DNA from: Desulfocapsa sp.
GTDB lineage: Bacteria; Desulfobacterota; Desulfobulbia; Desulfobulbales; Desulfocapsaceae
Length of the DNA stretch: 64,000 nt
Direction of reading: 5' to 3'
Assembly (NCBI GenBank): GCA_016765495.1
Contig: JAESPV010000027.1
Location: 1-64,000 of the forward strand
Positions 1-64,000 of the stretch are shown here, piece after piece. Both the position numbers and the translations under genes were made by a program. The notes below the pieces were generated by a model, which did not search any database, was not told the origin of the DNA, and saw only the letters and a program-made list of their open reading frames with translations. Within the stretch, counting starts at the first letter, position 1, and every line of letters starts with the position of its first letter.

Positions 1-482
1 AACAAATCGTTCGTGTCAACATTAAAATCAACTCGCCTGTCGATTGTTTGGAAGATGCTATCTGCAGCAGCTCCCTCACTCAGCGACCGCGGCAAACTAC
101 TCAAATCAGAGGGGGCTGTCAATAGAAAAGATGATATATTTTCTATTAAGTCTAATTAATTTCTTTTTCAGCTTTTTCCGATGAGCCAATGTAGGTTGTG
201 AACCCTTGGCTCATCTAAGCTGAAATAGAGGATGGGAGACGATCTGTGGGATTGAGGGTTAATAAGATCGGTCGTAAAAAGGGGAGGCTTTTTTGCTATT
301 GATGGGTTGCATTGCCGCAATAACAGCACTTAGAGCCAGTAGGTAACTCTTGAATGAATAGTTTTATCAAATGCCTGATATGTTGAAGTAGTGTATATGT
401 CTGTATGGAACTGCAATGGGGAAAGCCTGAGGGCCTGTAAGGTGTTATGCTATGAAGATAAAAAGACGAGTGATAGAAAAAG
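1..482. other. Gene-poor left edge; possible end of a truncated gene
   Basis: No complete gene is visible here. The first 125 bases are open in one plus frame, which stops at 123-125, and also open on the minus strand toward the window edge. Either could be the edge of a neighbouring gene; I cannot decide which. After that the stretch is A+T-rich and holds two inverted repeats: AATAGAAAA (121-129) with TTTTCTATT (139-147), and a longer hairpin at 168-223 listed separately. A promoter for the 483 gene must lie here, but I see no convincing -35/-10 pair. Confidence 0.4.
168..223. repeat. Two-part hairpin, possible terminator or leader structure
   Basis: A perfect 10-bp inverted repeat, GATGAGCCAA (180-189) with TTGGCTCATC (206-215), sits inside a second matching pair, TCAGCTT (168-174) with AAGCTGA (217-223). 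Together they form a long two-part stem with a 16-base loop. There is no strong T-run after it, so a classical terminator is not certain. It could end transcription from the left edge or be a structured leader element. Confidence 0.45.
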
Positions 483-1157
483 ATGGATATACAACAGACA
501 TCCTGTAAACAGTGTGGAGTATGTTGCACTAAGGGAGGGGCTGCCCTTCATAGTGTTGATATTGCATTACTAAATAAGGGACTTATTCCACGCAAGGATC
601 TTGTAACCATCCGTAAGGGGGAGTTTGCTTATAATCCTGTGACCAATCGTGTACAGGCAACAAAAGCCGAAATCATTAAACTTCGAGGGACAGGGAAGGA
701 ATGGGTCTGCTGTTACTATGATCCCAAGACACGGGGGTGCACCATTTATGATAATCGGCCCATGGCTTGCGGTGTTTTGAAATGTTGGGAGCCTGAAGAA
801 AGTCTTTCACTTGTTGAGAGGGATCTGTTGAGTCGGTATGAAATTGTATCACAGGAGGACACACTTAAAAATCTGGTCACAGAATATGATCTTGCTAATC
901 CGTTACCTGATTGTACAGAACTTACTGTGAAACTTCTTGAAAATTCTGAAGAAATGATTGCAATACTTGAAGATGCGGTGAATTGTGATCTGCAATTCCG
1001 TGACAAAGTTGTTACAAGATCGATACAAATATTAGAAGAAGAGATGTTTCTCTTTGGTAGGCCACTGTTTCAACTGCTTCAGCCCTTTGGTCTTTTGGTT
1101 ATGCAATCTGGAAATCGCTTAATTTTAAGAAATGCAAACCTCGTAAAGTTAAAATGA
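483..1157 (+). CDS. YkgJ family cysteine-cluster protein
   Basis: The protein has 224 residues. It shows the two-part cysteine signature of the YkgJ / Fe-S or zinc cluster family: C8, C11, C14 and C15 near the N-terminus, then C76-C77, C86, C96 and C101 around a YDNRP motif. Family members bind a metal or Fe-S cluster, and their biochemical role is mostly unknown. The C-terminal 120 residues are helical and unrecognised. The start at 483 puts the first cysteine at the usual position, but the ribosome site (AAAAAG) is poor. A hairpin with a T-run follows at 1232-1279, so it appears to be a single-gene unit, convergent with the ferredoxin gene. Confidence 0.8.
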   Translation: MDIQQTSCKQCGVCCTKGGAALHSVDIALLNKGLIPRKDLVTIRKGEFAYNPVTNRVQATKAEIIKLRGTGKEWVCCYYDPKTRGCTIYDNRPMACGVLKCWEPEESLSLVERDLLSRYEIVSQEDTLKNLVTEYDLANPLPDCTELTVKLLENSEEMIAILEDAVNCDLQFRDKVVTRSIQILEEEMFLFGRPLFQLLQPFGLLVMQSGNRLILRNANLVKLK

Positions 1158-1231
1158 CCAGCAGTCCTATAACTAATTAGCGTTACATCCTTTTTGGAAA
1201 TATGGATAGTTGGTGTTTCCTGAAATACTGG

Positions 1232-1279
1232 AAAAGAGGGCCTGCATATATTTATACAGTCGCCCCCTCTTTTTTTTTG
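1232..1279 (+). terminator. Rho-independent terminator
   Basis: AAAAGAGGG (1232-1240) pairs with CCCTCTTTT (1265-1273), followed by more T to 1279. It lies 75 bases after the YkgJ-type gene and just before the convergent ferredoxin stop. The loop is long (24 bases), but the T-run is strong. The A-run on the other arm suggests it may work in both directions. Confidence 0.7.
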
Positions 1280-1291
1280 AGTAATACGTAT

Positions 1292-2050
1292 TTACCAGTT
1301 TTTACGTTCTACTACTGCACCCTGTGTAGAAATGGTAATCTGTTCAACTGGGACACTTTTCCCAGCACGCTCAATGGCCTGTTGGATGATTCCGTTCATG
1401 GAAGAACAGCAGGGGACTTCCATGATGAGAATGGTCAGGCTGTTGAGATTACAATTTGCAATGATTTCACTAAATCGCTGCACGTAACTTTCTGCGTCAT
1501 CAAACTTGGGGCAACCCATCATTACAACTTTTCCAGCGAGGTAATCCAACTGAAAGTTTGGAGCAGAAACAGCACAGCAATCAGCGGCAACCAACAGGTC
1601 AGCACCCTGGAGAAAGGGAGCAGTTGGTGGAACTAGACGAATTTGTACTGGCCAGTGGGTGAGAGAGGAAGTGCCACCACCAGTCGCCATCGCTATTGGG
1701 CTATTGGCAGTTTGGCAGGGAGTTGGAGTCTGGGGCAAAAATGTTTTCAGCTGTGCAGAAGGGCATCCTGAAGCTCTAGGCACTTCTTTTGTTTCATCAG
1801 TGTTTTGTTTAGCCAGGTGTTTCTCAACCGCCTCCTCATCAAAGTCTTCAGCTTCGCGCTCTATTATTTTTAAGGCTCCAGTAGGGCAGGATCCAAGACA
1901 GGCTCCAAGGCCGTCACAAAGGTTGTCGGAAATCATTTTTGCTTTTCCATCGATGATTACCAGGGAACCTTCCGCACAGTCGGGAACACACATTCCGCAG
2001 CCATCGCAAAGTTCTTCATCGATTTCAATTATTTTTCGTTTTATTTTCAT
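1292..2050 (-). CDS. 4Fe-4S ferredoxin-domain protein with C-terminal Cys-rich domain
   Basis: The protein has 252 residues. An N-terminal 2[4Fe-4S]-like domain has a first cluster C15, C18, C21, C25. The second site has C45, C51 and C55 with Leu at the expected second cysteine (CDGLGAC), a variant I recall from this family in strict anaerobes. Residues 65-110 are an acidic linker. Residues 150-252 hold CC-type motifs (DCC and PCCSS) that could carry another metal or disulfide site. The enzymatic role is unknown; it is likely a cytoplasmic electron carrier or sensor. AGGATACC precedes the ATG. An NNR/FNR-type palindrome lies upstream at 2127-2140, shared with the divergent antiporter gene. 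Confidence 0.75.
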   Translation of the reverse strand: MKIKRKIIEIDEELCDGCGMCVPDCAEGSLVIIDGKAKMISDNLCDGLGACLGSCPTGALKIIEREAEDFDEEAVEKHLAKQNTDETKEVPRASGCPSAQLKTFLPQTPTPCQTANSPIAMATGGGTSSLTHWPVQIRLVPPTAPFLQGADLLVAADCCAVSAPNFQLDYLAGKVVMMGCPKFDDAESYVQRFSEIIANCNLNSLTILIMEVPCCSSMNGIIQQAIERAGKSVPVEQITISTQGAVVERKNW

Positions 2051-2126
2051 AATGGTATCCTCGTTTGATTAAAGGTTCTTTTTGATTGATTATGGTAACA
2101 GTGTATCATTATATTACATAAAGTCT

Positions 2127-2140
2127 TTGACTTGGGTCAA
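2127..2140. promoter_or_regulatory. FNR/NNR-type palindrome TTGAC-N4-GTCAA
   Basis: A perfect 5-bp inverted repeat, TTGAC TTGG GTCAA, lies in the 150-bp divergent region between the ferredoxin-like gene (start 2050) and the antiporter gene (start 2201). Its spacing and bases match the site type bound by Crp/Fnr-family regulators of the NNR/DNR class (TTGAC-N4-GTCAA). Control of either gene by such a regulator is inferred. Confidence 0.45.
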
Positions 2141-2200
2141 GGAACCATGTTTTGTACTCTTTTTTTTATTTCCTGAATTTATTGAGGACTGAGGTGTTGA

Positions 2201-3790
2201 ATGGATATCGTAATGATCTTGGTGGCCTTTGTTTTTGGGTTCCTGGTTAAACAAATTGGTTTACCACCATTGCTAGGTTTTCTTGCAGCCGGTTTTGTAC
2301 TGAATGTATCTGGAATTCACGGTGGGGAGCAGCTTCAAGAACTTGCTGATGCCGGTGTTCTGCTTCTCTTATTCAGTATAGGTTTAAAGGTTCGTGTTAA
2401 AAGTTTGCTGAGACCTGAAATTTGGGCAGTTGCATCCATACATATGGCCGTGACGGTGGTCTTTCTGGGTATATTGATATATTTCCTTTCCTATACTGCT
2501 CTCTCCATCTTTGCAGATGTTGACTGGCGAATGTCGCTATTGATAGCCTTTGCGCTCAGTTTTTCCAGTACCGTTTTTACGGTAAAAGTCCTGGAAGAGA
2601 AAGGGGAGATGAATTCAAAACATGGACGAATTGCCATCGGTATCCTGATTATTCAGGATATTTTTGCTGTAATATTTCTCACTCTTTCCAGTGGGAAAAT
2701 TCCTTCACCCTGGGCGTTAGCTCTTATAGGATTACTACTATTACGAAAGCCCATCCTGGCTTTAATGGTTCGAAGCGGCCATGGTGAGTTGTTAATTTTA
2801 CTAGGGCTTTTGATTCCCCTTGCTGGTGCAAATCTTTTTGAACTTGTTGGCCTTAAACCAGATCTTGGCGCACTTCTCATAGGGATGCTGCTGGCAGAAC
2901 ATGCAAAAACCCGCGAACTGGCCAAAGCAATTTTAAGTTTTAAGGATTTTCTGTTGGTTGGTTTCTTTTTAACTATTGGGTTGTCCGGGCTGCCAACTTT
3001 GACAACTTTCGGTGTGTCGATGCTTCTTGTTCTTGCAATTCCAATAAAAGTTGCTTTGTTTTATCTTCTGTTAACGCGTTTTAAACTAAGAGCAAGAACA
3101 TCAACCCTTGCTTCCCTCAGCCTTGCAACGTACTCTGAATTTGGTCTGATTATTGGCGCACTTGCGGCATCAAAGGGATGGCTTAATAGCGAATGGTTGG
3201 TGATTTTTGCCTTGTCCTTGTCGCTTACATTTGTTTTGGCTTCACCACTTAACAAAGCGTCCGATACAATTTATAGTCGGCTGCATGAATTCCTGAGGCG
3301 TTTTGAAACTAAAGAACGCTTACCTGATGACAAACTGGTTTCGGTGGGTGATGTTGATGCTGTGGTTTTTGGTATGGGGCGTGTTGGTGCTGCAGCTTAT
3401 GAAACCTTGAACAAAATATATGGGAAGAGAATAGTCGGGATAGATTATGATCTCGACAGGGTTAATTATCACATTGCCAAGGGATTTAATGTTATTCAGG
3501 GGGATGCAATAGACCATGACTTTTGGGAACGTGTTCAACTTCATGACACGGCTATTAAACTTGTGATCTTGGCTATACCTAGTTTTGAGGCTAATCTGTA
3601 TGCTGTCAAACGTATAAAAGCAAGAGGGATTAATGCTCGCATAGCTGCTGTTGTGGCTTTTGATGACCAGATTAAAGTACTGCAGGAGGCTGGGGTTGAT
3701 CTGGTTTTTAATGTCAATAAGGAAGCCGGAAAGGGTTTTGCCGACCATATTTGTGAACAGATGGGACAGAAAAAACTGGTTTCACTCTGA
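2201..3790 (+). CDS. Kef-type cation:proton antiporter with NAD-binding domain
   Basis: The protein has 529 residues. The first ~350 are a chain of hydrophobic segments typical of the CPA2 (Kef/YbaL) monovalent cation:proton antiporters. A cytoplasmic TrkA-N-like nucleotide-binding domain follows from about residue 375, with the GMGRVG glycine motif and an acidic residue (GIDYD) at the expected end of the second strand. It should exchange K+ or Na+ for H+ across the inner membrane under nucleotide control. No separate RCK-C domain or ancillary KefF/KefG gene is adjacent. The start is preceded by GAGGTG. It is divergent from the 4Fe-4S gene. Confidence 0.85.
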   Translation: MDIVMILVAFVFGFLVKQIGLPPLLGFLAAGFVLNVSGIHGGEQLQELADAGVLLLLFSIGLKVRVKSLLRPEIWAVASIHMAVTVVFLGILIYFLSYTALSIFADVDWRMSLLIAFALSFSSTVFTVKVLEEKGEMNSKHGRIAIGILIIQDIFAVIFLTLSSGKIPSPWALALIGLLLLRKPILALMVRSGHGELLILLGLLIPLAGANLFELVGLKPDLGALLIGMLLAEHAKTRELAKAILSFKDFLLVGFFLTIGLSGLPTLTTFGVSMLLVLAIPIKVALFYLLLTRFKLRARTSTLASLSLATYSEFGLIIGALAASKGWLNSEWLVIFALSLSLTFVLASPLNKASDTIYSRLHEFLRRFETKERLPDDKLVSVGDVDAVVFGMGRVGAAAYETLNKIYGKRIVGIDYDLDRVNYHIAKGFNVIQGDAIDHDFWERVQLHDTAIKLVILAIPSFEANLYAVKRIKARGINARIAAVVAFDDQIKVLQEAGVDLVFNVNKEAGKGFADHICEQMGQKKLVSL

Positions 3791-3890
3791 TCTCTTTAAC
3801 GATTCTTTGCCCCCCAATAGGTAGTTTGAACCCTGTGGTTTTGACGATATTTCCTGGAAGGGAGGTCTACGTTTCATCTCTTGTGAAAAG

Positions 3891-3930
3891 AAAAAAGCCG
3901 GATAACCTTCTTTCAAAGGCAAGCCGGCTA
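3891..3930 (-). terminator. Terminator of the DsrC-like operon
   Basis: AGCCGG (3896-3901) pairs with CCGGCT (3924-3929), with a small inner CCTT/AAGG pairing. On the minus strand the hairpin is followed by a T-run (the A-run at 3891-3896). It lies about 160 bases after the zinc-ribbon gene, so it should end the four-gene operon read from 5210 downward. The 3' untranslated stretch at 3931-4085 has no good reading frame. Confidence 0.65.
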
Positions 3931-4085
3931 TCTAAAAAAATGACCCAGAACTTCTCATCTTCGTCTTGCGACGACTTTGGATTTCTCTATGATGCTATGC
4001 TTATGCCATTATCCGGACTTATCACATTGCCTGGCACGCATCAAGATGCTAATTTGTATCATTTGAGACCGTGTCGTTTTGTATT

Positions 4086-4289
4086 TCAGGCAGATGTCGA
4101 TTCTTCTGTACCTGCATAAAATGCACATTGCGTAAAATCAATTGTTTTTTTACACTTTTTACAGGAGCGCTTTTTGTCAAATTCATCGGAGAATATTTCT
4201 TGCTCTTCCCCACAATCCGGGCATTTACAGAGGAATGAGTTAAGGCTTCTAAAACGCTCAAATCCTGGACAATGTTTTGGTGTAGTCAT
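4086..4289 (-). CDS. Small zinc-ribbon-like protein
   Basis: The protein has 67 residues and two CxxC-type knuckles, C23/C26 (with C21) and C43/C46. Extra cysteines at 7 and 55 give seven in total. This is the pattern of a small zinc ribbon; the family and function are not recognised. AGGAG precedes the ATG. It follows the DsrC-like gene by 16 bases and is the last gene of that operon. Its place beside a sulfur-relay-type protein suggests a role in redox or sulfur handling, which is inference only. Confidence 0.7.
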   Translation of the reverse strand: MTTPKHCPGFERFRSLNSFLCKCPDCGEEQEIFSDEFDKKRSCKKCKKTIDFTQCAFYAGTEESTSA

Positions 4290-4305
4290 TTTTTTCTCCT
4301 ATCAG

Positions 4306-4662
4306 CTAGCAACATTCTTCCATTTTATAATTTATGCCGTCCATGGAAATAAAGTGAATCCCACTGAGTTTTGGAAGACCAGCGATCTTCCATGCTTTTT
4401 CAGGATTAATGAATTGTTCGTTAACGCAGCCTCTTGGTTGGTGAACAATTTTGCATAGTTGGTTCAAGATGGGAAATACATTGAATTTCAAATAATACTC
4501 TCGCATAAAAGATATTATTTCCATCTGTTCCTTAGACAAAGTGTCAACACCCTCACGCGATGCCAGCACTTGAGCAACATCTTCATTCCAATCCTCAAGT
4601 TTAGAAAGAAATCCGTCATCATCAAATTCTATTGTTTTTCCACCACATTCTATAACAGACAT
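4306..4662 (-). CDS. DsrC/TusE-family protein with altered cysteines
   Basis: The protein has 118 residues. It aligns with DsrC/TusE: an N-terminal acidic region, then a helical core, then the hallmark segment seen here as AWKIAGLPKLSG. In canonical DsrC two redox cysteines lie in this tail (ACK...GLPKPTGCV) and carry sulfur as a trisulfide. Here the first is Trp91 and the second is Ile102. The chain runs on about 16 residues further and ends in Cys117-Cys118. Other cysteines are C6, C70 and C79. It is thus a DsrC-like protein (Dsr-like regulator or carrier) and not the true sulfite-reductase partner. AGAGGTG precedes the start. It is the third gene of the 5210-4086 operon. Confidence 0.75.
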   Translation of the reverse strand: MSVIECGGKTIEFDDDGFLSKLEDWNEDVAQVLASREGVDTLSKEQMEIISFMREYYLKFNVFPILNQLCKIVHQPRGCVNEQFINPEKAWKIAGLPKLSGIHFISMDGINYKMEECC

Positions 4663-4760
4663 TTTGCACCTCTCTGTTGAAGAAATCGTTATTTTAAATC
4701 ATCCCGCTTTTAAGGATATTCGATCAAAAAGGATGAAACCACTCATAACAACCCAATAAC

Positions 4761-4796
4761 AATAAGCTGGTAGTCGTAGTAGAAAACCAGCTTATT
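4761..4796. repeat. 11-bp perfect inverted repeat inside the DsrC-like operon
   Basis: AATAAGCTGGT (4761-4771) pairs perfectly with ACCAGCTTATT (4786-4796) around a 14-base loop. It lies in the 157-base gap between the 84-residue protein gene and the dsrC-like gene. There is no T-run on the minus strand, so it may be an mRNA-stability or attenuation element and not a full terminator. Confidence 0.5.
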
Positions 4797-4819
4797 CGCC
4801 AAGAGCCAACGGCCTTCTA

Positions 4820-5074
4820 TCAGTATTGCTCTCCTTTGATATTTTTAACAAGTTGTGCGATCTCAAGCCCAAGAGACACACATTGTTTGCTGTCCATACA
4901 GTTATCAGCATCAGGTTCTTCCAAGTAATGAATGAGCTCGTGCTCATCCTTTTTTAAATCAACCACCCAAACATTTTTATCTTTATCCCAGTCCACCATG
5001 ATGTCAATTTCACACTGGCCTAATTCCGGGTATATTTCTACAATTTTATCACACAGTTCTCGCTTGTCATGCAT
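4820..5074 (-). CDS. Uncharacterised 84-residue acidic protein
   Basis: I do not recognise this family. The protein is acidic and soluble, with four cysteines (8, 21, 59, 65), a likely alpha/beta core and no signal peptide. The start is firm because GAGGAGG lies eight bases upstream. It is cotranscribed with the downstream DsrC-like and zinc-ribbon genes and follows a 34-residue ORF by 31 bases. Its repeated placement beside a DsrC-type protein would be the best clue to its function. Confidence 0.7.
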   Translation of the reverse strand: MHDKRELCDKIVEIYPELGQCEIDIMVDWDKDKNVWVVDLKKDEHELIHYLEEPDADNCMDSKQCVSLGLEIAQLVKNIKGEQY

Positions 5075-5105
5075 AAGATCCTCCTCTAGTTTTATTTTTC
5101 TTTCC

Positions 5106-5210
5106 CTATTTCATTTCCACTTCTATGAAGGTTCCCCCAAGTTTCTTTATCGACCACAAAAACCCCTGAAGTGCAACAGCCTTTTCATATTCCCTAACCG
5201 AAGTGGACAT
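5106..5210 (-). CDS. Possible 34-residue small protein heading the DsrC-like operon
   Basis: A 35-codon frame begins at an ATG (5208-5210), preceded at normal distance by the strong ribosome site AAGGAAGGA, and ends with TAG at 5106-5108. It lies 31 bases before the 84-residue protein gene on the same strand. The predicted peptide is amphipathic, with a short hydrophobic stretch (GFLWSIKKLGG), which fits a real small protein or a leader peptide. No homologue is known to me. The support is position and ribosome site only. Confidence 0.45.
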   Translation of the reverse strand: MSTSVREYEKAVALQGFLWSIKKLGGTFIEVEMK

Positions 5211-5422
5211 GATGTCCTTCCTTCTTGATAAGATAATGCCGCAACGTGTCATTGCAAGAGGGATAATCTTTAAACTCTGGGTATTGATAGTTAATCTGTT
5301 TCCTCACTTACATTCTTATTGCACATCTAAAAAGTTTGTTGCAAAACCCCTAACCAGCACTATAGTACAACATTAAGACTGAATGTTCTCGTATAATTCA
5401 AAGTTACTGGGGGACTACTGGT

Positions 5423-7162
5423 ATGGTAAGTGAATATACGATCAGAATAGGGGGGGCTGCAGGCCAAGGAATGCAGTTCATTGGGAGTCTTCTTGCCAAA
5501 TGCTTCAGTGAAGCAGGTTTTTATACCTTCACACACCAAGACTATATGTCCCGAATCAAGGGGGGGCATAATTTTTACCAAATCCGTATCGCCAACCATC
5601 CGGTTGCTTCGTCACGAAATACAATTGATATATTACTTGCCTTAAACCAGGAAACCATTGAAATTCATGCTCAGGATCTCAATGAGGATGGATTGATTCT
5701 GTACGACAGAACAGCCGTCGAGCAACATTATTCCCAACCTGAATTTATTCAAATACCTTGTTCAGATATCATCACAGGCCTTGATCTCAATCAAGTGATG
5801 ACAAGCTCTGTCGCAGCTGGTGCCATTCTTGGATCTGTAGGGCTTGAAACTCTTTTGGACTTCACCAGAATTATCCCTGGCTTTATTCCCGTTGCAAGCG
5901 AAGGAGTCGTTGCATCGCAAACGAGTGCAGCACAGGCAGGGCTCGATTTTGTGTTGCAAAACGTTGACTCAAAAAAACGTTTTATGCCCATAGAATTGAC
6001 TGAACAGAACAAAAAACGCCTCTTAATGAATGGAAACCAGGCCATTGGGATGGGAGCGTTGCTAAGCGGATGTAAATTCTACTCGGCATACCCAATGACC
6101 CCAGCCACCTCCATTATGCTCTATCTGATTTCCAAGGCAGAAAAACATGGTGTAATAGTGGAACAGGCTGAAGATGAGATATCTGCCATAAACATGGCCT
6201 TGGGAGCATCCTACGCCGGAGTTCGGGCCATGACAGGAACCTCAGGAGGCGGATTTGCTTTGATGACTGAAGGAATTTCTCTTGCCGGAATAACAGAAAC
6301 GCCGGTTGTAATTGCTGAGGTGCAGCGACCAGGACCTGCAACAGGTCTGCCAACCAGGACGGAACAAAGCGATCTCTTCTTTGTTATTTTTGGGGGGCAT
6401 GGAGAATTTCCCAAGGTTGTTTTTACGCCTGGTACCCCGGAACAGGCTCTTCTTCTTACCAACAGAGCCTTTCATTTGGCTGAGAAATATCAAATCCCTG
6501 TGATTATTCAGTCGGACCAGTATCTGGCAGACTCTCAATGGGTCGTTGATGATATAGATAATCAATTACTCAATTATGAAGATTTTCGTCTCCGTGGGGA
6601 AGAACTGATAAATACACAGTCTTACCAACGTTATGCATACTCCGAAGATGGTATTTCTCCTTTGGCAATTCCTGGTGCCTCAAAACATCTGGTGGTGTTT
6701 GACAGTGACGAACATGACCAGGATGGGCATATAATTGAAGACGCAAAGACTCGTAACATGATGGTGGAAAAAAGATATCACAAAAAACTTCCTCTCATAC
6801 AACAAGAGATTGCTCCTCCCTCCCTCTATGGCTCCGAGAAGCCAGATATTATTTTAACCGGGTATGGATCGACCTTTGGTGTTTTGAAAGAGGCGGTTGA
6901 GCGTCTTGCCGATCAGCACTCAATTGCGATGCTTCATTTCAGTGAGGTCTACCCTTTCCCACTGACTAATGATTTTGACTACGTGGGAATGCTTAATAAG
7001 GCAAAGCTTACTCTTTGTGTCGAAAATAATGCCTCAGGTCAATTTGCCCAGCTCATGAGAATGGAAACCGGCTTTGAGTTTAATGCCAGAATTAATAAAT
7101 TTGATGGCCGTCCTTTTGGACTCGACTACCTGTTGGGAGAAATCAATGATTACCTTCGATGA
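5423..7162 (+). CDS. korA: 2-oxoacid:ferredoxin oxidoreductase, fused gamma-alpha subunit
   Basis: The protein has 579 residues, the length of gamma-alpha fusions. Residues 1-190 are the gamma domain with GGAAGQGMQ near the N-terminus. From about residue 200 the alpha (pyrimidine-binding) domain begins, with the YPMTPAT motif (YPITPST type). The C-terminal 150 residues form the core domain. With the beta subunit it oxidatively decarboxylates a 2-oxoacid (2-oxoglutarate or a branched-chain acid) with CoA and reduces ferredoxin. GGGGGA lies upstream of the start, and the 3' end overlaps korB by 17 bases. No delta/ferredoxin subunit is adjacent. Substrate choice cannot be read from the sequence. 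Confidence 0.88.
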   Translation: MVSEYTIRIGGAAGQGMQFIGSLLAKCFSEAGFYTFTHQDYMSRIKGGHNFYQIRIANHPVASSRNTIDILLALNQETIEIHAQDLNEDGLILYDRTAVEQHYSQPEFIQIPCSDIITGLDLNQVMTSSVAAGAILGSVGLETLLDFTRIIPGFIPVASEGVVASQTSAAQAGLDFVLQNVDSKKRFMPIELTEQNKKRLLMNGNQAIGMGALLSGCKFYSAYPMTPATSIMLYLISKAEKHGVIVEQAEDEISAINMALGASYAGVRAMTGTSGGGFALMTEGISLAGITETPVVIAEVQRPGPATGLPTRTEQSDLFFVIFGGHGEFPKVVFTPGTPEQALLLTNRAFHLAEKYQIPVIIQSDQYLADSQWVVDDIDNQLLNYEDFRLRGEELINTQSYQRYAYSEDGISPLAIPGASKHLVVFDSDEHDQDGHIIEDAKTRNMMVEKRYHKKLPLIQQEIAPPSLYGSEKPDIILTGYGSTFGVLKEAVERLADQHSIAMLHFSEVYPFPLTNDFDYVGMLNKAKLTLCVENNASGQFAQLMRMETGFEFNARINKFDGRPFGLDYLLGEINDYLR

Positions 7163-8003
7163 TTATAAAGGTCAAAAACCATCCTGGTGTCCTGGCTGTG
7201 GTAATTTTGCAATTTTGAACACCTTAAAAAGAGCCTTGGTTGAACTTGATATTGGTCCTGAGCAGCTGACGTTGGTCTCTGGTATTGGCCAGGGGGCAAA
7301 GATGCCTCATTATATGAAATGTAACACCTTTAATGGGCTTCATGGCAGGACTCTTCCGGTTGCCACCGGTCTTAAACTTGCTAATCATGAGATGCTGGTA
7401 ATAGCAATTGCCGGGGATGGTGACTGTTATGGAGAAGGTGGTAATCATCTGCTTCATGCCATCAGGAGAAATGTTAATATAAAACTCTTTGTCCACAATA
7501 ACCAGATCTATGGTTTGACTAAAGGACAGGCCTCACCGACCACCGCAGAAGGTACAATTACAAAATCCCAACCTTACGGCAGTTTTTCTTCACAATTGAA
7601 TCCTCTTGCAATGGCTATTTCGCTTGATTGTAGTTTTGTAGCAAGGGGTTTTGCCGGTGCCTCTGGACTGCCATTTCTTAAAGAAATCATGAAACAGGCA
7701 ATCAACCATAAAGGTTTTGCCATGGTGGACATACTGCAGAATTGCGTCTCTTTTAACAAAGTGAATACCCTTCACTGGTATAAGGAAAGAGTCTACAAAC
7801 TGGAAAGTGACTACGACCCTTATGACCGTGTAGAGGCTTTCAGAAAGTCTCTGGAGTGGGGAGATAAAATTCCAACAGGTATATTTTACAAGAAGGACAA
7901 AAGATCTCTTGAGGAACGTGTTCCCTGCATAAAGGATGTTCCTCTTGTTCATCAGCCTTTCTCACTTCCGGAAGCAAAAAAAGATATTTTTGAACAGTTT
8001 TAG
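7146..8003 (+). CDS. korB: 2-oxoacid:ferredoxin oxidoreductase, beta subunit
   Basis: The start is ATG 7146 (GGGAGA upstream), giving 285 residues; a longer frame from 7074 lies inside korA and lacks support. It has the CPGCG motif (C15, C18), the thiamine-pyrophosphate motif GDGD at 90-93 with the NNQ-IYG segment at 118-123, and C200 as a likely further cluster ligand. The frequent GIGC cysteine is Gln49 here (SGIGQGAKMP), as in the Kor-type subgroup. It binds thiamine diphosphate and one [4Fe-4S] cluster and passes electrons to ferredoxin in the cytoplasm. It is translationally coupled to korA by overlap. Confidence 0.88.
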   Translation: MITFDDYKGQKPSWCPGCGNFAILNTLKRALVELDIGPEQLTLVSGIGQGAKMPHYMKCNTFNGLHGRTLPVATGLKLANHEMLVIAIAGDGDCYGEGGNHLLHAIRRNVNIKLFVHNNQIYGLTKGQASPTTAEGTITKSQPYGSFSSQLNPLAMAISLDCSFVARGFAGASGLPFLKEIMKQAINHKGFAMVDILQNCVSFNKVNTLHWYKERVYKLESDYDPYDRVEAFRKSLEWGDKIPTGIFYKKDKRSLEERVPCIKDVPLVHQPFSLPEAKKDIFEQF

Positions 8004-8305
8004 AATCCTTATTACAGGTTTCATCCTAAAAGTGGAGAAACTGCGCAAAATCGGACATGTTCGAGGTTTTTTAACTGAAATACGATTTCTTTTATTTGCA
8101 ATCCTGAATCGTAGTAGGGCATTTTAGATTAGCAAGGTGCATGTACATGAAATGCTGAATATTTGTTTTGTATGCCCTCTCGCGATCAGACTTGTGAAAT
8201 AAAAAAGAAGGCTAATTGGCCAGCCAGCAGGTCAACAGGGCAGGGGAGGGGATCTCTGTCGCGCTAATCGCGGACAGTTCCCCTGGCGGTCTGGTACCCT
8301 TAACG
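8004..8305. other. Convergent gene-free gap with hairpin
   Basis: About 300 bases lie between korB and the convergent sigma-54 activator gene. I see no gene. The notable element is a hairpin at 8247-8284: AGGGGA (8247-8252) with TCCCCT (8279-8284), enclosing CTGTC/GACAG and a GCG/CGC top. It has no T-run but is placed to end transcription from both sides. Confidence 0.5.
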
Positions 8306-9793
8306 TTATTCCCACATACCCTGTAAATTCTTCTTTTTAATCTTTTCAAGTAATGTGGTTCGTTTCAAGTTCAGCAATTTTGCTGCTTCTTTTTTATTTC
8401 CATCGGTCATCTTCATGGCCTTAATGATTAATTGAGCCTCATAATCATTGATTAATTCTTTGAAATCCACCTGGCCATCTTCCCATTCATCCCTTGACGG
8501 CATTATGGTTGTGGATGGATTTTGTGTGGTGTCGTGGAGAACGGCATCCATTGATGCTTTCTTAAGGATTGTTGCAATCGTACCATGATCCACCTCGTCA
8601 GGATGAAAATCCAGTAGAAGGCGTTCAGGCAGATCTTCAAGTTGGATTTCTTTCCCACTACACAGTATAGCCAGTTGTTGAACGAGGTTTTCAAGCTCTC
8701 GAACATTCCCCCTCCATTCGTACGAGAGAAGAGCCGCCATAACAGAAATGGGAATTGTGAATTTTTCCCTGCCTCTTTTGGTAGCGTGCAACGTAAGAAA
8801 AGAATCGAGCAATATGGGGATATCTTCTATTCTGTCTTTTAAGGGTGGAATAGTTAAAGGAATAACTGAAAGCCGATAATAGAGATCTTCACGAAACTTT
8901 CCTTCAGATACCATTTTCTCGAGATCACAATGGGTTGCTGCAACTATACGAGTGTCAACAGGCGTTGCTTTAAGACTTCCAACAGGCTCAAATTCTCTTT
9001 CCTGAAGCACTCGTAAAAGTTTGGCTTGCAAGGAGGGCTTCATGTCTCCGATTTCATCGAGAAACAGAGTTCCTTTGTCGGCATATTCAATTCTTCCGGT
9101 TTTATTTTGTGCCGCACCGGTAAAAGCACCTTTGGTGTAGCCAAATAATTCACTTTCAAGAAGGTCGTCAGGGATGGCAGCACAATTGACCGGTACAAAA
9201 TTATTACCCTTTCTGTTGGAATGAAGATGAATAGCTTTTGCAACCAGTTCTTTCCCTGTCCCTGATTCTCCACGTACAAGAACTGTTGCAAAGTCGTCTT
9301 CTGCAACTTTAGTAATGAGATTAAATAAATTCTGCATTACTCGTGTTTCACCGATTATTCCATAAAAAGGCGGGAGTCTTTTTGCAGGCTCCGTTGCATG
9401 AACAGGAGTATTGAAATTAAGCTTTGTGGTAGAACGTTTCAGGGCGAGTTTTATTTCTCCGGCCTCATATGGCGTATTGACATAGAAGAAAAGGTTCCGT
9501 GTTATGATTTCCTGTTCCAGCTCATGATTCTCATGTGGAATAGCTGTAATAATCAGAAGATCTGGATACTTCTCCTGAATAGAGTCGAGCATCGCTATGC
9601 TCTCCTGTTCAGGACTGAGCAGAAGCTCAAGAAAAAGAATATCTGGATGATGGGAGTCTATTTTTGCAAAAAGACCATCGGAGTCTGAACAGAAATATAC
9701 ATTCGAGGGTGCATATTTCTCAAAGAGTTGTATGCAGGTAATCTGTTTTTCAGGAGTACGGTCTGCAAAAAGTATGGTGGGGTATGCTGGCAT
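8306..9793 (-). CDS. Sigma-54-dependent activator with degenerate receiver
   Basis: The protein has 495 residues. Residues 5-120 resemble a response-regulator receiver, but the phospho-acceptor position reads DILFLELLL, with Glu56 in place of Asp. Residues ~143-375 form the AAA+ sigma-54 activation domain with Walker A GESGTGKE and GAFTGA. A Fis-type helix-turn-helix occupies the last 50 residues. Loss of the acceptor Asp suggests control by protein contact or ligand, as in FleQ/FlrA-type activators, and not by phosphorylation. There is no clear ribosome site before the ATG. The Crp-like gene lies 40 bases upstream on the same strand. A role in flagellar or redox gene control is plausible but unproven. 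Confidence 0.85.
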
Positions 9794-9833
9794 TTTTATA
9801 GTCGAAATTGTTTAACAGGCTGAAAGTAGAGGT

Positions 9834-10331
9834 TCATATTGGGTACATATGTAACAAATCAGCAAGTTTACTGGATGTTCTGCGCATGTTCAGGCTTAAG
9901 AGTCTTGAGATTTTTTGGATGATCTTAACTCCTGTCGCTGGCGATTTGTTCAGGAGTTTGTCGAAACCCTTGGCGGTCAATGTGATCATAGTTGTCGGTT
10001 GTCGCGAAACTACTGTTGCAGATCTGGGTGATTTATCAATGAGCGCCATTTCACCAATGGAACTGCCTTTGGCAAGTCGCGCTATGATAATATTTTCACC
10101 AGTAGCAGACTTTTTTAATACTTCAAGGACACCCTGCACAACAAATCCCAGGAAATCACCTTTTTCCCCTTCAACAAAAAGAAACTCACCACGCTGTAAA
10201 TGAATATAGCTCATGTGCCTGGCCAGCAGTGTCAGTTCGTTTACGTCAAAGCTGTCGAACAGAGAAAGACTGAGCAGAAAGTCACGTGTCTCTTCTTCGG
10301 ATTGAGAAAGTTTATTATCATTGTTTGTCAT
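9834..10331 (-). CDS. Cyclic-nucleotide-binding domain protein without HTH
   Basis: The protein has 165 residues and is mostly one cNMP-binding fold (about 30-145), with a phosphate-binding cassette of the form GEMALIDKSPRSAT that keeps the Glu and Arg which contact cyclic nucleotides. There is no helix-turn-helix after it, so it is not a transcription factor like Crp; it may be a sensor or adaptor. The downstream neighbour on the same strand is the sigma-54 activator. The bases before its ATG read ACCTCCTTA, the complement of a Shine-Dalgarno site, so initiation must be unusual or the start is misplaced. Confidence 0.75.
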   Translation of the reverse strand: MTNNDNKLSQSEEETRDFLLSLSLFDSFDVNELTLLARHMSYIHLQRGEFLFVEGEKGDFLGFVVQGVLEVLKKSATGENIIIARLAKGSSIGEMALIDKSPRSATVVSRQPTTMITLTAKGFDKLLNKSPATGVKIIQKISRLLSLNMRRTSSKLADLLHMYPI

Positions 10332-10623
10332 AAGGAGGTAATTTTACAATAAATAATTTCAGTATAATAGTAATTTTAGCAGTTTTCCATTACTACTGTT
10401 TGATTATATCTAGAGCTTATCACAGGCTGAGAAAGAATAACAAGGAGCTTTTAATTCTTTTTATAAATAAATTCAGATAGTAGAGTTGTGTAACTACGAA
10501 ATTATGCCCATATCAGCTCAGCGAGCGCCTGGTGAAGCAGTATATTTTTTACAAACCTGGCCAGAAGCTAATTGAACTGACGACAAAGAGAGTTTTATTT
10601 ACGGGAGTTGAATACTAATTGCA

Positions 10624-11154
10624 ATGAAAACACCAAGTGCTCAAAGAAAAATGTATGTTCACAATGTCAGGATTGTTTTATTCGTTTTAGCTATCGCTCC
10701 TCTGATCTTTTTACCATGTTCAACTGTCGCAGGACAAAAACACAGTGTAAAGGTAGACAGAGTTATTGATGGGGATACCATAAGAGTCATTTTTAAATCA
10801 AAAAGTATCAAGGTCAGGCTTTGGGGAATTGATACTCCAGAATATTATCAAGCGTATTCAAAGGCCGCTAAAAAATTCACAACACGTCTCGTTAAAAATA
10901 CATCTGTTCAGTTGGAGGTTAAGGATTGGGATGATTATGGGCGAATGGTTGCATCTGTAATCATGGCTGACGGGAGATCTCTTAATGAGGAATTGTTGAA
11001 AAGTGGTTTTGCCTGGGTTCATGTGTACTATTGCAAAGAAGTTATTTGTAAAAAATGGTATGAATATGAGAAAATGGCACGAAAAAACCGGATTGGACTT
11101 TGGCGGGATCCAGCTCCAGTACCGCCATGGGTATGGAAGCGTAATAATAAATAG
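10624..11154 (+). CDS. Secreted staphylococcal-nuclease-like endonuclease
   Basis: The protein has 176 residues. A signal peptide or anchor (hydrophobic 17-31, then C32 and VAG) precedes an SNase domain at about 38-165. Catalytic residues of thermonuclease are visible: Asp51 in the DGDT motif, Arg65 in RLWGID, Glu73 in TPE and Arg107 in DYGR. It should cut single- and double-stranded nucleic acid with Ca2+ outside the cytoplasm. The start at 10624 has only a weak GGGAG upstream; an internal Met10 is an alternative. It is a single gene, convergent with the histidine-kinase gene and preceded by a 290-base gap with no visible features. Confidence 0.82.
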   Translation: MKTPSAQRKMYVHNVRIVLFVLAIAPLIFLPCSTVAGQKHSVKVDRVIDGDTIRVIFKSKSIKVRLWGIDTPEYYQAYSKAAKKFTTRLVKNTSVQLEVKDWDDYGRMVASVIMADGRSLNEELLKSGFAWVHVYYCKEVICKKWYEYEKMARKNRIGLWRDPAPVPPWVWKRNNK

Positions 11155-11254
11155 TTACAATAGGAATTGTATTAGGAACGGGAACAAAGGGCAAGAAGGG
11201 TGTTTGAGTTATTCCGTGTACGTCCCAGGAAATAGACAGAATGGTACATGGCAA

Positions 11255-12682
11255 TCAGGTATTTTGTTTGCTTTGAAGAGGGATTGTGATCGTGCAGATA
11301 TTATTTTCATCATTATTTCTACGAACATCAATACTTCCATCAAAAGTACCAAGAAAAGCCTTGCAGAAATTAATGTTATGCCATGAACCTTGCGAGTTAT
11401 CATCAGTTCGGGTTGAACCAGGAGGTGCCCCGTTGTCCTGGATGTTTATTGAAACCTTATGCTGACTCAGGGCGGTTTCATCAAGTGTAATCGAAATTTT
11501 TTTCAATCCCGCTCCACCGGTTGTGTACCTCCTATTGAGAGCAATTCTGCAATTTTGCAGTGCTGATAAGATAACAAGTTGCAGGTCACCGACGTGATTG
11601 TTCAGCATAACCGCAGGATCGCTTAAAACGATATTCAGCTCTATACCTTCATTCTTAAAAGTACCACGAACCAGTGACTTTACCTGTTCAAAGAGCTCGT
11701 CAACGGTTAGAGCCTTTGCTTCACCTGTTTTACTTCCACTGGTGAATGTTGTCATATTTGTAAGAAGATGTGACATTTTTCTTTCTTCTTTGAAAAGTTT
11801 TTGCAAAAGCTGCTTTGAGTCGCTGTCAAGTTGTAGATCCGTACTTATGTCAAGTATCGCCTGGGTGTAGTTAATCGCTCCATTTGAAAGATTGGTAAGC
11901 TCATGGCTAAGCCCTCCAAGGAGGTGTCCAATAGAACTATACCGATAGAGGCGTGCAAGTTCATCCGTATCTGAAACGTTTGGTACGTGAGCTTTTTCAT
12001 TTTCTCCCATTGCCAGATTTTCTATTGTTTTGTGGAGTGAAAATAAAGTTATGTTGTCACTTTCGTCAGGGAACAGTGATTTACAATAGTGAATGATAGG
12101 AGACGTAATGTATTTGTTTATCACGAGAAGCATGATACTAACCACTGCAATGACGATGGCGAGAAGCCCAACGAGTGCCTGCTGAAGCCCGAGGAGCTGC
12201 TTTTGTGTGTATCTGCTGATCAGCATATGGAAGCTGTTTAATTTTGACTGAATGTTCCGAAGCTGTGTTGATAGTGAGGAAAGCTCTCCTCCAGAAGGAG
12301 TGTCTGTATTATTTTGAATACTTCTTAATGATACTGTAATGTTCACAAGATCAAGCTGACTGATAAATGAAAGTTTGAACTCTTCAGGAACAAGGATATC
12401 GTCAAGAATTGATTGGAGTTGAATATCCAGTCCCTGAATTTCCTTTATCAGTTCTGTACTGTTAAGAGTTTTTTTGTTTAAAAGAGTTGCGTTAATATGC
12501 TCTTTGATTCCTGTGAATTGAAACAGTAATTGCTGGCTTGAATCAACGAGTTTTTCACAATGTCGATAGAGAAAATACTGTTTGCATGCAAAAAAAAACA
12601 CAACAATAAGCATTAAGGTGGTACTGATAGTAAATAGAGAGAAAATACGTTTTAATGAAATTTGGGAAAAAATGTTCTTCAT
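11255..12682 (-). CDS. Membrane histidine kinase with degenerate ATPase domain
   Basis: The protein has 475 residues. TM1 (about 14-33) and TM2 (about 170-189) enclose a ~135-residue helical periplasmic domain without cysteines or recognised sensor motifs. The phospho-acceptor segment is GGLSHELTNLSNGA with His260. The ATPase region keeps an N-box-like stretch (SALQNCRIALNRR) and QDNGAPP, but the G2 loop is not recognisable, so ATP binding may be weak. AGGAGAG precedes the ATG. It lies 89 bases after the NrfD-type gene on the same strand, separated by a hairpin, so it may be read through from the cytochrome module. No cognate regulator is adjacent. Confidence 0.75.
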   Translation of the reverse strand: MKNIFSQISLKRIFSLFTISTTLMLIVVFFFACKQYFLYRHCEKLVDSSQQLLFQFTGIKEHINATLLNKKTLNSTELIKEIQGLDIQLQSILDDILVPEEFKLSFISQLDLVNITVSLRSIQNNTDTPSGGELSSLSTQLRNIQSKLNSFHMLISRYTQKQLLGLQQALVGLLAIVIAVVSIMLLVINKYITSPIIHYCKSLFPDESDNITLFSLHKTIENLAMGENEKAHVPNVSDTDELARLYRYSSIGHLLGGLSHELTNLSNGAINYTQAILDISTDLQLDSDSKQLLQKLFKEERKMSHLLTNMTTFTSGSKTGEAKALTVDELFEQVKSLVRGTFKNEGIELNIVLSDPAVMLNNHVGDLQLVILSALQNCRIALNRRYTTGGAGLKKISITLDETALSQHKVSINIQDNGAPPGSTRTDDNSQGSWHNINFCKAFLGTFDGSIDVRRNNDENNICTITIPLQSKQNT

Positions 12683-12710
12683 TTTTCTCTCTCCTATAAA
12701 ATTTCAGTGT

Positions 12711-12751
12711 CTACCAGAGCTACACTTCAAAAGAGAGTGCAGCTTTGGTAG
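12711..12751 (-). terminator. Hairpin between NrfD-type gene and kinase gene
   Basis: CTACCAGAGCTACACT (12711-12726) pairs with AGTGCAGCTTTGGTAG (12736-12751) with one A/C mismatch and one G-T pair, around a 9-base loop. On the minus strand it is followed only by a weak T-rich stretch. It is probably an attenuator or processing site that lowers expression of the kinase relative to the membrane module. Confidence 0.5.
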
Positions 12752-12771
12752 GTTGAGTTTTTCCTGACTAA

Positions 12772-14025
12772 TTATGTTTCACCCTTCCACCCATAAACGA
12801 TGGGCAGACGATAAACGATAAAGCGATAAGTCAGGAAGTAGAGGGCGTAAATGGTTACTGTAATCCATACTTCCTTCCAGTGAGGAATCTCTTGATACAT
12901 CTGCCAGTTGTAACAAATAAGAGCGGTATTGAGTCGATTCCAGACGATTCCAATTACTGCGATAAAAGCGCCAACTCTAATCAGTGTTACCCATTTGTTT
13001 CTGATACCTATTGCAAAGATAAACATTGGGAGAACTACTGCTACACCAAGTTCAAGAATGTAGTAGCTTCCCCACCCAGTGAGAAGGTATGACCATTCCT
13101 GGTCGTGAGCTATGGCGACGATTTTGATGATTAGATAGGTTATCATGGCATACGATGCGCCTTTGGCAAGACCGATGGTGATGTAATCCAGATTGTTTTT
13201 AAACTCATCATCGCAGCGCCATCCCATATAATTCTTGATGAGTGTTGAGGCTATGATGACCATGGAAAGTCCTGCAAAAATTGACGAACAGAAGAAATGG
13301 ATCCATTGGTAATTTGTTGATATCCACAGTGGATGAATTTTTGTCGGGGCATAAGTGAACAAGGCACCCAAAGCTCCCTGGTGGAGTGTGGAGAGAATGA
13401 TTCCGGCTATGGTAAGACCCAGCACAAATTTTCTGATTATACGTTTTCCTTTCAGCCATCCGCACCATTCAAAAAATGCAGGCAGGACTTCCGCTATCTG
13501 AACCGAGAGATAGATGGCAACATGCCAGGCCACAAGAAAGAGTACGGCAGCGGGTCCTATTGAAACAAACATTGGATAGGGCAGACGCCAGGGCATTCCA
13601 AGGTCCATTTCCAGAAAAAGTACAGCAAAAAAGTAACCAAGAAGACCATTCAACAGAGCCAGCCGTTCAATGGCATGAAAATCCTTTCTGCCAAAAAGCT
13701 CTACAGTGGTACCAAGCATAAATCCTGATGCTGAGAGTGGAACCATTGCAAAAAGGCCAAATCCAAGAAAGAGCCCCCATGGGTAATCATTTGATGAATG
13801 TGTAACCCAACCCAGACCGTACATGTACCGTCCAAGAATAAGAGGAACGCCAACTGCAAAAATAAACATCATCAACCAGTTAACAGGATTTCTAAAGTAC
13901 TGTTTTTTGTAATCGGAAGGGGAGAGTCCTAACCAAAGCTTTTCTTTTATTGTCCATTCTGTGCCATCTTCTTTGAGGTGGTGGACGATTGGAATCTCAG
14001 GTCTTTCTTTTGAAAAGAGTTTCAT
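12772..14025 (-). CDS. NrfD/HybB-type quinone-interacting membrane subunit (module 1)
   Basis: The protein has 417 residues and about ten hydrophobic segments, in the NrfD/PsrC/HybB superfamily that exchanges electrons with quinone from an FeS partner. The N-terminal ~45 residues are cytoplasmic, and the order of segments is most like HybB of hydrogenase-2. It overlaps the stop of the HybA-like gene by 4 bases (ATGA) and has a strong GGAGGAG site, so the two are coupled. It is the third gene of a cytochrome, FeS, membrane-subunit operon read from 15578. No catalytic (molybdenum or NiFe) subunit is nearby. Confidence 0.85.
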   Translation of the reverse strand: MKLFSKERPEIPIVHHLKEDGTEWTIKEKLWLGLSPSDYKKQYFRNPVNWLMMFIFAVGVPLILGRYMYGLGWVTHSSNDYPWGLFLGFGLFAMVPLSASGFMLGTTVELFGRKDFHAIERLALLNGLLGYFFAVLFLEMDLGMPWRLPYPMFVSIGPAAVLFLVAWHVAIYLSVQIAEVLPAFFEWCGWLKGKRIIRKFVLGLTIAGIILSTLHQGALGALFTYAPTKIHPLWISTNYQWIHFFCSSIFAGLSMVIIASTLIKNYMGWRCDDEFKNNLDYITIGLAKGASYAMITYLIIKIVAIAHDQEWSYLLTGWGSYYILELGVAVVLPMFIFAIGIRNKWVTLIRVGAFIAVIGIVWNRLNTALICYNWQMYQEIPHWKEVWITVTIYALYFLTYRFIVYRLPIVYGWKGET

Positions 14026-15005
14026 ACCTGCTCCTCCTTCTCATCGTTTTCTTTTTGTTTAGCGAGTTCTTTCTCTTTCTCTTTCTCTTTTTCCATTTCT
14101 ATAACCTTCTCTTTTCGTGTTGCAAGTAAATGGAATCCTACAAAGAGTCCAGGCCATATGGTGAGTACCATGGGAACGATTGCAAGGAAATCTTTTACCA
14201 TATTAATGATAGGTTCTTTTGGTACATTTGTGTCAAAACCAACTTTGTCAAAAGACACACTCGAAAGATACATCCAGGCGGTACCACCAACTTCATGTTC
14301 ACCATAAATATGATCAACATATTTTCCAGGGGTGTTACGAATACGTTGCCGTCCAATGCTGATACAATCAGTACGCTTTGCAAATGTTAAAGCTTCCTGG
14401 GGACATGCGTCAACACAAGCAGGTGCCTGTCCCTGTTTCAGACGAGTATCATAACAGAAGATACATTTCATTATTGTAGGACTGAAAGCACTGGAGTATT
14501 TAAACGTTGGGACATAGAAAGGACAGGCTATCATACAGGTCCGACAACCAACACATACTTTTGAGTTATATATAACTGCGCCTTCAGGAGTTTTAGTATA
14601 CGCATTTACAAAACAGGACGTCAGGCAGGCTGGCTCGTTACAATGATTGCACTGGAACTTTTTGAAAAGTGGATGGGGAAGTTCCGGTACATCGTAGCGA
14701 TTTACTATGGTATAGGTAGTTTCATCAGTACGCCTCTTTTGACCATGGTGAATCTCATCAAAGACAGAAAAGTCGGTAAAGGGTTTAGCAGGCTCCGGAA
14801 GTTCCTGTTCTTTGTTACACGCAGCCTCACAGGATCGACAGCCAACACAGCGGGTAAGGTCTACTAAAACACCCATGCCATCAGGATATCCTTCAAAATT
14901 TCCCGATGCTTGAGTGTTTTTATTTTTAAGTACCGCAACGGCTGCTGTGGATGCGAGTCCGCCTTTTAGAAAACGTCTACGACTCAACTTTTCATTTATA
15001 TTCAT
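14022..15005 (-). CDS. Tat-exported HybA-like iron-sulfur subunit (module 1)
   Basis: The start chosen is ATG 15005 (AGAGGAAA upstream), giving 327 residues; a start at 15032 lacks a ribosome site. The N-terminus has a Tat motif, SRRRFLKGG. Four cysteine groups follow (CVGCRSCEAAC, CNHCNEPACLTSC, CVGCRTCMIACP and CIFC...CVDACP), which would hold four [4Fe-4S] clusters. A single membrane segment near 275-300 anchors the periplasmic domain, as in HybA. The last 30 residues are a Lys-Glu tail encoded by a GAGAAA-type hexamer repeat (about 14045-14100). It should pass electrons between the pentaheme cytochrome and the NrfD/HybB subunit. Confidence 0.85.
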   Translation of the reverse strand: MNINEKLSRRRFLKGGLASTAAVAVLKNKNTQASGNFEGYPDGMGVLVDLTRCVGCRSCEAACNKEQELPEPAKPFTDFSVFDEIHHGQKRRTDETTYTIVNRYDVPELPHPLFKKFQCNHCNEPACLTSCFVNAYTKTPEGAVIYNSKVCVGCRTCMIACPFYVPTFKYSSAFSPTIMKCIFCYDTRLKQGQAPACVDACPQEALTFAKRTDCISIGRQRIRNTPGKYVDHIYGEHEVGGTAWMYLSSVSFDKVGFDTNVPKEPIINMVKDFLAIVPMVLTIWPGLFVGFHLLATRKEKVIEMEKEKEKEKELAKQKENDEKEEQV

Positions 15006-15047
15006 TTGGTTTCCTCTCTTAACACTGGTCATTGAATATCCTGATCA

Positions 15048-15578
15048 TTAATGGCCAGATGATGATGTTCCTTTGGCAGGAGCAAAGGCACCTGTATTAA
15101 ACATTTTTTCTCCAGCCTCTGTCATAGTATGACATTCAACACATCCTACAGGGCCCGATGTGATATCATGACAACCAATACAGTTGAGGTGATACGCTCC
15201 CTTGAGGCCTGGTTTGTCAATGTGAAACAGTTTTGGATCTTCAAGTGTTTTAATATATTCCTCATTAAAACGATCAGCCACATGACATTCGCTACAGCTG
15301 ACTACGTCATTTTCATCGTGACTGTGATGACAACGTGCACAATTAGGATCTGCTATAATCTCTCCGGTGGTATGGTGATGACATTCCTGACAACTGGCGT
15401 ACTCCACATGCATTTCATGATTAAATTCAACGGGGCCATAAAGATTACTCATAACATCAATGGTAACTGTTTCAGGAGCATCATCAGCAGTCATAGACCA
15501 CGTTGTGACCGGTAAAAACATTGTGGTACCAACAGTTAGCGTAAGCGCTGTTAGCATAATCTTTTTTCGTATTCGCAT
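15048..15578 (-). CDS. Periplasmic pentaheme class III-type cytochrome c (module 1)
   Basis: The protein has 176 residues. A cleavable signal peptide (about 1-28) precedes five CxxCH heme sites at 63-67, 80-84, 95-99, 133-137 and 146-150. Several extra histidines (FNHEMH, CHHH, CHHSH) could give bis-His ligation like cytochrome c3. It is likely the periplasmic electron carrier of a three-gene module with the HybA- and HybB-like subunits. The start has a strong AGGAGGAAG site. The 290-base upstream region holds palindromes (15667-15685, 15724-15735) but no promoter I can name. Confidence 0.85.
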   Translation of the reverse strand: MRIRKKIMLTALTLTVGTTMFLPVTTWSMTADDAPETVTIDVMSNLYGPVEFNHEMHVEYASCQECHHHTTGEIIADPNCARCHHSHDENDVVSCSECHVADRFNEEYIKTLEDPKLFHIDKPGLKGAYHLNCIGCHDITSGPVGCVECHTMTEAGEKMFNTGAFAPAKGTSSSGH

Positions 15579-15666
15579 TACTCTTCCTCCTTTTTTAATA
15601 AATCAAAACCTCAGTTGTAACGACTCACCGGGTAAACAAAATAGTTTCAAGAAACGCTGATGTTGT

Positions 15667-15685
15667 ATCACCCTTATGGAGTGAT
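15667..15685. promoter_or_regulatory. Inverted repeat upstream of cytochrome module 1
   Basis: ATCAC (15667-15671) pairs with GTGAT (15681-15685) around 9 bases, about 90 bases upstream of the pentaheme cytochrome start. The spacing is compatible with either a dimeric operator or a small hairpin. No regulator can be named. Confidence 0.3.
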
Positions 15686-15723
15686 GGAAATTTTTTCAGG
15701 CCGATCGGTACAAAAACTTACAG

Positions 15724-15759
15724 CCCCTTAAGGGGGTACTGAAAACAGCACTGACTTAC
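15724..15759. repeat. Dispersed intergenic repeat, copy 1
   Basis: This 36-base segment begins with the palindrome CCCCTTAAGGGG and matches 28 of 36 positions, without gaps, to 36509-36544 in another intergenic region. Shared blocks are CCCC, ACTGAAA, CTG and CTTAC. Both copies are followed within 15 bases by CACC. It may be a small repeat element or a conserved regulatory RNA part. It lies between ftsH and the module 1 operon. Confidence 0.4.
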
Positions 15760-15868
15760 CGTTAAACACCGGTGTCTAGTCATGTGTAATTCCATTAGAT
15801 CGTGAAAATATCCGGGGCCCAGTGAGTGGTCACCCTCAGTTTAATCTTGTTTGTATGAAAAAATGTGT

Positions 15869-17686
15869 TTATCCCTCCTTACGTGTTTTCATCAAATCTT
15901 TTTCAATATTTTTTTCGTTTACATAACAATGGTGAACGATATCGAATTCTTCACTATCCACTGTTTCATTGACTAGAAGTGCTTCCGCAAGTTTATGCAG
16001 AAATTTATTGTTTGCAATTAGAAGTTCTTTGGTTTCATCGTGGCACTGTTCTATGATTCCTTTGATTTCATTGTCAATACGTTCGGCTGTTTTTTCGCTA
16101 TACGGTCTTATTGTACTTCCACCTCCAAGAAACCCACTCTGATCCTGCATATACGCAATCGGGCCAATGGTAGTACTCATGCCAAATTCACAAACAAGAC
16201 GACTGGCAATTTCAGTGGCTCCTATAAGGTCATTGCTGGCACCGGTTGTTTGGTGATTGAAAATTATCTCTTCGGCAGCACGTCCACCCAGAAGTGTTTT
16301 TATCCTGTTGATGAGATACTCACGCGAGTAAGTGTACCTGTCATCGAGGGGTAATTGTTGCGTAAGTCCAAGAGCCTGACCGCGTGGGATGATGGATATT
16401 TTGTGGACAGGGTCTGTGTCAGGCAGAAGTCTAGCGGTTATAGCATGTCCTGCTTCGTGATATGCTGTTACACGCCTGTCTTTTTCATTAACAACAACAT
16501 TATTCCGCTCAAGTCCTAAGCTTATTTTGTCTTTTGCGGCATCGAAGTCTGAACTTTCCACGGCAGATTTGTTTTTACGAGCTGCCATAAGGGCAGCCTC
16601 ATTAACAAGATTCGCAATTTCAGCACCACTGAATCCCGGTATTGATCTGGCGATATTAGAGAGGTTTGTGCCATGTGAAAGTACAATCTTTTTTGCATGA
16701 ACTTCCAGGATTTTCCGGCGTCCTTTTACATCCGGCAGAGAAATGGTTACCTGGCGGTCAAAGCGCCCGGGTCTCAGGAGCGCCGGATCAAGGATGTCAG
16801 GTCGATTTGTTGCAGCAATTATGATGACTGTCTGATCTGAATCAAAGCCATCCATTTCTACCAGCAAGGCATTCAACGTTTGTTCGCGCTCGTCACTGGA
16901 ACCACTGGCATTGCCACCACTTCTTTTTCCACCTATTGCATCAATTTCATCGATGAATACGATGCATGGAGCATTCTTTTTAGCCTCGGTAAAAAGTTCA
17001 CGTACTCGTGATGCCCCAACTCCCACAAACATTTCAACAAAGTCAGAGCCGCCTATTGAAAAAAAAGGAACAGATGCTTCTCCTGCAATGGCTTTAGCAA
17101 GCAAGGTTTTACCGGTTCCGGGGGGGCCCTGGAGAAGAACACCTTTAGGGATATATCCACCAAGACTTGAGAGTTTATCGGGATGTTTTAATGACTCGAC
17201 TATTTCAACGAGTTCGATTCTTGCCTCACTAATTCCTGCGACATCATCAAAGGTGAGGCCGGTGTTCTTTTTGGGCTGAAAGGTTTTTCCTTTATCTTTC
17301 CCAAAACCGGGGGTTCCACCCGTCTGCATTCTAGAAAAGATTAAGTACCCACCAAAAATCAAAAATATTGGAACCATTGAGCTAATAAATCTGTCAAAAT
17401 TGCCGCTGTCTTTTTCGGCGGTAATTTTAATGGACCGGCTGTCCAGTATAGGCATCAGCGAAGGAACATGCGGAACATAGGAACTGAATTCGTGTTTAAG
17501 AATATCTTCTCCTGTAACCAGTCCGCCCTTAAGATGTACCTGTTTTATTTTGCCATCTTTTAAAAGTTGGACAAATTTTGTGTATGAAATTTCATTAGGG
17601 GTTGTTTCATGCAGATAGACGTTGTATCCAACTACACCAAGAAGTGTAAGGAGGAGCACTAATAATCCTGTCTGTATCTGAGACAT
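15869..17686 (-). CDS. ftsH: ATP-dependent zinc metalloprotease FtsH
   Basis: The protein has 605 residues. Two membrane segments (about 5-24 and 103-118) flank a small periplasmic domain. The AAA+ domain has Walker A GPPGTGKT (187-194), IDEIDA at 245-250 and the arginine-rich LLRPGRFDR motif. The protease domain has the zinc motif HEAGH at 410-414. FtsH extracts and degrades misfolded or unassembled membrane proteins and short-lived regulators. It starts four bases after the stop of the transposase-like gene, with its AAGGAG inside that gene's end, so the two are one operon. Control from the sigma-54 promoter at 18643-18658 would be unusual for ftsH. Confidence 0.95.
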
Positions 17687-17689
17687 GTT

Positions 17690-18595
17690 TTACTCCTTTG
17701 TTGGTTGTGAAGTTAAATTTTTATAGGAAAGAGACTTCTTGCTGAGGGCACCTGATAGGAGAAGATTAAATATAGCCTCTCTGTCCGGTAGCATTGCAGC
17801 ATTGCTATGGAAACAAAATTCGTCGAGATAAAGCTGTAAATGTTTAGCAGCAACACCACCACGATGAATTGTATTAATCCAGAGTTTAAAGCTTTCTGTT
17901 ATTTCTCTGGTTTTGTAAATGGTGGAACTGGCGACACTTATGAAGCTATTCCTGTTAATGTTTTGATAGCTGACTTCATCAGGAACAATGAGTGACGATC
18001 CCGGTTCAACTTTCCTGTTTAAAAAACTGTTTACTGTTTTGCGGTTTACAGATTCAACAGAGGCCATTTTTATACGGCCTGTGATACCTGCCGGAAGGAT
18101 GATTTCAGCTGCAGCAAGAATTGGTGTTTTGGCAAGGTTTTCACCTCCGAAGGATATTGTGTTCGATGATATTTCAACAGTTTTGGAGCATTTTTTTTTG
18201 TCTGCCAGTGCCATGGCCATTCGTAACTTCTGCAACCATGCCCAGGCTGTTTGATAACTTGAGAGGTGTAATAATCTCTGCAGGTCTTTAGCACTCTTTC
18301 CGCCAGGCGATGACGTAAGCCACCAGATACAGATGAGCCATTGGGAAAGTGGCTTTTTAGTACCGTGCATGATTGTATTGGTCGAAATGGATGTGGGGTG
18401 TCCACAGTGGCTGCAAATCATTGTTTTAGCAGGGCGCAGTTCTTCGTTTTGCCATGCGCAGTATGGACAGACAAAGCCTTGGGGCCATCGTTTCTGAAAC
18501 AGGAATTCCAGACTGATGTTTTCCTCCAGGAAAAGGTTTTTAAACTCATCAAGTGTTTTGGGGAAAGAGTGTCCTGTATTGGAAAATACCTGCAT
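17690..18595 (-). CDS. IS1595/ISXO2-like transposase-derived protein, probably domesticated
   Basis: The protein has 301 residues, full length for the family. An N-terminal zinc ribbon (C43, C46, C61, C64) precedes an ISXO2-type DDE-fold domain that ends in the family signature IHRGGVAAKHLQLYLDEF. The first catalytic acid, normally in a VEVDETYIGG-like motif, is missing: here VEISSNTISFGG (140-151). Asp206 (VPDEVSY) remains. The C-terminus runs 40 residues past the signature. AGGAA precedes the ATG. No terminal inverted repeats or target duplication are visible, and ftsH follows after three bases. A chromosomal regulatory or DNA-binding role is inferred. Confidence 0.7.
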   Translation of the reverse strand: MQVFSNTGHSFPKTLDEFKNLFLEENISLEFLFQKRWPQGFVCPYCAWQNEELRPAKTMICSHCGHPTSISTNTIMHGTKKPLSQWLICIWWLTSSPGGKSAKDLQRLLHLSSYQTAWAWLQKLRMAMALADKKKCSKTVEISSNTISFGGENLAKTPILAAAEIILPAGITGRIKMASVESVNRKTVNSFLNRKVEPGSSLIVPDEVSYQNINRNSFISVASSTIYKTREITESFKLWINTIHRGGVAAKHLQLYLDEFCFHSNAAMLPDREAIFNLLLSGALSKKSLSYKNLTSQPTKE

Positions 18596-18642
18596 CTATG
18601 TTCCTTTTGTGTGTTTACTTATCCACTTTAATTTGACTTTAT

Positions 18643-18658
18643 GCACATATGGTGCCAA
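18643..18658 (-). promoter_or_regulatory. Sigma-54 (-24/-12) promoter of the transposase-like/ftsH operon
   Basis: On the minus strand the bases read TTGGCACCATATGTGC, matching the consensus TGGCAC-N5-TTGC with one difference and with correct GG-N10-GC spacing. It ends about 48 bases before the ATG at 18595, leaving a short 5' leader. It implies that the operon needs an AAA+ activator such as the neighbouring regulator (18916-20742). Confidence 0.65.
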
Positions 18659-18857
18659 TGGGTATATGTGAATAATAATATTAGTAACTGCATGTTTGTA
18701 GAAAGTAATATGGGAGTGTTGTTATATTTTCACCAGTGTGGCGGTGTGAGGTGGTGAAGAATAAAACTAAGGAATTAAGAGTGTTTTACGTAAATATAGC
18801 TATAGAAACAGTAGATTGAATTGTTTCAAGACGAAATGTGGAGCACGGTGCTTGGTG

Positions 18858-18905
18858 CCACACAAATGTGGTGTGTCCCACACTTGTGAGCGCACACAAG
18901 TGTGG
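18858..18905. promoter_or_regulatory. Upstream activator-type inverted repeats (CCACA/TGTGG)
   Basis: Two inverted repeats lie 200-260 bases upstream of the sigma-54 promoter. The first is CCACA-N4-TGTGG (18858-18871). The second is an 11-bp perfect pair, CCACACTTGTG (18878-18888) with CACAAGTGTGG (18895-18905). The distance fits enhancer sites of NtrC-type activators. A related palindrome is found at 24047-24065 before the kinase operon. Confidence 0.5.
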
Positions 18906-18915
18906 CGGGAAGGGA

Positions 18916-20742
18916 TTAGAGATCGAAGGTGGAAAGATCTATCTTAAGTTCTTTTAACTTACGGTATAAAGTTGAGCGATCTATGGCAAGAAGCCTCGCT
19001 GCCTTCGCTTTATTACCACCACTTTTTTGTAGAGCAGCGATGATTCGACTTTCAAGGCTATTATTATGAAAGGTATGGTTGAGTGAAGAAGGTTGCGGAG
19101 GTTGAGGAATGTGGGGGGGGAGGCCCTGTTGAAATCCTGATGTCAGCGGAATGGGTGGGTTAGGTTGCTGATGTAAAATTTCGTCAGGAAGCTGTTCCTT
19201 TGAAATGGTTGAACTATTGCAGAGTACACAGGAGCGTTCAATAATATGCTGAAGTTCCCGGATATTCCCCGGCCATTGAAAGTCTGAAAGTAAACTCATG
19301 GCCTGGTCAGAAATGCCTGAAATAGGCTTTCTCATTTGCTTAGCATACTGCTGGATGAACTTGTTTGTGAGCAGGGGAATGTCCCCTGTACGTTCTCTCA
19401 AGGGTGGAAGGATAATGTCAATGACCCGGAGTCTGAAATAGAGATCTTCCCTGAAGATTCCTTTTTGCACCTGTTCACGTAAATTCACATTGGTAGCTGC
19501 AATAATTCGGACATCTACCTGGATTGCAGTGTCGTGTCCCACTGGATAAAAGGTTTTTTCCTGGAGAAAACGCAGCAGCCTTAGCTGCATCATGGGTGAG
19601 ATGTCACCAATCTCATCCAGAAAAAGTGTTCCGCCATCAGCTTGAAGAATTCGTCCCATGCGATCCCGATCAGCGCCGGTGAAAGAACCTTTTTTATGGC
19701 CAAAAAGTTCACTTTCAAGGAGACTTTCTGGGATTGCGGTGCAGTCAACTTTAATAAGTGGGCGGTTTTTCCGGTGGCTTTCAAGATGAAGTGCTTCTGT
19801 GGCAAGTTCCTTTCCGGTTCCACTTTCGCCTGTTATCAGTACTGCAGAATCAACTTTTCCGACATTCTCAATCATTGTATAAACGGTTTGCATGACAGGG
19901 CTAGCTCCGATTATTCGATGAAATGAAGTTCGCTGTTTCGAATGCCCCTGTTCAACGATGGCTGTCATGTCACGAATAACTATGACCACACCATGAAACC
20001 CACCTCGACCATCTTCTAAAGGTGAGATACAGATGGAGATGACTTTATGATTCATAGACGCTGTAGTAAATTCGATACGGTGTTCTTTAATTTCAACTCC
20101 TGATCGTAAAACTTTTTCAGTATCTTCTTTGAAAAAACATGTGGCATTGTTGGCACAAACTACTGCCAGGTTAGCACCTTCTTTGACTTCCGGAATGATC
20201 CCCCCTAAAAAGCAAATTGCGGATTGATTCATTTTTACCACATTCATTTCCCTGTCAATTGTTATGATGCTGTCGGAAACACTAGCAAAGAGGGTGTCAA
20301 GGTATGAGCGATACTGTTCTTTTTCTTCTTCAGCTTTTTGTCTTTCAAGTTTCAGGCGTTGCTGCTGAAGGGCAAGGCGAACCGTTTTCAAGAGCTGTTC
20401 TTTTTCAACTGGTTTTTGAATATAATCAAAGGCACCAAAACGCAGAGCTTCGGAAGCTGTGTCAACGGTTGGGTACCCGGTAACCATAATTACAGGGCAT
20501 GAAATATTAAGTTCTCTTATGCGCTTGAGAAGATCTATCCCCGTACTTCCACCAAGTACGATATCACTGATAATGAGATCAAATGGCTGTGAAGTGAGTT
20601 TTCCCAATGCCTCTTCAAAATTAGAAGCTAAGACGATGGGTCCATACCCTTCACGTTTGAGAAAAATTTTAAAAGTGTGTCGTAAAGACTCTTCATCGTC
20701 TACAACGAGGATTGGGACATTAACAGTGGTTTGATTTTCCAT
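18916..20742 (-). CDS. Sigma-54-dependent response regulator (REC-PAS-AAA+-Fis)
   Basis: The protein has 608 residues. The receiver (8-125) keeps the acidic pair DD15-16 and the acceptor Asp60, with the conserved Lys in FDYIQKP. A PAS domain (about 145-270) follows a coiled-coil linker. The AAA+ domain has GESGTGKE and GSFTGA (a Ser variant of GAFTGA). A proline-rich linker leads to the Fis-type HTH, ending near residue 605. It should be phosphorylated by the adjacent kinase and drive sigma-54 promoters; the ftsH operon promoter is the nearest candidate. It is the last gene of the kinase, PAS protein, regulator operon, with GGAG before the ATG. Confidence 0.92.
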   Translation of the reverse strand: MENQTTVNVPILVVDDEESLRHTFKIFLKREGYGPIVLASNFEEALGKLTSQPFDLIISDIVLGGSTGIDLLKRIRELNISCPVIMVTGYPTVDTASEALRFGAFDYIQKPVEKEQLLKTVRLALQQQRLKLERQKAEEEKEQYRSYLDTLFASVSDSIITIDREMNVVKMNQSAICFLGGIIPEVKEGANLAVVCANNATCFFKEDTEKVLRSGVEIKEHRIEFTTASMNHKVISICISPLEDGRGGFHGVVIVIRDMTAIVEQGHSKQRTSFHRIIGASPVMQTVYTMIENVGKVDSAVLITGESGTGKELATEALHLESHRKNRPLIKVDCTAIPESLLESELFGHKKGSFTGADRDRMGRILQADGGTLFLDEIGDISPMMQLRLLRFLQEKTFYPVGHDTAIQVDVRIIAATNVNLREQVQKGIFREDLYFRLRVIDIILPPLRERTGDIPLLTNKFIQQYAKQMRKPISGISDQAMSLLSDFQWPGNIRELQHIIERSCVLCNSSTISKEQLPDEILHQQPNPPIPLTSGFQQGLPPHIPQPPQPSSLNHTFHNNSLESRIIAALQKSGGNKAKAARLLAIDRSTLYRKLKELKIDLSTFDL

Positions 20743-20774
20743 GGTAACTCCAGTGAAGAATTATACCCCGTTCC

Positions 20775-21902
20775 TTATTTGGAAAATGTGGTGAGGTCGC
20801 GAAATACGATAACGGTGCCAGTAAGCTGATTTCCTTCAATAATTGGTGTTGAATTATATTCAACGGAAAAACTGCTGCCATCTTTAGCCCAAAAAACATC
20901 ATCTGATTTAAAATGAACTTGACCATCTCTGCAGGACATGAAAATAGGACAATCTTCTTCGCTGTATTTCTCTCCATCGGGATGGCTATGATGAACAAGT
21001 TGATGGTAGGATTTGCCAACTAATTCCTCCATTTCCCATCCAAGCATGATGGAGGCTGCCTTATTTATAAAAGTGACCTTCCCCTCAATATCAAGACCCA
21101 AAATACCCTCGCCGGCTGCATTAACAATAAGGTCGAGATGTCTTTCAAGTTTTTTCGCCTTACTGATATCTTTAAAAACTACAACTGCACCGGTGATTGT
21201 TTTTTGATTTTCAAGAAGAGGAGTGGATGTGTACTCAACGGAAAAACTTTTTCCTGACTTAGTCCAGAAAACATCATCGGTCTCATGATGAATCTGTCCA
21301 TCTTTATAGGCCATATAAATGGGACATTCTTCAACAGGATAAGGAATGCCATTCTTACGGGTATGATGAACAAGATCATGGTGAGATATGCCAATGAGTT
21401 CCTCTTCGGTCCATCCCAGGAGTTCAGTGGCTTTGTTGTTTAAAAAGGTTACGCATCCCTGTGTGTCTATTCCGAAAATACCATCTCCAGCGGAATTAAG
21501 GATGGTGTGAAGACGTTTTCTCAGTTTAAGACCTTCAGCTTCTGCCTGAATACGTTCTGCGATTTCACGATTCAACGATCCATTGATTACAGCCATTTCA
21601 AAGGTCTTTTTTTCAACCGCATCATCAAGGGTGGATTGAACAGTAGTTAATGACTCTGTACAAGTTTCGAGATTTTGTTGTAAAAGATCCTTTTCTTTCT
21701 GGAAATTGATAGAGTCGCTGGTGGAAATAAACACAGTAATTCCGTAAAGAACAAGGAGAACCACAAAAGATAGTATACAGTAAGGAGTGAAAGTACTGGC
21801 TGAGCCACTGTCACTGATTTTACTATCAAAAAAAAATAACAATACAGCAGCAAGGAGGAATAGTGCGGAGAGTAGTAAGATCGATTTGGTATTTCTGTTC
21901 AT
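20775..21902 (-). CDS. Membrane-anchored double-PAS protein without output domain
   Basis: The start is ATG 21902 (AAGGAG upstream), giving 375 residues; the frame stays open 61 codons upstream into the kinase gene but has no support there. Two membrane segments at about 7-25 and 38-57 are followed by a coiled coil and two PAS domains (about 125-245 and 250-372) that closely resemble each other, so they arose by duplication. The chain stops right after the second PAS, with no kinase, GGDEF or methyl-accepting part. Both PAS copies hold an H-x-LVHH segment and a CPI motif that could bind a metal or cofactor. It likely passes a signal to the neighbouring kinase. Confidence 0.8.
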   Translation of the reverse strand: MNRNTKSILLLSALFLLAAVLLFFFDSKISDSGSASTFTPYCILSFVVLLVLYGITVFISTSDSINFQKEKDLLQQNLETCTESLTTVQSTLDDAVEKKTFEMAVINGSLNREIAERIQAEAEGLKLRKRLHTILNSAGDGIFGIDTQGCVTFLNNKATELLGWTEEELIGISHHDLVHHTRKNGIPYPVEECPIYMAYKDGQIHHETDDVFWTKSGKSFSVEYTSTPLLENQKTITGAVVVFKDISKAKKLERHLDLIVNAAGEGILGLDIEGKVTFINKAASIMLGWEMEELVGKSYHQLVHHSHPDGEKYSEEDCPIFMSCRDGQVHFKSDDVFWAKDGSSFSVEYNSTPIIEGNQLTGTVIVFRDLTTFSK

Positions 21903-21912
21903 TGAGTACTCC

Positions 21913-23946
21913 TTAGATGTCAGGTATCGGAAGGTCAACAAGGAGGCTTGTTGAAACACCAAATTCACTGTGTATTCTGAGTGATCCCTTGTTGTCCTGC
22001 ATGAGGCCATGGCTGATGCTGAGTCCGAGGCCCGTTCCTTTTCCTTCGGGTTTGGTTGAGTAAAAGGGGTCAAATACCCTGTCAATCAAATCCTGTTCTA
22101 TTCCAACGCCGTGGTCGGTGAGAGTGACACGGACAAATTTTTTCTTTGAATGAGTGATTATACTCCCATTAATAATTAGTTTTTTGTTCGGGCTCTGTCT
22201 GGGGTAACGATCATTCAGTGCATATCTGGCATTGGAAAGAATATTAAGTAACACCTGCTGTATTTGATGGCTGTCACAAAATACCATTGGCAGATCCTGC
22301 GGCAAATCAATTTCCAGCAGGATCATATCTTTTTTAAGTCGGTGATTTATAAGTTCCAGACAATTGTTAATAATAGTTTCTATGGGAATCTCTTCTGGTA
22401 ATTCCTCATGTCTTCTGGAAAAATCAAGGAGATTGGAAACGATAGAAGCAATACGTTTTCCTTCTTTTTGTATACGTTTCAGCACATTGATGTTATCAGG
22501 ATCTTCGGGACTATCCATGATTATTTGTGCATAATTAATGATTCCATTGATAGGGTTGTTGATTTCATGGGCCACACCTGCTGCCAATTCACCAACAGCG
22601 GCAAGTTGTGCAGAGCGTAATGCTTCGGCTTTTCTCAGTTCTTCGTCCGCCTTCCTCAGCTCTTCTTCTGTGAGATCTCTTGCAACAAGAAGCGAAGCAT
22701 CCTCGCTACCAGCAGAAAAATGGAGCGGGCTAACTGTGAGAAGGTAGTTGCCATGCAATCCGCGGAGTTGTGTTTCGATTATTCGACTCTGTTGTGTTGC
22801 TATTAGTTCTTCAAGAGGGCAGGGGATTCCCTTGGCTCGTCCAAGGTGTAAAGTTTCGCAAATTTTATGTCCAATGATTTCTGATCGTGTTTTTCGTGCG
22901 GCCGTGAATGTGGCAGGATTTGCATCAAGAATCACTGAGTCAGTGGAAACAATGAGTGCGGGATCCTGTATTGCAGAAAAAATATTTTCCCATTGAACTA
23001 TTGCCTGTTTGAGATCATGATCTATTTTGAGTTTTCCTGTTATATCTTTTCCCAAAAGAACTAAGCCGAGTTTTCCCTGCTTGAGGTTTTGTCTAAAGGA
23101 TGCATGCCAGTGGATAAACCGATTTTGTTGATCCTTGGTGACTAAGCAGGATTCAAAATTTATATGTTCTTTTTCACCTTTAAAGACATTGCTGAGGAGC
23201 TGCTGGTTTGCTTTTCGATGGTCTTCCGCCATAAGAACATCAACCCAATATTTATCGACAACATCTTTTTCTTTGTATCCGGTTACTTCTTCTGCTTTTT
23301 GATTAAATGAGAGAATTTTCCCACATGGCGAAATGGAGATAAGCAATGCCTGCATTGTGTCAACAATTTCTTTGTTAAAGTCCCGTTCAACCTGGATATT
23401 TCTCGTTAACTCTTGTGAATAGAGGGCAAGCGATATATCTGCAATCACTGTTTGTAAAAAAGAGACCTCTTCTTTTGTGAAACCATTAACTTTTTTAGAG
23501 TGGATACTGATGACGCCAAATTCTCTGGATTTATATTTGAGGGGCCATGCAGAACATGACCTGAATCCGGTTTTGAGTGAAATTTCACGCAGTCCTTCAA
23601 GATCAACAGAGGCACGAATATCCTGATGAATTACGAAATTACTTGAACGAAGTGCTTTTGCAGCAGGATTGGCGCCATTCATTTCTGCAATAACCTGTTC
23701 CACAAGGTGCAGACAATCGCAATCGGGTATATTAGCTGAGGTAAATGCTACCAAGGGTGTTATTGTTTTGCCCCCCTCATCGCGCCTACCAGCCCAGATA
23801 AGGCAATATTCCTGGTTGTGCATGATAATTTCACAGCACTTCTCAAGGAGTTTGTCGGCTCCAGCGATCTCGCCGGAGTCAGAAGCAGAGAGTTCCCTGA
23901 TGGCCAGAAGTATTTCATTTCTCCTAAATGGTTCCATTGTATTCAT
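21913..23946 (-). CDS. Soluble hybrid-sensor histidine kinase (GAF-PAS-PAS-HisKA)
   Basis: The protein has 677 residues and no membrane segments. The GAF domain (about 20-185) is cysteine-rich (C37-C38, C76, C78, C131). Two PAS domains lie at 195-305 and 315-425. A short coiled coil precedes HisKA with GVAHEINNPING (His460). The ATPase domain has NILSNARYALND, DHGVGI and GTGLGLS. It is a complete NtrB-type kinase and should phosphorylate the sigma-54 regulator two genes downstream; the PAS membrane protein starts 10 bases after its stop. There is no clear ribosome site before Met1; Met4 is an alternative. A TGTGGCA/TGCCACA palindrome lies about 100 bases upstream. Confidence 0.9.
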   Translation of the reverse strand: MNTMEPFRRNEILLAIRELSASDSGEIAGADKLLEKCCEIIMHNQEYCLIWAGRRDEGGKTITPLVAFTSANIPDCDCLHLVEQVIAEMNGANPAAKALRSSNFVIHQDIRASVDLEGLREISLKTGFRSCSAWPLKYKSREFGVISIHSKKVNGFTKEEVSFLQTVIADISLALYSQELTRNIQVERDFNKEIVDTMQALLISISPCGKILSFNQKAEEVTGYKEKDVVDKYWVDVLMAEDHRKANQQLLSNVFKGEKEHINFESCLVTKDQQNRFIHWHASFRQNLKQGKLGLVLLGKDITGKLKIDHDLKQAIVQWENIFSAIQDPALIVSTDSVILDANPATFTAARKTRSEIIGHKICETLHLGRAKGIPCPLEELIATQQSRIIETQLRGLHGNYLLTVSPLHFSAGSEDASLLVARDLTEEELRKADEELRKAEALRSAQLAAVGELAAGVAHEINNPINGIINYAQIIMDSPEDPDNINVLKRIQKEGKRIASIVSNLLDFSRRHEELPEEIPIETIINNCLELINHRLKKDMILLEIDLPQDLPMVFCDSHQIQQVLLNILSNARYALNDRYPRQSPNKKLIINGSIITHSKKKFVRVTLTDHGVGIEQDLIDRVFDPFYSTKPEGKGTGLGLSISHGLMQDNKGSLRIHSEFGVSTSLLVDLPIPDI

Positions 23947-24046
23947 CCAGTTGTAAAATGAATTGCGAGATATGGTGGATCAACAACATAACTTCACCAC
24001 ACAAATGTAGTAAAAAAAGACAGAAAACCACACAATGCGACGTTGG

Positions 24047-24065
24047 TGTGGCATGTTTTGCCACA
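24047..24065. promoter_or_regulatory. TGTGGCA-N5-TGCCACA palindrome before the kinase operon
   Basis: This is a perfect 7-bp inverted repeat with a 5-base spacer, 101 bases upstream of the kinase start. Further CCACA/TGTGG half-sites lie on its left at about 23995-24035. The half-site matches those in front of the ftsH operon (18858-18905), so the adjacent sigma-54 regulator may bind both and control its own operon. No sigma-54 promoter is obvious between this site and the ATG. Confidence 0.5.
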
Positions 24066-24192
24066 AGTCTGTGCTTTTAATATCTGTTGCACAGCGTGTG
24101 CCTGAATGATAGAGAAGGGTATGTGGTGGGTAAAGTACAATCGGAAAGCCCTCAATGTAGCCAGTTATACTGCGGATTCCCTCAATCAATTG

Positions 24193-24606
24193 CTACAATT
24201 TGTTTTTTGTTGTTGGTATCGGTTTGGCAATATTAGGTGCAATGCCAATTCGTTGCATTTTACGGTAGAGGGTTGATCTATCTAGGTTGAGCATGCGTGC
24301 AGCTTTGGTTTTATTCCCCCTGGCTCTTTTTAAAATGTCGATGATTTCGTCTCTTTCACTAATGTAAGGAGGGAGTGGCGCTGTAGCGTTTACCCAGGAC
24401 ATTTCTCTTGGAGACGTTGACGCAGGGTGAGTTGGGTTTTGAATCTGAAAATGTTCAGGAAAAATAGTTGAGCCTTCGCATAACAAAGAAGCTCTTTCCA
24501 TGACATGACGAAGTTCACGCACGTTACCGGGCCATGAATATCTGGATAAGGAATCCATTGCCTGATCTGATATTCTATGAATATTATATCCTTGCAAAGA
24601 AGTCAC
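24193..24606 (-). pseudogene. C-terminal remnant of a sigma-54 regulator
   Basis: The 137 residues cover only the end of an NtrC-type activator: the AAA+ lid segment with SWPGNVRELRHVMERA (about 24-40) and a Fis-type HTH (about 85-125). The receiver, Walker motifs and GAFTGA are absent. It aligns with residues ~475-608 of the complete regulator at 18916-20742. The bases upstream (24607-24747) show no coding. It is best read as a decayed copy, though a DNA-binding-only repressor is possible since the frame is intact. Confidence 0.7.
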
Positions 24607-24702
24607 CGCTTAGCGGTTGCATTAAGCTGGACAATATTCATGTTATTATCGAAAGTTTGGGGACGAAGAGATAGGGAAGGGGGGGAAACGTGTTTACAGT
24701 AA

Positions 24703-24734
24703 GTAAGGAGGCTGCAGATATACAGCCTCCTTAC
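24703..24734. terminator. Hairpin after NrfD-type gene of module 2
   Basis: GTAAGGAGGCTG (24703-24714) pairs perfectly with CAGCCTCCTTAC (24723-24734) around 8 bases, 14 bases after the stop of the module 2 membrane gene. It lacks a T-run on the minus strand but is very stable and well placed to end the operon or protect its 3' end. Confidence 0.6.
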
Positions 24735-24747
24735 TGTGCTACTTTAA

Positions 24748-25941
24748 TTAGTGATGTTCTTTCTGGTCAAAAATCTTTCCAAAGACTCGTTCGCCCACGA
24801 GGAAACCGAAGCCAACAAGACCGATGGATCCACCTATAACTGCCCACTCAATAAGTGATGGTACATAATCGAAATAGGTCGGAACATTGTCCCATCCAAG
24901 AGTTCCAGAGACAAGAAGTCCTGCCGCAACCATGTCGTAACGAGCAAAAAACTGACCAACAAGAATCATGAAGCCTGCTGTGGCCATCATGGCGACATTC
25001 TGAAGACGAGAAATGATTATAAGTATCAGTGGGATAATTAGACCAATGCAAACTTCAAGAAACCAGAAGTTAAAGGCAAGGGGGCCAGTGACCAACGCCT
25101 CGGCAGCAATACGGCCAAGTTCTGTGCCACCAACAAAATACATTATAAGACGCCAGAACGTTGCAACAGAGTAAAGTATAAGCACAAGTGTCATTGCTTT
25201 TCCAGCACTTTTCATACCAAGTTTCACAGCTTCACTCATTTCAGCACCTCGTATTTTGTAGGCAAGGTAGTTGAAAAGAATAGTTGCAGCCGCACCTGAA
25301 AGAAAAGCTGCGGTTAAGAAGTAGATTGGAAGTTGTCCTCCATACCAGTATGGCCTGGCAGGAAGAGTTGCAAACACACCGCCTAGACAGCTATTGGCAA
25401 GTACTTCAGCAACAGCAGCCATTGTTCCAAAGATTACAGCAAAACGGGCAATCCCTTTTATGATACCAAAGAACTCAATAATCATACAGCCAACAGCCAT
25501 TCCGTACAGTGTCCCCATCCACCAGATGTTGGAAGTAGGGTTTGGTGAAAGAATGTTGTAGATGATCATCCTGTGAGGGCTTGCAATCTCAACTCCAATT
25601 GTTGCAAAAGCAGCGAGAATACAGATGATTGACATCCATACCATTCTGTTACTGACTATCGCCATGCGTGTACCGCCAAAAAGATGAGAGATAGCAGCAT
25701 AAATACAAAGTCCTGTGGAGGTAATTGCCCAGAATGCATAGGTGGCAATTAATAATCCCCATGGAACTTCGCGGGTATTGTTATAGACAGCTTCATGGCC
25801 AACGATAAAACTCGATGCTCCGAGACCAATACCGACTATTGTAATAATTAAGAATAAAACCATAGCCCGGTTAATCCCGGGTGTTGCCACACGCGTATCC
25901 TCCGTCTGGCTAAAAGTTTCTGTTAGTGAATTGTTCGCCAT
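24748..25941 (-). CDS. NrfD-family quinone-interacting membrane subunit (module 2)
   Basis: The start is ATG 25941 (GGAGAAG upstream), giving 397 residues; an in-frame TTG five codons earlier overlaps the ribosome site. About ten hydrophobic segments and the overall plan match NrfD/PsrC. It should trade electrons between menaquinone and the periplasmic FeS protein encoded at 26813-27577. It is only distantly like the HybB-type protein of module 1, so the two modules are not a recent duplication. It is the last gene of the FeS, cytochrome, NrfD operon; the 107-base gap before it is longer than usual. Confidence 0.85.
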   Translation of the reverse strand: MANNSLTETFSQTEDTRVATPGINRAMVLFLIITIVGIGLGASSFIVGHEAVYNNTREVPWGLLIATYAFWAITSTGLCIYAAISHLFGGTRMAIVSNRMVWMSIICILAAFATIGVEIASPHRMIIYNILSPNPTSNIWWMGTLYGMAVGCMIIEFFGIIKGIARFAVIFGTMAAVAEVLANSCLGGVFATLPARPYWYGGQLPIYFLTAAFLSGAAATILFNYLAYKIRGAEMSEAVKLGMKSAGKAMTLVLILYSVATFWRLIMYFVGGTELGRIAAEALVTGPLAFNFWFLEVCIGLIIPLILIIISRLQNVAMMATAGFMILVGQFFARYDMVAAGLLVSGTLGWDNVPTYFDYVPSLIEWAVIGGSIGLVGFGFLVGERVFGKIFDQKEHH

Positions 25942-26048
25942 TTTCTTCTCCTGCAATGATATTGTATCAGGCCTGAAGCCTGATGAGTTTTAAAATTATT
26001 TTCTATTTTTTCTCATTGTTTGTTGAATGAATTGTATCAATACAAGAA

Positions 26049-26711
26049 TCAATGGCCATCGCTTTCAGTGTGTGGATCGCTCTTCATCATGCGGTCGTAA
26101 CCTTTCTTGCCAATGTGGCAGGTGTTGCAGCGAGTGTTGGAGGCAAAGGCAGTTTCACCGTCATGACATGCACCGCAATACTTCCCTTCATAAAGGGACT
26201 TCATGGTGAAGTTTGAAGAGTTTTCGGCAACTCCGACTTTCATGGGGAAAATTTCATCATGGCAGGAAATGCATTCTGTGCCAAAGTCTTCGGTATGGGC
26301 TTTATGATAAAAAACAACTGCTTTAACAGGTTTTGTCCATACGACAGGATCTGCAGGTATTTCATGACATGCTGCGCAGTTAGTATCGGAAGCAAAAGCA
26401 TCTTCTCCATCATGACAGGCTCCACAAAACATGCCATCGGCGAGGGATGCCATGGTGAATTTTCCGGTTCTTTCAGCAACACCTCGTTGCATGGCAAAGA
26501 TTTCACCGTGACAGGCACTGCATTCAAGACCAACGTCATCTGTATGTGTTCGATGTTCAAAAAAAGCTTTGGCGGGTTTGTTCCAGATTATTGGACTCTT
26601 AGGTCCGAATGCTTTGACATCGTAATCATCTGTGGCTGCTGCGTTGCTGACCAGCAGGAAACTTCCGGCAAGTAAAGCAATGCCGGAAGCGATAAATATA
26701 TTTTTCTTCAT
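26049..26711 (-). CDS. Hexaheme periplasmic cytochrome with two c7-type triheme units (module 2)
   Basis: The protein has 220 residues with a signal peptide (about 1-26). There are six CxxCH sites in two groups of three: CSACH, CGACH, CAACH and CISCH, CGACH, CNTCH. Each group sits in the same frame of motifs (F-H-x-x-HT, then EIF-M, then a KFTM/NFTM-L-x-G segment, then CGACHDGE-AFAS), so the protein is a tandem duplication of one c7-type triheme domain like those in Geobacter periplasmic cytochromes. It probably shuttles electrons to or from the module's Tat-exported FeS subunit. AGGAGAATG precedes the ATG. Confidence 0.88.
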   Translation of the reverse strand: MKKNIFIASGIALLAGSFLLVSNAAATDDYDVKAFGPKSPIIWNKPAKAFFEHRTHTDDVGLECSACHGEIFAMQRGVAERTGKFTMASLADGMFCGACHDGEDAFASDTNCAACHEIPADPVVWTKPVKAVVFYHKAHTEDFGTECISCHDEIFPMKVGVAENSSNFTMKSLYEGKYCGACHDGETAFASNTRCNTCHIGKKGYDRMMKSDPHTESDGH

Positions 26712-26812
26712 TGTTACATTCTCCTGTAATTTAGGCGAGGTACGGTAGTATCCATGATGGTGTAAGGCTCCTTGTTGTCTATTGGGAGTTTGCTAATGCT
26801 ACTCATGGTATT

Positions 26813-27577
26813 TTATGCATTCATGTAAAATACATTTGGTAGCGCACCGCATTCTGGACGGATAACCCAAATTTTATTGTCTGGTTTGTGCAGTAATTTG
26901 TAGATTTCAGAGCTGGTATCCTTAAGATCACCAAATACTCGAACATCAGCGGGACAGGCAACGACACAGGCAGTTTGCTTTTCTCCTGCCGCAAGACGTG
27001 TATCAATACAGAAGTCGCATTTATCGATGGAATATTTTTCATGATTAAAGTATCTGGCATTATATGGACATGCAGCCATACAGGTTTTACAGCCAATACA
27101 TTTTTTGTAGTCCATGACTACAATTCCTGTCTCGGGATCTTTATATGTTGCTCTGGTAGGACAAACACGAACACAGGGAGGGCGATTACACTGGTTGCAG
27201 AGGATGGGCCTGAATTCCCGTATCTCAACACCATCAACGGTGGTCAGTCGTTCCTGGATAGTTGTTCTCCATGCTCCATGGCCGACAGGAACACGATTGG
27301 TTTCTACGCAAGCATCCATACATTTTTCACAATCAATACAGTTATTCTGACGTATGATCATGCTGTAGTGTTTGGTATAGGGGTATTGCCCGTCAGCTGG
27401 TATTACAGAATCAGCATTTCCACCTCTAGCAGTAGAAATTGAAGTCAGTGTAAGAAGTGTTCCGCCGAGGAAAACCCCTGTGACCGCAAGTCCCATTTGC
27501 AGGAATTTACGGCGTTCATCTGAAGGCAGCGATTTAATACCCTCATTGTGTTCCTTTTCTAAATTCTTAATGTCCAT
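26813..27577 (-). CDS. Tat-exported NrfC/PsrB-like 4x[4Fe-4S] subunit (module 2)
   Basis: The protein has 254 residues. A Tat motif, RRKFLQMG, at about 22-29 is followed by a hydrophobic stretch, so the protein is periplasmic and possibly tethered. Four cluster groups are visible: CIDCEKCMDAC, CNQCNRPPCVRVC, CIGCKTCMAAC and CDFC...CVVAC. It lacks the C-terminal membrane anchor of the module 1 protein. It is first in its operon, with GGAGGAG before the ATG. As in Nrf and Psr systems it should link the cytochrome to the NrfD subunit, but no catalytic subunit is encoded nearby. Confidence 0.87.
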   Translation of the reverse strand: MDIKNLEKEHNEGIKSLPSDERRKFLQMGLAVTGVFLGGTLLTLTSISTARGGNADSVIPADGQYPYTKHYSMIIRQNNCIDCEKCMDACVETNRVPVGHGAWRTTIQERLTTVDGVEIREFRPILCNQCNRPPCVRVCPTRATYKDPETGIVVMDYKKCIGCKTCMAACPYNARYFNHEKYSIDKCDFCIDTRLAAGEKQTACVVACPADVRVFGDLKDTSSEIYKLLHKPDNKIWVIRPECGALPNVFYMNA

Positions 27578-27660
27578 TCTACTCCTCCTGGTACTTGATA
27601 CACAGCGACGTGATCAAATGAGCCGGTCATTAACGATGCGTTTCAAACCGGTAAATATAA

Positions 27661-27672
27661 ATGAGGCCTCAT
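27661..27672. promoter_or_regulatory. Perfect palindrome ATGAGGCCTCAT
   Basis: A 12-base perfect palindrome lies 84 bases upstream of the module 2 FeS gene. The size and position fit an operator for a dimeric regulator acting near the module 2 promoter. The regulator is unknown. Confidence 0.4.
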
Positions 27673-27747
27673 TCAATCGTACATTCGGCCGAGATAATAA
27701 TAAATTAATAACGTTTTGATTTGTAAACGTAAAAGGTATTCCATGCT

Positions 27748-27772
27748 GTGTTGCGCCACATTTTTGCAACAC
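27748..27772. promoter_or_regulatory. GTGTTGC-N11-GCAACAC inverted repeat
   Basis: A perfect 7-bp inverted repeat surrounds a GCCACA core, about 175 bases upstream of module 2. The core resembles the TGTGGC half-sites before the ftsH and kinase operons, so it may be a diverged member of the same site family. The distance fits an upstream activator site. Confidence 0.35.
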
Positions 27773-27870
27773 TTAATTTTTCATTAAGGTACAGCTATTC
27801 ATGAGGGTGTCAAGTTTTATTTGTAACAGAAAATTGCCGTTGAATACTGTTTGGTAAAAGTGAAAAAATG

Positions 27871-27897
27871 TATTCAGTTATATCCTATAACTGAATA
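27871..27897. promoter_or_regulatory. 27-bp palindrome upstream of pentapeptide gene
   Basis: TATTCAGTTATA (27871-27882) and TATAACTGAATA (27886-27897) form a perfect 12-bp inverted repeat with a 3-base centre. The near-continuous symmetry is more like a dimeric operator than an RNA hairpin. It lies 73 bases upstream of the proposed -35 of the pentapeptide-repeat gene. Confidence 0.45.
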
Positions 27898-27969
27898 GTA
27901 AGGTTAAAATTGGCATTATAGTTTAATCGTGGTTTTTTAAAATCATTTTCTCTAAGGAATATGAGATTC

Positions 27970-27999
27970 TTGACTCTTATTAAAAAAATAGAGTATGTA
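27970..27999 (+). promoter_or_regulatory. Sigma-70-like promoter of the pentapeptide gene
   Basis: TTGACT (27970-27975) and TATGTA (27994-27999) are separated by 18 bases, close to the ideal -35/-10 layout. Transcription would begin near 28006, about 50 bases before the ATG at 28059. Confidence 0.4.
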
Positions 28000-28058
28000 T
28001 CTGAGAGAAAATGTATTCTTCAATCCATTATTATTTGTTGTTTCTTCAAGGAGCCTTT

Positions 28059-29534
28059 ATGTTTTGTTTGCAGCGATTTGTTTGTTTCGTTCCTTACTCT
28101 TTGATTTCTATCCTGAAAAAGAAGAAAACTGAAAGTGCATTTAATCGTAAGCGGCTGAAAATAATACCACGACACTTTCACCTCTTAAGAGGACGCTGTA
28201 AAAAGTCAGGATTTGCGTGGCTAACTCTCTTATCACTTTCGTTACTGGCAAATCATGTGAATGCTGGAAATCTCTCTACATCAACGGAGGTACAGAATAA
28301 TATAAATATTCTTATAGAGACCAGGAGTTGTCCCCAATGTGATCTAAGTGGCGCCAATCTAAGTCGTCTTGATCTTTCAGGTACAAATCTTGACGGGGCT
28401 AATCTGTCTCGTTCGAAATTGGCACTCGCCAATCTTTCCGAAGCCAATCTTCAGAATGCTGATTTACGTGAAGCAAATTTTTCCGGAGCAGATCTTGCCA
28501 ATACCGATATGCGGGGTGCTGATTTAACAGGAACGATTTTTGTTGGTGCATATATGGTAGGGACAATGCTGGATGGGAAAATGATCACCACAACTCCCTA
28601 TGCCAGTGATAAAATCAGCGATGTTGAAGAATCTGTATATGTTGAAGATATAGTTAAGTCTAAAACACCTCAGGACCCTAAGGCATTGAATATTGGAATG
28701 AGAAAGGATTTTGAAGAAACTCCTCCCGTAATTCCAGCTAAAACAATAGAAGAAAAAATAACTCAGGAAACAGAAACTGTAGATCCGGTAGAGAGTGTCA
28801 CATTTGCCTACGCAGAAACATCAGAAGAAATGCTTCCAAGTCAGAGTGCAGGGGCACCTGCTGCGAAAGTTGCACCGGCTATTGATGAAGTTCGTATTCA
28901 GGAAGGTACTATGGTCACCGAAGATTTGCCAGAATTTGCTGAAACTAAAAAAGAGCCTTACCAAAGTCAACTAAACGATAATACTATTGAAGAATCAAAA
29001 GAAACAGAGGGCGTTTTACTGAATGAAGCGTTTGCTGACGAGAGCAAGGTCGAAGGTCTTGTTAATAACGATAAAAGGAGTGTTGCAGAAGACAGTCCTC
29101 AGTCAATTGATGTTCCGGAAGAATCTGAGGGAATAGTGCAAAGTGTATTAAATATGTTTTCTTCAGTTGAACCTTCAACAGAGGTTTTGAGAAATGCTGC
29201 GGTGCTTCTTGATTCCAATCATTGTTATGGGTGTGACTTGCAGGGTGTAAATCTCAGTGGAGAAAATTTAGATGGGGCAGATCTTGAAGGCGCTAACCTA
29301 AGCAAGGCAATCTTAAAGAATGTTGATCTTGAAGGTGCTAATCTAAAAGGAGCAAATCTGAGTGGTGCTGATCTTTCTGGTGCGGATCTGTCAGAAGCTG
29401 ATTTATATAAAGCCGATTTATCAGGTGCTAATCTTAGCGATGCAAACCTTGAAAATGCTCTGCTTGATGATGCTAATTTTACTGGTGTTATAGGTTATGA
29501 TAGCCCGGGGATCTTGTTGCTCGATGTTCAATAA
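28059..29534 (+). CDS. Exported pentapeptide-repeat protein with two repeat blocks
   Basis: The start is ATG 28059 (AAGGAG six bases upstream), giving 491 residues; 16 codons upstream are open but unsupported. A basic N-terminal part leads to a hydrophobic segment (about 52-69) ending in VNAG, so the rest is exported or anchored outside. Two runs of A(D/N)LSG-type pentapeptides follow, at ~95-170 and ~400-485. Each is opened by the same cap: a Cys-x-x-Cys-Asp-Leu motif (C91/C94 and SNHCYGCDL). An acidic, unstructured ~220-residue linker joins them. Each block should fold as a right-handed quadrilateral beta-helix. Function unknown; protein binding is the usual guess. Confidence 0.85.
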   Translation: MFCLQRFVCFVPYSLISILKKKKTESAFNRKRLKIIPRHFHLLRGRCKKSGFAWLTLLSLSLLANHVNAGNLSTSTEVQNNINILIETRSCPQCDLSGANLSRLDLSGTNLDGANLSRSKLALANLSEANLQNADLREANFSGADLANTDMRGADLTGTIFVGAYMVGTMLDGKMITTTPYASDKISDVEESVYVEDIVKSKTPQDPKALNIGMRKDFEETPPVIPAKTIEEKITQETETVDPVESVTFAYAETSEEMLPSQSAGAPAAKVAPAIDEVRIQEGTMVTEDLPEFAETKKEPYQSQLNDNTIEESKETEGVLLNEAFADESKVEGLVNNDKRSVAEDSPQSIDVPEESEGIVQSVLNMFSSVEPSTEVLRNAAVLLDSNHCYGCDLQGVNLSGENLDGADLEGANLSKAILKNVDLEGANLKGANLSGADLSGADLSEADLYKADLSGANLSDANLENALLDDANFTGVIGYDSPGILLLDVQ

Positions 29535-29551
29535 GAGTGGGTTATGTTTTT

Positions 29552-30127
29552 TTACTTCCAGTTTAGGATAACGTTAAGTGAATCCGACACCTTTTCCTCG
29601 GCAATCATGGTGTCAGAGGTAAGGATAGTTTCAATACTATCCAGCTGATCCTGAAGGGTGGCTGCTGTAACTTCCAGGTTTTGAATTGTTTTTGCAGCAG
29701 TGCTTTCTGTCACATCCATGGCTTGGCGTAAATCTTGTGCGCTTCGTAAAAGTCCCCGCATGGTAGAAATTTTTTCAAGCCTGAGAAAAAGCTCTGTGAA
29801 GTTAATGGGCTTTTCAAGATAGTCAGATGCACCCTTTTTCATGGCTTCAACGGCTGTATCTATTGAAGAGTGGGCAGTTATCAATATTACATCTATATTC
29901 CTCTCAAGTTCTTTTGCAAACTCCAGAACTTCAATTCCGCCTATGTCGCCAGGCATCATAAGATCTGTAAGAACTACATCAATATGATTAGTTGATAGAA
30001 GATCATTTCCCTTTTGGCCATCTTCAGCCAGAAGAACGTCATAATGTTCTCTGATAAGGCGCTGTTCCAGAAGTTTTCTGATAACAGGATCATCATCGAC
30101 TACAAGTATTGTTAGATTATTCATCAC
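29552..30127 (-). CDS. Response regulator receiver with coiled-coil tail
   Basis: The protein has 191 residues. A complete receiver (6-125) keeps the acidic pocket DDD, the acceptor Asp55 in LTDLMMP and the KPIN lysine. The last ~60 residues form a coiled-coil-like helix with no DNA-binding or enzymatic domain. It is the last gene of the chemotaxis operon, 6 bases after cheR, and the operon has no CheY, so it may serve as the CheY-like output or an adaptor. The tail is unlike CheY. Confidence 0.82.
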   Translation of the reverse strand: MMNNLTILVVDDDPVIRKLLEQRLIREHYDVLLAEDGQKGNDLLSTNHIDVVLTDLMMPGDIGGIEVLEFAKELERNIDVILITAHSSIDTAVEAMKKGASDYLEKPINFTELFLRLEKISTMRGLLRSAQDLRQAMDVTESTAAKTIQNLEVTAATLQDQLDSIETILTSDTMIAEEKVSDSLNVILNWK

Positions 30128-30133
30128 AGAACC

Positions 30134-30976
30134 TCATTTTTTTTTCTGGTAGAAAATTGCACGCAAGTGTCTTTTCGGTATAAAACGTGGACAAATACCT
30201 GTGAGTGATTCGGTTGAGCCTATAATTAGAAAACCATCATCCGCAAGACTATCAGCTAATTTGTTGAAAAGTTTTTTTCTGTCAGCAAGAGTGAAGTAAA
30301 TAGCAACGTTTCGACAAAGGATAATGTCAAATTTACCAAGACCTGTAAAGGGAAGCATCAGATTGAGTTTGCGGAAATTAACCATACCGCGTAATTGATC
30401 TTTTACCTTCCAGGAATCGCCAAACAGGGTGAAATATTTTTGTAAGGTTTGACGAGGCAGGCCACGCTCAATCTCAAATTTGTTATATTTACCATAGCTG
30501 GCCTGTCTTACAGCATTGTCGGAAATGTCTGTGCCAAGAAGTTTGAAATTGAATTTATCAATTTGTGTTCCGAGCAAGTCACGAATGGTCATGGCGACAG
30601 AATAGAGCTCCTGACCCGTTGAGGAGGCGGCACTCCATATTTTAATGTTTGTTTTCAATCGTGGAGAACTTGGAGTCCGAAGATCAATGATTTCTGGTAG
30701 AATTTTATGTTTGAGGAGTTCAAACGGGCCATTGTCTCTAAAGAATAGTGTTTCATTTGTGGAAATTGCATCTATAATCTGCCGTTCGATTTTTTTACTG
30801 GGATCTTTTCTGGCCTGGTTGTACAGTTCCTGATATGATGAGCAACCAAGCTCTTCTGCAATAGATGAAAGCCTGGTTTCAAAAAGATACGACTTACTTT
30901 GGTCAAGATATATACCTGATATATCCTGGATGTATTGAGCTATGGTTTTAAGCTCTGCAGGGCTTATCTTTATCAT
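30134..30976 (-). CDS. cheR: Chemotaxis protein methyltransferase CheR
   Basis: The protein has 280 residues and the two-domain CheR plan: an N-terminal helical domain (1-80), then the S-adenosylmethionine-binding domain with IWSAASSTGQELYSVAM and the CRNVAIYF segment. It methylates glutamates of chemoreceptors. One feature is unusual: the second motif reads LCRNVAIYF where NVLIYF is normal. It is cotranscribed with cheB (74-base gap) and the receiver gene. No chemoreceptor is encoded in the window. Confidence 0.92.
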   Translation of the reverse strand: MIKISPAELKTIAQYIQDISGIYLDQSKSYLFETRLSSIAEELGCSSYQELYNQARKDPSKKIERQIIDAISTNETLFFRDNGPFELLKHKILPEIIDLRTPSSPRLKTNIKIWSAASSTGQELYSVAMTIRDLLGTQIDKFNFKLLGTDISDNAVRQASYGKYNKFEIERGLPRQTLQKYFTLFGDSWKVKDQLRGMVNFRKLNLMLPFTGLGKFDIILCRNVAIYFTLADRKKLFNKLADSLADDGFLIIGSTESLTGICPRFIPKRHLRAIFYQKKK

Positions 30977-31050
30977 TTTTCTCTTAAAGAGTCCTTTGAA
31001 AGAGTCGGAAGCTAATAGCCTGCCAGAGACTAGACATTCCGGTCATGTTT

Positions 31051-32199
31051 CTAGCGGACACTTTTTACAATTTCATCGGCAAGTTTATTTAAAGGGGCGA
31101 TCACATCAGCTAAGCCTGATTCAATTGGTTTTTTGGGCATACCAAATACAACGCAGGTATCCTCATTTTGAGCTATGATCATAGCACCTTTCTGTTTTAA
31201 TATTTCGAGACCTTTGGTCCCATCAGACCCCATTCCTGTCATTATAACTGCTGTGGTTCTACCGACATAATAGTCACCAACCGATCTAAAAAGATAATCA
31301 GCAGAGGGTTTGCAGGAGTTCTCAGGAGGAGCATTGGTGATTTTTATCTGTCTGTTACGACCATCGGCGCTTGCAGTAAGTTGCATCTGTTTGCCGCCGG
31401 GAGCAATATATACCGTATTGTTCAATAAGTCTTCTCTATCTTCAGCTTCTTTAACAGTTAAAGCGCATTTCGCATTTAGACTGCTAGCCAGGGATTTTGT
31501 GAAAACTGGAGGCATATGCTGAACAATGACAATGGGAACACCCAAATTGCCAGGTAACATGGGGAGCATTTGAGTAAGCGCATTAGGGCCACCGGTTGAA
31601 ATACCAATTGTAATAATTTCTGATTTTCCACGCCTGACGGGTTTTGCTTGAAAAGTGGTTTTTTCAACGGTATGAGCAGGAGGAAGACGTCTTTCTGACA
31701 ATGGTTTAAGGGGATTATTACGCAGGGCAGGTCTGGTTGTTTTGTTAAATTTACCTTTATTACCCAACAGTGAAGCTGCAGTTCTGGAACGTTTAAACTC
31801 TCTTATAATGGGTGCGAGAGCATTTTTTAGCTGTCGTTTACTTTCCTCAGGATTTCTGGATGTGGGCTTGAGAATAAAGTCAAAAGCCCCGAGTTCCAGA
31901 GCTTTCATGGTCATCTCACCACCATCACTTGTTAGTGTGGAGACCATAATAGCACCAACGTTAGGGTGCTTGCATTGTAATCCTCTCAATACTTCAATAC
32001 CATTCATAACAGGCATTTCAATATCAAGTGTGAGTAAATCCGGTTTAAGGCTAGCAATTTTAGACATGGCAATTTTGCCATTATGAGCAACACCTACTAC
32101 CTCAACCCCTGGTATCTCAGATAAAATATCAGAGACTGCTTTTCGGTAGACAATGGTGTCATCAACAACCAGTACACGCAGTTTTTTACCTATAATCAT
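31051..32199 (-). CDS. cheB: Chemotaxis protein-glutamate methylesterase CheB
   Basis: The protein has 382 residues. The receiver (8-125) carries DD13-14 and Asp59 (LDIEMP). The methylesterase domain (about 190-380) keeps the catalytic triad: Ser in GISTGGP, His in VQHMPP and Asp in GMGSDG. It removes methyl groups or deamidates glutamines on chemoreceptors. The start overlaps the cheW stop by 4 bases. It closes the adaptation pair with cheR. Confidence 0.94.
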   Translation of the reverse strand: MIIGKKLRVLVVDDTIVYRKAVSDILSEIPGVEVVGVAHNGKIAMSKIASLKPDLLTLDIEMPVMNGIEVLRGLQCKHPNVGAIMVSTLTSDGGEMTMKALELGAFDFILKPTSRNPEESKRQLKNALAPIIREFKRSRTAASLLGNKGKFNKTTRPALRNNPLKPLSERRLPPAHTVEKTTFQAKPVRRGKSEIITIGISTGGPNALTQMLPMLPGNLGVPIVIVQHMPPVFTKSLASSLNAKCALTVKEAEDREDLLNNTVYIAPGGKQMQLTASADGRNRQIKITNAPPENSCKPSADYLFRSVGDYYVGRTTAVIMTGMGSDGTKGLEILKQKGAMIIAQNEDTCVVFGMPKKPIESGLADVIAPLNKLADEIVKSVR

Positions 32200-32660
32200 T
32201 TTTTATTGTCTTCTAATCTCAGAACCTTCTCAACGTCGAGAATTCCGATAAGTTTATCTTTTGTTTTATATACGCCAGTAAAGAATTCACCTTGAATACC
32301 ACCCATATTTGACGGTGGGGGCTCAAATTTAGAGGTGTCTGCCTGAACGACATCGCTGATTTTCTTTACCAGCAGGCCAATATGTTCACCTTTGGAATTG
32401 ACGATTATGTTTCTTGGATCATTGGACAGATTTGTTTCACCAAGTCCAAGTTTTTTACTGAGATCAATACTTGTGATAATCTGTCCACGTAGGTTTAGTA
32501 TTCCAAGAACATAACTTGGAGCCTGCGGTACGGATGTCATATCAATAAGTTTATTGATCTCCTGGATTTTCAATATATCCATTCCGCAAAGAGCATCCCC
32601 AACGAGGAAGGTTGACAGCTCCACAAGGTTTTTATTTGTTCCAGTATTTTCCCTATCCAT
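32196..32660 (-). CDS. cheW: Chemotaxis coupling protein CheW
   Basis: The protein has 154 residues, a single CheW SH3-like fold: FLVGDALCGMDILKIQEI near the start, VLGILNLRGQIITSIDLSKKLGL in the middle and the VKKISDV segment. It bridges CheA and receptors. GGGAG precedes the ATG. The 105-base gap after cheA is the largest inside the operon. CheA itself has two more CheW-like domains, so this may be a separate array adaptor. Confidence 0.92.
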   Translation of the reverse strand: MDRENTGTNKNLVELSTFLVGDALCGMDILKIQEINKLIDMTSVPQAPSYVLGILNLRGQIITSIDLSKKLGLGETNLSNDPRNIIVNSKGEHIGLLVKKISDVVQADTSKFEPPPSNMGGIQGEFFTGVYKTKDKLIGILDVEKVLRLEDNKK

Positions 32661-32765
32661 GTAATTTTCTCCCAGTGAAACAATTAAAAATGTTGTATTT
32701 TAGTCCCTTATAAATGCTTTCGAAATCTACGCTTATCTCACGTTTTTCATGCTGAGGGCAATGTA

Positions 32766-35573
32766 TCAATGAAGCTGTTTGACAAAATGGTGTACAGAGG
32801 CCATTAGTTTTTCCTTGTCAAGTTTGATGTGATATTCATCAACTCCGACTTCCTTCCCCTTTGCAACATCTTCTTCACCTGCGAGTGTGGTCAGTGCAAT
32901 AATGGGTGTTTTTGAAAAACGCGCGTCTTTTCGTATGGTTTCTGTGAGTTCAAAGCCATTCATATTAGGCATCTCAATATCAGTTACCACAACGGTTATT
33001 TCATCACCATGCTGCTGAAGGAGATCCCAGGCAATTGCTCCATCTTCAGCTCCTATGACATCATATCCTGAATCTGTCATATAGCTTTTGACCTGATTCA
33101 TAAAGAATTTTGAGTCTTCAGCAATGAGTATTGTCGGAACAACACCGTCATCATCTGGAGCTTCATAAACCTCCTGGTCTTCAAACCATTCTGGAAATAA
33201 TGTCCCAACAATTTCAAAGATATCAACAAGCATGGTTGTCTGGCCATCGATGATTGTTGATCCCATGATTCCAGTTTGCTTGAGAGTGACATCATCTACT
33301 GACACAGAAATTTGCATCGCATCTATGGGGCCAATGGCCAGAAGGCCTACAATTTGTGACGCGATATTAAAAACGATAACAAGCAGGTCCTCTTGATCAG
33401 CGATTGGCTCAACCATGGCGACGTCATCAACCGAAAGGAGTGAGAGACTACCTCCCCGGTATTGCATAACCCGTTTACCGCCAAGCTCTTCAATGTCTGA
33501 GCGTTTTATTTTTTCAATTCTTTCCACTTGGTTAAGGGGAACAGCAAATTGTTCTTGTTCTGAGCTTCTAAAGGTTAGCAAAGCCTGCTTATCTTTTTGC
33601 GCCTTTACGAGATCTTCTGCGGCCTGGGCAACCTCACTGGCTCTATCGGACCCATCAATTGATGTGAGTTCAGCCATGATAGCAATGTTTGCAACATCAA
33701 GAATCAATGCAATACGGCCATCGCCCATAATGGTTGCACCGGCGTAGCCTTTACAGGCCTGCAGGTGTTTTCCGAGTGGCTTGATGACAATTTCTTCAGA
33801 ATCCTGAAGCTTGTCAACAATTAAGCCATATTTAAGGGAACCATTTGATACAACAACAATATTTAAAGCACTGGATGCTGCATAGCGCCTGTCATCAGGT
33901 GATCGCTCGCCATCTTTAATGGCAAGTTCCCGTGCTCGTAGAGCGGCTTCTTCTTTGGGGTTCAGTGGTGTCTCTTTACCTCGACGATCGCAAATCATCT
34001 CTCTTCGATCATCCATAAATGTATCTTTTTCCTGATCATAATATGTTCTTTTTATACCAAGAACATCGGCAAGACGAATGAGCGGCAGAAGATTTCCACG
34101 AAGTCTTACCACTTCAGCGTTTCCAACCTTTTCAATCCTTTCTTTTACCTGCCCTGCAGGAATGCGGAGTAATTCTTCAAGATTAACCTGAGGAATTGCA
34201 TAACGTTCGCCACCAGTCATAATGATCTGACAGGGGATAATTGCAAGGGTGAGTGGAAGTTTAATGGAGATGGTGGTACCTCGGCCAACTTCTGAAATGA
34301 TTTCAACCTGACCTCCAAGCTGATCAAGATTGGTCTTAACAACATCCATCCCCACGCCACGACCCGAAACATCAGTAACCTCTTTGGCTGTGGAGAAACC
34401 TGGAAGGAGTATCAGGTTGATTTTTTCCTTGTCAGACATCAGCTGTGCCTGCTCGGGAGTAATTAAACCTTTATTAATTGCTGCTGCTGCAAGAATGTCA
34501 CCATCAAGTCCTTTACCATCGTCACTGATCTCAATTACAACCTGACCGGCAGCATGATATGCTTTGAGGACAACCAGTCCTTTTGGAGATTTACCTATTT
34601 TTGTACGCTCAGCAGGTAACTCAATACCGTGATCGACAGAATTTCTAATAAGATGGGTCAGGGGGTCATTGATGGATTCAATAATAGTTTTATCCAGCTC
34701 TACATCTTTACCAACGATTGTAAGGTCAATAGTTTTGTTGAGCTTTGAGGAAAGATCTCGTACTACTCGTGGAAATTTCCCAAAAACGTTTCCAATTGGC
34801 TGCATGCGCGTCAACATAATTGCCTCTTGTAGTTCTGAGGTAATTAAATCAATTCGTTGACCAACATTTTCTGCATTTTGAGTATCTCCTGAGGATAAGG
34901 TTTGCAGGAGTTGATTACGACTGAGAACCAACTCACCTGCAAGTGTCATGAGTGAATCCAACAGACTTACATGCACTCTGATACTGCTATCTACTATCAC
35001 TTTTGCAGCAATTTTTTTCGCAGGTGGTGACTGCGTTTTGAGAGGCGCTTGAACCACAGGTTTTGCAATGGGTTCTGCGGCCACGGCAGGCTCTGGTTCC
35101 GGTACAGTTTCTACAACTTCAGGCGCAGAAACAGTTTCAACAACTGCTGCTTCTGTCGTAGCTTCCTCGGTAGCAGGTTGTGTGAAATCACCTTCATATA
35201 TGGCATTTAGAGGAACCAGATGTTCCTCAATATCATAGTTGTTGGAGTTGCTGACATCCTCAATCATTGTGTTAAGTTTGTCAGATGCCTGAAGAAGGAC
35301 ATTGATGATTTCAGGAGTAGGCACCAATTTGGAACTACGAATGAGTCCCAGTACATTTTCCATAACATGGGAAAGATCCTGGATAACAGTAAGACCCATA
35401 AATCCTGCACCGCCTTTAATGGAATGTGCTGCCCTGAATACCTTGTTAACCAGATCCTCGTCGATATTGGCCCCGTCTTCTTCAATGGCCAGGAGGTCAT
35501 TTTCTATGTCGGCGAGATGTTCTAATGATTCTTCTATAAAACCTTGGAGTATCTCATCATCTTCTATTTGCAT
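32766..35573 (-). CDS. cheA: Hybrid chemotaxis kinase CheA with two CheW domains and a receiver
   Basis: The protein has 935 residues, longer than typical CheA. The order is an Hpt domain with AAHSIKGGAGF (His50), a Pro/Glu/Ala-rich linker (about 135-190), the dimer domain, an ATPase with NSVDHGIE, DDGKGLD and GRGVGMDVV, a first CheW domain interrupted by a ~60-residue charged insert (around 505-560), a second CheW-like domain (about 645-790) and a C-terminal receiver with TDIEMPNMNG. The fused receiver may act as a phosphate sink in place of CheY. AGGAG precedes the ATG. It heads the operon cheA-cheW-cheB-cheR-receiver. Confidence 0.93.
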   Translation of the reverse strand: MQIEDDEILQGFIEESLEHLADIENDLLAIEEDGANIDEDLVNKVFRAAHSIKGGAGFMGLTVIQDLSHVMENVLGLIRSSKLVPTPEIINVLLQASDKLNTMIEDVSNSNNYDIEEHLVPLNAIYEGDFTQPATEEATTEAAVVETVSAPEVVETVPEPEPAVAAEPIAKPVVQAPLKTQSPPAKKIAAKVIVDSSIRVHVSLLDSLMTLAGELVLSRNQLLQTLSSGDTQNAENVGQRIDLITSELQEAIMLTRMQPIGNVFGKFPRVVRDLSSKLNKTIDLTIVGKDVELDKTIIESINDPLTHLIRNSVDHGIELPAERTKIGKSPKGLVVLKAYHAAGQVVIEISDDGKGLDGDILAAAAINKGLITPEQAQLMSDKEKINLILLPGFSTAKEVTDVSGRGVGMDVVKTNLDQLGGQVEIISEVGRGTTISIKLPLTLAIIPCQIIMTGGERYAIPQVNLEELLRIPAGQVKERIEKVGNAEVVRLRGNLLPLIRLADVLGIKRTYYDQEKDTFMDDRREMICDRRGKETPLNPKEEAALRARELAIKDGERSPDDRRYAASSALNIVVVSNGSLKYGLIVDKLQDSEEIVIKPLGKHLQACKGYAGATIMGDGRIALILDVANIAIMAELTSIDGSDRASEVAQAAEDLVKAQKDKQALLTFRSSEQEQFAVPLNQVERIEKIKRSDIEELGGKRVMQYRGGSLSLLSVDDVAMVEPIADQEDLLVIVFNIASQIVGLLAIGPIDAMQISVSVDDVTLKQTGIMGSTIIDGQTTMLVDIFEIVGTLFPEWFEDQEVYEAPDDDGVVPTILIAEDSKFFMNQVKSYMTDSGYDVIGAEDGAIAWDLLQQHGDEITVVVTDIEMPNMNGFELTETIRKDARFSKTPIIALTTLAGEEDVAKGKEVGVDEYHIKLDKEKLMASVHHFVKQLH

Positions 35574-35766
35574 AAGCCGGCTCCTGCCAAACTAAAAGTG
35601 GAAATTTGCTGAAAGAGTAATAAAAATCTCTCAACTGTTTTTATTAAATAAAAATCGGTATAGATTATTTATTCTATACTTAGGCACAATTGAATGTACA
35701 GGGATTTTTTTAAAAAAAGGATATGGTAAAAAAAAATAGATCGGAAGGCAAACAGGAGGAAGGTTG

Positions 35767-35803
35767 TCATTCACCACAATGTACTGTTTTTTGTGGTGAA
35801 TGA
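35767..35803. repeat. 13-bp perfect inverted repeat upstream of cheA
   Basis: TCATTCACCACAA (35767-35779) pairs perfectly with TTGTGGTGAATGA (35791-35803) around 11 bases. It lies between the stop of the SlyD-like gene (35857) and the cheA start (35573), both on the minus strand. Without a T-run on that strand it may be a terminator, a leader hairpin or an operator; it also carries the CCACA/TGTGG core seen at 18.9 and 24.0 kb. Confidence 0.5.
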
Positions 35804-35856
35804 GCCTATCTCTGGATAAAATTGGGGCAGGGGATATTTATTGCAAAACAGTATTG

Positions 35857-36303
35857 TTAATTTTTTTCTATTTCCAGTACGGTTATTTCGTAGTTGAGTG
35901 AGTGGCCTGCAAGGGGGTGGTTGTAGTCTATCAGGATGCTGTCTTCTTTTATCTCAACAATGGTTGCAGGGACTTGATGGGTGACACCACCACTGTCAAC
36001 ATTCATGGAAATAACAAGACCAACCTTCGGTTCTATTTTATCAGCAAATGGACTCTTGGGGATTTCCTGAATGAGATCACTGCGTCGTATACCATATGGG
36101 CCTTGCTCGGCTTCAAGATGTACTTTGCGCATTTCTCCTACCTGCATTCCCAACAGGATGCGTTGGATCGGTTTTGGCGTTCCTTCTTCTCCAAGTTGGA
36201 TGACCAATGGATCTGATTGTTCAATGGTTTCAAAAACGGTCTCATTGTCAAGAGTACCGATAAGTGCAACTGTGACTTTATTGTTTTTTTCTACCTGTAT
36301 CAT
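35857..36303 (-). CDS. FKBP/SlyD-type peptidyl-prolyl isomerase
   Basis: The protein has 148 residues. It shows the SlyD-like plan: an N-terminal FKBP half (VEKNNKVTVALIGTLDN), an inserted flap domain (about 60-120) and the diagnostic DYNHPLAGHSLNYEITVLEI end. It lacks the long His/Cys metal-binding tail of E. coli SlyD. It should isomerise X-Pro bonds and chaperone folding in the cytoplasm. It has a modest AAGGAG site set back from the ATG. It is a single gene. Confidence 0.88.
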   Translation of the reverse strand: MIQVEKNNKVTVALIGTLDNETVFETIEQSDPLVIQLGEEGTPKPIQRILLGMQVGEMRKVHLEAEQGPYGIRRSDLIQEIPKSPFADKIEPKVGLVISMNVDSGGVTHQVPATIVEIKEDSILIDYNHPLAGHSLNYEITVLEIEKN

Positions 36304-36749
36304 CTAAAGAACTTATGCTCCTTCAATCTGGTTGGAATATGTTAATAACTCTTATTTGAACAGTACACTTTAAACTATTATTTGGGCTTTGGCAATGTTT
36401 TGTGGCAGCTATAATGGGGAATTGTTAGTATCTTACAGAATAGTTTTTCGGAGTCTGCTCTTTGCTGGTTTTTTTTTAGAAATTGTTCTGACAAGGTTCT
36501 TTCCCCCCCCCCTCAAGGAGGGACTGAAAGGAGTTCTGGCTTACTAACTGTGCACCAGTTGCGGTGACTTTTCTTTAGTGGTATCAAAGCTGTTTCTTGA
36601 CAAATGATAGAGACAGTCATACATTGCGCTGTCTTATATCAATTTGGAAATGTTTCCTCTAAATCCGTGGTGTCAGCCCATTGTTTTAAGCTGTTTTAGC
36701 TGGTCATTTTAGCAGTCTTTCATCACGGGCTCGGGAAATGGAGTAAAAT
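36304..36749. other. Gene-free divergent gap with C-run and repeat
   Basis: The 446 bases between the SlyD-like gene and the small gene before hisI hold no frame I can support. There is a run of ten C (36503-36512) that opens the dispersed repeat copy at 36509-36544. Promoters for both directions must lie here but are not recognisable. Confidence 0.5.
36509..36544. repeat. Dispersed intergenic repeat, copy 2
   Basis: It matches 28 of 36 positions, ungapped, with 15724-15759. It begins CCCCTCAAGGAGG, a weaker version of the palindrome in copy 1, and keeps ACTGAAA and CTTAC. It directly follows a run of C, which suggests slippage at its border. Confidence 0.4.
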
Positions 36750-36917
36750 GTGAAATTAGAATGCGAAAAATTTAAAGAATTTATGGAATCTGAAGAGGCT
36801 GAATGTCGTCACCCAGATGATTATTGTCAGATCAGAACTTCCTGTATGATTAATTATATTGGAAAAGAACGGAAAAGAGAACAGGCCCTGGAAAAGAAGA
36901 GGGCTGCTCAGGAATAA
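36750..36917 (+). CDS. 55-residue Cys-containing small protein before hisI
   Basis: The frame begins with GTG (36750), with GGAG six bases upstream, and ends with TAA at 36915-36917, five bases before hisI. The peptide has four cysteines (5, 19, 26, 32) and His21, a possible metal site, then a Lys/Arg/Glu-rich helical tail. Codon use looks like its neighbours and the frame closes neatly against hisI, so it is probably real and cotranscribed. I do not recognise the family. Confidence 0.6.
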
Positions 36918-36922
36918 TCGTT

Positions 36923-37306
36923 ATGATAGAATTAGATTTCGCAAAAGATAGTCAAGGGCTTCTGCCTGCAATCGTTCAGGATGCTAAAAGTGGTGAAGTA
37001 TTGATGCTTGCCTATATAAACAAGGAGGCCTGGGGAAAAACCCTGGCTACCGGCAAGGCTCATTACTGGAGTAGATCACGACAGAAACTGTGGCTTAAGG
37101 GTGAATCATCCGGGCATGTGCAAAAAATTCATGAAATCCTGATCGATTGTGATCAGGACACTGTTGTTTTTAAGGTTGAACAGCTAGGTGGTGCCGCTTG
37201 TCACAAAGGGTATTGCTCCTGTTTTTTTCGCCGGGTGGTAAACGGTGAAGTTGAAATTATTGGAGAGAGAGTGTTTGATCCAGCAGTGGTTTACGGGAAA
37301 AAATAA
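36923..37306 (+). CDS. hisI: Phosphoribosyl-AMP cyclohydrolase
   Basis: The protein has 127 residues, the length of the single-function enzyme without the HisE half. Visible motifs are [31 protein letters not shown] and the zinc cysteines in [14 protein letters not shown]. It opens the purine ring of PR-AMP in histidine synthesis (cytoplasm, Zn2+ and Mg2+). hisG follows after a 47-base gap and engB after that, so three or four genes may form one operon. Other his genes are not in the window. Confidence 0.95.
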
Positions 37307-37353
37307 AACAAATATTCCACACAACTAAATGGAATATGATTTTGGAGAATAAT

Positions 37354-38226
37354 ATGAATGAACTTAAACTGGGCCTGCCTAAGGGAAGTCTTGAAAAGGC
37401 AACTATTGAACTTTTTGAAAAAGCAGGCTGGTTGATTAAACCGAAAGCAAGAAATTATTTTCCAGAGATCGATGATCCGGAACTGGCCTGCTCAATCTGT
37501 CGGCCTCAGGAAATGTCCCGGTATGTGGAATCAGGAATGCTGGATGCCGGAATCACCGGCAAAGATTGGACAATAGAAAATCAATCTGAAGCAATAATTG
37601 TCAGTGAACTTGTCTACTCTAAGGTGAGCAGGAAACCTACCCGCTGGGTAATTGCTGTAAAAGGAGATTCTGATATTACCTGCATTGAGGATCTTGAGGG
37701 GAAAAAAATATCCACCGAGCTGGTGAATGTGAGTAAACGTTTTTTTGCTGAAAAAAATATCAACGTTGAGATCGAATTTTCGTGGGGAGCGACTGAAGCT
37801 AAGGTCGTTTCCGGGCTTGTTGATGCCATTGTAGAGGTTACGGAGACAGAAAGTACAATAAGAGCCCATGGGTTGCGTATTATTTATGAACTGATGGAGT
37901 CCAATACACAATTTATTGCCAATAAAGAAGCTTGGAGTGATCCCTGGAAACGTGAAAAAATTGAAAATATTGCTCTTATGCTTCAAGGGTCTTTGAAGGC
38001 TGAACGTATTGTTGGGTTAAAGATGAATGTCCCGAAAGACAGGTTAAAAAACGTCATTGATCTACTGCCTAGTTTGAATGCTCCCACAGTGGCGAATCTT
38101 TATAATGTCGAATGGTTTTCCGTCGAGACTGTTGTTTCTTCAGATATTGTTCGTGAGCTTATCCCAGCTCTTACTAAAGGTGGGGCAGAAGGGATAATAG
38201 AGTATCGCCTCAGTAAAGTTATATGA
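37354..38226 (+). CDS. hisG: ATP phosphoribosyltransferase, long form
   Basis: The start is ATG 37354 (TTGGAG upstream), giving 290 residues; a start at 37336 lacks support. LGLPKGSLE opens the chain. DAGITGKDW and the PRPP-binding segment [20 protein letters not shown] are clear. The extra C-terminal ~80 residues are the regulatory domain of HisG-long, which binds histidine for feedback inhibition and needs no HisZ. It condenses ATP with PRPP, the first step of histidine synthesis. The stop overlaps engB by 4 bases. Confidence 0.95.
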
Positions 38227-38810
38227 AGTTTGTCGATATTAATTTTTTACTGAGTGTTCATAAACTGGCTCAGCTTCCGGATCCAACGCTTCCTGAAATT
38301 GCTTTTGCCGGCCGGTCTAATGTTGGAAAGTCTTCTCTCATTAATACTCTGGTTGGAAGAAAAGGATTGGTCAAGGTGAGCGGACGGCCCGGAAAAACCC
38401 AGGGGCTCAATTTCTTTCAGCTTGGAGATGAAGCATATCTTGTAGATCTTCCTGGGTATGGTTTTGCAAAAGTAGGTCGAGGTATGCAGGATAACTGGCA
38501 AAAACTCATTACTGGGTATCTGGAAATGCGGAGTACCTTGTGTTGTGTTGTAGTTATCATGGATATCAGACACGGTGCAAAAAAGCAGGACACACAACTT
38601 ATATCTTGGTTGAAACAGCACAATATCCAATGCTTACCTGTTTATACCAAGGCGGATAAGTTGTCTGGAAATCAAAGAGACAAAAATGCTGCTGCACTCG
38701 ATGCAGGACATACTATTGCTAGTGGACAACGTATTGTCTTTTCGGCTAAAAATGGTATGGGAAAAGATGAGCTAGAAACAGCTCTTGCATCTTTTGCTAA
38801 AATAGGCTAG
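38223..38810 (+). CDS. engB: Ribosome-biogenesis GTPase EngB/YsxC
   Basis: The protein has 195 residues. G1 GRSNVGKSS, the switch region [14 protein letters not shown]3 [11 protein letters not shown]4 TKAD and G5 FSAKNG are all present. It assists assembly of the large ribosomal subunit. The ATG overlaps the hisG stop (ATGA), indicating translational coupling; the pairing with histidine genes is probably fortuitous. Confidence 0.95.
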
Positions 38811-38910
38811 CTTCTTCTCCCGTAATACGTATACTTACCTGTGTTTTTATTATTGCTCTTCCGCATAAGAAGGGTAGCTAGTATAACGTTTCATGTAAGG
38901 GGATACTTTT

Positions 38911-39189
38911 ATGTCAATTCGTTCTGAATGGCCGTGTTGGGAGATTATGAAGTGTCACGAATCTCAGGAATGCTCAGCAAGAGAAGACAAATCTAAACTT
39001 TGCTGGGAGGTTATTGAAGAAGTAGATAAATATTCTTTTAATATCTGCATGGATTGTCTCGTCTATGTGTCGAATCAAAAGAATTCTCAATTTACCAAAG
39101 AGGAACTTCTCTTGATCATGGCTCAAAGGGGTGTGAATGTTCTTGACGGGAAGGGATGTTCAATTCACAAAATAAGTTGTAATGCGTAA
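38911..39189 (+). CDS. Two-CW-type small cysteine protein
   Basis: The protein has 92 residues. Two CW motifs (PCWEIMKC and LCWEV) frame an N-terminal Cys cluster of the two-CW domain type. Further cysteines occur in NICMDC, KGCS and SCN, giving eleven in total. Proteins of this kind occur in sulfate reducers; function unknown, with metal or redox binding likely. It is a single gene 100 bases after engB, ended by a strong terminator (39208-39248). Confidence 0.7.
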   Translation: MSIRSEWPCWEIMKCHESQECSAREDKSKLCWEVIEEVDKYSFNICMDCLVYVSNQKNSQFTKEELLLIMAQRGVNVLDGKGCSIHKISCNA

Positions 39190-39207
39190 TGAAATTTCCA
39201 GATTTGT

Positions 39208-39248
39208 AAAAGGGGTTACTGATTATTTTGATCAGTAACCCCTTTTTT
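39208..39248. terminator. Strong, likely bidirectional terminator
   Basis: AAAAGGGGTTACTGAT (39208-39223) pairs with ATCAGTAACCCCTTTT (39231-39246) around 7 bases, followed by T. The A-run on the other arm allows it to serve the convergent lepA transcript too, though lepA stops 137 bases away. Confidence 0.85.
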
Positions 39249-39384
39249 TGTATATATATATCTAGTATCTGAAAATCACAAATTCTGTGGGAATTTTTTC
39301 TATATCAGGTGTCGGTTATCAGTTGCTGATAACTTCTGTTCGCTGAGCGTCATGCTCAAAAGGTACCGAAAAGAATTTTCTCCA

Positions 39385-41175
39385 TTATTCGGATTTTAAA
39401 ACGGCGAGGAAAGCTTTTTGAGGAATATCAACATTCCCCACTGTTTTCATTCGTTTTTTACCGGCTTTCTGTTTTTCCAGAAGCTTTCGTTTTCGACTTA
39501 TATCACCACCATAGCACTTAGCTGTTACATCTTTACGCAGAGCGGAAATATTCGTTCGTGCTACGATAGTGCCTCCGATTGCAGCCTGAATAGCAATCTT
39601 GAACATTTGTCTCGGGATTTCCTCCTTAAGACGTTCGCATGCGCGTAAACCACGCGCTCTTGCATTATCACGATGGGCAAGTTGGGAGAGGGCATCCACT
39701 ATTTCACCGTTTACAAGGATGTCGAGTTTTACCAGATCGCTCTTACGGTAGTCATATAATTCGTAATCAAATGAGCCATATCCTTGAGTGATTGATTTTA
39801 ATTTGTCATAAAAGTCATAAATTACCTCGGCCAGAGGGAGCTCACAGGTGAACTCAATTCTTCCCGGCATGGGGTAGTGATAGTTTGTATTATCACCCCT
39901 TCGTTCCATGCAGAGTGTCATCAATGCCCCCATATATTTGTCGGGAATAAGAATGGTCGCTTTGATGTAAGGCTCTTCAACCCTGTCAATTTGCATTGGG
40001 TCGGGAAAGTAAGCAGGATTGTCAACTTCAAGCATGGTTGTATCTTTTAAATAAAAGTTATACTTAACAGATGGTACAGTGAGGATAAGTGAAATATCAA
40101 ACTCACGCTCGAGGCGCTCTTGAATGACTTCAAGGTGAAGGAGTCCTAAAAATCCGCAGCGAAAACCAAAGCCAAGTGCGGCTGATGTATCTTTTTCAAA
40201 TATGAGTGCAGCATCATTTAGTTGTAGTTTTTCAAGTGCAGTGGTCAATGCTTCATAGTCATCTGTGGAAATGGGATAGATGGAAGAGAAAACGACCTGT
40301 TGAACTTCCTTGAAACCTTCCAGGGCTTCAGCACTTGGGTTGTCTGCAAGGGTGATGGTGTCACCAGGTCTTGTGTCGCTCACGGTTTTTACACCAGCAA
40401 GTAGATAACCAACCTCTCCAGCACTCAACGTTTTTACAGCTTTTCGTTTGACCCGAAATAACCCGACTTCTTCTACCCGGTATTCTGAGTTGTTAGACAT
40501 GAATTTAATGGTATTGCCGGCTTTGACTGTCCCATTAATAATTTTAACCGAAATAATGGTTCCACGGAATGGATCATAATTAGCGTCAAATATTAATGCT
40601 TGAAGAGGAGCATTTTTATCACCCACAGGAGGTGGAATATATTTAACAATGGCTTCTAATATATTTTCAACGCCAAGGCCTGTTTTTGCAGAACATTGTT
40701 GGATGAGTGCTCCGTCAAGACCAAGATCTTCTTCTATCTGCAAAGCTACACCCTCGGGGTCGGCAGATGGTAAATCAATTTTGTTTATGACAGGAATGAT
40801 TTCCAGATTATTTTCCATGGCAAGATAGAGATTTGCAAGTGTCTGCGCTTCAACGCCTTGTGCTGCATCAACGAGGAGTAAGGCACCTTCACAGGAACTG
40901 AGAGCACGTGAAACTTCATAGCTGAAATCAACATGACCCGGAGTGTCAACCAGGTTGAGGATATACTTTTTTCCATCCTTGGACGTATAAGGAAGGCAGA
41001 TGGTTTGACTTTTGATGGTGATACCACGTTCTCGCTCAATATCCATATTGTCAAGTAACTGATCTTGAAAATCACGATCACTAACTTGTTGGCATAATTG
41101 AATCATTCTGTCTGCGAGGGTGGATTTTCCATGGTCGATATGGGCAATGATTGAAAAGTTTCGTATGTTTTGCAT
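39385..41175 (-). CDS. lepA: Elongation factor 4 (LepA)
   Basis: The protein has 596 residues, full length. The GTPase motifs are AHIDHGKST, the RGITI switch, DTPGH and NKIDLP. The LepA-specific C-terminal domain is visible in the last ~110 residues (AKCYGGDISRKRKLLEKQKAGKKRMK). It acts on stalled or initiating ribosomes in the cytoplasm. It is a single gene; the 290 bases upstream (41176-41465) hold no gene. Confidence 0.96.
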   Translation of the reverse strand: MQNIRNFSIIAHIDHGKSTLADRMIQLCQQVSDRDFQDQLLDNMDIERERGITIKSQTICLPYTSKDGKKYILNLVDTPGHVDFSYEVSRALSSCEGALLLVDAAQGVEAQTLANLYLAMENNLEIIPVINKIDLPSADPEGVALQIEEDLGLDGALIQQCSAKTGLGVENILEAIVKYIPPPVGDKNAPLQALIFDANYDPFRGTIISVKIINGTVKAGNTIKFMSNNSEYRVEEVGLFRVKRKAVKTLSAGEVGYLLAGVKTVSDTRPGDTITLADNPSAEALEGFKEVQQVVFSSIYPISTDDYEALTTALEKLQLNDAALIFEKDTSAALGFGFRCGFLGLLHLEVIQERLEREFDISLILTVPSVKYNFYLKDTTMLEVDNPAYFPDPMQIDRVEEPYIKATILIPDKYMGALMTLCMERRGDNTNYHYPMPGRIEFTCELPLAEVIYDFYDKLKSITQGYGSFDYELYDYRKSDLVKLDILVNGEIVDALSQLAHRDNARARGLRACERLKEEIPRQMFKIAIQAAIGGTIVARTNISALRKDVTAKCYGGDISRKRKLLEKQKAGKKRMKTVGNVDIPQKAFLAVLKSE

Positions 41176-41465
41176 GATATTTGATGAATTAAAAAATATT
41201 CCAGGAAAAATTAGTGAGATTTAAAAAAATATGACTTCTAGCATAAAAAAAAACTGATTACCACCAAAGCTCAGGTGAAATGTTTTCCATTATGATTCAA
41301 CCATTGTAAAATGTAATGGAGTCGGTGGGTAGCACCTTTTTAAAAAGAATTCTAACCGTCTTCACTCATATGATACCATAAGTGGAGATCTAAGGCAGAA
41401 CATTAATATCGTTAAGCGTTTGCCAGTAACGGTTAGTGTGGTTAGGCCATTTTATAACCACCTCT

Positions 41466-42455
41466 TCAATGCTCGTACCCCTGAAAAGATATTTCTTCAA
41501 TTTTTGATTTCTTTTTCAAAAAAACACCATTACCTGAAGAAATTTCTCCAATTTTGAAAATTCCCGGCTCTGTTTCGCGAAGCGACTGGCGGAACAAGGT
41601 TTCTTGCCCCTTTTTTACAGTAAACAGAAGCTGATAATCCTCCCCGGCACGAAGAATCAGGTCTTCAATTTCCATTTCTAATTGATCCGCTGCAATTTGT
41701 AGTTCAGGAAGATAGGGCAGACGTTCTGCGTGGATAAGGGCTAACACTCCTGAGGCCTTACAGATATGAGCCATATCTGTCGCAAGACCATCTGAAATGT
41801 CCTGCATTGAGCTTACATGTCCTGACCTCGCAAGCGCAAGGCCAAGGGCTATTTTCGGAACAGGATTCAAGTGGGCCTTAAGCAGTGCATCAAATACAGC
41901 CTTATCGGCTGAAACGGGCTGTAAATGGTCGCAACTAAGTAGTGCAAGGCCGGCTCCTGCAGAACCAAGCGGCCCGGAAACCCAGATAGTATCACCGTCT
42001 TTTGCCCCAGTTCTATAAATAGCACTGTCCCCCACAGGTTCACCAAGCACAGTTACAGTAATGCCAAGTTCTTTTGATTTTACTGTGTCGCCACCAATGA
42101 GCATGCAATCATATTCATTTAGGATTTCAAGCGCCCCATCAAGCCATGCAGCTATCCACTCCCATTCAAGATTTTCGGGTAAGCTGAGGGAGAGCAGAAC
42201 AAATCTGGGTCTGCCTCCCATGGCAGCAATATCACTTAAGTTTACTGCAATTGATTTACGCCCCAGTAGGTGTGGAGGGTGAAAACTTCGATTAAAATGA
42301 ATTGAATCAATCAGGCTGTCTGTGGAAATAAGGAAGGAGCCACTGGAGAAAATCTCACAACAGTCATCACCAATGGATGTAATCAAACCATCAGCAGAGC
42401 CTTTGCTAGCTTCGCGTATCCGCTCGATAAGCATACGTTCAGACCAGGCAGTCAT
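41466..42455 (-). CDS. thiL: Thiamine-monophosphate kinase
   Basis: The protein has 329 residues. IGDDC near the N-terminus, the SLIDSIHF segment, the NLSDIAAMGG motif, LIGGDTVKS and MQDISDGLATD are typical of ThiL. It phosphorylates thiamine monophosphate to the diphosphate cofactor. Met8 is an alternative start; Met1 overlaps the upstream stop by one base (TAATG). No other thiamine genes are adjacent. It is cotranscribed with the 128-residue protein and possibly the 573-residue one. Confidence 0.93.
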   Translation of the reverse strand: MTAWSERMLIERIREASKGSADGLITSIGDDCCEIFSSGSFLISTDSLIDSIHFNRSFHPPHLLGRKSIAVNLSDIAAMGGRPRFVLLSLSLPENLEWEWIAAWLDGALEILNEYDCMLIGGDTVKSKELGITVTVLGEPVGDSAIYRTGAKDGDTIWVSGPLGSAGAGLALLSCDHLQPVSADKAVFDALLKAHLNPVPKIALGLALARSGHVSSMQDISDGLATDMAHICKASGVLALIHAERLPYLPELQIAADQLEMEIEDLILRAGEDYQLLFTVKKGQETLFRQSLRETEPGIFKIGEISSGNGVFLKKKSKIEEISFQGYEH

Positions 42456-42841
42456 TATTTCACTCGCTTCAAAAAAGATCCTGCAGCAGGGACCTTTGAT
42501 TTTTTAGCAGTTGGTGGTTCATCAAGTACAGGTTCAGGTGCAATTGCAGGAGTAAGATTCACAGCTTTTACAAAACGTTCTTCACCACCCATGGTAAAGA
42601 TTTCCTTTCCGGTCATTTGGGCTGTGCGCAAGGTCCAGGTAATTTCCTGTGGTGGTACGGTGAGAAAAGTTAGTGCAAGATGCCACCATTCATCCTTTCT
42701 TGTTGTGTCTCTTGTGATGTCTGTGACCAGTGCATAAACAAGCATCTGTGGTTCTTTGGCAACAATTAAAACAATGTCACCGATATCTGTGCTCTCTTTA
42801 AAAGGCACAACCTGTTGTAATTCATCGACGAGTTTTTCCAT
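42455..42841 (-). CDS. Uncharacterised 128-residue protein
   Basis: I do not recognise this family. Residues 1-90 have an alternating pattern consistent with a small beta-rich fold (IGDIVLIVAKEPQMLVYALVTDI), containing WWHLALTFLTVPPQE. The last 35 residues are Pro/Ala/Lys-rich and probably unstructured. There is no signal peptide. It is coupled to thiL by a one-base overlap and lies 27 bases after the 573-residue protein gene. Confidence 0.6.
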   Translation of the reverse strand: MEKLVDELQQVVPFKESTDIGDIVLIVAKEPQMLVYALVTDITRDTTRKDEWWHLALTFLTVPPQEITWTLRTAQMTGKEIFTMGGEERFVKAVNLTPAIAPEPVLDEPPTAKKSKVPAAGSFLKRVK

Positions 42842-42868
42842 AAGTTTTTATCCGGTTATGTGCTGACT

Positions 42869-44590
42869 TTATTGTGTAACAGTTATAATAGACTCAAGAA
42901 TAATAGAATCTTTAGTAATAACGCTTCGAGAACCAAGCTTTGTATACATAGCAAGGCCGTCAAGTAATGGTAAAATAAGTTGATTCACTATAATATCAGC
43001 ATCCTTTGCCACTTCAGGCCCCTGAATATTTGCCATGGAAGCAGCCCAGCTTGCCATATCTTTTAAAGCATCGGCTAAAAGTGCAATGTGGACATAGGCG
43101 GCTGAATTGTTTTTCTCCTTCAGCCCCTTTTCAAGCTCCTGCATATTCGCACTATTTAAAAGATTTGTGCTAGCGACGCTTTTAAGGGTGATAATTTGTG
43201 TAACAAGATCAAAAGAATTTGAAAGTAATAGATACTCATCTACCAAAGTAAATGCCGGTTGCAAGCCACCTTGTGGAGCAATTCCCCAGAAAGTAATAGT
43301 ATGACTATCAAATTTCTTCCGGCTAAGTGGAATCTCAGCTTCTTCAAGCAATGTGTGGAATATTTTCAGAAAACGCTCTGGGTTCTTCAACTGTATTATT
43401 GCAGCAACTTTGGGAAGAGGTACACCGTTAGTTCCCACATCTTTTACAACAACGGCAAACTCTTTATCTATCATGTCGAGTAGCTCTTCCAGACCAACTC
43501 CAACACTGTCTCGTAATTCCCTTCGGAGTAAGTCCAGGGAATGTGGTTGTTGCTGAATAATGGTTGCGGAATACAATTCCCAGAGCAGGGAAATATTCAG
43601 GGTATTTGTCCAATAATAGAAGAGGGTTTCGGCAGGTACCATTCCAAGGGTTCGATTCAAGGCAGGTTGAACATCAAAGAGACGGGCTACTCGACTGTCC
43701 AGAGTGTTTTTTTCAAAAAGGATCTCTGTTTTATCCTTAAACACCTCCTTGTCGTGCCAGGCTCCATAGGCCGCGGCTCCCCAACCTCGCCAATGTTCGA
43801 GAAGTCTTAAGAATTCCTTTTTCTCAGCAGCTTGAAGATTTTTGCTAATCATCTTCCCCTGTTCAAATAAAGAGGGTAACGAAAGATAGCTGAACAGTTT
43901 TGTGCCCTGAAAGTTTTTTCGCAATCTCTGGAATTCCTTATTTCCGCTTAACGTGTCCTGTTTTGTATCAAAACGGTCTAAAGCTTTTCTTACTAACCGT
44001 TCCTCAAGTCCGACGAGAACCAAACCTTTAACAGTGGCAGTTGAAATGGTATTTGATTCATCCAGCTTATACCTTGTGATAATATGAGAACCATACTGAG
44101 CGGTTGATTGTTGAATATCCTGACTCAATAGAGGGGCAAGAAATTGTAGTATTTTCACATTATGACGAGGTTTTGCAATGAGCAGCAAACGTTTCCCTAA
44201 AGCTTTGGCTGGATTATTTGCAGAAAATGAATTTGCAGGGAAAAGAGCCACTGAAAATTGTTTTCCAAAAAGCTCATTAAATGCAGGATCGTCAAGGATA
44301 GCATGTATCTTTTTTTGAAAGTACTCAAGCTCAAGCATGGGCTTTCCCTGATCCCCGAGTTCTGCCGCAATTTGCTTATAATCGAGGTTTTTCAAGGTTT
44401 GCCCCAGGCGACTGTCTAAAAACTGTGAATACAGTTCAGTAAATTCGACCTGCTCACCATAAAATAGAACGTCACTTGGGAGAAAATCAGCGGCAAGAAC
44501 TTCTTTTTCCAGAGTTTCTTTTAAGAAGAAGAACAAGCCCACAGCGCAGAAAAGCACAAATAAAAATAAAAACATTCCATTTTTTTTCAT
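42869..44590 (-). CDS. Membrane-anchored uncharacterised protein (573 residues)
   Basis: One N-terminal hydrophobic segment (5-23) anchors a large exported domain. The domain may hold two similar halves built around LLIAKPRHNVKILQFL and AAIIQLKNPERFLKIF, as in DUF3352-like proteins; the assignment is tentative. It has almost no cysteines and no catalytic motif I can see. AAGGGCG precedes the ATG. Gene order suggests cotranscription with the 128-residue protein and thiL. Confidence 0.65.
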   Translation of the reverse strand: MKKNGMFLFLFVLFCAVGLFFFLKETLEKEVLAADFLPSDVLFYGEQVEFTELYSQFLDSRLGQTLKNLDYKQIAAELGDQGKPMLELEYFQKKIHAILDDPAFNELFGKQFSVALFPANSFSANNPAKALGKRLLLIAKPRHNVKILQFLAPLLSQDIQQSTAQYGSHIITRYKLDESNTISTATVKGLVLVGLEERLVRKALDRFDTKQDTLSGNKEFQRLRKNFQGTKLFSYLSLPSLFEQGKMISKNLQAAEKKEFLRLLEHWRGWGAAAYGAWHDKEVFKDKTEILFEKNTLDSRVARLFDVQPALNRTLGMVPAETLFYYWTNTLNISLLWELYSATIIQQQPHSLDLLRRELRDSVGVGLEELLDMIDKEFAVVVKDVGTNGVPLPKVAAIIQLKNPERFLKIFHTLLEEAEIPLSRKKFDSHTITFWGIAPQGGLQPAFTLVDEYLLLSNSFDLVTQIITLKSVASTNLLNSANMQELEKGLKEKNNSAAYVHIALLADALKDMASWAASMANIQGPEVAKDADIIVNQLILPLLDGLAMYTKLGSRSVITKDSIILESIITVTQ

Positions 44591-44612
44591 AGTCGCCCTT
44601 TGTTTATTATAA

Positions 44613-44831
44613 TCAAGTCATACGAATTCTTTCACAATCAGGGCAAATCCAAGTAGGTCCGTTGGATATCCCCCATAGGTTTTCATTAAAGCATTCTTCA
44701 CAAATCATAAATCCACAGGGGCAACTCAGGCAATATGGCAACTCCTTTTTGCAACAGTGGCAAACGAATTTTCCAAGTTTTCTTTGCCGATAGGATAATT
44801 TCTTTTCAGGTTTCTTCTTTTCATCACTCAT
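44613..44831 (-). CDS. Small zinc-finger-like protein after cutA
   Basis: The start is ATG 44831, whose ATGA overlaps the cutA stop, giving 72 residues; the open frame upstream lies inside cutA. Five closely spaced cysteine pairs or single cysteines (CHCC, CLSCPC, CEEC, CPDC) suggest two interleaved zinc sites, RING or B-box-like. The basic N-terminal 25 residues could bind nucleic acid. It is tightly coupled to cutA. Function unknown. Confidence 0.7.
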   Translation of the reverse strand: MSDEKKKPEKKLSYRQRKLGKFVCHCCKKELPYCLSCPCGFMICEECFNENLWGISNGPTWICPDCERIRMT

Positions 44832-45148
44832 TGTTGCAGTACTCCCTGCATCCACTGCTTGTATTCTTTGCCTATTGACGATACCGGTATAGCCAGAATT
44901 TCCGGAACATCATAGGAATGATATGTAGATATTTCCTGTTCCAACTGTTCCCATAAAGATTGACTGCTCTTCATTACAATTCGGTATTCTTTTGCCTGTT
45001 CAATTTCGCCATCCCACCAGTACAATGAATCTACCGCTGAATCTATCTGAGCGCAGGCAATGAGATGCTTTTCAAGAAGTATTCGTACAAGTTTCAAAGC
45101 CTCTTCCTTTTCTTCAAAAGTTGTATAAACAAGTATGATATCAGACAT
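44828..45148 (-). CDS. cutA: Divalent-cation tolerance protein CutA
   Basis: The protein has 106 residues, full length. The VYTTFEEKEEALKLVRILLEKHLIACAQI opening, the SLYWWDGEIE segment and the EYRIVMKSS strand are characteristic. CutA is a very stable cytoplasmic trimer linked to metal (Cu, Zn) tolerance, with an unclear mechanism. No ribosome site is evident. The 12-bp tandem repeat at 45209-45244 lies about 60 bases upstream in the promoter region. Confidence 0.9.
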   Translation of the reverse strand: MSDIILVYTTFEEKEEALKLVRILLEKHLIACAQIDSAVDSLYWWDGEIEQAKEYRIVMKSSQSLWEQLEQEISTYHSYDVPEILAIPVSSIGKEYKQWMQGVLQQ

Positions 45149-45208
45149 TGCTTTATATTTATTTATTTTATAGGATTAGTGAAATGATTCATTACTTCTG
45201 TTCTAGAA

Positions 45209-45244
45209 TAACATATTTTCTAACATATTTTCTAACATATTTTC
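45209..45244. repeat. Three perfect 12-bp direct repeats
   Basis: TAACATATTTTC is repeated three times without gaps (45209, 45221, 45233). It lies in the divergent region between cutA (start 45148) and coaX (start 45363). The 12-base period is close to one helical turn, so the copies would face the same side of DNA. It may be polymorphic in copy number or a multi-site operator. Confidence 0.7.
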
Positions 45245-45362
45245 AGGATTAGTTCAGCAGACATTCTAACTGATTCACAAGATCAGGAACGTATACGAAA
45301 TAACTTGAACGCGTTTTTTCGTGTACGTTCCTAAAAACTTTACATGCGTAGGAAATCCCCCC

Positions 45363-46160
45363 ATGCTTTTCACCATAGATGTCGGCAATTCACACACAGT
45401 TACCGGACTTTTTGATGGAGATAAACTAGTTGGTCGATGGCGACTAAAATCCGACACTGAAAGACTCAATGACGAGCTTGCCATATGGTATCACTCCCTC
45501 TTTTCAATGGCACAAATCAATAAGAAGGATATTGATGGTGTTATAATCGCAAGCGTGGTACCAGCACTTGAAGCTGCTTGGATCTCCTGTATTGAAGCCT
45601 ATTTTTCAAAATATCTTAAAAAAGCTCTTTTAGTAGTTTCAGCACACACTATTAAAAATATTATAACAATAAAAACTGATTATCCTGAAGAGGTCGGCGC
45701 AGACAGGCTCGTCAATGCCGTCGCAGCCTGGGAACGATATAAACAAAATCTGCTTATTATTGACTTTGGCACAGCAATTACCTTTGACTGCGTTTCTGCA
45801 AAATGTGAATATCTTGGTGGAACAATTCTACCGGGCCTTGCAATTTCACTTGATGCGCTCTCAAAGCGTACAGCAAAACTCCCTCAAATTGACATTTCGA
45901 CACCCCCGCCACAGGTTATTGGTCGAAATACAGTTGATGCCATGAAGAGTGGAGTGTTAAATGGATATGGATCAATGGTAGATGGACTTACTCAAAAAAT
46001 ACGCGCTGAATTGTGTCCCAACGGCGAACCATTAAAGGTTATTGCAACTGGCGGTATGGCTCATCTAATTGCACCGTTTAGCAAAAATATTGAAGAAGTT
46101 GACACGATGCTCACTTTACATGGTCTCCATTTACTTTTTCACAAACTACATCATGAATAG
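45363..46160 (+). CDS. coaX: Type III pantothenate kinase
   Basis: The start is ATG 45363 (AGGAAAT upstream), giving 265 residues; an upstream ATG at 45321 adds an unrelated tail. DVGNSHTV (phosphate loop), GADRLVNAVAA, DFGTAITFD and ATGGMA are the CoaX (ASKHA-fold) motifs. It phosphorylates pantothenate in CoA synthesis, needs K+ and is not inhibited by CoA. The stop overlaps the next gene by 8 bases. Confidence 0.94.
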   Translation: MLFTIDVGNSHTVTGLFDGDKLVGRWRLKSDTERLNDELAIWYHSLFSMAQINKKDIDGVIIASVVPALEAAWISCIEAYFSKYLKKALLVVSAHTIKNIITIKTDYPEEVGADRLVNAVAAWERYKQNLLIIDFGTAITFDCVSAKCEYLGGTILPGLAISLDALSKRTAKLPQIDISTPPPQVIGRNTVDAMKSGVLNGYGSMVDGLTQKIRAELCPNGEPLKVIATGGMAHLIAPFSKNIEEVDTMLTLHGLHLLFHKLHHE

Positions 46161-47076
46161 AAACTGCCTCCCAAAATCTTTACAACCCGGCGACTGCATA
46201 GGGATCATTGCTCCTGCAGGACAGATGCAGGATATAGCAGCCCTTAAACAAGGTTTGTCCATCCTTAACGATATGGGCTTTCAAACAAAATTCCCGCGGA
46301 ATCTCTGGCCGGGGACCGGATACCTTGCCGACACCGATACTAACCGTGCTGTTGAATTCCATAAAATGTGGGATGATCCGGAAATACCAGCCCTTCTGGC
46401 TCTTCGTGGTGGTTTTGGCTCGTTACGCCTTCTCCCTTTTTTAAATCCGGATGATATAAAAAAAGAACAAAAAATTCTCATTGGTTTTTCAGATATTACT
46501 ATTCTCCATTGTGCAATACATCAAACAAATAACCTGATTAGCCTTCATGGACCTGTGCTCACCAGCCTTTCCTCGATCAACAATGAAAGCCGGCAACGCT
46601 TTTACGCATCCCTTACCGGAAATTGGGATAAACCTATAAAATCTTGGAAAATTGAAGTCTTACGAAATGGCCCTCCTGTTCAGGGGAAACTCATTGGAGG
46701 CAATTTGTGCAGTTTGATGAGTATACTGTCAACGCCCATTGATCAGGACTGGAAAGGAAACATTCTTTTTCTGGAAGATGTTGGAGAACCACTTTACAAG
46801 CTGGACAGGATGTTTACTCAACTCTGGCACTGTGGAAAATTGAATCAGCCTTCCGGGATTATTTTAGGTGATTTTTCACTAAACCAGAAACAGGATAGTC
46901 TGGAGAAAATCCGTTTTCATGAAGAAGTCTGGAGACGGGTTCTTGAGCTTACAAAATCCAGTGGCATGCCAATATGGGGGAATTTCCCAATTGGACATGG
47001 AAAAGATAACCTAACTTTACCCCATGGCGCAGATGCATTGATGGACAGCGCAAACGTAACACTTTTGTTTCAGTAG
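46153..47076 (+). CDS. LD-carboxypeptidase (S66 family)
   Basis: The start is ATG 46153, inside the coaX end, giving 307 residues. The catalytic set of LdcA-type serine peptidases is visible: Ser in IGFSDIT, Glu in FLEDVGEP and His in PIGHGKDN, with the RGGFGSLRLLP segment before. It trims the terminal D-Ala from murein tetrapeptides during peptidoglycan recycling in the cytoplasm. There is no signal peptide. It is coupled to coaX. Confidence 0.92.
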   Translation: MNRNCLPKSLQPGDCIGIIAPAGQMQDIAALKQGLSILNDMGFQTKFPRNLWPGTGYLADTDTNRAVEFHKMWDDPEIPALLALRGGFGSLRLLPFLNPDDIKKEQKILIGFSDITILHCAIHQTNNLISLHGPVLTSLSSINNESRQRFYASLTGNWDKPIKSWKIEVLRNGPPVQGKLIGGNLCSLMSILSTPIDQDWKGNILFLEDVGEPLYKLDRMFTQLWHCGKLNQPSGIILGDFSLNQKQDSLEKIRFHEEVWRRVLELTKSSGMPIWGNFPIGHGKDNLTLPHGADALMDSANVTLLFQ

Positions 47077-47088
47077 GATCAGGGAACG

Positions 47089-47589
47089 TCAGACAAATAA
47101 CTTGATATTGACTTCCTTCCCCCGCCCCTCAAACTGCCTGTATACAGTGTTTGACTGATCCAACATTCGTTTGGAAGCTTTTACGGAATCAGTGTCACCA
47201 TACTTGTCCGAAAGATAAATAATTTCTTTAATTCCTGATTGAATGATCACTTTTGTACACTCGTTACAGGGAAAAAGCCCCACGTAAATTCTACAATCTT
47301 TTAGATTAGGGGCCGTGGAGTTAAGAACAGCATTGAGTTCTGCGTGACAAACATAGGGATATTTTGTGTCAAGATAACTTCCTTCCCTTGCCCAGGGGAG
47401 TTCATCGTCAGAACAGCCCCAGGGAAAACCGTTATATCCGACACCCACGATTTTGTGATCACTATTAGCTACACAGGCACCAACCTGGGTGCTGGGGTCT
47501 TTGCTTCTTTCAGCGGAAAGAAGTGCAACAGCCATAAAATATTCATCCCAGCTGAGATAGTCTTTTCGTTTTTTGGTATCTGTTGTCAT
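47089..47589 (-). CDS. dCMP/cytidine deaminase family protein
   Basis: The start is ATG 47589 (TAGGAT upstream), giving 166 residues; the frame opens further to 47616 but overlaps the upstream gene. The zinc site CHAELNAVLN ... PCNECTK is complete, and the STQVGA segment and length fit dCMP deaminase. It would convert dCMP to dUMP for thymidylate supply. Comparison with ComEB-like proteins is needed to fix the substrate. It follows the lipoprotein gene with overlapping ends. Confidence 0.85.
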   Translation of the reverse strand: MTTDTKKRKDYLSWDEYFMAVALLSAERSKDPSTQVGACVANSDHKIVGVGYNGFPWGCSDDELPWAREGSYLDTKYPYVCHAELNAVLNSTAPNLKDCRIYVGLFPCNECTKVIIQSGIKEIIYLSDKYGDTDSVKASKRMLDQSNTVYRQFEGRGKEVNIKLFV

Positions 47590-47597
47590 AACATATC

Positions 47598-48401
47598 CTA
47601 CATAAAGGGAATCCATGTGCGAATCATATGCTGTAACTGCTGCTTGCTTTTTAGATCAGCAATGAATGCGTTGGCCTGATTCAGTAATTCACTGTCTTGC
47701 TTGCGGATTCCCCATGCGATGTATTCTTCTGTGGCGAGTGTGAGGATTGGGGTTAGTTTATTGTTTTCATTGATAGCTGCATAATGACAGATCATGGGGG
47801 CGTCGTAAACAAACGCATCGATTTCTTTATTGATGAGAGCGTTTACTGCATCAGTGGATTTGTCGAATGTTTTCACTTTGACATCATTAATGGTCATTGA
47901 AATAAACAGATCGCCAGTGGTATCTTTTATGGTACCTATGACGTAATTCGAGTTCATCAAGCTGTATATTCCTGTGGAAAATCGTGCTTTTTCTTCAAGG
48001 CGAACAAGAAGGATTTGACCGGAGCGCAGATAGGGATTCGTAAAAGCAATTCGATACTGTCTGGGCTGGGTGATGGACATTCCTGACATGATGATATCGA
48101 TCGTGTTGTTTTCAAGGGCCTCGATTTGTTTGTCCCATTTTAATTCAACAAATTTGATTTGCTTTCCGGTGAATTCCCCAAGTTTTCTCGCAAAATCAGC
48201 TTCGAGTCCGAGTATCTCGCCGTCCTTTGAGTAAACAAGAGGAGGAGCATTGCTTGAGACACCAACGCGGATAAGGTCTGAAGCAGGGGCGATATTTGCG
48301 CTCCGGGATTCAGTGTTTGTTGCAACACAAGAGGAGAGCAGCAGGGGCAGTAAACCTGTAATCAGTAGAACCAGGATGGAAAGAGAAGCATTGTTTTTCA
48401 T
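47598..48401 (-). CDS. Substrate-binding lipoprotein, amino-acid type (SBP family 3)
   Basis: The protein has 267 residues. A lipoprotein signal ends at LLSSC (Cys25). The rest is a periplasmic binding-protein fold of family 3: IRVGVSSNAPPLVY, GLEADFARKLGE, DIIMSGMSIT, and the hinge strand near VIGTIKDTTGD. Such proteins bind amino acids or similar small ligands. No permease or ATPase gene is beside it, so it is an orphan receptor or serves a distant transporter. Confidence 0.85.
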   Translation of the reverse strand: MKNNASLSILVLLITGLLPLLLSSCVATNTESRSANIAPASDLIRVGVSSNAPPLVYSKDGEILGLEADFARKLGEFTGKQIKFVELKWDKQIEALENNTIDIIMSGMSITQPRQYRIAFTNPYLRSGQILLVRLEEKARFSTGIYSLMNSNYVIGTIKDTTGDLFISMTINDVKVKTFDKSTDAVNALINKEIDAFVYDAPMICHYAAINENNKLTPILTLATEEYIAWGIRKQDSELLNQANAFIADLKSKQQLQHMIRTWIPFM

Positions 48402-48407
48402 TCTGTA

Positions 48408-49244
48408 TTACTCCTCTGAATTAGTCCTTGTTGTTTTTCTATGACGGCGCCAATTTGTTGCCCCTGTAACTTTATCAATGAAGGTTTTAATGGTCTGGAA
48501 ATAGAGCTTTCCACCTGTCAGGATCATGGTATTGTGAGTGGCACCGGGGATAACGACAAATTCTTTAGTTCTTGCGCCACTGTATGATTGAAGTTTCTCA
48601 GCTTCATGGGCTGGAATTATCTCATCTTTTGCGCCATGCAATATAAAAGTCGGAATAGTTACTTTTCCTATTTTTTCAATATTTTGAAAACCATCTTCTT
48701 CTGTAAAATCAATTCCGCCGATATCAAGCCCAAGGGATTTGGCAAGAGGGACGGTATCAGCAATTCCACTTTCAATAAGCAAACCTTTGACGTCATCACC
48801 GTGTTTGGTGGCAAGGTCAATGGCAGATATGGAGCCAAGTGAACGGCCCATAATGAAGAGAGCACCTGTATATGCATGATGGCTTAACCATTTTTGGACT
48901 TCACCAAAAAGGACTTCGGCATCGGAGAGCATTGAAGCAACACCGGGACTGCCAGTGCTCCATCCATATCCCCGATAATCCATGACAAGCAGATTGATAC
49001 CGACATGATTGTATAACGGTCCGATGTCGTCATAGTCTGCAACAATCTCACCATTGCCATGAAAAAAGATAATGTTGGGGCTGCTGATATCATGGATATA
49101 GAGTCTACAGCCAATGGACACACCAGGCTCAGTTTCAATTTCCAGATCAATTGCTCCTTCTGGAAGTGGCGTTACTTCGCTGCGGCGTGGATAAAAGAGT
49201 GAAGAAATACGGTTTGGGGTATCGAGTTTTGGGAAAGTTTGCAT
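48408..49244 (-). CDS. Alpha/beta hydrolase
   Basis: The start is ATG 49244 (AGGATTTTT upstream), giving 278 residues. The oxyanion motif FFHGNGE, the DYRGYGWSTG segment, the nucleophile elbow GRSLGS (Ser), HGAKDEIIP with the acid and GATHNTM with the His complete the triad. It resembles ABHD13/BEM46-type hydrolases. No signal peptide. The substrate is unknown. It is 6 bases upstream of the lipoprotein gene in the same transcript. Confidence 0.85.
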   Translation of the reverse strand: MQTFPKLDTPNRISSLFYPRRSEVTPLPEGAIDLEIETEPGVSIGCRLYIHDISSPNIIFFHGNGEIVADYDDIGPLYNHVGINLLVMDYRGYGWSTGSPGVASMLSDAEVLFGEVQKWLSHHAYTGALFIMGRSLGSISAIDLATKHGDDVKGLLIESGIADTVPLAKSLGLDIGGIDFTEEDGFQNIEKIGKVTIPTFILHGAKDEIIPAHEAEKLQSYSGARTKEFVVIPGATHNTMILTGGKLYFQTIKTFIDKVTGATNWRRHRKTTRTNSEE

Positions 49245-49543
49245 AAAAATCCTATGAAATAATGAGTTCTGATTACGTTTACTTGTTTTTTGTGAGTAGT
49301 GAAATATCAGATTATACACTTTTTTCGTTGCAACTATAAGAAAGTTTAATGAAATAATCCAGTGAAGAGCTTTAAAATTATCTTTTCATGATGAATAACA
49401 GTGAAGAAATTGAGACAAATATATTCTCAATAATTCATAATCCTTGCTATCCGGCCGTCAGATATTTATTATAAAGATAATTTGTTAGGATGGTTACGCG
49501 TGGATAGTATTAATCGATCTATAAACTTTCCGGAGATTAACTT

Positions 49544-50032
49544 ATGCAGGTACTTCTCAAAAAAACATTCTGTCTTGCCGCCCTGGTGTCTTTTTTCTGT
49601 GTGATCTTTACGGATCCTCTTTATGCCGGATCTGAAAAAGAACAGCAAGGTTGGGGGGATAATGATGAATATAATCAATTGTATAGTTCAAGGGAGCTGG
49701 ATAAACTCAAAGGGCGGGTTGAAAAATTTAAAAAGCTTAAACCTCTGCCGGGAATGTCCAAGGCTACAGCGCTTATTCTAGATGAAGGCGGGGATAAAAT
49801 CGTTGTTCATATTTGTCCCGTCTGGTTTGCAACGGCCAAGGATACGGGAATTAAACGTGGAGATATGGTCAAAATAAAGGGAAGCTGGGCAGAAATAAAT
49901 GGCGAGGATGTTTTTATGGCATCTAAGATAAAAAAGGGTGAGCATTATGAGTTTAAAGTTCGACTTACCAGTGATGGAACGCCATTTTGGAATATGACTC
50001 CTGAAGAGTTGGCTCATGAAAGAGGGCAGTGA
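49544..50032 (+). CDS. Exported 162-residue uncharacterised protein
   Basis: A signal peptide (about 1-28, ending YAG) is followed by a mature domain with a C-terminal half patterned like an OB fold (KATALILDEGGDKIVVHICPVWFA ... GDMVKIKGSWAEI). Such small periplasmic OB-fold proteins may bind metal or nucleotides, but I cannot name the family. GGAGA precedes the ATG. It lies 36 bases before the fructose-bisphosphatase gene on the same strand, perhaps by chance. Confidence 0.65.
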   Translation: MQVLLKKTFCLAALVSFFCVIFTDPLYAGSEKEQQGWGDNDEYNQLYSSRELDKLKGRVEKFKKLKPLPGMSKATALILDEGGDKIVVHICPVWFATAKDTGIKRGDMVKIKGSWAEINGEDVFMASKIKKGEHYEFKVRLTSDGTPFWNMTPEELAHERGQ

Positions 50033-50068
50033 TAATTGTCGATTTCAAGACAAAGAGGGGAAAGTGGA

Positions 50069-51880
50069 ATGAAGGAAGAGAGTTTTCGACTGCAAACCAA
50101 TGAGCTTGATAAACTGGCACAGCAGTTATTGCATCTGGAAAATGAGCTTAACTCCAATATACCTGTCACTCTTTGGATCAGTGATCTGCACGGGGAGGGG
50201 GATAGGTTTAAGGCCATCCTCCGTGGTCGTTTCGGGATGCTCTATCAGACTTGCCGTGAAGCACTGCCCAAGACTTTTAGTGTTGTTAAAATTCAATATC
50301 TAACCAAAATTATACGAAAAAAAGAATATTTTGCTGAAAAAAATATTCTAATGGATACTCAGGATGTTATTTTTTGTCTTGTGCAGATCCTGAAATATAG
50401 ATTATCCAACCTCAGGCACAGAAAAGGCGATATATTTCCTCCTGAGTTTCGGAATACCATCAAACGTCTAATTTCAGGACTTCCTGTCCCTGACCAGGTT
50501 TTTGAAGAACCGATTCTTTCTCAACGATTGATCAGCCATCTGGCACATTCTATTCGTCAAATCTTGCTGGATCGTATTCTCGTATTGGGCGATATTTTTG
50601 ATCGCGGCCCACAACCGGATAAAATTATACGTATTCTTTCCTCAGCTGCCTATAAAGATATGGTTGATTATGTCTTGGGCAATCATGATATCTTATGGAT
50701 GGGAGCTGTTTCGGGCAACAAGTCACTGGTTGCGGAGGCTATGCGTATAACCAGCCGCTACGATCATTTTGAATTGATGGCCCGCCTCCATTTTGATAGT
50801 TCAAAGCTAACTGCTTTTGCCGAGAAAACATATCCTGTTGAGAAGATCACCGGGAAATTCAAGGCAAAAACCGGAAAGGGCAGAAGCATGGAAAAAGCCC
50901 TTACGATTATACAGTTTAAGCTCGAAGAACAAACCATTCGTAAATTCCCGGAATATGAGATGGAATCCAGGCTCTGGCTTGACCGACTGGCTGTAATGGT
51001 AAGAGATGGTGATATTTCTGAACTGAATGATGCCCATTTCCCAACAATTGACTTTGCTGATCCTTCCAGGCTGACAGCAGAAGAGCAGGACGTTATAGAT
51101 GATCTTACCCGTCAATTTACCACCAATACAAAAATTAAACGTTTACTTGGTTATTTTTTTAAAAAGGGAAAAACATATCATATACATAATAATAGCCTGA
51201 ATATTCATGCTCTCGTTCCCTCAACAGTGGACGGAGAATTTGAAGAATTTTTAGGGAAAAGTGGAAGGGAATTACTTGATTTTATACAGGAGACCATTGA
51301 ACGGGTAGGAAAACGATATGTAGCTGACGAGCCACAGGATGAGAAAGATCAGGCTCTGTTTTTCTATCTCTGGTGTGGGCCTAAATCACCCTTTTTCGGC
51401 AAACATGCAATGAAAACATTTGAGCGATATTTTCTACTTGATGAGGAAAGGCATACAGAAAGGTCACTCTATTGGAAGAAAAACATGCAGAGTGATGCTT
51501 TCAAACAGAAATTAAAAGACGAGTTTGGCATTCAACGGGTAGTCTATGGCCATACTCCCGTGGATTATTCGAAAGGAAAGCAGATGGCATCTGCTGATGG
51601 TGTTGCAATAAATGTCGATGGTGGCTTTGCTGCAGCTTACTATAACAGGGGCCATGCTCTGGTTCACACGCCTTATCAGCTTTTCGGGATAATCCTTCCC
51701 ACCCCTAAAGAAATGCAGGAAGCTGCCGAGAATCTTGTCGCTGCACCTCTGGATATTGAGCTTATTGATGAATTTAGACAGCCAATGAAAATAAAAGATA
51801 CGGCAAAAGGTGTTTTGTTAAAACGCCAGAGTGCTGCGCTGTTAAGTAGAATTCGAGAGTTAACACAGGAAACCGATTAA
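50069..51880 (+). CDS. fbp: Fructose-1,6-bisphosphatase class III
   Basis: The start is ATG 50069 (GAGGGG upstream), giving 603 residues; an in-frame TTG at 50036 has less support. The metallophosphatase motifs are [10 protein letters not shown] (39-41), [15 protein letters not shown] and VYGHTPVDY near 500. Class III enzymes (Firmicutes type) hydrolyse fructose-1,6-bisphosphate in gluconeogenesis. In most Proteobacteria the class I or II enzyme serves this step. It is followed after three bases by a class II (GlpX) homologue. Confidence 0.92.
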
Positions 51881-51883
51881 ATC

Positions 51884-52831
51884 ATGAATATTAACTATGG
51901 AATGGAAATTGTCAGAGCCACTGAGATTGCGGCGCTCACCGCTGCTCGAATTCAGGGGCTTGGGAATCGTGATGATATTCTTAATGAAACAAGAAGGGCA
52001 ATTAACAAGACTCTGAATAGATTGATGATCAATGCAAGGGTTGTCAATGACAGGTTTAGTAATCGTGACGAAATATTCAAACTGCCCGAAATGTTAGGGG
52101 AGGGTGGGCCGGATATGGATCTTATGATTGTGGCGCTTGAGGCTCATCGTGCTGCCGCAGATGGTAAGAATAATGCCACCTCATATACAATTATTGCTGA
52201 AGAAGGAACTATACGACCTGTTCCTAACCTTCGTATGTCAAAAATTGTTGTGGGGCCGTCAGTTGGTGAAGTGATTGATATTAACCAGTCACCTGCAACT
52301 AATGTAAAGCGCGTGGCAAGAGTTCTCCGGAAGTATACGGAGAACGTCACCGTTTGTATCCTGAACCGCAAAAGGCATCAAGGGATGATACATGAGGTAA
52401 GAAGCTGTGGCGCACGCATAAAACTTATTGAAGAAGGCGAAATTTCCGGGTGCCTTGCTGCAATTAATGGGGAGAAGGCTGATATTTATATGGGCTATGG
52501 TTTTGCACCTGAAGGAACTGTAGCAGCAGCTGCTATTCGTTGTCTTGGCGGCTACCTGGAAGGAAAAATAGCCTATGAAAACGACTCTGATCGTAGTGAA
52601 GCCAATAAACATGGAATATATGACCTGGAAAAGGTGTTTCGGGTGGAAGATTTAATCGACTCTCGTAACATCTCTTTTGCCGCAACGGGTGTTACTGATG
52701 GTGAATTTCTGGAAGGGGTGAGGTTTACCGCAACCGGAGCCGTTACTAACTCCTTTGTCGCAAGAAGTAAAACGCGTACTTATCGAAATATAACGACAAA
52801 TCACTTCTTCGATTATAATCCCGTCTTTTAA
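51884..52831 (+). CDS. GlpX-like protein with lost metal ligands
   Basis: The protein has 315 residues, matching class II fructose-bisphosphatase GlpX over its full length (MEIVRATEIAAL, VGPSVGEVIDIN, GFAPEGTVAAAAIRCL, ATGVTDGEFLEGV). Compared from memory with E. coli GlpX, key residues differ: the GRGD Asp33 site is GLGN (Asn28), the IGEGEIDE loop is NDRFSNRDE, and DPIEGT is VALEAH (Val83, His88). Only the Glu in APEG is kept. It is probably inactive as a phosphatase and may regulate the class III enzyme encoded three bases upstream, or it has a new activity. Confidence 0.75.
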   Translation: MNINYGMEIVRATEIAALTAARIQGLGNRDDILNETRRAINKTLNRLMINARVVNDRFSNRDEIFKLPEMLGEGGPDMDLMIVALEAHRAAADGKNNATSYTIIAEEGTIRPVPNLRMSKIVVGPSVGEVIDINQSPATNVKRVARVLRKYTENVTVCILNRKRHQGMIHEVRSCGARIKLIEEGEISGCLAAINGEKADIYMGYGFAPEGTVAAAAIRCLGGYLEGKIAYENDSDRSEANKHGIYDLEKVFRVEDLIDSRNISFAATGVTDGEFLEGVRFTATGAVTNSFVARSKTRTYRNITTNHFFDYNPVF

Positions 52832-52833
52832 CC

Positions 52834-53118
52834 TCAAGGTTTCAATTTATTTTTAAATTTTTCATTGACCTGATAGACAAATGCCAGGACTTCAGCAACG
52901 GTCTGATACAATTCAGCAGGTATCTCTTTGCCCAGGTCAATTTTTGAAAGTAATTCAACAAGATTAGCGTCTTCCTGGATATGAACTCCAGCTTCTCTGG
53001 CAGTCTCGATTATTTTCCTGGCAACTTCTCCCTTACCGGATGCTATGACCTTGGGAGACGATGATTTTTGCGAATCATAGAGAATGGCAACTGCTTTTTC
53101 CAGTTCTTTCTTTTTCAT
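52834..53118 (-). CDS. FlhB C-terminal-like export switch protein
   Basis: The protein has 94 residues, matching only the cytoplasmic FlhB/YscU domain: an AVAILYDSQ-like start, then KVIASGKGEVARKIIETAREAGVHIQEDANLVELL and a helical end. The autocleavage motif NPTH is absent. Such FlhB-tail homologues are known in several flagellar clusters, usually near fliK, as here (8-base gap). It may act in the hook-length switch. Membrane FlhB itself is not in the window. Confidence 0.85.
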   Translation of the reverse strand: MKKKELEKAVAILYDSQKSSSPKVIASGKGEVARKIIETAREAGVHIQEDANLVELLSKIDLGKEIPAELYQTVAEVLAFVYQVNEKFKNKLKP

Positions 53119-53126
53119 TGCTCACA

Positions 53127-54173
53127 TCATATCTTGGTATCAAGTATGGTTTTACCATTCGGCACAAGTTGCTGAATGAGATCTCCTGCGGCGTCTCCAG
53201 CGGTATCGGTGAAGCTCAGGCCAAGGACTTCTGTGGAGCTGATCATCTCTTTCAGGTCATTTTGAAAGTCGCTGGTAAATTCCTTTTTATCAGTGGATTC
53301 ACAGGAAAAACGTATATACAAACCATCTTTGGTTTGAAGAAAAGTAATTTCTATATTTCCCAATGGTTCGAGCGTGAGGTGCAGTGAGAATCGTAGTGTA
53401 TCTGATTCGCTCAGCCCTTTGTCTGACTCAGTATCTTGTTCCACAAGAAGATATCCGTTAGCTAAAAATGGTAGAGGGAGTGGGAATAAAAATATATTTT
53501 CCGTTGCCAGGCGAAGCTGTGCCAATTGATATACGTCCAGGGTACCAAGTAATCTGTTGGCTCCATCCGCTATGGCACCACCTTCTCGCACAATCGAGGT
53601 TATTTCCAGCAATGCCGCTTTGAGTGTTTGGCCCACAGCATTTCCTTTGTCCTTGGCTGGTACTGTTTCGGGAGCTAGTCCAAGTCTGTCAATCAGTTGT
53701 TTTAATAGCGCACCACCATCTTTGTTTCCAATGTGTGTTTGTTGAAGATTGTAAAAAGAGTGTATTCCGGCTTGTGAAGCTTGGCTGAGCTTGCCAGGAA
53801 GTGGAGAGGCAAGTGAATTCAACGATTGAAAGAGAGCACTGATATCAAGGTTTTTCCCGAGGAGTGTTAAGGTTTTCCCAAAAAACAATTCAGGGGTTCT
53901 GGAAATAATCTTGAGTTCGAGCAGGGGCTTAGTGGAAAGAATTTCCAGATTAAGTCTGGTACCGGGACTCAAGGTGACTTTGTCACTGCTGGCAAGTATT
54001 TTGTCGCCAAAAATATCGAGATAAACCTTGTTGTTTCCTGCAGATTCAAGAACAGTTGCCGAAAAGGTCTGACCGGGTTTTGCCTGCTGTTGTGATTGTT
54101 GTCTGCTGCTGCTGGAATCCGATGTGGCGGTGCCGACGGGGTTGATAGCGGTAAGTGCATTAATTGTACTCAT
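53127..54173 (-). CDS. fliK: Flagellar hook-length control protein FliK-like
   Basis: The protein has 348 residues. A Ser/Gln-rich N-terminal part with low complexity leads to a C-terminal ~100-residue domain (LHLTLEPLGNIEITFLQTKDGLYIRF) typical of FliK. It measures hook length and switches export specificity with FlhB. Sequence drift is high, as usual for FliK. It lies 45 bases after the first PilZ gene and 8 before the FlhB-tail gene. Confidence 0.8.
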   Translation of the reverse strand: MSTINALTAINPVGTATSDSSSSRQQSQQQAKPGQTFSATVLESAGNNKVYLDIFGDKILASSDKVTLSPGTRLNLEILSTKPLLELKIISRTPELFFGKTLTLLGKNLDISALFQSLNSLASPLPGKLSQASQAGIHSFYNLQQTHIGNKDGGALLKQLIDRLGLAPETVPAKDKGNAVGQTLKAALLEITSIVREGGAIADGANRLLGTLDVYQLAQLRLATENIFLFPLPLPFLANGYLLVEQDTESDKGLSESDTLRFSLHLTLEPLGNIEITFLQTKDGLYIRFSCESTDKKEFTSDFQNDLKEMISSTEVLGLSFTDTAGDAAGDLIQQLVPNGKTILDTKI

Positions 54174-54218
54174 GCTACTCTTTCGGTAGAGGGGAGAGGA
54201 CCTTCAGTCTATAAGGTG

Positions 54219-54896
54219 TTAATCAATTGTTTGTATCTTGTAACGCAGTCGATTTCTCTGTTCTTTAAGGCAAAAAGAGATAATTGAGTCTTTATCTTTC
54301 GTTGATATGGAGTCAAAATGAAAGGATACCTGATACTTTGCTCTACGCAATCGTTTTACTCTCACAACGTGTCCAAGGCATTCAATACAATTCTGATTCT
54401 CATGGATATCAATGGACAGATTGATCCGGTGTTTAGTTGGGGGTTCATCCGGAAAAATGGCCAGCACGCCACTGCCGGAAATGTCAAGTGTTTGGCCATC
54501 AAGAGACCATGGACGATTTTGAGTGTCCATGGATTGAGGATTGAAACTGGCGTTAATGAGGACCTTGGTGTCAATGCGGAAATACTCACGTAAGCTTTCT
54601 GGATTAACGCTTTTCTTTGCAATTAACTCAAGCGTTCGATCCCCCTTGATAGCAACGATTTTTGCGCTGAGAGTAAGAGTAGTTTCGTCGATGGTAATGG
54701 AGACAGGACAAGTCTCTTCTGTGTCAATATCTTCTGGAAGTGCCTTCGGTGGAAACATCAGAAAGAAGTAAGGTGAATCAGATTCTTTGTAGATACAATT
54801 CAACCGTATTCTGTGACCAGTGATGGTTGGAATATCTATCTTTGCATATTCACTGTCGGGTAAACTTTTAATTGTTTCTGATATTGAAGCAGCCAA
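54219..54896 (-). CDS. PilZ-domain c-di-GMP-binding protein (a)
   Basis: The protein has 225 residues. A YcgR-N-like beta domain (1-100) precedes a PilZ domain with the binding signature LREYFRID (RxxFR) and LDISGSGV (DxSxxG). It should bind c-di-GMP and, given the flagellar neighbours, modulate motor speed or switching. It is paralogous to the next gene upstream (54909-55598), with the same layout and length, so the pair arose by tandem duplication. Gap 12 bases. Confidence 0.85.
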   Translation of the reverse strand: MAASISETIKSLPDSEYAKIDIPTITGHRIRLNCIYKESDSPYFFLMFPPKALPEDIDTEETCPVSITIDETTLTLSAKIVAIKGDRTLELIAKKSVNPESLREYFRIDTKVLINASFNPQSMDTQNRPWSLDGQTLDISGSGVLAIFPDEPPTKHRINLSIDIHENQNCIECLGHVVRVKRLRRAKYQVSFHFDSISTKDKDSIISFCLKEQRNRLRYKIQTID

Positions 54897-54908
54897 TGCA
54901 CGATCCTT

Positions 54909-55598
54909 TCAATTTTTTGTTACTTTAACCTTCAAACGGAGCAGGCGTCTTTGTTCACCAAGGCAACAGCCAATAATGGCGTCCTGATCTTCATCTTCAA
55001 TTTGGTCAAATTGGTATGCTGCATCCCATAGCTTGTCGGTGAGTTGTGAAATCCGAACAGGGGATGCAAGGGTTTTTATAATCGTAGTCTCAGTGGTTGG
55101 TAAGGCCAACTCTAAACGAACCTGGGTATTTTTAGGCGGTTCTGTGGCAAAACTTGCTCTAAGTCCAGCTCCACTGAGATCAACAGTTGTTCCGGGTATT
55201 TTCCAATTATCGTGAGAGCTGTTAAATTCTTCAGGTATCATCGATGAAAGAATTATAGGTATAGTACAATCAACCCTGAAATATTCACGCATTTGCTCAT
55301 GAGTGATGGTTTTTTGAAGAACCATTTCTAAGGTCTGATTGTTGATAATTTCTAAAATCTTACTTTCTATGGAGACACTCTTGCCGCCAAGGTCTATATT
55401 AATGAGGCAGGAAGTGCCTTTGTCAATTTTGTTTACTGGCAGGGAGCCGTGCTTGAATAACAACTGGAAGTGGGTCGTTTGTGTTTTTTTTAAAACACAC
55501 TGAATCACTAATCTATCATCAGCATCAATGATAGGCAGAAAAAGGCGAACAGGTTTTTCATCGGAAATTTTGGTTAAAAAAAGATTGGTATTAGTCAC
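54909..55598 (-). CDS. PilZ-domain c-di-GMP-binding protein (b)
   Basis: The protein has 229 residues. An N-terminal YcgR-like domain is followed by PilZ with MREYFRVD and VDLSGAGL. The arrangement mirrors its neighbour (54219-54896), but identity is limited outside the motifs, so the duplication is old. It likely acts as a second c-di-GMP effector on the flagellum. It is the first PilZ gene in reading order, 121 bases after the chaperone-like gene. Confidence 0.85.
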   Translation of the reverse strand: MTNTNLFLTKISDEKPVRLFLPIIDADDRLVIQCVLKKTQTTHFQLLFKHGSLPVNKIDKGTSCLINIDLGGKSVSIESKILEIINNQTLEMVLQKTITHEQMREYFRVDCTIPIILSSMIPEEFNSSHDNWKIPGTTVDLSGAGLRASFATEPPKNTQVRLELALPTTETTIIKTLASPVRISQLTDKLWDAAYQFDQIEDEDQDAIIGCCLGEQRRLLRLKVKVTKN

Positions 55599-55719
55599 GG
55601 GAAATCCTTGTGTAAAAAAAATTATAAAAGATTATTCTAATACAAAGAGTGTATCATTTCTATACGTTTGTATCAAGAAAGTACTGAAAAGTTGGGGGAA
55701 AGAAAAACAATATACAATA

Positions 55720-56040
55720 TCACAGGTGAGTAATGGTTTTTCTTATTGCTTTAGCTTGCACAGCAACCGCATCGAATGCTGTCATGGCTTCATTCAGTAT
55801 TCGCTGGTATTCTCCGATATACGGTGTTTCTAATATTTGCGGGCCTGAAGTAACCATTATTTCAACGATAAAATTATCTATTAGCAGTTGTTCATGTTGT
55901 TGTTTTTTGAGGTCTTTGCAACGATGAAGAATTTCGTCCGGTGAAAGATTTGGTATGATCTCACTGAGAGCAGAAGCGTCTGTTATCAATGTTTTGTATT
56001 GATTGATACTGTCACGGAACAAGTCTTCAGTGGTTTTCAT
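55720..56040 (-). CDS. Small helical protein, FliT/FlgN-like by position
   Basis: The protein has 106 residues, almost wholly helical, no signal peptide and one cysteine. Its place right after fliS and a FlgN-like gene (4-base overlap) points to a flagellar export chaperone. Sequence similarity is too weak for me to assign FliT or FlgN. Confidence 0.6.
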   Translation of the reverse strand: MKTTEDLFRDSINQYKTLITDASALSEIIPNLSPDEILHRCKDLKKQQHEQLLIDNFIVEIMVTSGPQILETPYIGEYQRILNEAMTAFDAVAVQAKAIRKTITHL

Positions 56041-56456
56041 AGACTGTTGTTAAGATTGCTACCATGTTGAATTTCTGTTTGCTGATATCCTTTCATCGCA
56101 AAACGGCCTTTTTTAATCTGTTGTAATTCGTTCTCCATTAGAGCCTTAATAGTGGTAATTTTAGGAGTGATCAGTGTATTCTGCTTTAGAACCTGTTGTA
56201 CCAAGTCTGTCCGTTTCTTTATTTTCTTGTTATCCATCATCTTTACAGGTGTGTTCGCAAGAAGATCTAATAGTTTTTTATCTGTTTCAGTTGCTGCTTT
56301 TTGTTTTTCCAGTATTTGTTCACTTGTTAGTGTAATCTTTTCCATACAAGGACACGTAGTGGTTTGAGTGATTGATTCCATCAACACTAAAATTTCTGTG
56401 TATTGATCAATGGATGTTTCAAGGAAAGAATCTAATTGATTAGTATTATGTTCCAT
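56037..56456 (-). CDS. FlgN/FliT-like chaperone candidate
   Basis: The protein has 139 residues with long helices and a C-terminal motif QIKKGRFAMKGYQ, like the G-R-x-A-x-x-G-Y end of FlgN-family chaperones that hold hook-associated proteins. A CPC motif lies near residue 37. It overlaps the following gene by 4 bases and lies 7 bases after fliS, so all are one operon. Confidence 0.65.
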   Translation of the reverse strand: MEHNTNQLDSFLETSIDQYTEILVLMESITQTTTCPCMEKITLTSEQILEKQKAATETDKKLLDLLANTPVKMMDNKKIKKRTDLVQQVLKQNTLITPKITTIKALMENELQQIKKGRFAMKGYQQTEIQHGSNLNNSL

Positions 56457-56463
56457 GTTTTCA

Positions 56464-56901
56464 TTACCCTGCGACAGCTACAGTTTTATTTGAGCCAAGC
56501 TGGCTGCTTTCTTCCTGCTGTTTTATTTCCGCTTTGTTTTTAAGAATTGCTTCTCCCCAGGTTGTGCGAAGATCAACGAGTAGACCTTCAACAACATGGA
56601 GGCTTTTTTCGTCTGTTTCAGTTCTTGCTTTGCTCAGTTCTCGCAACATAAATTGGTACAATCCGTCAAGATCAGCCGCAATTTCACCACCAATATCATG
56701 GTTGAGAGTATTGGAAAACTCAACAATAATGGCAAAAACCTTACTGATTCTTCCAAGTTTAGCTATCTGGTCTTTTTGTTCACTGGCTGCAATGGCCTGA
56801 CGAGTAAAGCGAATGGCACCATCGTAGAGCAGGATTAAAATCTGTTCAGGCGAAGCAGTCTCTATTGAATTCTGCTTATATTGTTGCATGTAGGCATTCA
56901 T
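56464..56901 (-). CDS. fliS: Flagellin chaperone FliS
   Basis: The protein has 145 residues. Y-x2-QYKQNSIETASPEQILILLYDGAIRF opens the chain, and the helical body and GGEIAADLDGLYQFMLREL are typical. It binds the flagellin C-terminus and prevents early polymerisation. It starts 2 bases after the fliD stop. In FliW/CsrA systems FliS and FliW share flagellin. Confidence 0.95.
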   Translation of the reverse strand: MNAYMQQYKQNSIETASPEQILILLYDGAIRFTRQAIAASEQKDQIAKLGRISKVFAIIVEFSNTLNHDIGGEIAADLDGLYQFMLRELSKARTETDEKSLHVVEGLLVDLRTTWGEAILKNKAEIKQQEESSQLGSNKTVAVAG

Positions 56902-56903
56902 TA

Positions 56904-58364
56904 TTATTTCCTTGTCATCATATTGGAGAGCATATCCATTTGTTGCGTGAGGAAATCACCCTGAGCATTTAAACCGCTTACCAGTTGTTCCATAGCCGTG
57001 AACTTTGCTCGTAACATGGATTCTTTTTTTTCCATTCGTGGTTCCATACGGCTTATATTGTCATCCAGGCGCCTGATTAAGCGGTCGTAGTTGGTCTTTT
57101 TATTGGCGTAAAAACCGTCGGTTCCACTGGTGATATCAAGAAGATAGTAGTTGAAATTTTTCATGACACCGTCAACATCACCTTCACCAGAGAGAAGACT
57201 CACAGTGGCTTCGTAATTATCTGCCAAGGCCTCATCCAGGTCGGTGTTGTTCTGGCGTAAGGTTCCGTTCGTTTGAGTTGTAATGCCCAGTTGAGATAAA
57301 ACACTTAGAGAGCCACTGGTATTAACAGTAGTAGTGAGTATAGATTGTAATCCTCTTTTAATACTGTTTATGGAAGCATCTCCGCGAAGCACTGAACCTA
57401 AAAGCTCTTCTTCTGTACCATCTTCATTGGTGCTTGTAGCAGAACCACCAAATCTGGCATATCCGGAAAGAATAAACTCCATGGCTTTGTTGTAGCTGGA
57501 GACAAATGTCGTCAATTTTTCCTTAAGACTATCAGTGTCCGGCGTGACAGTCATCTGATTCGTCACATAAACAGGAGGGTCGGCCCAGTCCCACGGGTCT
57601 ACACCCGTTTCAGGAGTCCCTGCATATGATGTTTCGCTCAGTTCGTTCAAATTTAAGGTGATACCGTTGATGGCACTACTTATTGTGTTGGTATCACTGA
57701 CAACTTGTATACCATCAATAAAAACAACAGCCTGTTGTGCTGTCTGTGCCTGGGTGGTGGCAAAGGCGATGGGGTTGGTATCGCCATCTTCCAGGTCGCT
57801 GCTGATAGTAAAAGAAGAGGAAGAATCCACGCCAGTGAAAACAAGATGATAGGGATCAGTATCACTGCCATTATTAATGATCGTAGCACTTACACCAGTG
57901 GTGTCGGAAATTGCATTAATTGCTTCGGCAAGTCCTGAAAGAGAGTTGTTTGACTCGTTAATAACGATATCTGTATCGTTTATAGTGAACGTGCCAGTGC
58001 CCAAAAGAGGTTCTGTGTTTGACGACCAGCCTTCACTGATGTTTTTCTGTACCTGGGAAAGCTGAGCAACTGAGATATCGTAACTGCCGCTCATTGCACT
58101 GCTGGCTGTGGCAGAATAAGCAGCTTCAGGGCTAAGATTGATTTTACTGGTTCTCACCTGACTGGTGAGAGTCATGGCGCCGGCAGCACTCTTTAAGTCA
58201 TCCATGATGGCTTTAAATTGTTCATAAGCCGCAAGCTTTTCCGTTTCAGATTCTTTTTTTGCTTCAAGTCGATCAATGGGGAATCGTTCGATTTCCATTA
58301 ACTGAGTGACGATGGAATCCGTGTCCATGCCTGTGGCTAAACCACTGAATGTTATATTAGCCAT
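56904..58364 (-). CDS. fliD: Flagellar filament cap protein FliD
   Basis: The protein has 486 residues. GLATGMDTDSIVTQLMEIE near the start and FTAMEQLVSGLNAQGDFLTQQM at the end are the FliD coiled-coil ends; the variable middle is Ser/Thr/Asp-rich. It caps the filament and helps flagellin insert. AGAGGT precedes the ATG. It follows flaG by 100 bases. Confidence 0.95.
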   Translation of the reverse strand: MANITFSGLATGMDTDSIVTQLMEIERFPIDRLEAKKESETEKLAAYEQFKAIMDDLKSAAGAMTLTSQVRTSKINLSPEAAYSATASSAMSGSYDISVAQLSQVQKNISEGWSSNTEPLLGTGTFTINDTDIVINESNNSLSGLAEAINAISDTTGVSATIINNGSDTDPYHLVFTGVDSSSSFTISSDLEDGDTNPIAFATTQAQTAQQAVVFIDGIQVVSDTNTISSAINGITLNLNELSETSYAGTPETGVDPWDWADPPVYVTNQMTVTPDTDSLKEKLTTFVSSYNKAMEFILSGYARFGGSATSTNEDGTEEELLGSVLRGDASINSIKRGLQSILTTTVNTSGSLSVLSQLGITTQTNGTLRQNNTDLDEALADNYEATVSLLSGEGDVDGVMKNFNYYLLDITSGTDGFYANKKTNYDRLIRRLDDNISRMEPRMEKKESMLRAKFTAMEQLVSGLNAQGDFLTQQMDMLSNMMTRK

Positions 58365-58464
58365 AATGTACCTCTGCTATTTCAGGACATACCCATATTG
58401 TCGGATTGGCAAAATAGGTTATGTTTTATGATACCAGCGAGTTGCGTGTTGTTGTGAGGTGCTT

Positions 58465-58815
58465 TTACCCAACGGTATCAACTATATTCCCACGTAAATC
58501 TTCAAGTGTCTGTCGAAGTTGTAATAGCTCCTCAGCAGGTATCTGGCGGATAATTTCTTCAGTCTCATTGTCAAATATTTTGACGATAAGTTCTGCGTTG
58601 TCATCTCTTTCAAAGCGCACACTGTAGAGCCCATCCTCTGTAACTGACTTAATCTGGCTCAACAATTCTTCCGGTTGAACCATCTTCTCAGAAGATGAAG
58701 CCTGAGGGGTGTCAGCAATTTTTTCTTTATTCTTACGCTGCATATCAACCTGATCTGCAACCGGTGATCGCGCCTGAGCGTTGTTTCCAGTATTGGCTAG
58801 CGCATCAATATTCAT
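58465..58815 (-). CDS. flaG: FlaG-family protein
   Basis: The protein has 116 residues. The C-terminal half (VRFERDDNAELIVKIFDNETEEIIRQIPAEELLQL) is the FlaG signature; the N-terminal half is low complexity. FlaG affects filament length in some bacteria. AGAGGAT precedes the ATG. It lies between the fliC terminator and fliD and may head the fliD-fliS operon. Confidence 0.88.
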   Translation of the reverse strand: MNIDALANTGNNAQARSPVADQVDMQRKNKEKIADTPQASSSEKMVQPEELLSQIKSVTEDGLYSVRFERDDNAELIVKIFDNETEEIIRQIPAEELLQLRQTLEDLRGNIVDTVG

Positions 58816-58876
58816 TTTTATCCTCTTCCATGGAAGGTGTTGTTAGCTTTCCTTACTATGTTTAAAAATATATTGG

Positions 58877-58908
58877 CCTCACAGGGATGACGAACCACCC
58901 CTGTGAGG
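58877..58908 (-). terminator. Terminator of flagellin 1
   Basis: CCTCACAGGG (58877-58886) pairs perfectly with CCCTGTGAGG (58899-58908). On the minus strand the hairpin lies 20 bases after the fliC1 stop and is followed by a T-rich stretch (the ATATATTTTT run). It separates the highly expressed flagellin from flaG. Confidence 0.8.
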
Positions 58909-58927
58909 GAAAAAGGGTAAAGCTAAA

Positions 58928-60445
58928 TTAGCCAAGCAGTGATAATGCCAACTGCGGAGCCTGGTTTGCCTGGGCAAGGATGGATACACCAGCTTGTTGC
59001 AGGATGTTGTTTTTGGTCATTGCAGAAGTCTCTTGAGCTATATCCGCATCGAGGATTCGACTACGGGCCGCGGAGAGGTTCTCTGAAACATTTGACAGGT
59101 TCGCGATGGTTGATTCAAAGCGGTTTTGGATTGCACCAAGCTCACCACGCATGTTGTCGATCTGCATTATGGCGCCGTCAATTGATTTGATAGCATTTGC
59201 TGAACCTTCAACCGTGGTGATATCCACATTGTCAATGGAGCTCAGTGTGCTGACGTTAGCATCATCAGCTGCGGCATTATTGAATAATGATCCAGCGGTT
59301 GTGGCGACATTACTGCTGACATTAAAGCTTCCTGAGCTAGAAAAACTTACTTCACCGCCGACTGTAGCCTCAGCGTTGCCACCACTTGACATTGATATTG
59401 CAGCAGATGTATCAGTATCTAAATGGGCATCTTCATTACCTGTTATCTCTAGTGAAGCAGTAGCACCCACAGAGTGTGTAAAAGAGGCAAGCTTAATATC
59501 GTGGCCTGCGGCCTGGGTTAAGGTTATACTTTTATTGTCACCTGCTAAAGATGCACTAATACCTGTAACTCCTGCTTGGTCATTAATCGCTTGGGCTAAA
59601 GACGACAGATTAGTCGTAGTGACCGTAGCACTGATTGAAATAGCAGTATCATTTGTTCCCTGTAGAGTGAACCCAACAGTACCATCAGCACTGAGGGTGT
59701 CTAATGTGGCAGTAGTTAGCGCTTCAGCGGTTACTCCAGTGTCTGCTGACAAATCATTTACCAGTCCTGCGATTGCATTTGCACTGGTACCGTCTGTTAG
59801 CTTGGTGTCGGAAATAGTACCAGAACCTTCGGGACCTACTATGGTAAGGGTCTGAGCTAAGACGGCATTAGAAGTAGCGGCAACTGCCGCTTCAATACTA
59901 GTAGTACCTTCATTGTTGGAGGTAAGAGATTCGTTACCAAGCTTCGTCGATGCGGCTGAGTTAATGCCAAAAGAAATTGTTTGATTAGCATTAGCACCTA
60001 CCTGGAACTGAGCCGATGTCATACTTCCATCAAGTAGATTTTTGCCGTTGAAAGATGTGGTGTCAGCGATTCTGGTTATTTCTTGTTTCAGCTGATTAAC
60101 CTCAGACTGAAGGGAAGATCGATCAGAAGCACTGTTGGTGTCGTTTGCAGACTGGACAGCCAGCTCACGCATACGTTGAAGGATGTTGGTAGTTTCCTGC
60201 AATGCACCTTCAGCGGTTTGTGCAAGAGAAATACCATCGTTAGAGTTTCTTACTGCTTGATTCAGACCGCGGATCTGCGAGGTCATACGATCTGAAATAG
60301 CCAGTCCAGCAGCATCATCTTTTGCTGAGTTGATGCGAAGACCAGATGAAAGACGCTGCATTGATTTTGCAAGGTCGTTTTGAGAGTTGCCCAAGTTACG
60401 TTGAGCGTTGAGAGACATTACGTTTGTATTAATAGATAAACCCAT
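58928..60445 (-). CDS. fliC: Flagellin 1
   Basis: The protein has 505 residues. Conserved D0/D1 ends are visible: [15 protein letters not shown] with [15 protein letters not shown] and [15 protein letters not shown] at the N-terminus, and [26 protein letters not shown] at the C-terminus. The middle (180-400) is a Thr/Ala/Ser-rich variable domain exposed on the filament surface. It is paralogous to 60862-62382. Its leader carries a sigma-28 promoter and two CsrA-type hairpins. It is exported by the flagellar type III system. Confidence 0.95.
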
Positions 60446-60446
60446 G

Positions 60447-60464
60447 ATATTCCTCCGTGAATAT
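60447..60464 (-). promoter_or_regulatory. CsrA-type hairpin covering the fliC1 ribosome site
   Basis: On the minus strand ATATTC and GAATAT form a 6-bp stem around the hexaloop ACGGAG, two bases before the ATG. The Shine-Dalgarno GGAGG is thus split between loop and stem, and the loop shows the CsrA-core A-N-GGA. This is the classical layout of a CsrA-repressed leader. Confidence 0.6.
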
Positions 60465-60482
60465 TCGTTTTGGGGTGTGTTC

Positions 60483-60496
60483 GGGCATCCTTGCCC
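60483..60496 (-). promoter_or_regulatory. Second CsrA-type hairpin in the fliC1 leader
   Basis: On the minus strand GGGC and GCCC make a 4-bp stem with the hexaloop AAGGAT, giving GCAAGGATGC around the core, close to the known high-affinity CsrA site (ACARGGAUGU). It lies about 40 bases upstream of the ATG, the spacing that lets one CsrA dimer bridge it with the site over the ribosome-binding region. Confidence 0.6.
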
Positions 60497-60647
60497 TGCA
60501 AGTACTCTTTACTGCTTGTTTGTTGCAAAGTGTGTGTTGTGGTACCTCCTTTTTGTCTGAATTTTAATGTTACATTTTGAGTATCGGTTGTTTGAAAAAA
60601 AATATTAAGGAAAAAATAATATTTCTCTTTTTTTTTCCTTAATAATC

Positions 60648-60675
60648 ATATCGTCGAAGTAGATGAGAAAGTTTA
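60648..60675 (-). promoter_or_regulatory. Sigma-28 promoter of flagellin 1
   Basis: On the minus strand TAAACTTT (60668-60675) and GACGATAT (60648-60655) are separated by 12 bases, matching TAAAGTTT-N11-GCCGATAA of FliA promoters in most positions. The same spacing and -10 form occur before flagellin 2, which supports both. Confidence 0.6.
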
Positions 60676-60781
60676 GAAGAAAATCGAAATTAATTTTAAT
60701 TTTGATTTTAATTTCAAAGCATCTCTGTGGAATGTGTTGAAATTATAAATAAACATTTTTTGTTTTTTGTTTTTGTTGAAG

Positions 60782-60822
60782 AAAAAAATCCCGTTCCTCA
60801 ATTCAATTGAAGAACGGGAATC
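60782..60822 (-). terminator. Terminator of flagellin 2
   Basis: CCCGTTC (60790-60796) pairs with GAACGGG (60812-60818), with an inner CAATT/AATTG pairing. On the minus strand it is followed by a T-run (the A-run at 60782-60788). It lies 40 bases after the flagellin 2 stop. Confidence 0.85.
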
Positions 60823-60861
60823 TTAAATTGAATGCCACATCCCCGGTACCAATATTTTTTT

Positions 60862-62382
60862 TTACCCCTGTAACAACTGTAGGGCAAGCTGAGGTGTTTG
60901 GTTGGCCTGGGTCAGGATGGAAACGCCAGCCTGTTGCAGGATATTGTTTTTGGTCATGGCAGAAGTCTCCTGGGCGATATCTGCATCGAGAATCCGGCTG
61001 CGGGCAGCAGAAAGATTTTCGGAGACATTTTGCAGGTTGGAGATGGTTGACTCAAAACGGTTCTGAATAGCACCGAGATCCCCGCGGATGGTGTCGATTT
61101 GGCTGATTGCTCCATCAATGGTTTTTATGGCCTCGGCAGACCCTTCCACGGTGCTGATATCGATATCGTCAACGGAGTTAAGGGTACTTGCATTGGCTAC
61201 GCTTGCGACAGTGGGCAAAAGAGAACCTAAGCCGCCATCCACGTCGCTGTTGATATTAAAGATTCCCGTGCTGTAAAATGAGATTTCACCGCCAATAACG
61301 GTGGAGTCAGTTGTGCTTCCTGTATTACCTACCAAGGCTACACCGTCCCCTTCGTTTCCTTTTATGGTAATGGTGGACGCTGCGTTATCATCACTGTGCG
61401 TATAATCTGCAATCTTGATATCCTCGCCTTCGGGATGGGTTAGCTCGATACTCTTTTTATCACCACTCAAGGTAGCCAGAATTCCAGTCTTGCCTGCCTG
61501 CTCATTGATGGCTCGAGCAAGAAAGGAAAGGTCGTCCGTTTCAACGGTTGCACTGATGGAAATGGGATCGGCGTTGCTGCCTTGGAGATCAAAACCAATG
61601 GTGCCGTCACTTATCAGGTCTGAAATGGTAGCCGTGGTGCGGGCTTCGGCTGTAACTCCGGTGATGGCAGATTCCAGATTGACAGTATTGGCGATGGTCA
61701 TGGCATTGTCCTGGGCTGCAATGTTGACCTTTTCGGTACCATCAGGACCAACGATTTCCAGTTCCTGTAATGCTACGTTGTTGCCGGCACTGGTGTCGGC
61801 AACAGGGCCAGTCGCAGTTTCGATACCGAGAAGAGGGGGCCCTCCTGCTGCTTCTGACTTCAGGTTGTTTATCCCCAAGTCCGGCGCCTTTGCAGAAGGA
61901 ATGGAAAAGGAGATGGTCTCATTGGCATTAGCTCCCACCTGAAACTGGGCATTGTTCAGGTTGCCATCAAGGACATTTCTGTTGTTAAAGGAAGTGCTGC
62001 TGGCGATGCGAGTGACTTCCTGCTGAAGCTGGTTGATTTCGGCCTGGAGGGATGCCCGGTCCGATGAGCTGTTGGTGTCGTTGGCAGACTGGATAGCCAG
62101 CTCGCGCATACGTTGCAGGATATTAGTTGTCTCCTGCAGTGCTCCCTCCGCAGTCTGAGCCATGGATATACCATCGTTCGAGTTACGTGCAGCCTGATTC
62201 AGTCCTCTGATCTGGGAAGTCATTCTATCAGAAATGGCAAGCCCTGCAGCATCGTCTTTGGCCGAGTTGATTCTCAGGCCGGATGAGAGGCGTTGCATGG
62301 ATCGGGAAAGATCGTTTTGTGATTTACTTAAATTACGTTGTGCATTTAAAGATGGAACGTTTGTGTTGATTGTAAGTGCCAT
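60862..62382 (-). CDS. fliC: Flagellin 2
   Basis: The start is ATG 62382 (AAGGAGG upstream), giving 506 residues; a longer frame to 62424 is unsupported. The terminal D0/D1 domains are nearly identical to flagellin 1, while the middle (180-400) differs, so the two filament surfaces could differ. Base use is visibly richer in G+C than in flagellin 1 and the neighbours, which hints at transfer or different selection. It may be the major or the alternative subunit. It shares FliS, FliW and FliD with flagellin 1. Confidence 0.95.
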   Translation of the reverse strand: MALTINTNVPSLNAQRNLSKSQNDLSRSMQRLSSGLRINSAKDDAAGLAISDRMTSQIRGLNQAARNSNDGISMAQTAEGALQETTNILQRMRELAIQSANDTNSSSDRASLQAEINQLQQEVTRIASSTSFNNRNVLDGNLNNAQFQVGANANETISFSIPSAKAPDLGINNLKSEAAGGPPLLGIETATGPVADTSAGNNVALQELEIVGPDGTEKVNIAAQDNAMTIANTVNLESAITGVTAEARTTATISDLISDGTIGFDLQGSNADPISISATVETDDLSFLARAINEQAGKTGILATLSGDKKSIELTHPEGEDIKIADYTHSDDNAASTITIKGNEGDGVALVGNTGSTTDSTVIGGEISFYSTGIFNINSDVDGGLGSLLPTVASVANASTLNSVDDIDISTVEGSAEAIKTIDGAISQIDTIRGDLGAIQNRFESTISNLQNVSENLSAARSRILDADIAQETSAMTKNNILQQAGVSILTQANQTPQLALQLLQG

Positions 62383-62477
62383 TTGAAAATCCTCCTTGAT
62401 GGGGTGCTTTGGCGTCAATGTCAATCATGTCACAAACGTAATGTTGTTCTCTCGGGTGTTCCTCGCAGTTATTATAC

Positions 62478-62505
62478 ATTTCGTCAGTGGGGGAACATTT
62501 CTTTA
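62478..62505 (-). promoter_or_regulatory. Sigma-28 promoter of flagellin 2
   Basis: On the minus strand TAAAGAAA (62498-62505) and GACGAAAT (62478-62485) are separated by 12 bases, the same spacing as the flagellin 1 promoter. Agreement with the FliA consensus is moderate, but the paired occurrence before both flagellins supports it. Confidence 0.55.
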
Positions 62506-62679
62506 GGGAAAAGTTACGAATAAGCAGGATGTATTCATTTGTCTTGAACCTGCCATTCAACACCTGAAGAAACAACAGGCTCAGAGCAGGCAGGGTTGCG
62601 TTGCGCCACGGTACAATGTAGCGAAAGTTGCGGGTGTGTAAGGAAAATAGGAATGTCGGGGAGACTGATGGATAAAAAT

Positions 62680-62709
62680 AAAAAAAGCCAAATGCGTTAC
62701 CATTTGGCT
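62680..62709 (-). terminator. Terminator of the csrA-fliW operon
   Basis: AGCCAAATG (62686-62694) and CATTTGGCT (62701-62709) form a perfect 9-bp stem with a 6-base loop. On the minus strand it is followed by a T-run (the A-run before 62687). It lies 27 bases after the fliW stop. Confidence 0.85.
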
Positions 62710-62735
62710 TTCAATCAAGGGGAGAAAACTTCCAA

Positions 62736-63155
62736 TTAAGATGGTAGGGGAGTTTTAGACTTGTAATCACCATGTTCCAGAATCGTCTGAATGGCTCTAT
62801 TTGTTTTGGGAGAGAAAAGGATGGGAGCTGCAAGGTTCAAAGTTATTTTTTGATCTGGTGGTACTGTCACAACAGAAAGAATATAACAGTCATCATCGGC
62901 AGTGATGTTTAATGAATTTTTTTCAGATTCATCAGGTGCCACGTGATATTTTGGAAAAAAATTACTGGGATCAGTAAGAACAAAAGCAATCTCAGGTTCG
63001 TCTACGCTCTGTATCCAAAAGAGAGGACCCTCTTTTTTGTTTGGCATGACGATGAACTCATGCAGGGTAGGGAAACCGATCATTCCTGCTGGAAAGTAAA
63101 GCAGATTTTCAGGATCATATTCAACTTCGCCGAATCGCGTTTGTATGGTTTTCAT
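62736..63155 (-). CDS. fliW: Flagellar assembly factor FliW
   Basis: The protein has 139 residues. IQTRFGEVEYDPENLLYFPAGMIGFP is the FliW opening, and the VVTVPPDQKITLNLAAPILF segment confirms it. FliW binds flagellin when export is blocked; otherwise it binds CsrA and relieves repression of flagellin translation. The start overlaps the csrA stop by 4 bases, which fixes their stoichiometric coupling. Confidence 0.95.
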   Translation of the reverse strand: MKTIQTRFGEVEYDPENLLYFPAGMIGFPTLHEFIVMPNKKEGPLFWIQSVDEPEIAFVLTDPSNFFPKYHVAPDESEKNSLNITADDDCYILSVVTVPPDQKITLNLAAPILFSPKTNRAIQTILEHGDYKSKTPLPS

Positions 63156-63394
63156 TTATCTTTCTTCTTAGTTGAAAGGTTTGTGCTAAGAGAATTGAGG
63201 GCATCCATATCCCATTGTGTTGCTATTTTGTTCTCTTCAGTTATGCGGTCATAGATTTCCTGACGGTAAATTTTTTTACTTTTTGGAGCGTCAATTCCAA
63301 TACGGACGCCGCCCCCTTTCATTTCAATAACTTTAATTGTGACATCATCGCCAATGACAATTCCTTCACCGGCTTTTCTGGTAAGAACGAGCAT
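63152..63394 (-). CDS. csrA: Translational regulator CsrA
   Basis: The protein has 80 residues. MLVLTRKAGEGIVIGDDVTIKVIE and GGGVRIGIDAPKS are diagnostic. The C-terminal extension (about 60-80) is longer than in E. coli and typical of CsrA in species with FliW, which binds there. It represses flagellin mRNA through GGA hairpins such as those at 60447 and 60483. TGGAG precedes the ATG. The flgL stop lies 211 bases upstream. Confidence 0.95.
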   Translation of the reverse strand: MLVLTRKAGEGIVIGDDVTIKVIEMKGGGVRIGIDAPKSKKIYRQEIYDRITEENKIATQWDMDALNSLSTNLSTKKKDK

Positions 63395-63605
63395 ATTGCG
63401 CTCCAGGAAAAATAGTGCATAACAGTTGAAAATATAAAATGACCTAACTAACGTTATGCTTAATGATAGTGAAAGTCAAATGGTGAAATAAGATAGCGCT
63501 GTAAAAAAATTCGTTACCTTCTTTGTTGCTACATTTTTTGTTTAGTTACGATGCGCCTTAGTTATCAAGATTTCATCTTTTTATGAACTTGTCAAATAAA
63601 TATTT

Positions 63606-64000
63606 CTAGAAGTAATCAAGAATTGAGATTTGTGATACTTTGGACGTAATGCTGAGGGCAGCTTGAAGGGCTGTTTCCTGTTGCATGATTGCATTGAATG
63701 TTTCTATGGCATCCGCATCCTGATATCTTGACAATACCTGTTGAAGATCAATCTTTACATCCATCTGATGAAACATGGCCACATCAACTCTGGACGCACG
63801 ATTGCCAAGTTGACTGCGTAATCGTCTACCCTGATTTGCAGCAAGCTCAAGGGTGTCAACTTTCCCTTCCAGTTTGTTTCTGAGTGCATCTGCCGCGGCT
63901 GTATTTCCAACCGCATCAAATGCATTTGCGTCCTCCAAGTCAACCATTCTAGTGCGCAAGGCTTCTTCTGTTCTTTCGAGTAAACTGAAGATATCTACTC
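63606..64000 (-). CDS. flgL: Flagellar hook-filament junction protein FlgL, partial
   Basis: The frame is open to the right window edge, so only the C-terminal ~130 residues are seen. The end, AIETFNAIMQQETALQAALSITSKVSQISILDYF, is the FlgL signature, with the coiled-coil helix before it. It links hook and filament with FlgK. Any in-frame start within the visible part is not the true start. It probably belongs to the same late flagellar transcript group as csrA-fliW, but the 211-base gap suggests a separate promoter. Confidence 0.9.
   Translation of the reverse strand, partial: VDIFSLLERTEEALRTRMVDLEDANAFDAVGNTAAADALRNKLEGKVDTLELAANQGRRLRSQLGNRASRVDVAMFHQMDVKIDLQQVLSRYQDADAIETFNAIMQQETALQAALSITSKVSQISILDYF

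Follow-up and report, generated by a model that had tools for sequence, protein, structure and literature searches.

The 64,000-nt stretch of Desulfocapsa sp. DNA analysed here (the window; contig JAESPV010000027.1) raises the question of what a transposase homologue does when it is lodged between a sigma-54 promoter and an ftsH gene. The gene, termed TNP, is an intact open reading frame at 17690..18595 on the minus strand and encodes a 301-aa homologue of the IS1595-type transposases. The original prediction of a full-length ISXO2-like protein with an intact zinc ribbon agrees with the domain scores, since both domains lie above their curated Pfam cutoffs (Zn_ribbon_IS1595, 29.7 bits with a cutoff of 25.4; DDE_Tnp_IS1595, 36.1 with a cutoff of 27) and the NCBIfam IS1595 transposase model is matched at 86.4 (cutoff 75). 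The zinc ribbon spans about residues 40–68, followed by HTH-like helices at about 102–131 and an RNase H-like core at about 137–280. In an alignment of 29 sequences, all four zinc-ribbon cysteines are invariant, and the invariant residues lie mostly in the DNA-binding part. The structure was predicted confidently from an alignment of 25 sequences (mean pLDDT 86.7, pTM 0.85). The top Foldseek match of this model is the ISCth4 transposase (E 5.9e-06, TM only 0.35), and the core superposes on the retroviral integrase core of avian sarcoma virus with a VIA-align Z of 14.0 and an rmsd of 2.2 over 122 residues. By sequence, no solved relative of TNP was found, the only matches being two ribosomal zinc ribbons (E 0.54 and 0.92).

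Alignment with 15 IS transposases showed that the positions of the conserved D, D, H and later K of these relatives are occupied in the window TNP by Ser143, Pro205, Arg230 and Lys237, respectively. The first catalytic acid had been claimed to be lost, and it is indeed absent after alignment with the IS1595 relatives, with Ser143 in its place; the second Asp and the His are gone as well. In the 15 relatives the first Asp and the His are present in 15/15 and the second Asp in 14/15. Among 57 TNP orthologues, the corresponding counts are 13 for the first Asp, none for the second and one for the His, with the Lys kept in four, and a complete D, D, H triad occurs in none. Furthermore, the loop bearing an Arg that is invariant in the 15 IS relatives is deleted in 57/57. 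Judged from these residues, TNP is dead as a transposase.

TNP is present as a single copy in its own genome. A profile search of 257 genomes of the class gave matches at 1e-30 in 76 and scores of at least 296 bits in 54, and three further operon-type genes score lower (G130, contig end; G150, divergence; G026, poor frame), so that 57 orthologous genes were collected. A family search at E 0.001 found some match in 62 of 93 genomes, 42 of which hold an operon-type TNP according to tree and synteny, the remainder being IS-type matches or fragments. In a draw of 297 genomes of the phylum, 22 match TNP at 1e-30 and only the window's own protein exceeds 260 bits. Because these searches of class and phylum genomes found it there only, the TNP orthologue is confined, as far as searched, to families f1 (42 genes) and f6 (15 genes) of one order. 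When compared with 22 IS proteins, the 57 orthologues group in a single clade with an SH-aLRT support of 100, in a tree from a quick search with long branches flagged. The main groups of this tree match those of the NrfD+FeS tree, in which the TNP-minus labels include rows with ended contigs (G066, G114, G135). Mobile relatives share at most about 36% identity with TNP, and its close relatives are single operon genes rather than multi-copy mobile elements.

The selection analysis proposed with the original prediction gave dN/dS values of 0.056–0.279 for TNP (NG86, 10 orthologue pairs with finite dS), next to 0.048–0.221 for ftsH in the same pairs; dS is saturated in three other TNP pairs, including both pairs with the window gene. 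The DNA-binding part has the lower dN/dS in nine of the ten pairs. Mean identity within the 57 TNP proteins is 53% for residues 25–135 versus 34% for residues 136–290, compared with 62% versus 56% for the same two regions in the 15 mobile relatives. Combined, the single copy, the one orthologous clade, the synteny, the low dN/dS, the lost triad and a promoter conserved across the loci (below) make the domestication of TNP, as originally proposed, well supported. That TNP is an ordinary recent IS insertion or a decaying IS remnant beside ftsH, as its membership of the IS1595 sequence family might imply, is contradicted by its single copy, its synteny over two families and its low dN/dS; the window also yielded no paired ends, and the probability we leave to this explanation is virtually nil.

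In full, the genomic setting of TNP runs from a sensor kinase through a PAS protein and the activator to TNP, and on to the ftsH, cytochrome, FeS and NrfD genes. All of these genes lie on the minus strand of the window: a sensor histidine kinase with GAF, PAS, HisKA and HATPase domains (21913..23946), a PAS-domain sensor protein (20775..21905), a sigma-54 activator of receiver-PAS-AAA-HTH_8 architecture just upstream of TNP (18916..20742), and an ftsH paralogue encoding AAA and M41 peptidase domains (15869..17686), which is one of three ftsH matches in the genome. The spacing of three bases given in the original prediction is exact, as TNP with its stop codon ends at 17690 and the ATG of ftsH lies at 17686. 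At 24193–24606, a 137-aa open frame shows similarity only to the C-terminal portion of a sigma-54 activator, the rest of which may sit in another frame or be broken.

Downstream of ftsH, also on the minus strand, follow a small multihaem cytochrome c of class III-like type (15048..15578), an HmcB-like iron-sulfur protein (14022..15032) and an HmcC-like NrfD membrane subunit (12772..14025), and after these redox genes a histidine-kinase-like protein (11255..12682), whose position is kept in many relatives. The cytochrome has five CXXCH motifs, yet matches class III (tetrahaem) models. The iron-sulfur and NrfD subunits are closest to HmcB and HmcC of the Hmc-type complexes of sulfate reducers, and on these sequence matches the module is classed as Hmc-like. 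Their scores remain below the equivalog level (396 bits with a cutoff of 420; 364 bits with a cutoff of 550). In contrast to Hmc-type complexes, the window operon has the small five-CXXCH cytochrome instead of the hexadecahaem HmcA, and it includes ftsH. The dsrOhPh-tetrahaem locus described in cable bacteria (PMC13047784) was considered as a counterpart of the redox module, but identity with it was not adopted because the window iron-sulfur protein scores 396 bits against HmcB and 88 against DsrO.

Among the 57 TNP loci, ftsH follows directly downstream in 54, namely in the window and 53 others (with ftsH matched in two pieces in L200); a search for orthologues beside ftsH in other genomes had been suggested with the original prediction. 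The three loci where ftsH was not seen are L209, whose contig stops 53 nt past the TNP match, L096 in G035, where TNP adjoins the cytochrome gene, and L211 in G150. This last locus holds a lone TNP (6657–7556) behind a kinase and an activator, and the ftsH and redox genes are missing from its vicinity; it has a very long branch, lacks a TIR-like site and is possibly in a decaying state. An NtrC-type sigma-54 activator lies just upstream of TNP in 45/57 loci, window included. Six loci lack it in more than 1 kb of upstream sequence (L087, L088, L101, L102, L108, L200), and six others have too little upstream sequence to judge.

The operon also occurs without TNP. An NrfD orthologue was found in 131/257 genomes of the class at E 1e-90, and 20 NrfD regions were taken from genomes without an operon-type TNP match, several of them cut by contig ends. 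Ten of these 20 show the order activator–ftsH–cytochrome–FeS–NrfD without TNP (L218, L220, L221, L223, L224, L226, L227, L228, L232, L235). In five of the ten, the TNP slot is filled by a predicted membrane protein of 104–159 aa (L218 in f3; L223 in f6, genus g41; L224 in f7; L226 in f9; L227 in f13), and these proteins from the gap between activator and ftsH have common stretches such as QYMVA.G and DFYTHIKG. G068 (L135), of family f1, has activator and ftsH and lacks TNP, and G123 (L233) and G159 (L234) have the activator and redox genes, with neither TNP nor an intact ftsH. In L234, ftsH appears by eye to be broken into fragments, and the matches to the redox genes are almost full-length. 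The TNP-less activator–ftsH–redox operons fit an older operon which the transposase gene entered.

These loci also bear on whether TNP works with FtsH, or in the assembly or quality control of the redox complex, as an adaptor, substrate or regulator of proteolysis, in which case the leader site described below would serve another function. The direct adjacency of ftsH in 54/57 loci and the fact that this ftsH is one of three paralogues speak for such a role. However, TNP is kept at the G035 locus without ftsH (L096 being the only locus inspected there), ftsH is kept without TNP in G068, G136, G156 and G157, the invariant residues of the 29-sequence alignment lie mostly in the DNA-binding part, and the tracking of TNP by the TIR-like site is left unexplained. 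We therefore regard this role as quite unlikely. The original prediction had offered a regulator or an assembly partner for FtsH; of the two, a regulator is the likelier, given that a TIR-like site is conserved where transcription is predicted to start, and a specific FtsH partnership is weakly supported.

The sigma-54 promoter was analysed across the TNP loci. The promoter TGGCACCATATGTGCA at 18642..18657 on the minus strand reaches 14 of 15 in a weighted score based on the general sigma-54 consensus, a score attained by 0.1–0.4% of shuffled upstream regions. A -24/-12 element scoring at least 12 is present in all of 54 TNP upstream regions, at least 13 in 47 and 14 in 26, compared with 9%, 1.5% and 0.1% of shuffled regions at thresholds of 12, 13 and 14, respectively; the 54 regions represent 53 distinct ones, as L043 and L210 are the same locus, and the promoter of L095 is doubtful. 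The element lies 51–174 nt, mostly 55–80 nt, from the TNP start codon. Further upstream, palindromes of the form CCACA..TGTGG (18858..18905, minus strand) are likely sites of the sigma-54 activator, and they recur upstream in many, not all, TNP loci. The near-perfect promoter and upstream sites of the original prediction are thus both found, and sigma-54 control of the TNP operon is well supported. Upstream of TNP in L093, a perfect palindrome with 24-bp arms and a 2-bp loop begins 98 nt before the promoter.

The ends of mobile relatives provided the reference for what TNP might recognise. According to PMC8101967, IS1595-family elements generate target-site duplications of 8 bp. The inverted repeats flanking the open reading frames of mobile relatives have the common consensus GGTATCCACTTGAC, and both ends of the Sphaerochaeta element L045 agree in 24/24 bases. 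Ends were searched in 30 IS relatives against a shuffled control, 29 of which were testable (L125 is cut by a contig end). Paired ends above the control were found in 15/29, all close to the same core, and 14 of these 15, with TATCCACTT or a one-base variant, were used to build a matrix of the terminal inverted repeat (TIR). No ends above the control were found in L054, L062, L111–L120 and L126, and L124 has an unrelated repeat; the multi-copy elements L111–L116, from the same bacterial family, showed no ends within 300 nt. Six more IS relatives were added, of which L212, L214, L215, L216 and L122 have core variants at their ends and L213 has none. Across phyla (L044–L060 including L110, 15 loci; L122, L212, L214–L216), the TIR core is near GGTATCCACTT, with variants such as TATGCAGTT.

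Around the window TNP, no paired TIRs were found; positions 15300–18600 hold one match of like score (10.7 at 16738), which lies inside ftsH and is without the TATCC core. As regards a pair, the original statement that terminal repeats are missing is right; a single TIR-like site is nevertheless left at 18617..18629 on the minus strand. Compared with IS1595-family elements, TNP shares the zinc ribbon and DDE domain, and its operon site resembles the TIR core TATCCACTT of the nearer relatives. It differs in having no catalytic triad, no paired TIRs and only a single copy, fixed in one operon over two families.

The remaining site, AAAGTGGATAAGT, is 13 bp long, lies 12 nt after the -12 element and is proposed as an operator. 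With the GC doublet taken as -12 by convention, it is predicted to occupy +3 to +15. Read on the opposite strand it is ACTTATCCACTTT, which includes TATCCACTT, the TIR core of related IS1595 elements, and the site points the opposite way to the left TIR of mobile relatives. In the window's clade the distance between site and promoter is fixed, while the site stands anywhere between 10 and 133 nt away from the start codon. The TIR matrix was scored at the fixed offset from the promoter, where random 14-mers reach a score of 5 with a probability of 0.0007. In the clade of genera g1, g3 and g16 with family f6, a score of at least 5 was obtained in 32/33 rows (31/32 distinct loci) and of at least 9 in 29/33; the one exception, L074, has two mismatches to the 13-mer. 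In three held-out loci (L200, L204, L206; 3/3) the site is again found at this offset, the mismatches numbering 0, 1 and 2, respectively, and a fourth, L199, has no promoter sequence to score.

In contrast, a TIR-like site at this offset occurs in 0/12 operons without TNP, of which eight have clear promoters and four doubtful ones (L135, L226, L228, L235). Elsewhere in their upstream regions, the best TIR scores range from 0.7 to 9.2, the latter in L234. Four of the 12 (L220, L221, L232, L234) fall among TNP-bearing relatives of the same family in the tree. Fisher's test of 32/1 versus 0/12 gives 4.5e-10, a value that serves as a guide only, given the relatedness among the rows, one of which is a duplicate. 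Of the other TNP-bearing rows, 20 belong to family f1 and one is L211; in all 21 the TIR matrix fails at this offset. Ten carry a diverged site, CCTATC(C/T), one base nearer, and 11, including the deep genera g4, g12 and g18 and L211, have no recognisable site. Within the window the site ranks only eighth by TIR score alone, and the case for it therefore rests on conservation and fixed position.

The fixed distance between site and promoter could also mean that TNP binds the site and activates, or architecturally assists, the sigma-54 promoter. L071 and, less strongly, L073 have a second TIR-like copy ahead of the promoter, which would suit such a role. This second copy is not conserved, however, and a position of +3 to +15 suits roadblock repression, as is generally known; we hold activation to be very unlikely. 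Another reading takes the 13-mer as a DnaA box, or as an element of the RNA leader, instead of a TNP operator. The site lies at the predicted transcript start and, by eye, matches the DnaA box TTATCCACA in eight of nine positions in the window and in loci with the same 13-mer. On the other hand, its conserved end is CACTT and not CACA, the f6 variants CGTATCCACTTGG and CCTATCCACTTGG resemble the TIR more closely than they do the DnaA box, and the site is absent at this offset from all 12 operons without TNP, leaving this reading highly improbable. The exact 11-mer AGTGGATAAGT occurs only twice in the 3.8 Mb genome, which does not support a global regulon site. Because its only other exact copy in the genome lies inside alaS, the control loop of TNP would be local.

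We consider it probable, from the sequence comparisons above, that TNP is a DNA-binding autoregulator, most plausibly a repressor, acting through the TIR-like operator in the Hmc-like redox operon. The single clade, synteny, triad loss, low dN/dS and retained domains support a history in which an IS1595-type gene was captured, probably once, between a sigma-54 promoter and ftsH in a common ancestor of two Desulfobulbales families, thereby becoming the first gene of the ftsH–cytochrome–FeS–NrfD operon. Catalysis was lost, with retention of the zinc ribbon and HTH-like part, which in mobile relatives should recognise the terminal repeats. In the window's clade, a TIR-like sequence is retained at a constant position across the predicted sigma-54 start. 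TNP most likely binds this site, and its binding at +3 to +15 would repress or tune its own operon, a negative feedback that would supplement the activation coming from the two-component/sigma-54 activator. Co-encoded FtsH could, speculatively, degrade TNP and reset the loop. The fuller proposal, in which transposase and transposon-end-like operator were co-opted together as a repressor/operator pair and destruction of TNP by the co-transcribed FtsH makes a feedback switch reset by proteolysis on an Hmc-like electron-transfer complex, is tentative and, in our estimate, rather unlikely as a whole.

Transposase-derived regulators are well known in eukaryotes, and bacterial TldR proteins derive from TnpB. 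According to PMC8327481, human SETMAR/Metnase, derived from the Hsmar1 transposase, targets old transposon ends and represses bound loci. TNP is proposed to act likewise at a sequence resembling its own transposon end; SETMAR is a eukaryotic mariner fusion with many genomic sites, whereas TNP is bacterial, unfused and has apparently one dedicated site. TldR proteins, described in PMC13418256 as RNA-guided transcription factors of bacteria, are likewise transposon enzymes that now serve in the control of bacterial transcription, but they are guided by RNA, while TNP is of the DDE type and has a TIR-like site in DNA. Searches of the open-licence PMC literature, judged by listed titles and abstract openings, showed no case of a bacterial DDE transposase put to new use together with its transposon-end sequence as the operator.

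The loci compared here form a series of states: operons without TNP, operons with TNP and a TIR-close site, operons with TNP whose site is diverged or cannot be recognised, and relatives that lack gene and site alike. It offers a way to test how a mobile element may turn into a regulator. The retention of a TIR-like site where the operon messenger is predicted to start suggests that an enzyme of transposition became a switch for the operon, and it points to regulation not yet described of a redox complex whose NrfD subunit is present in about half of the genomes of the class (131/257).
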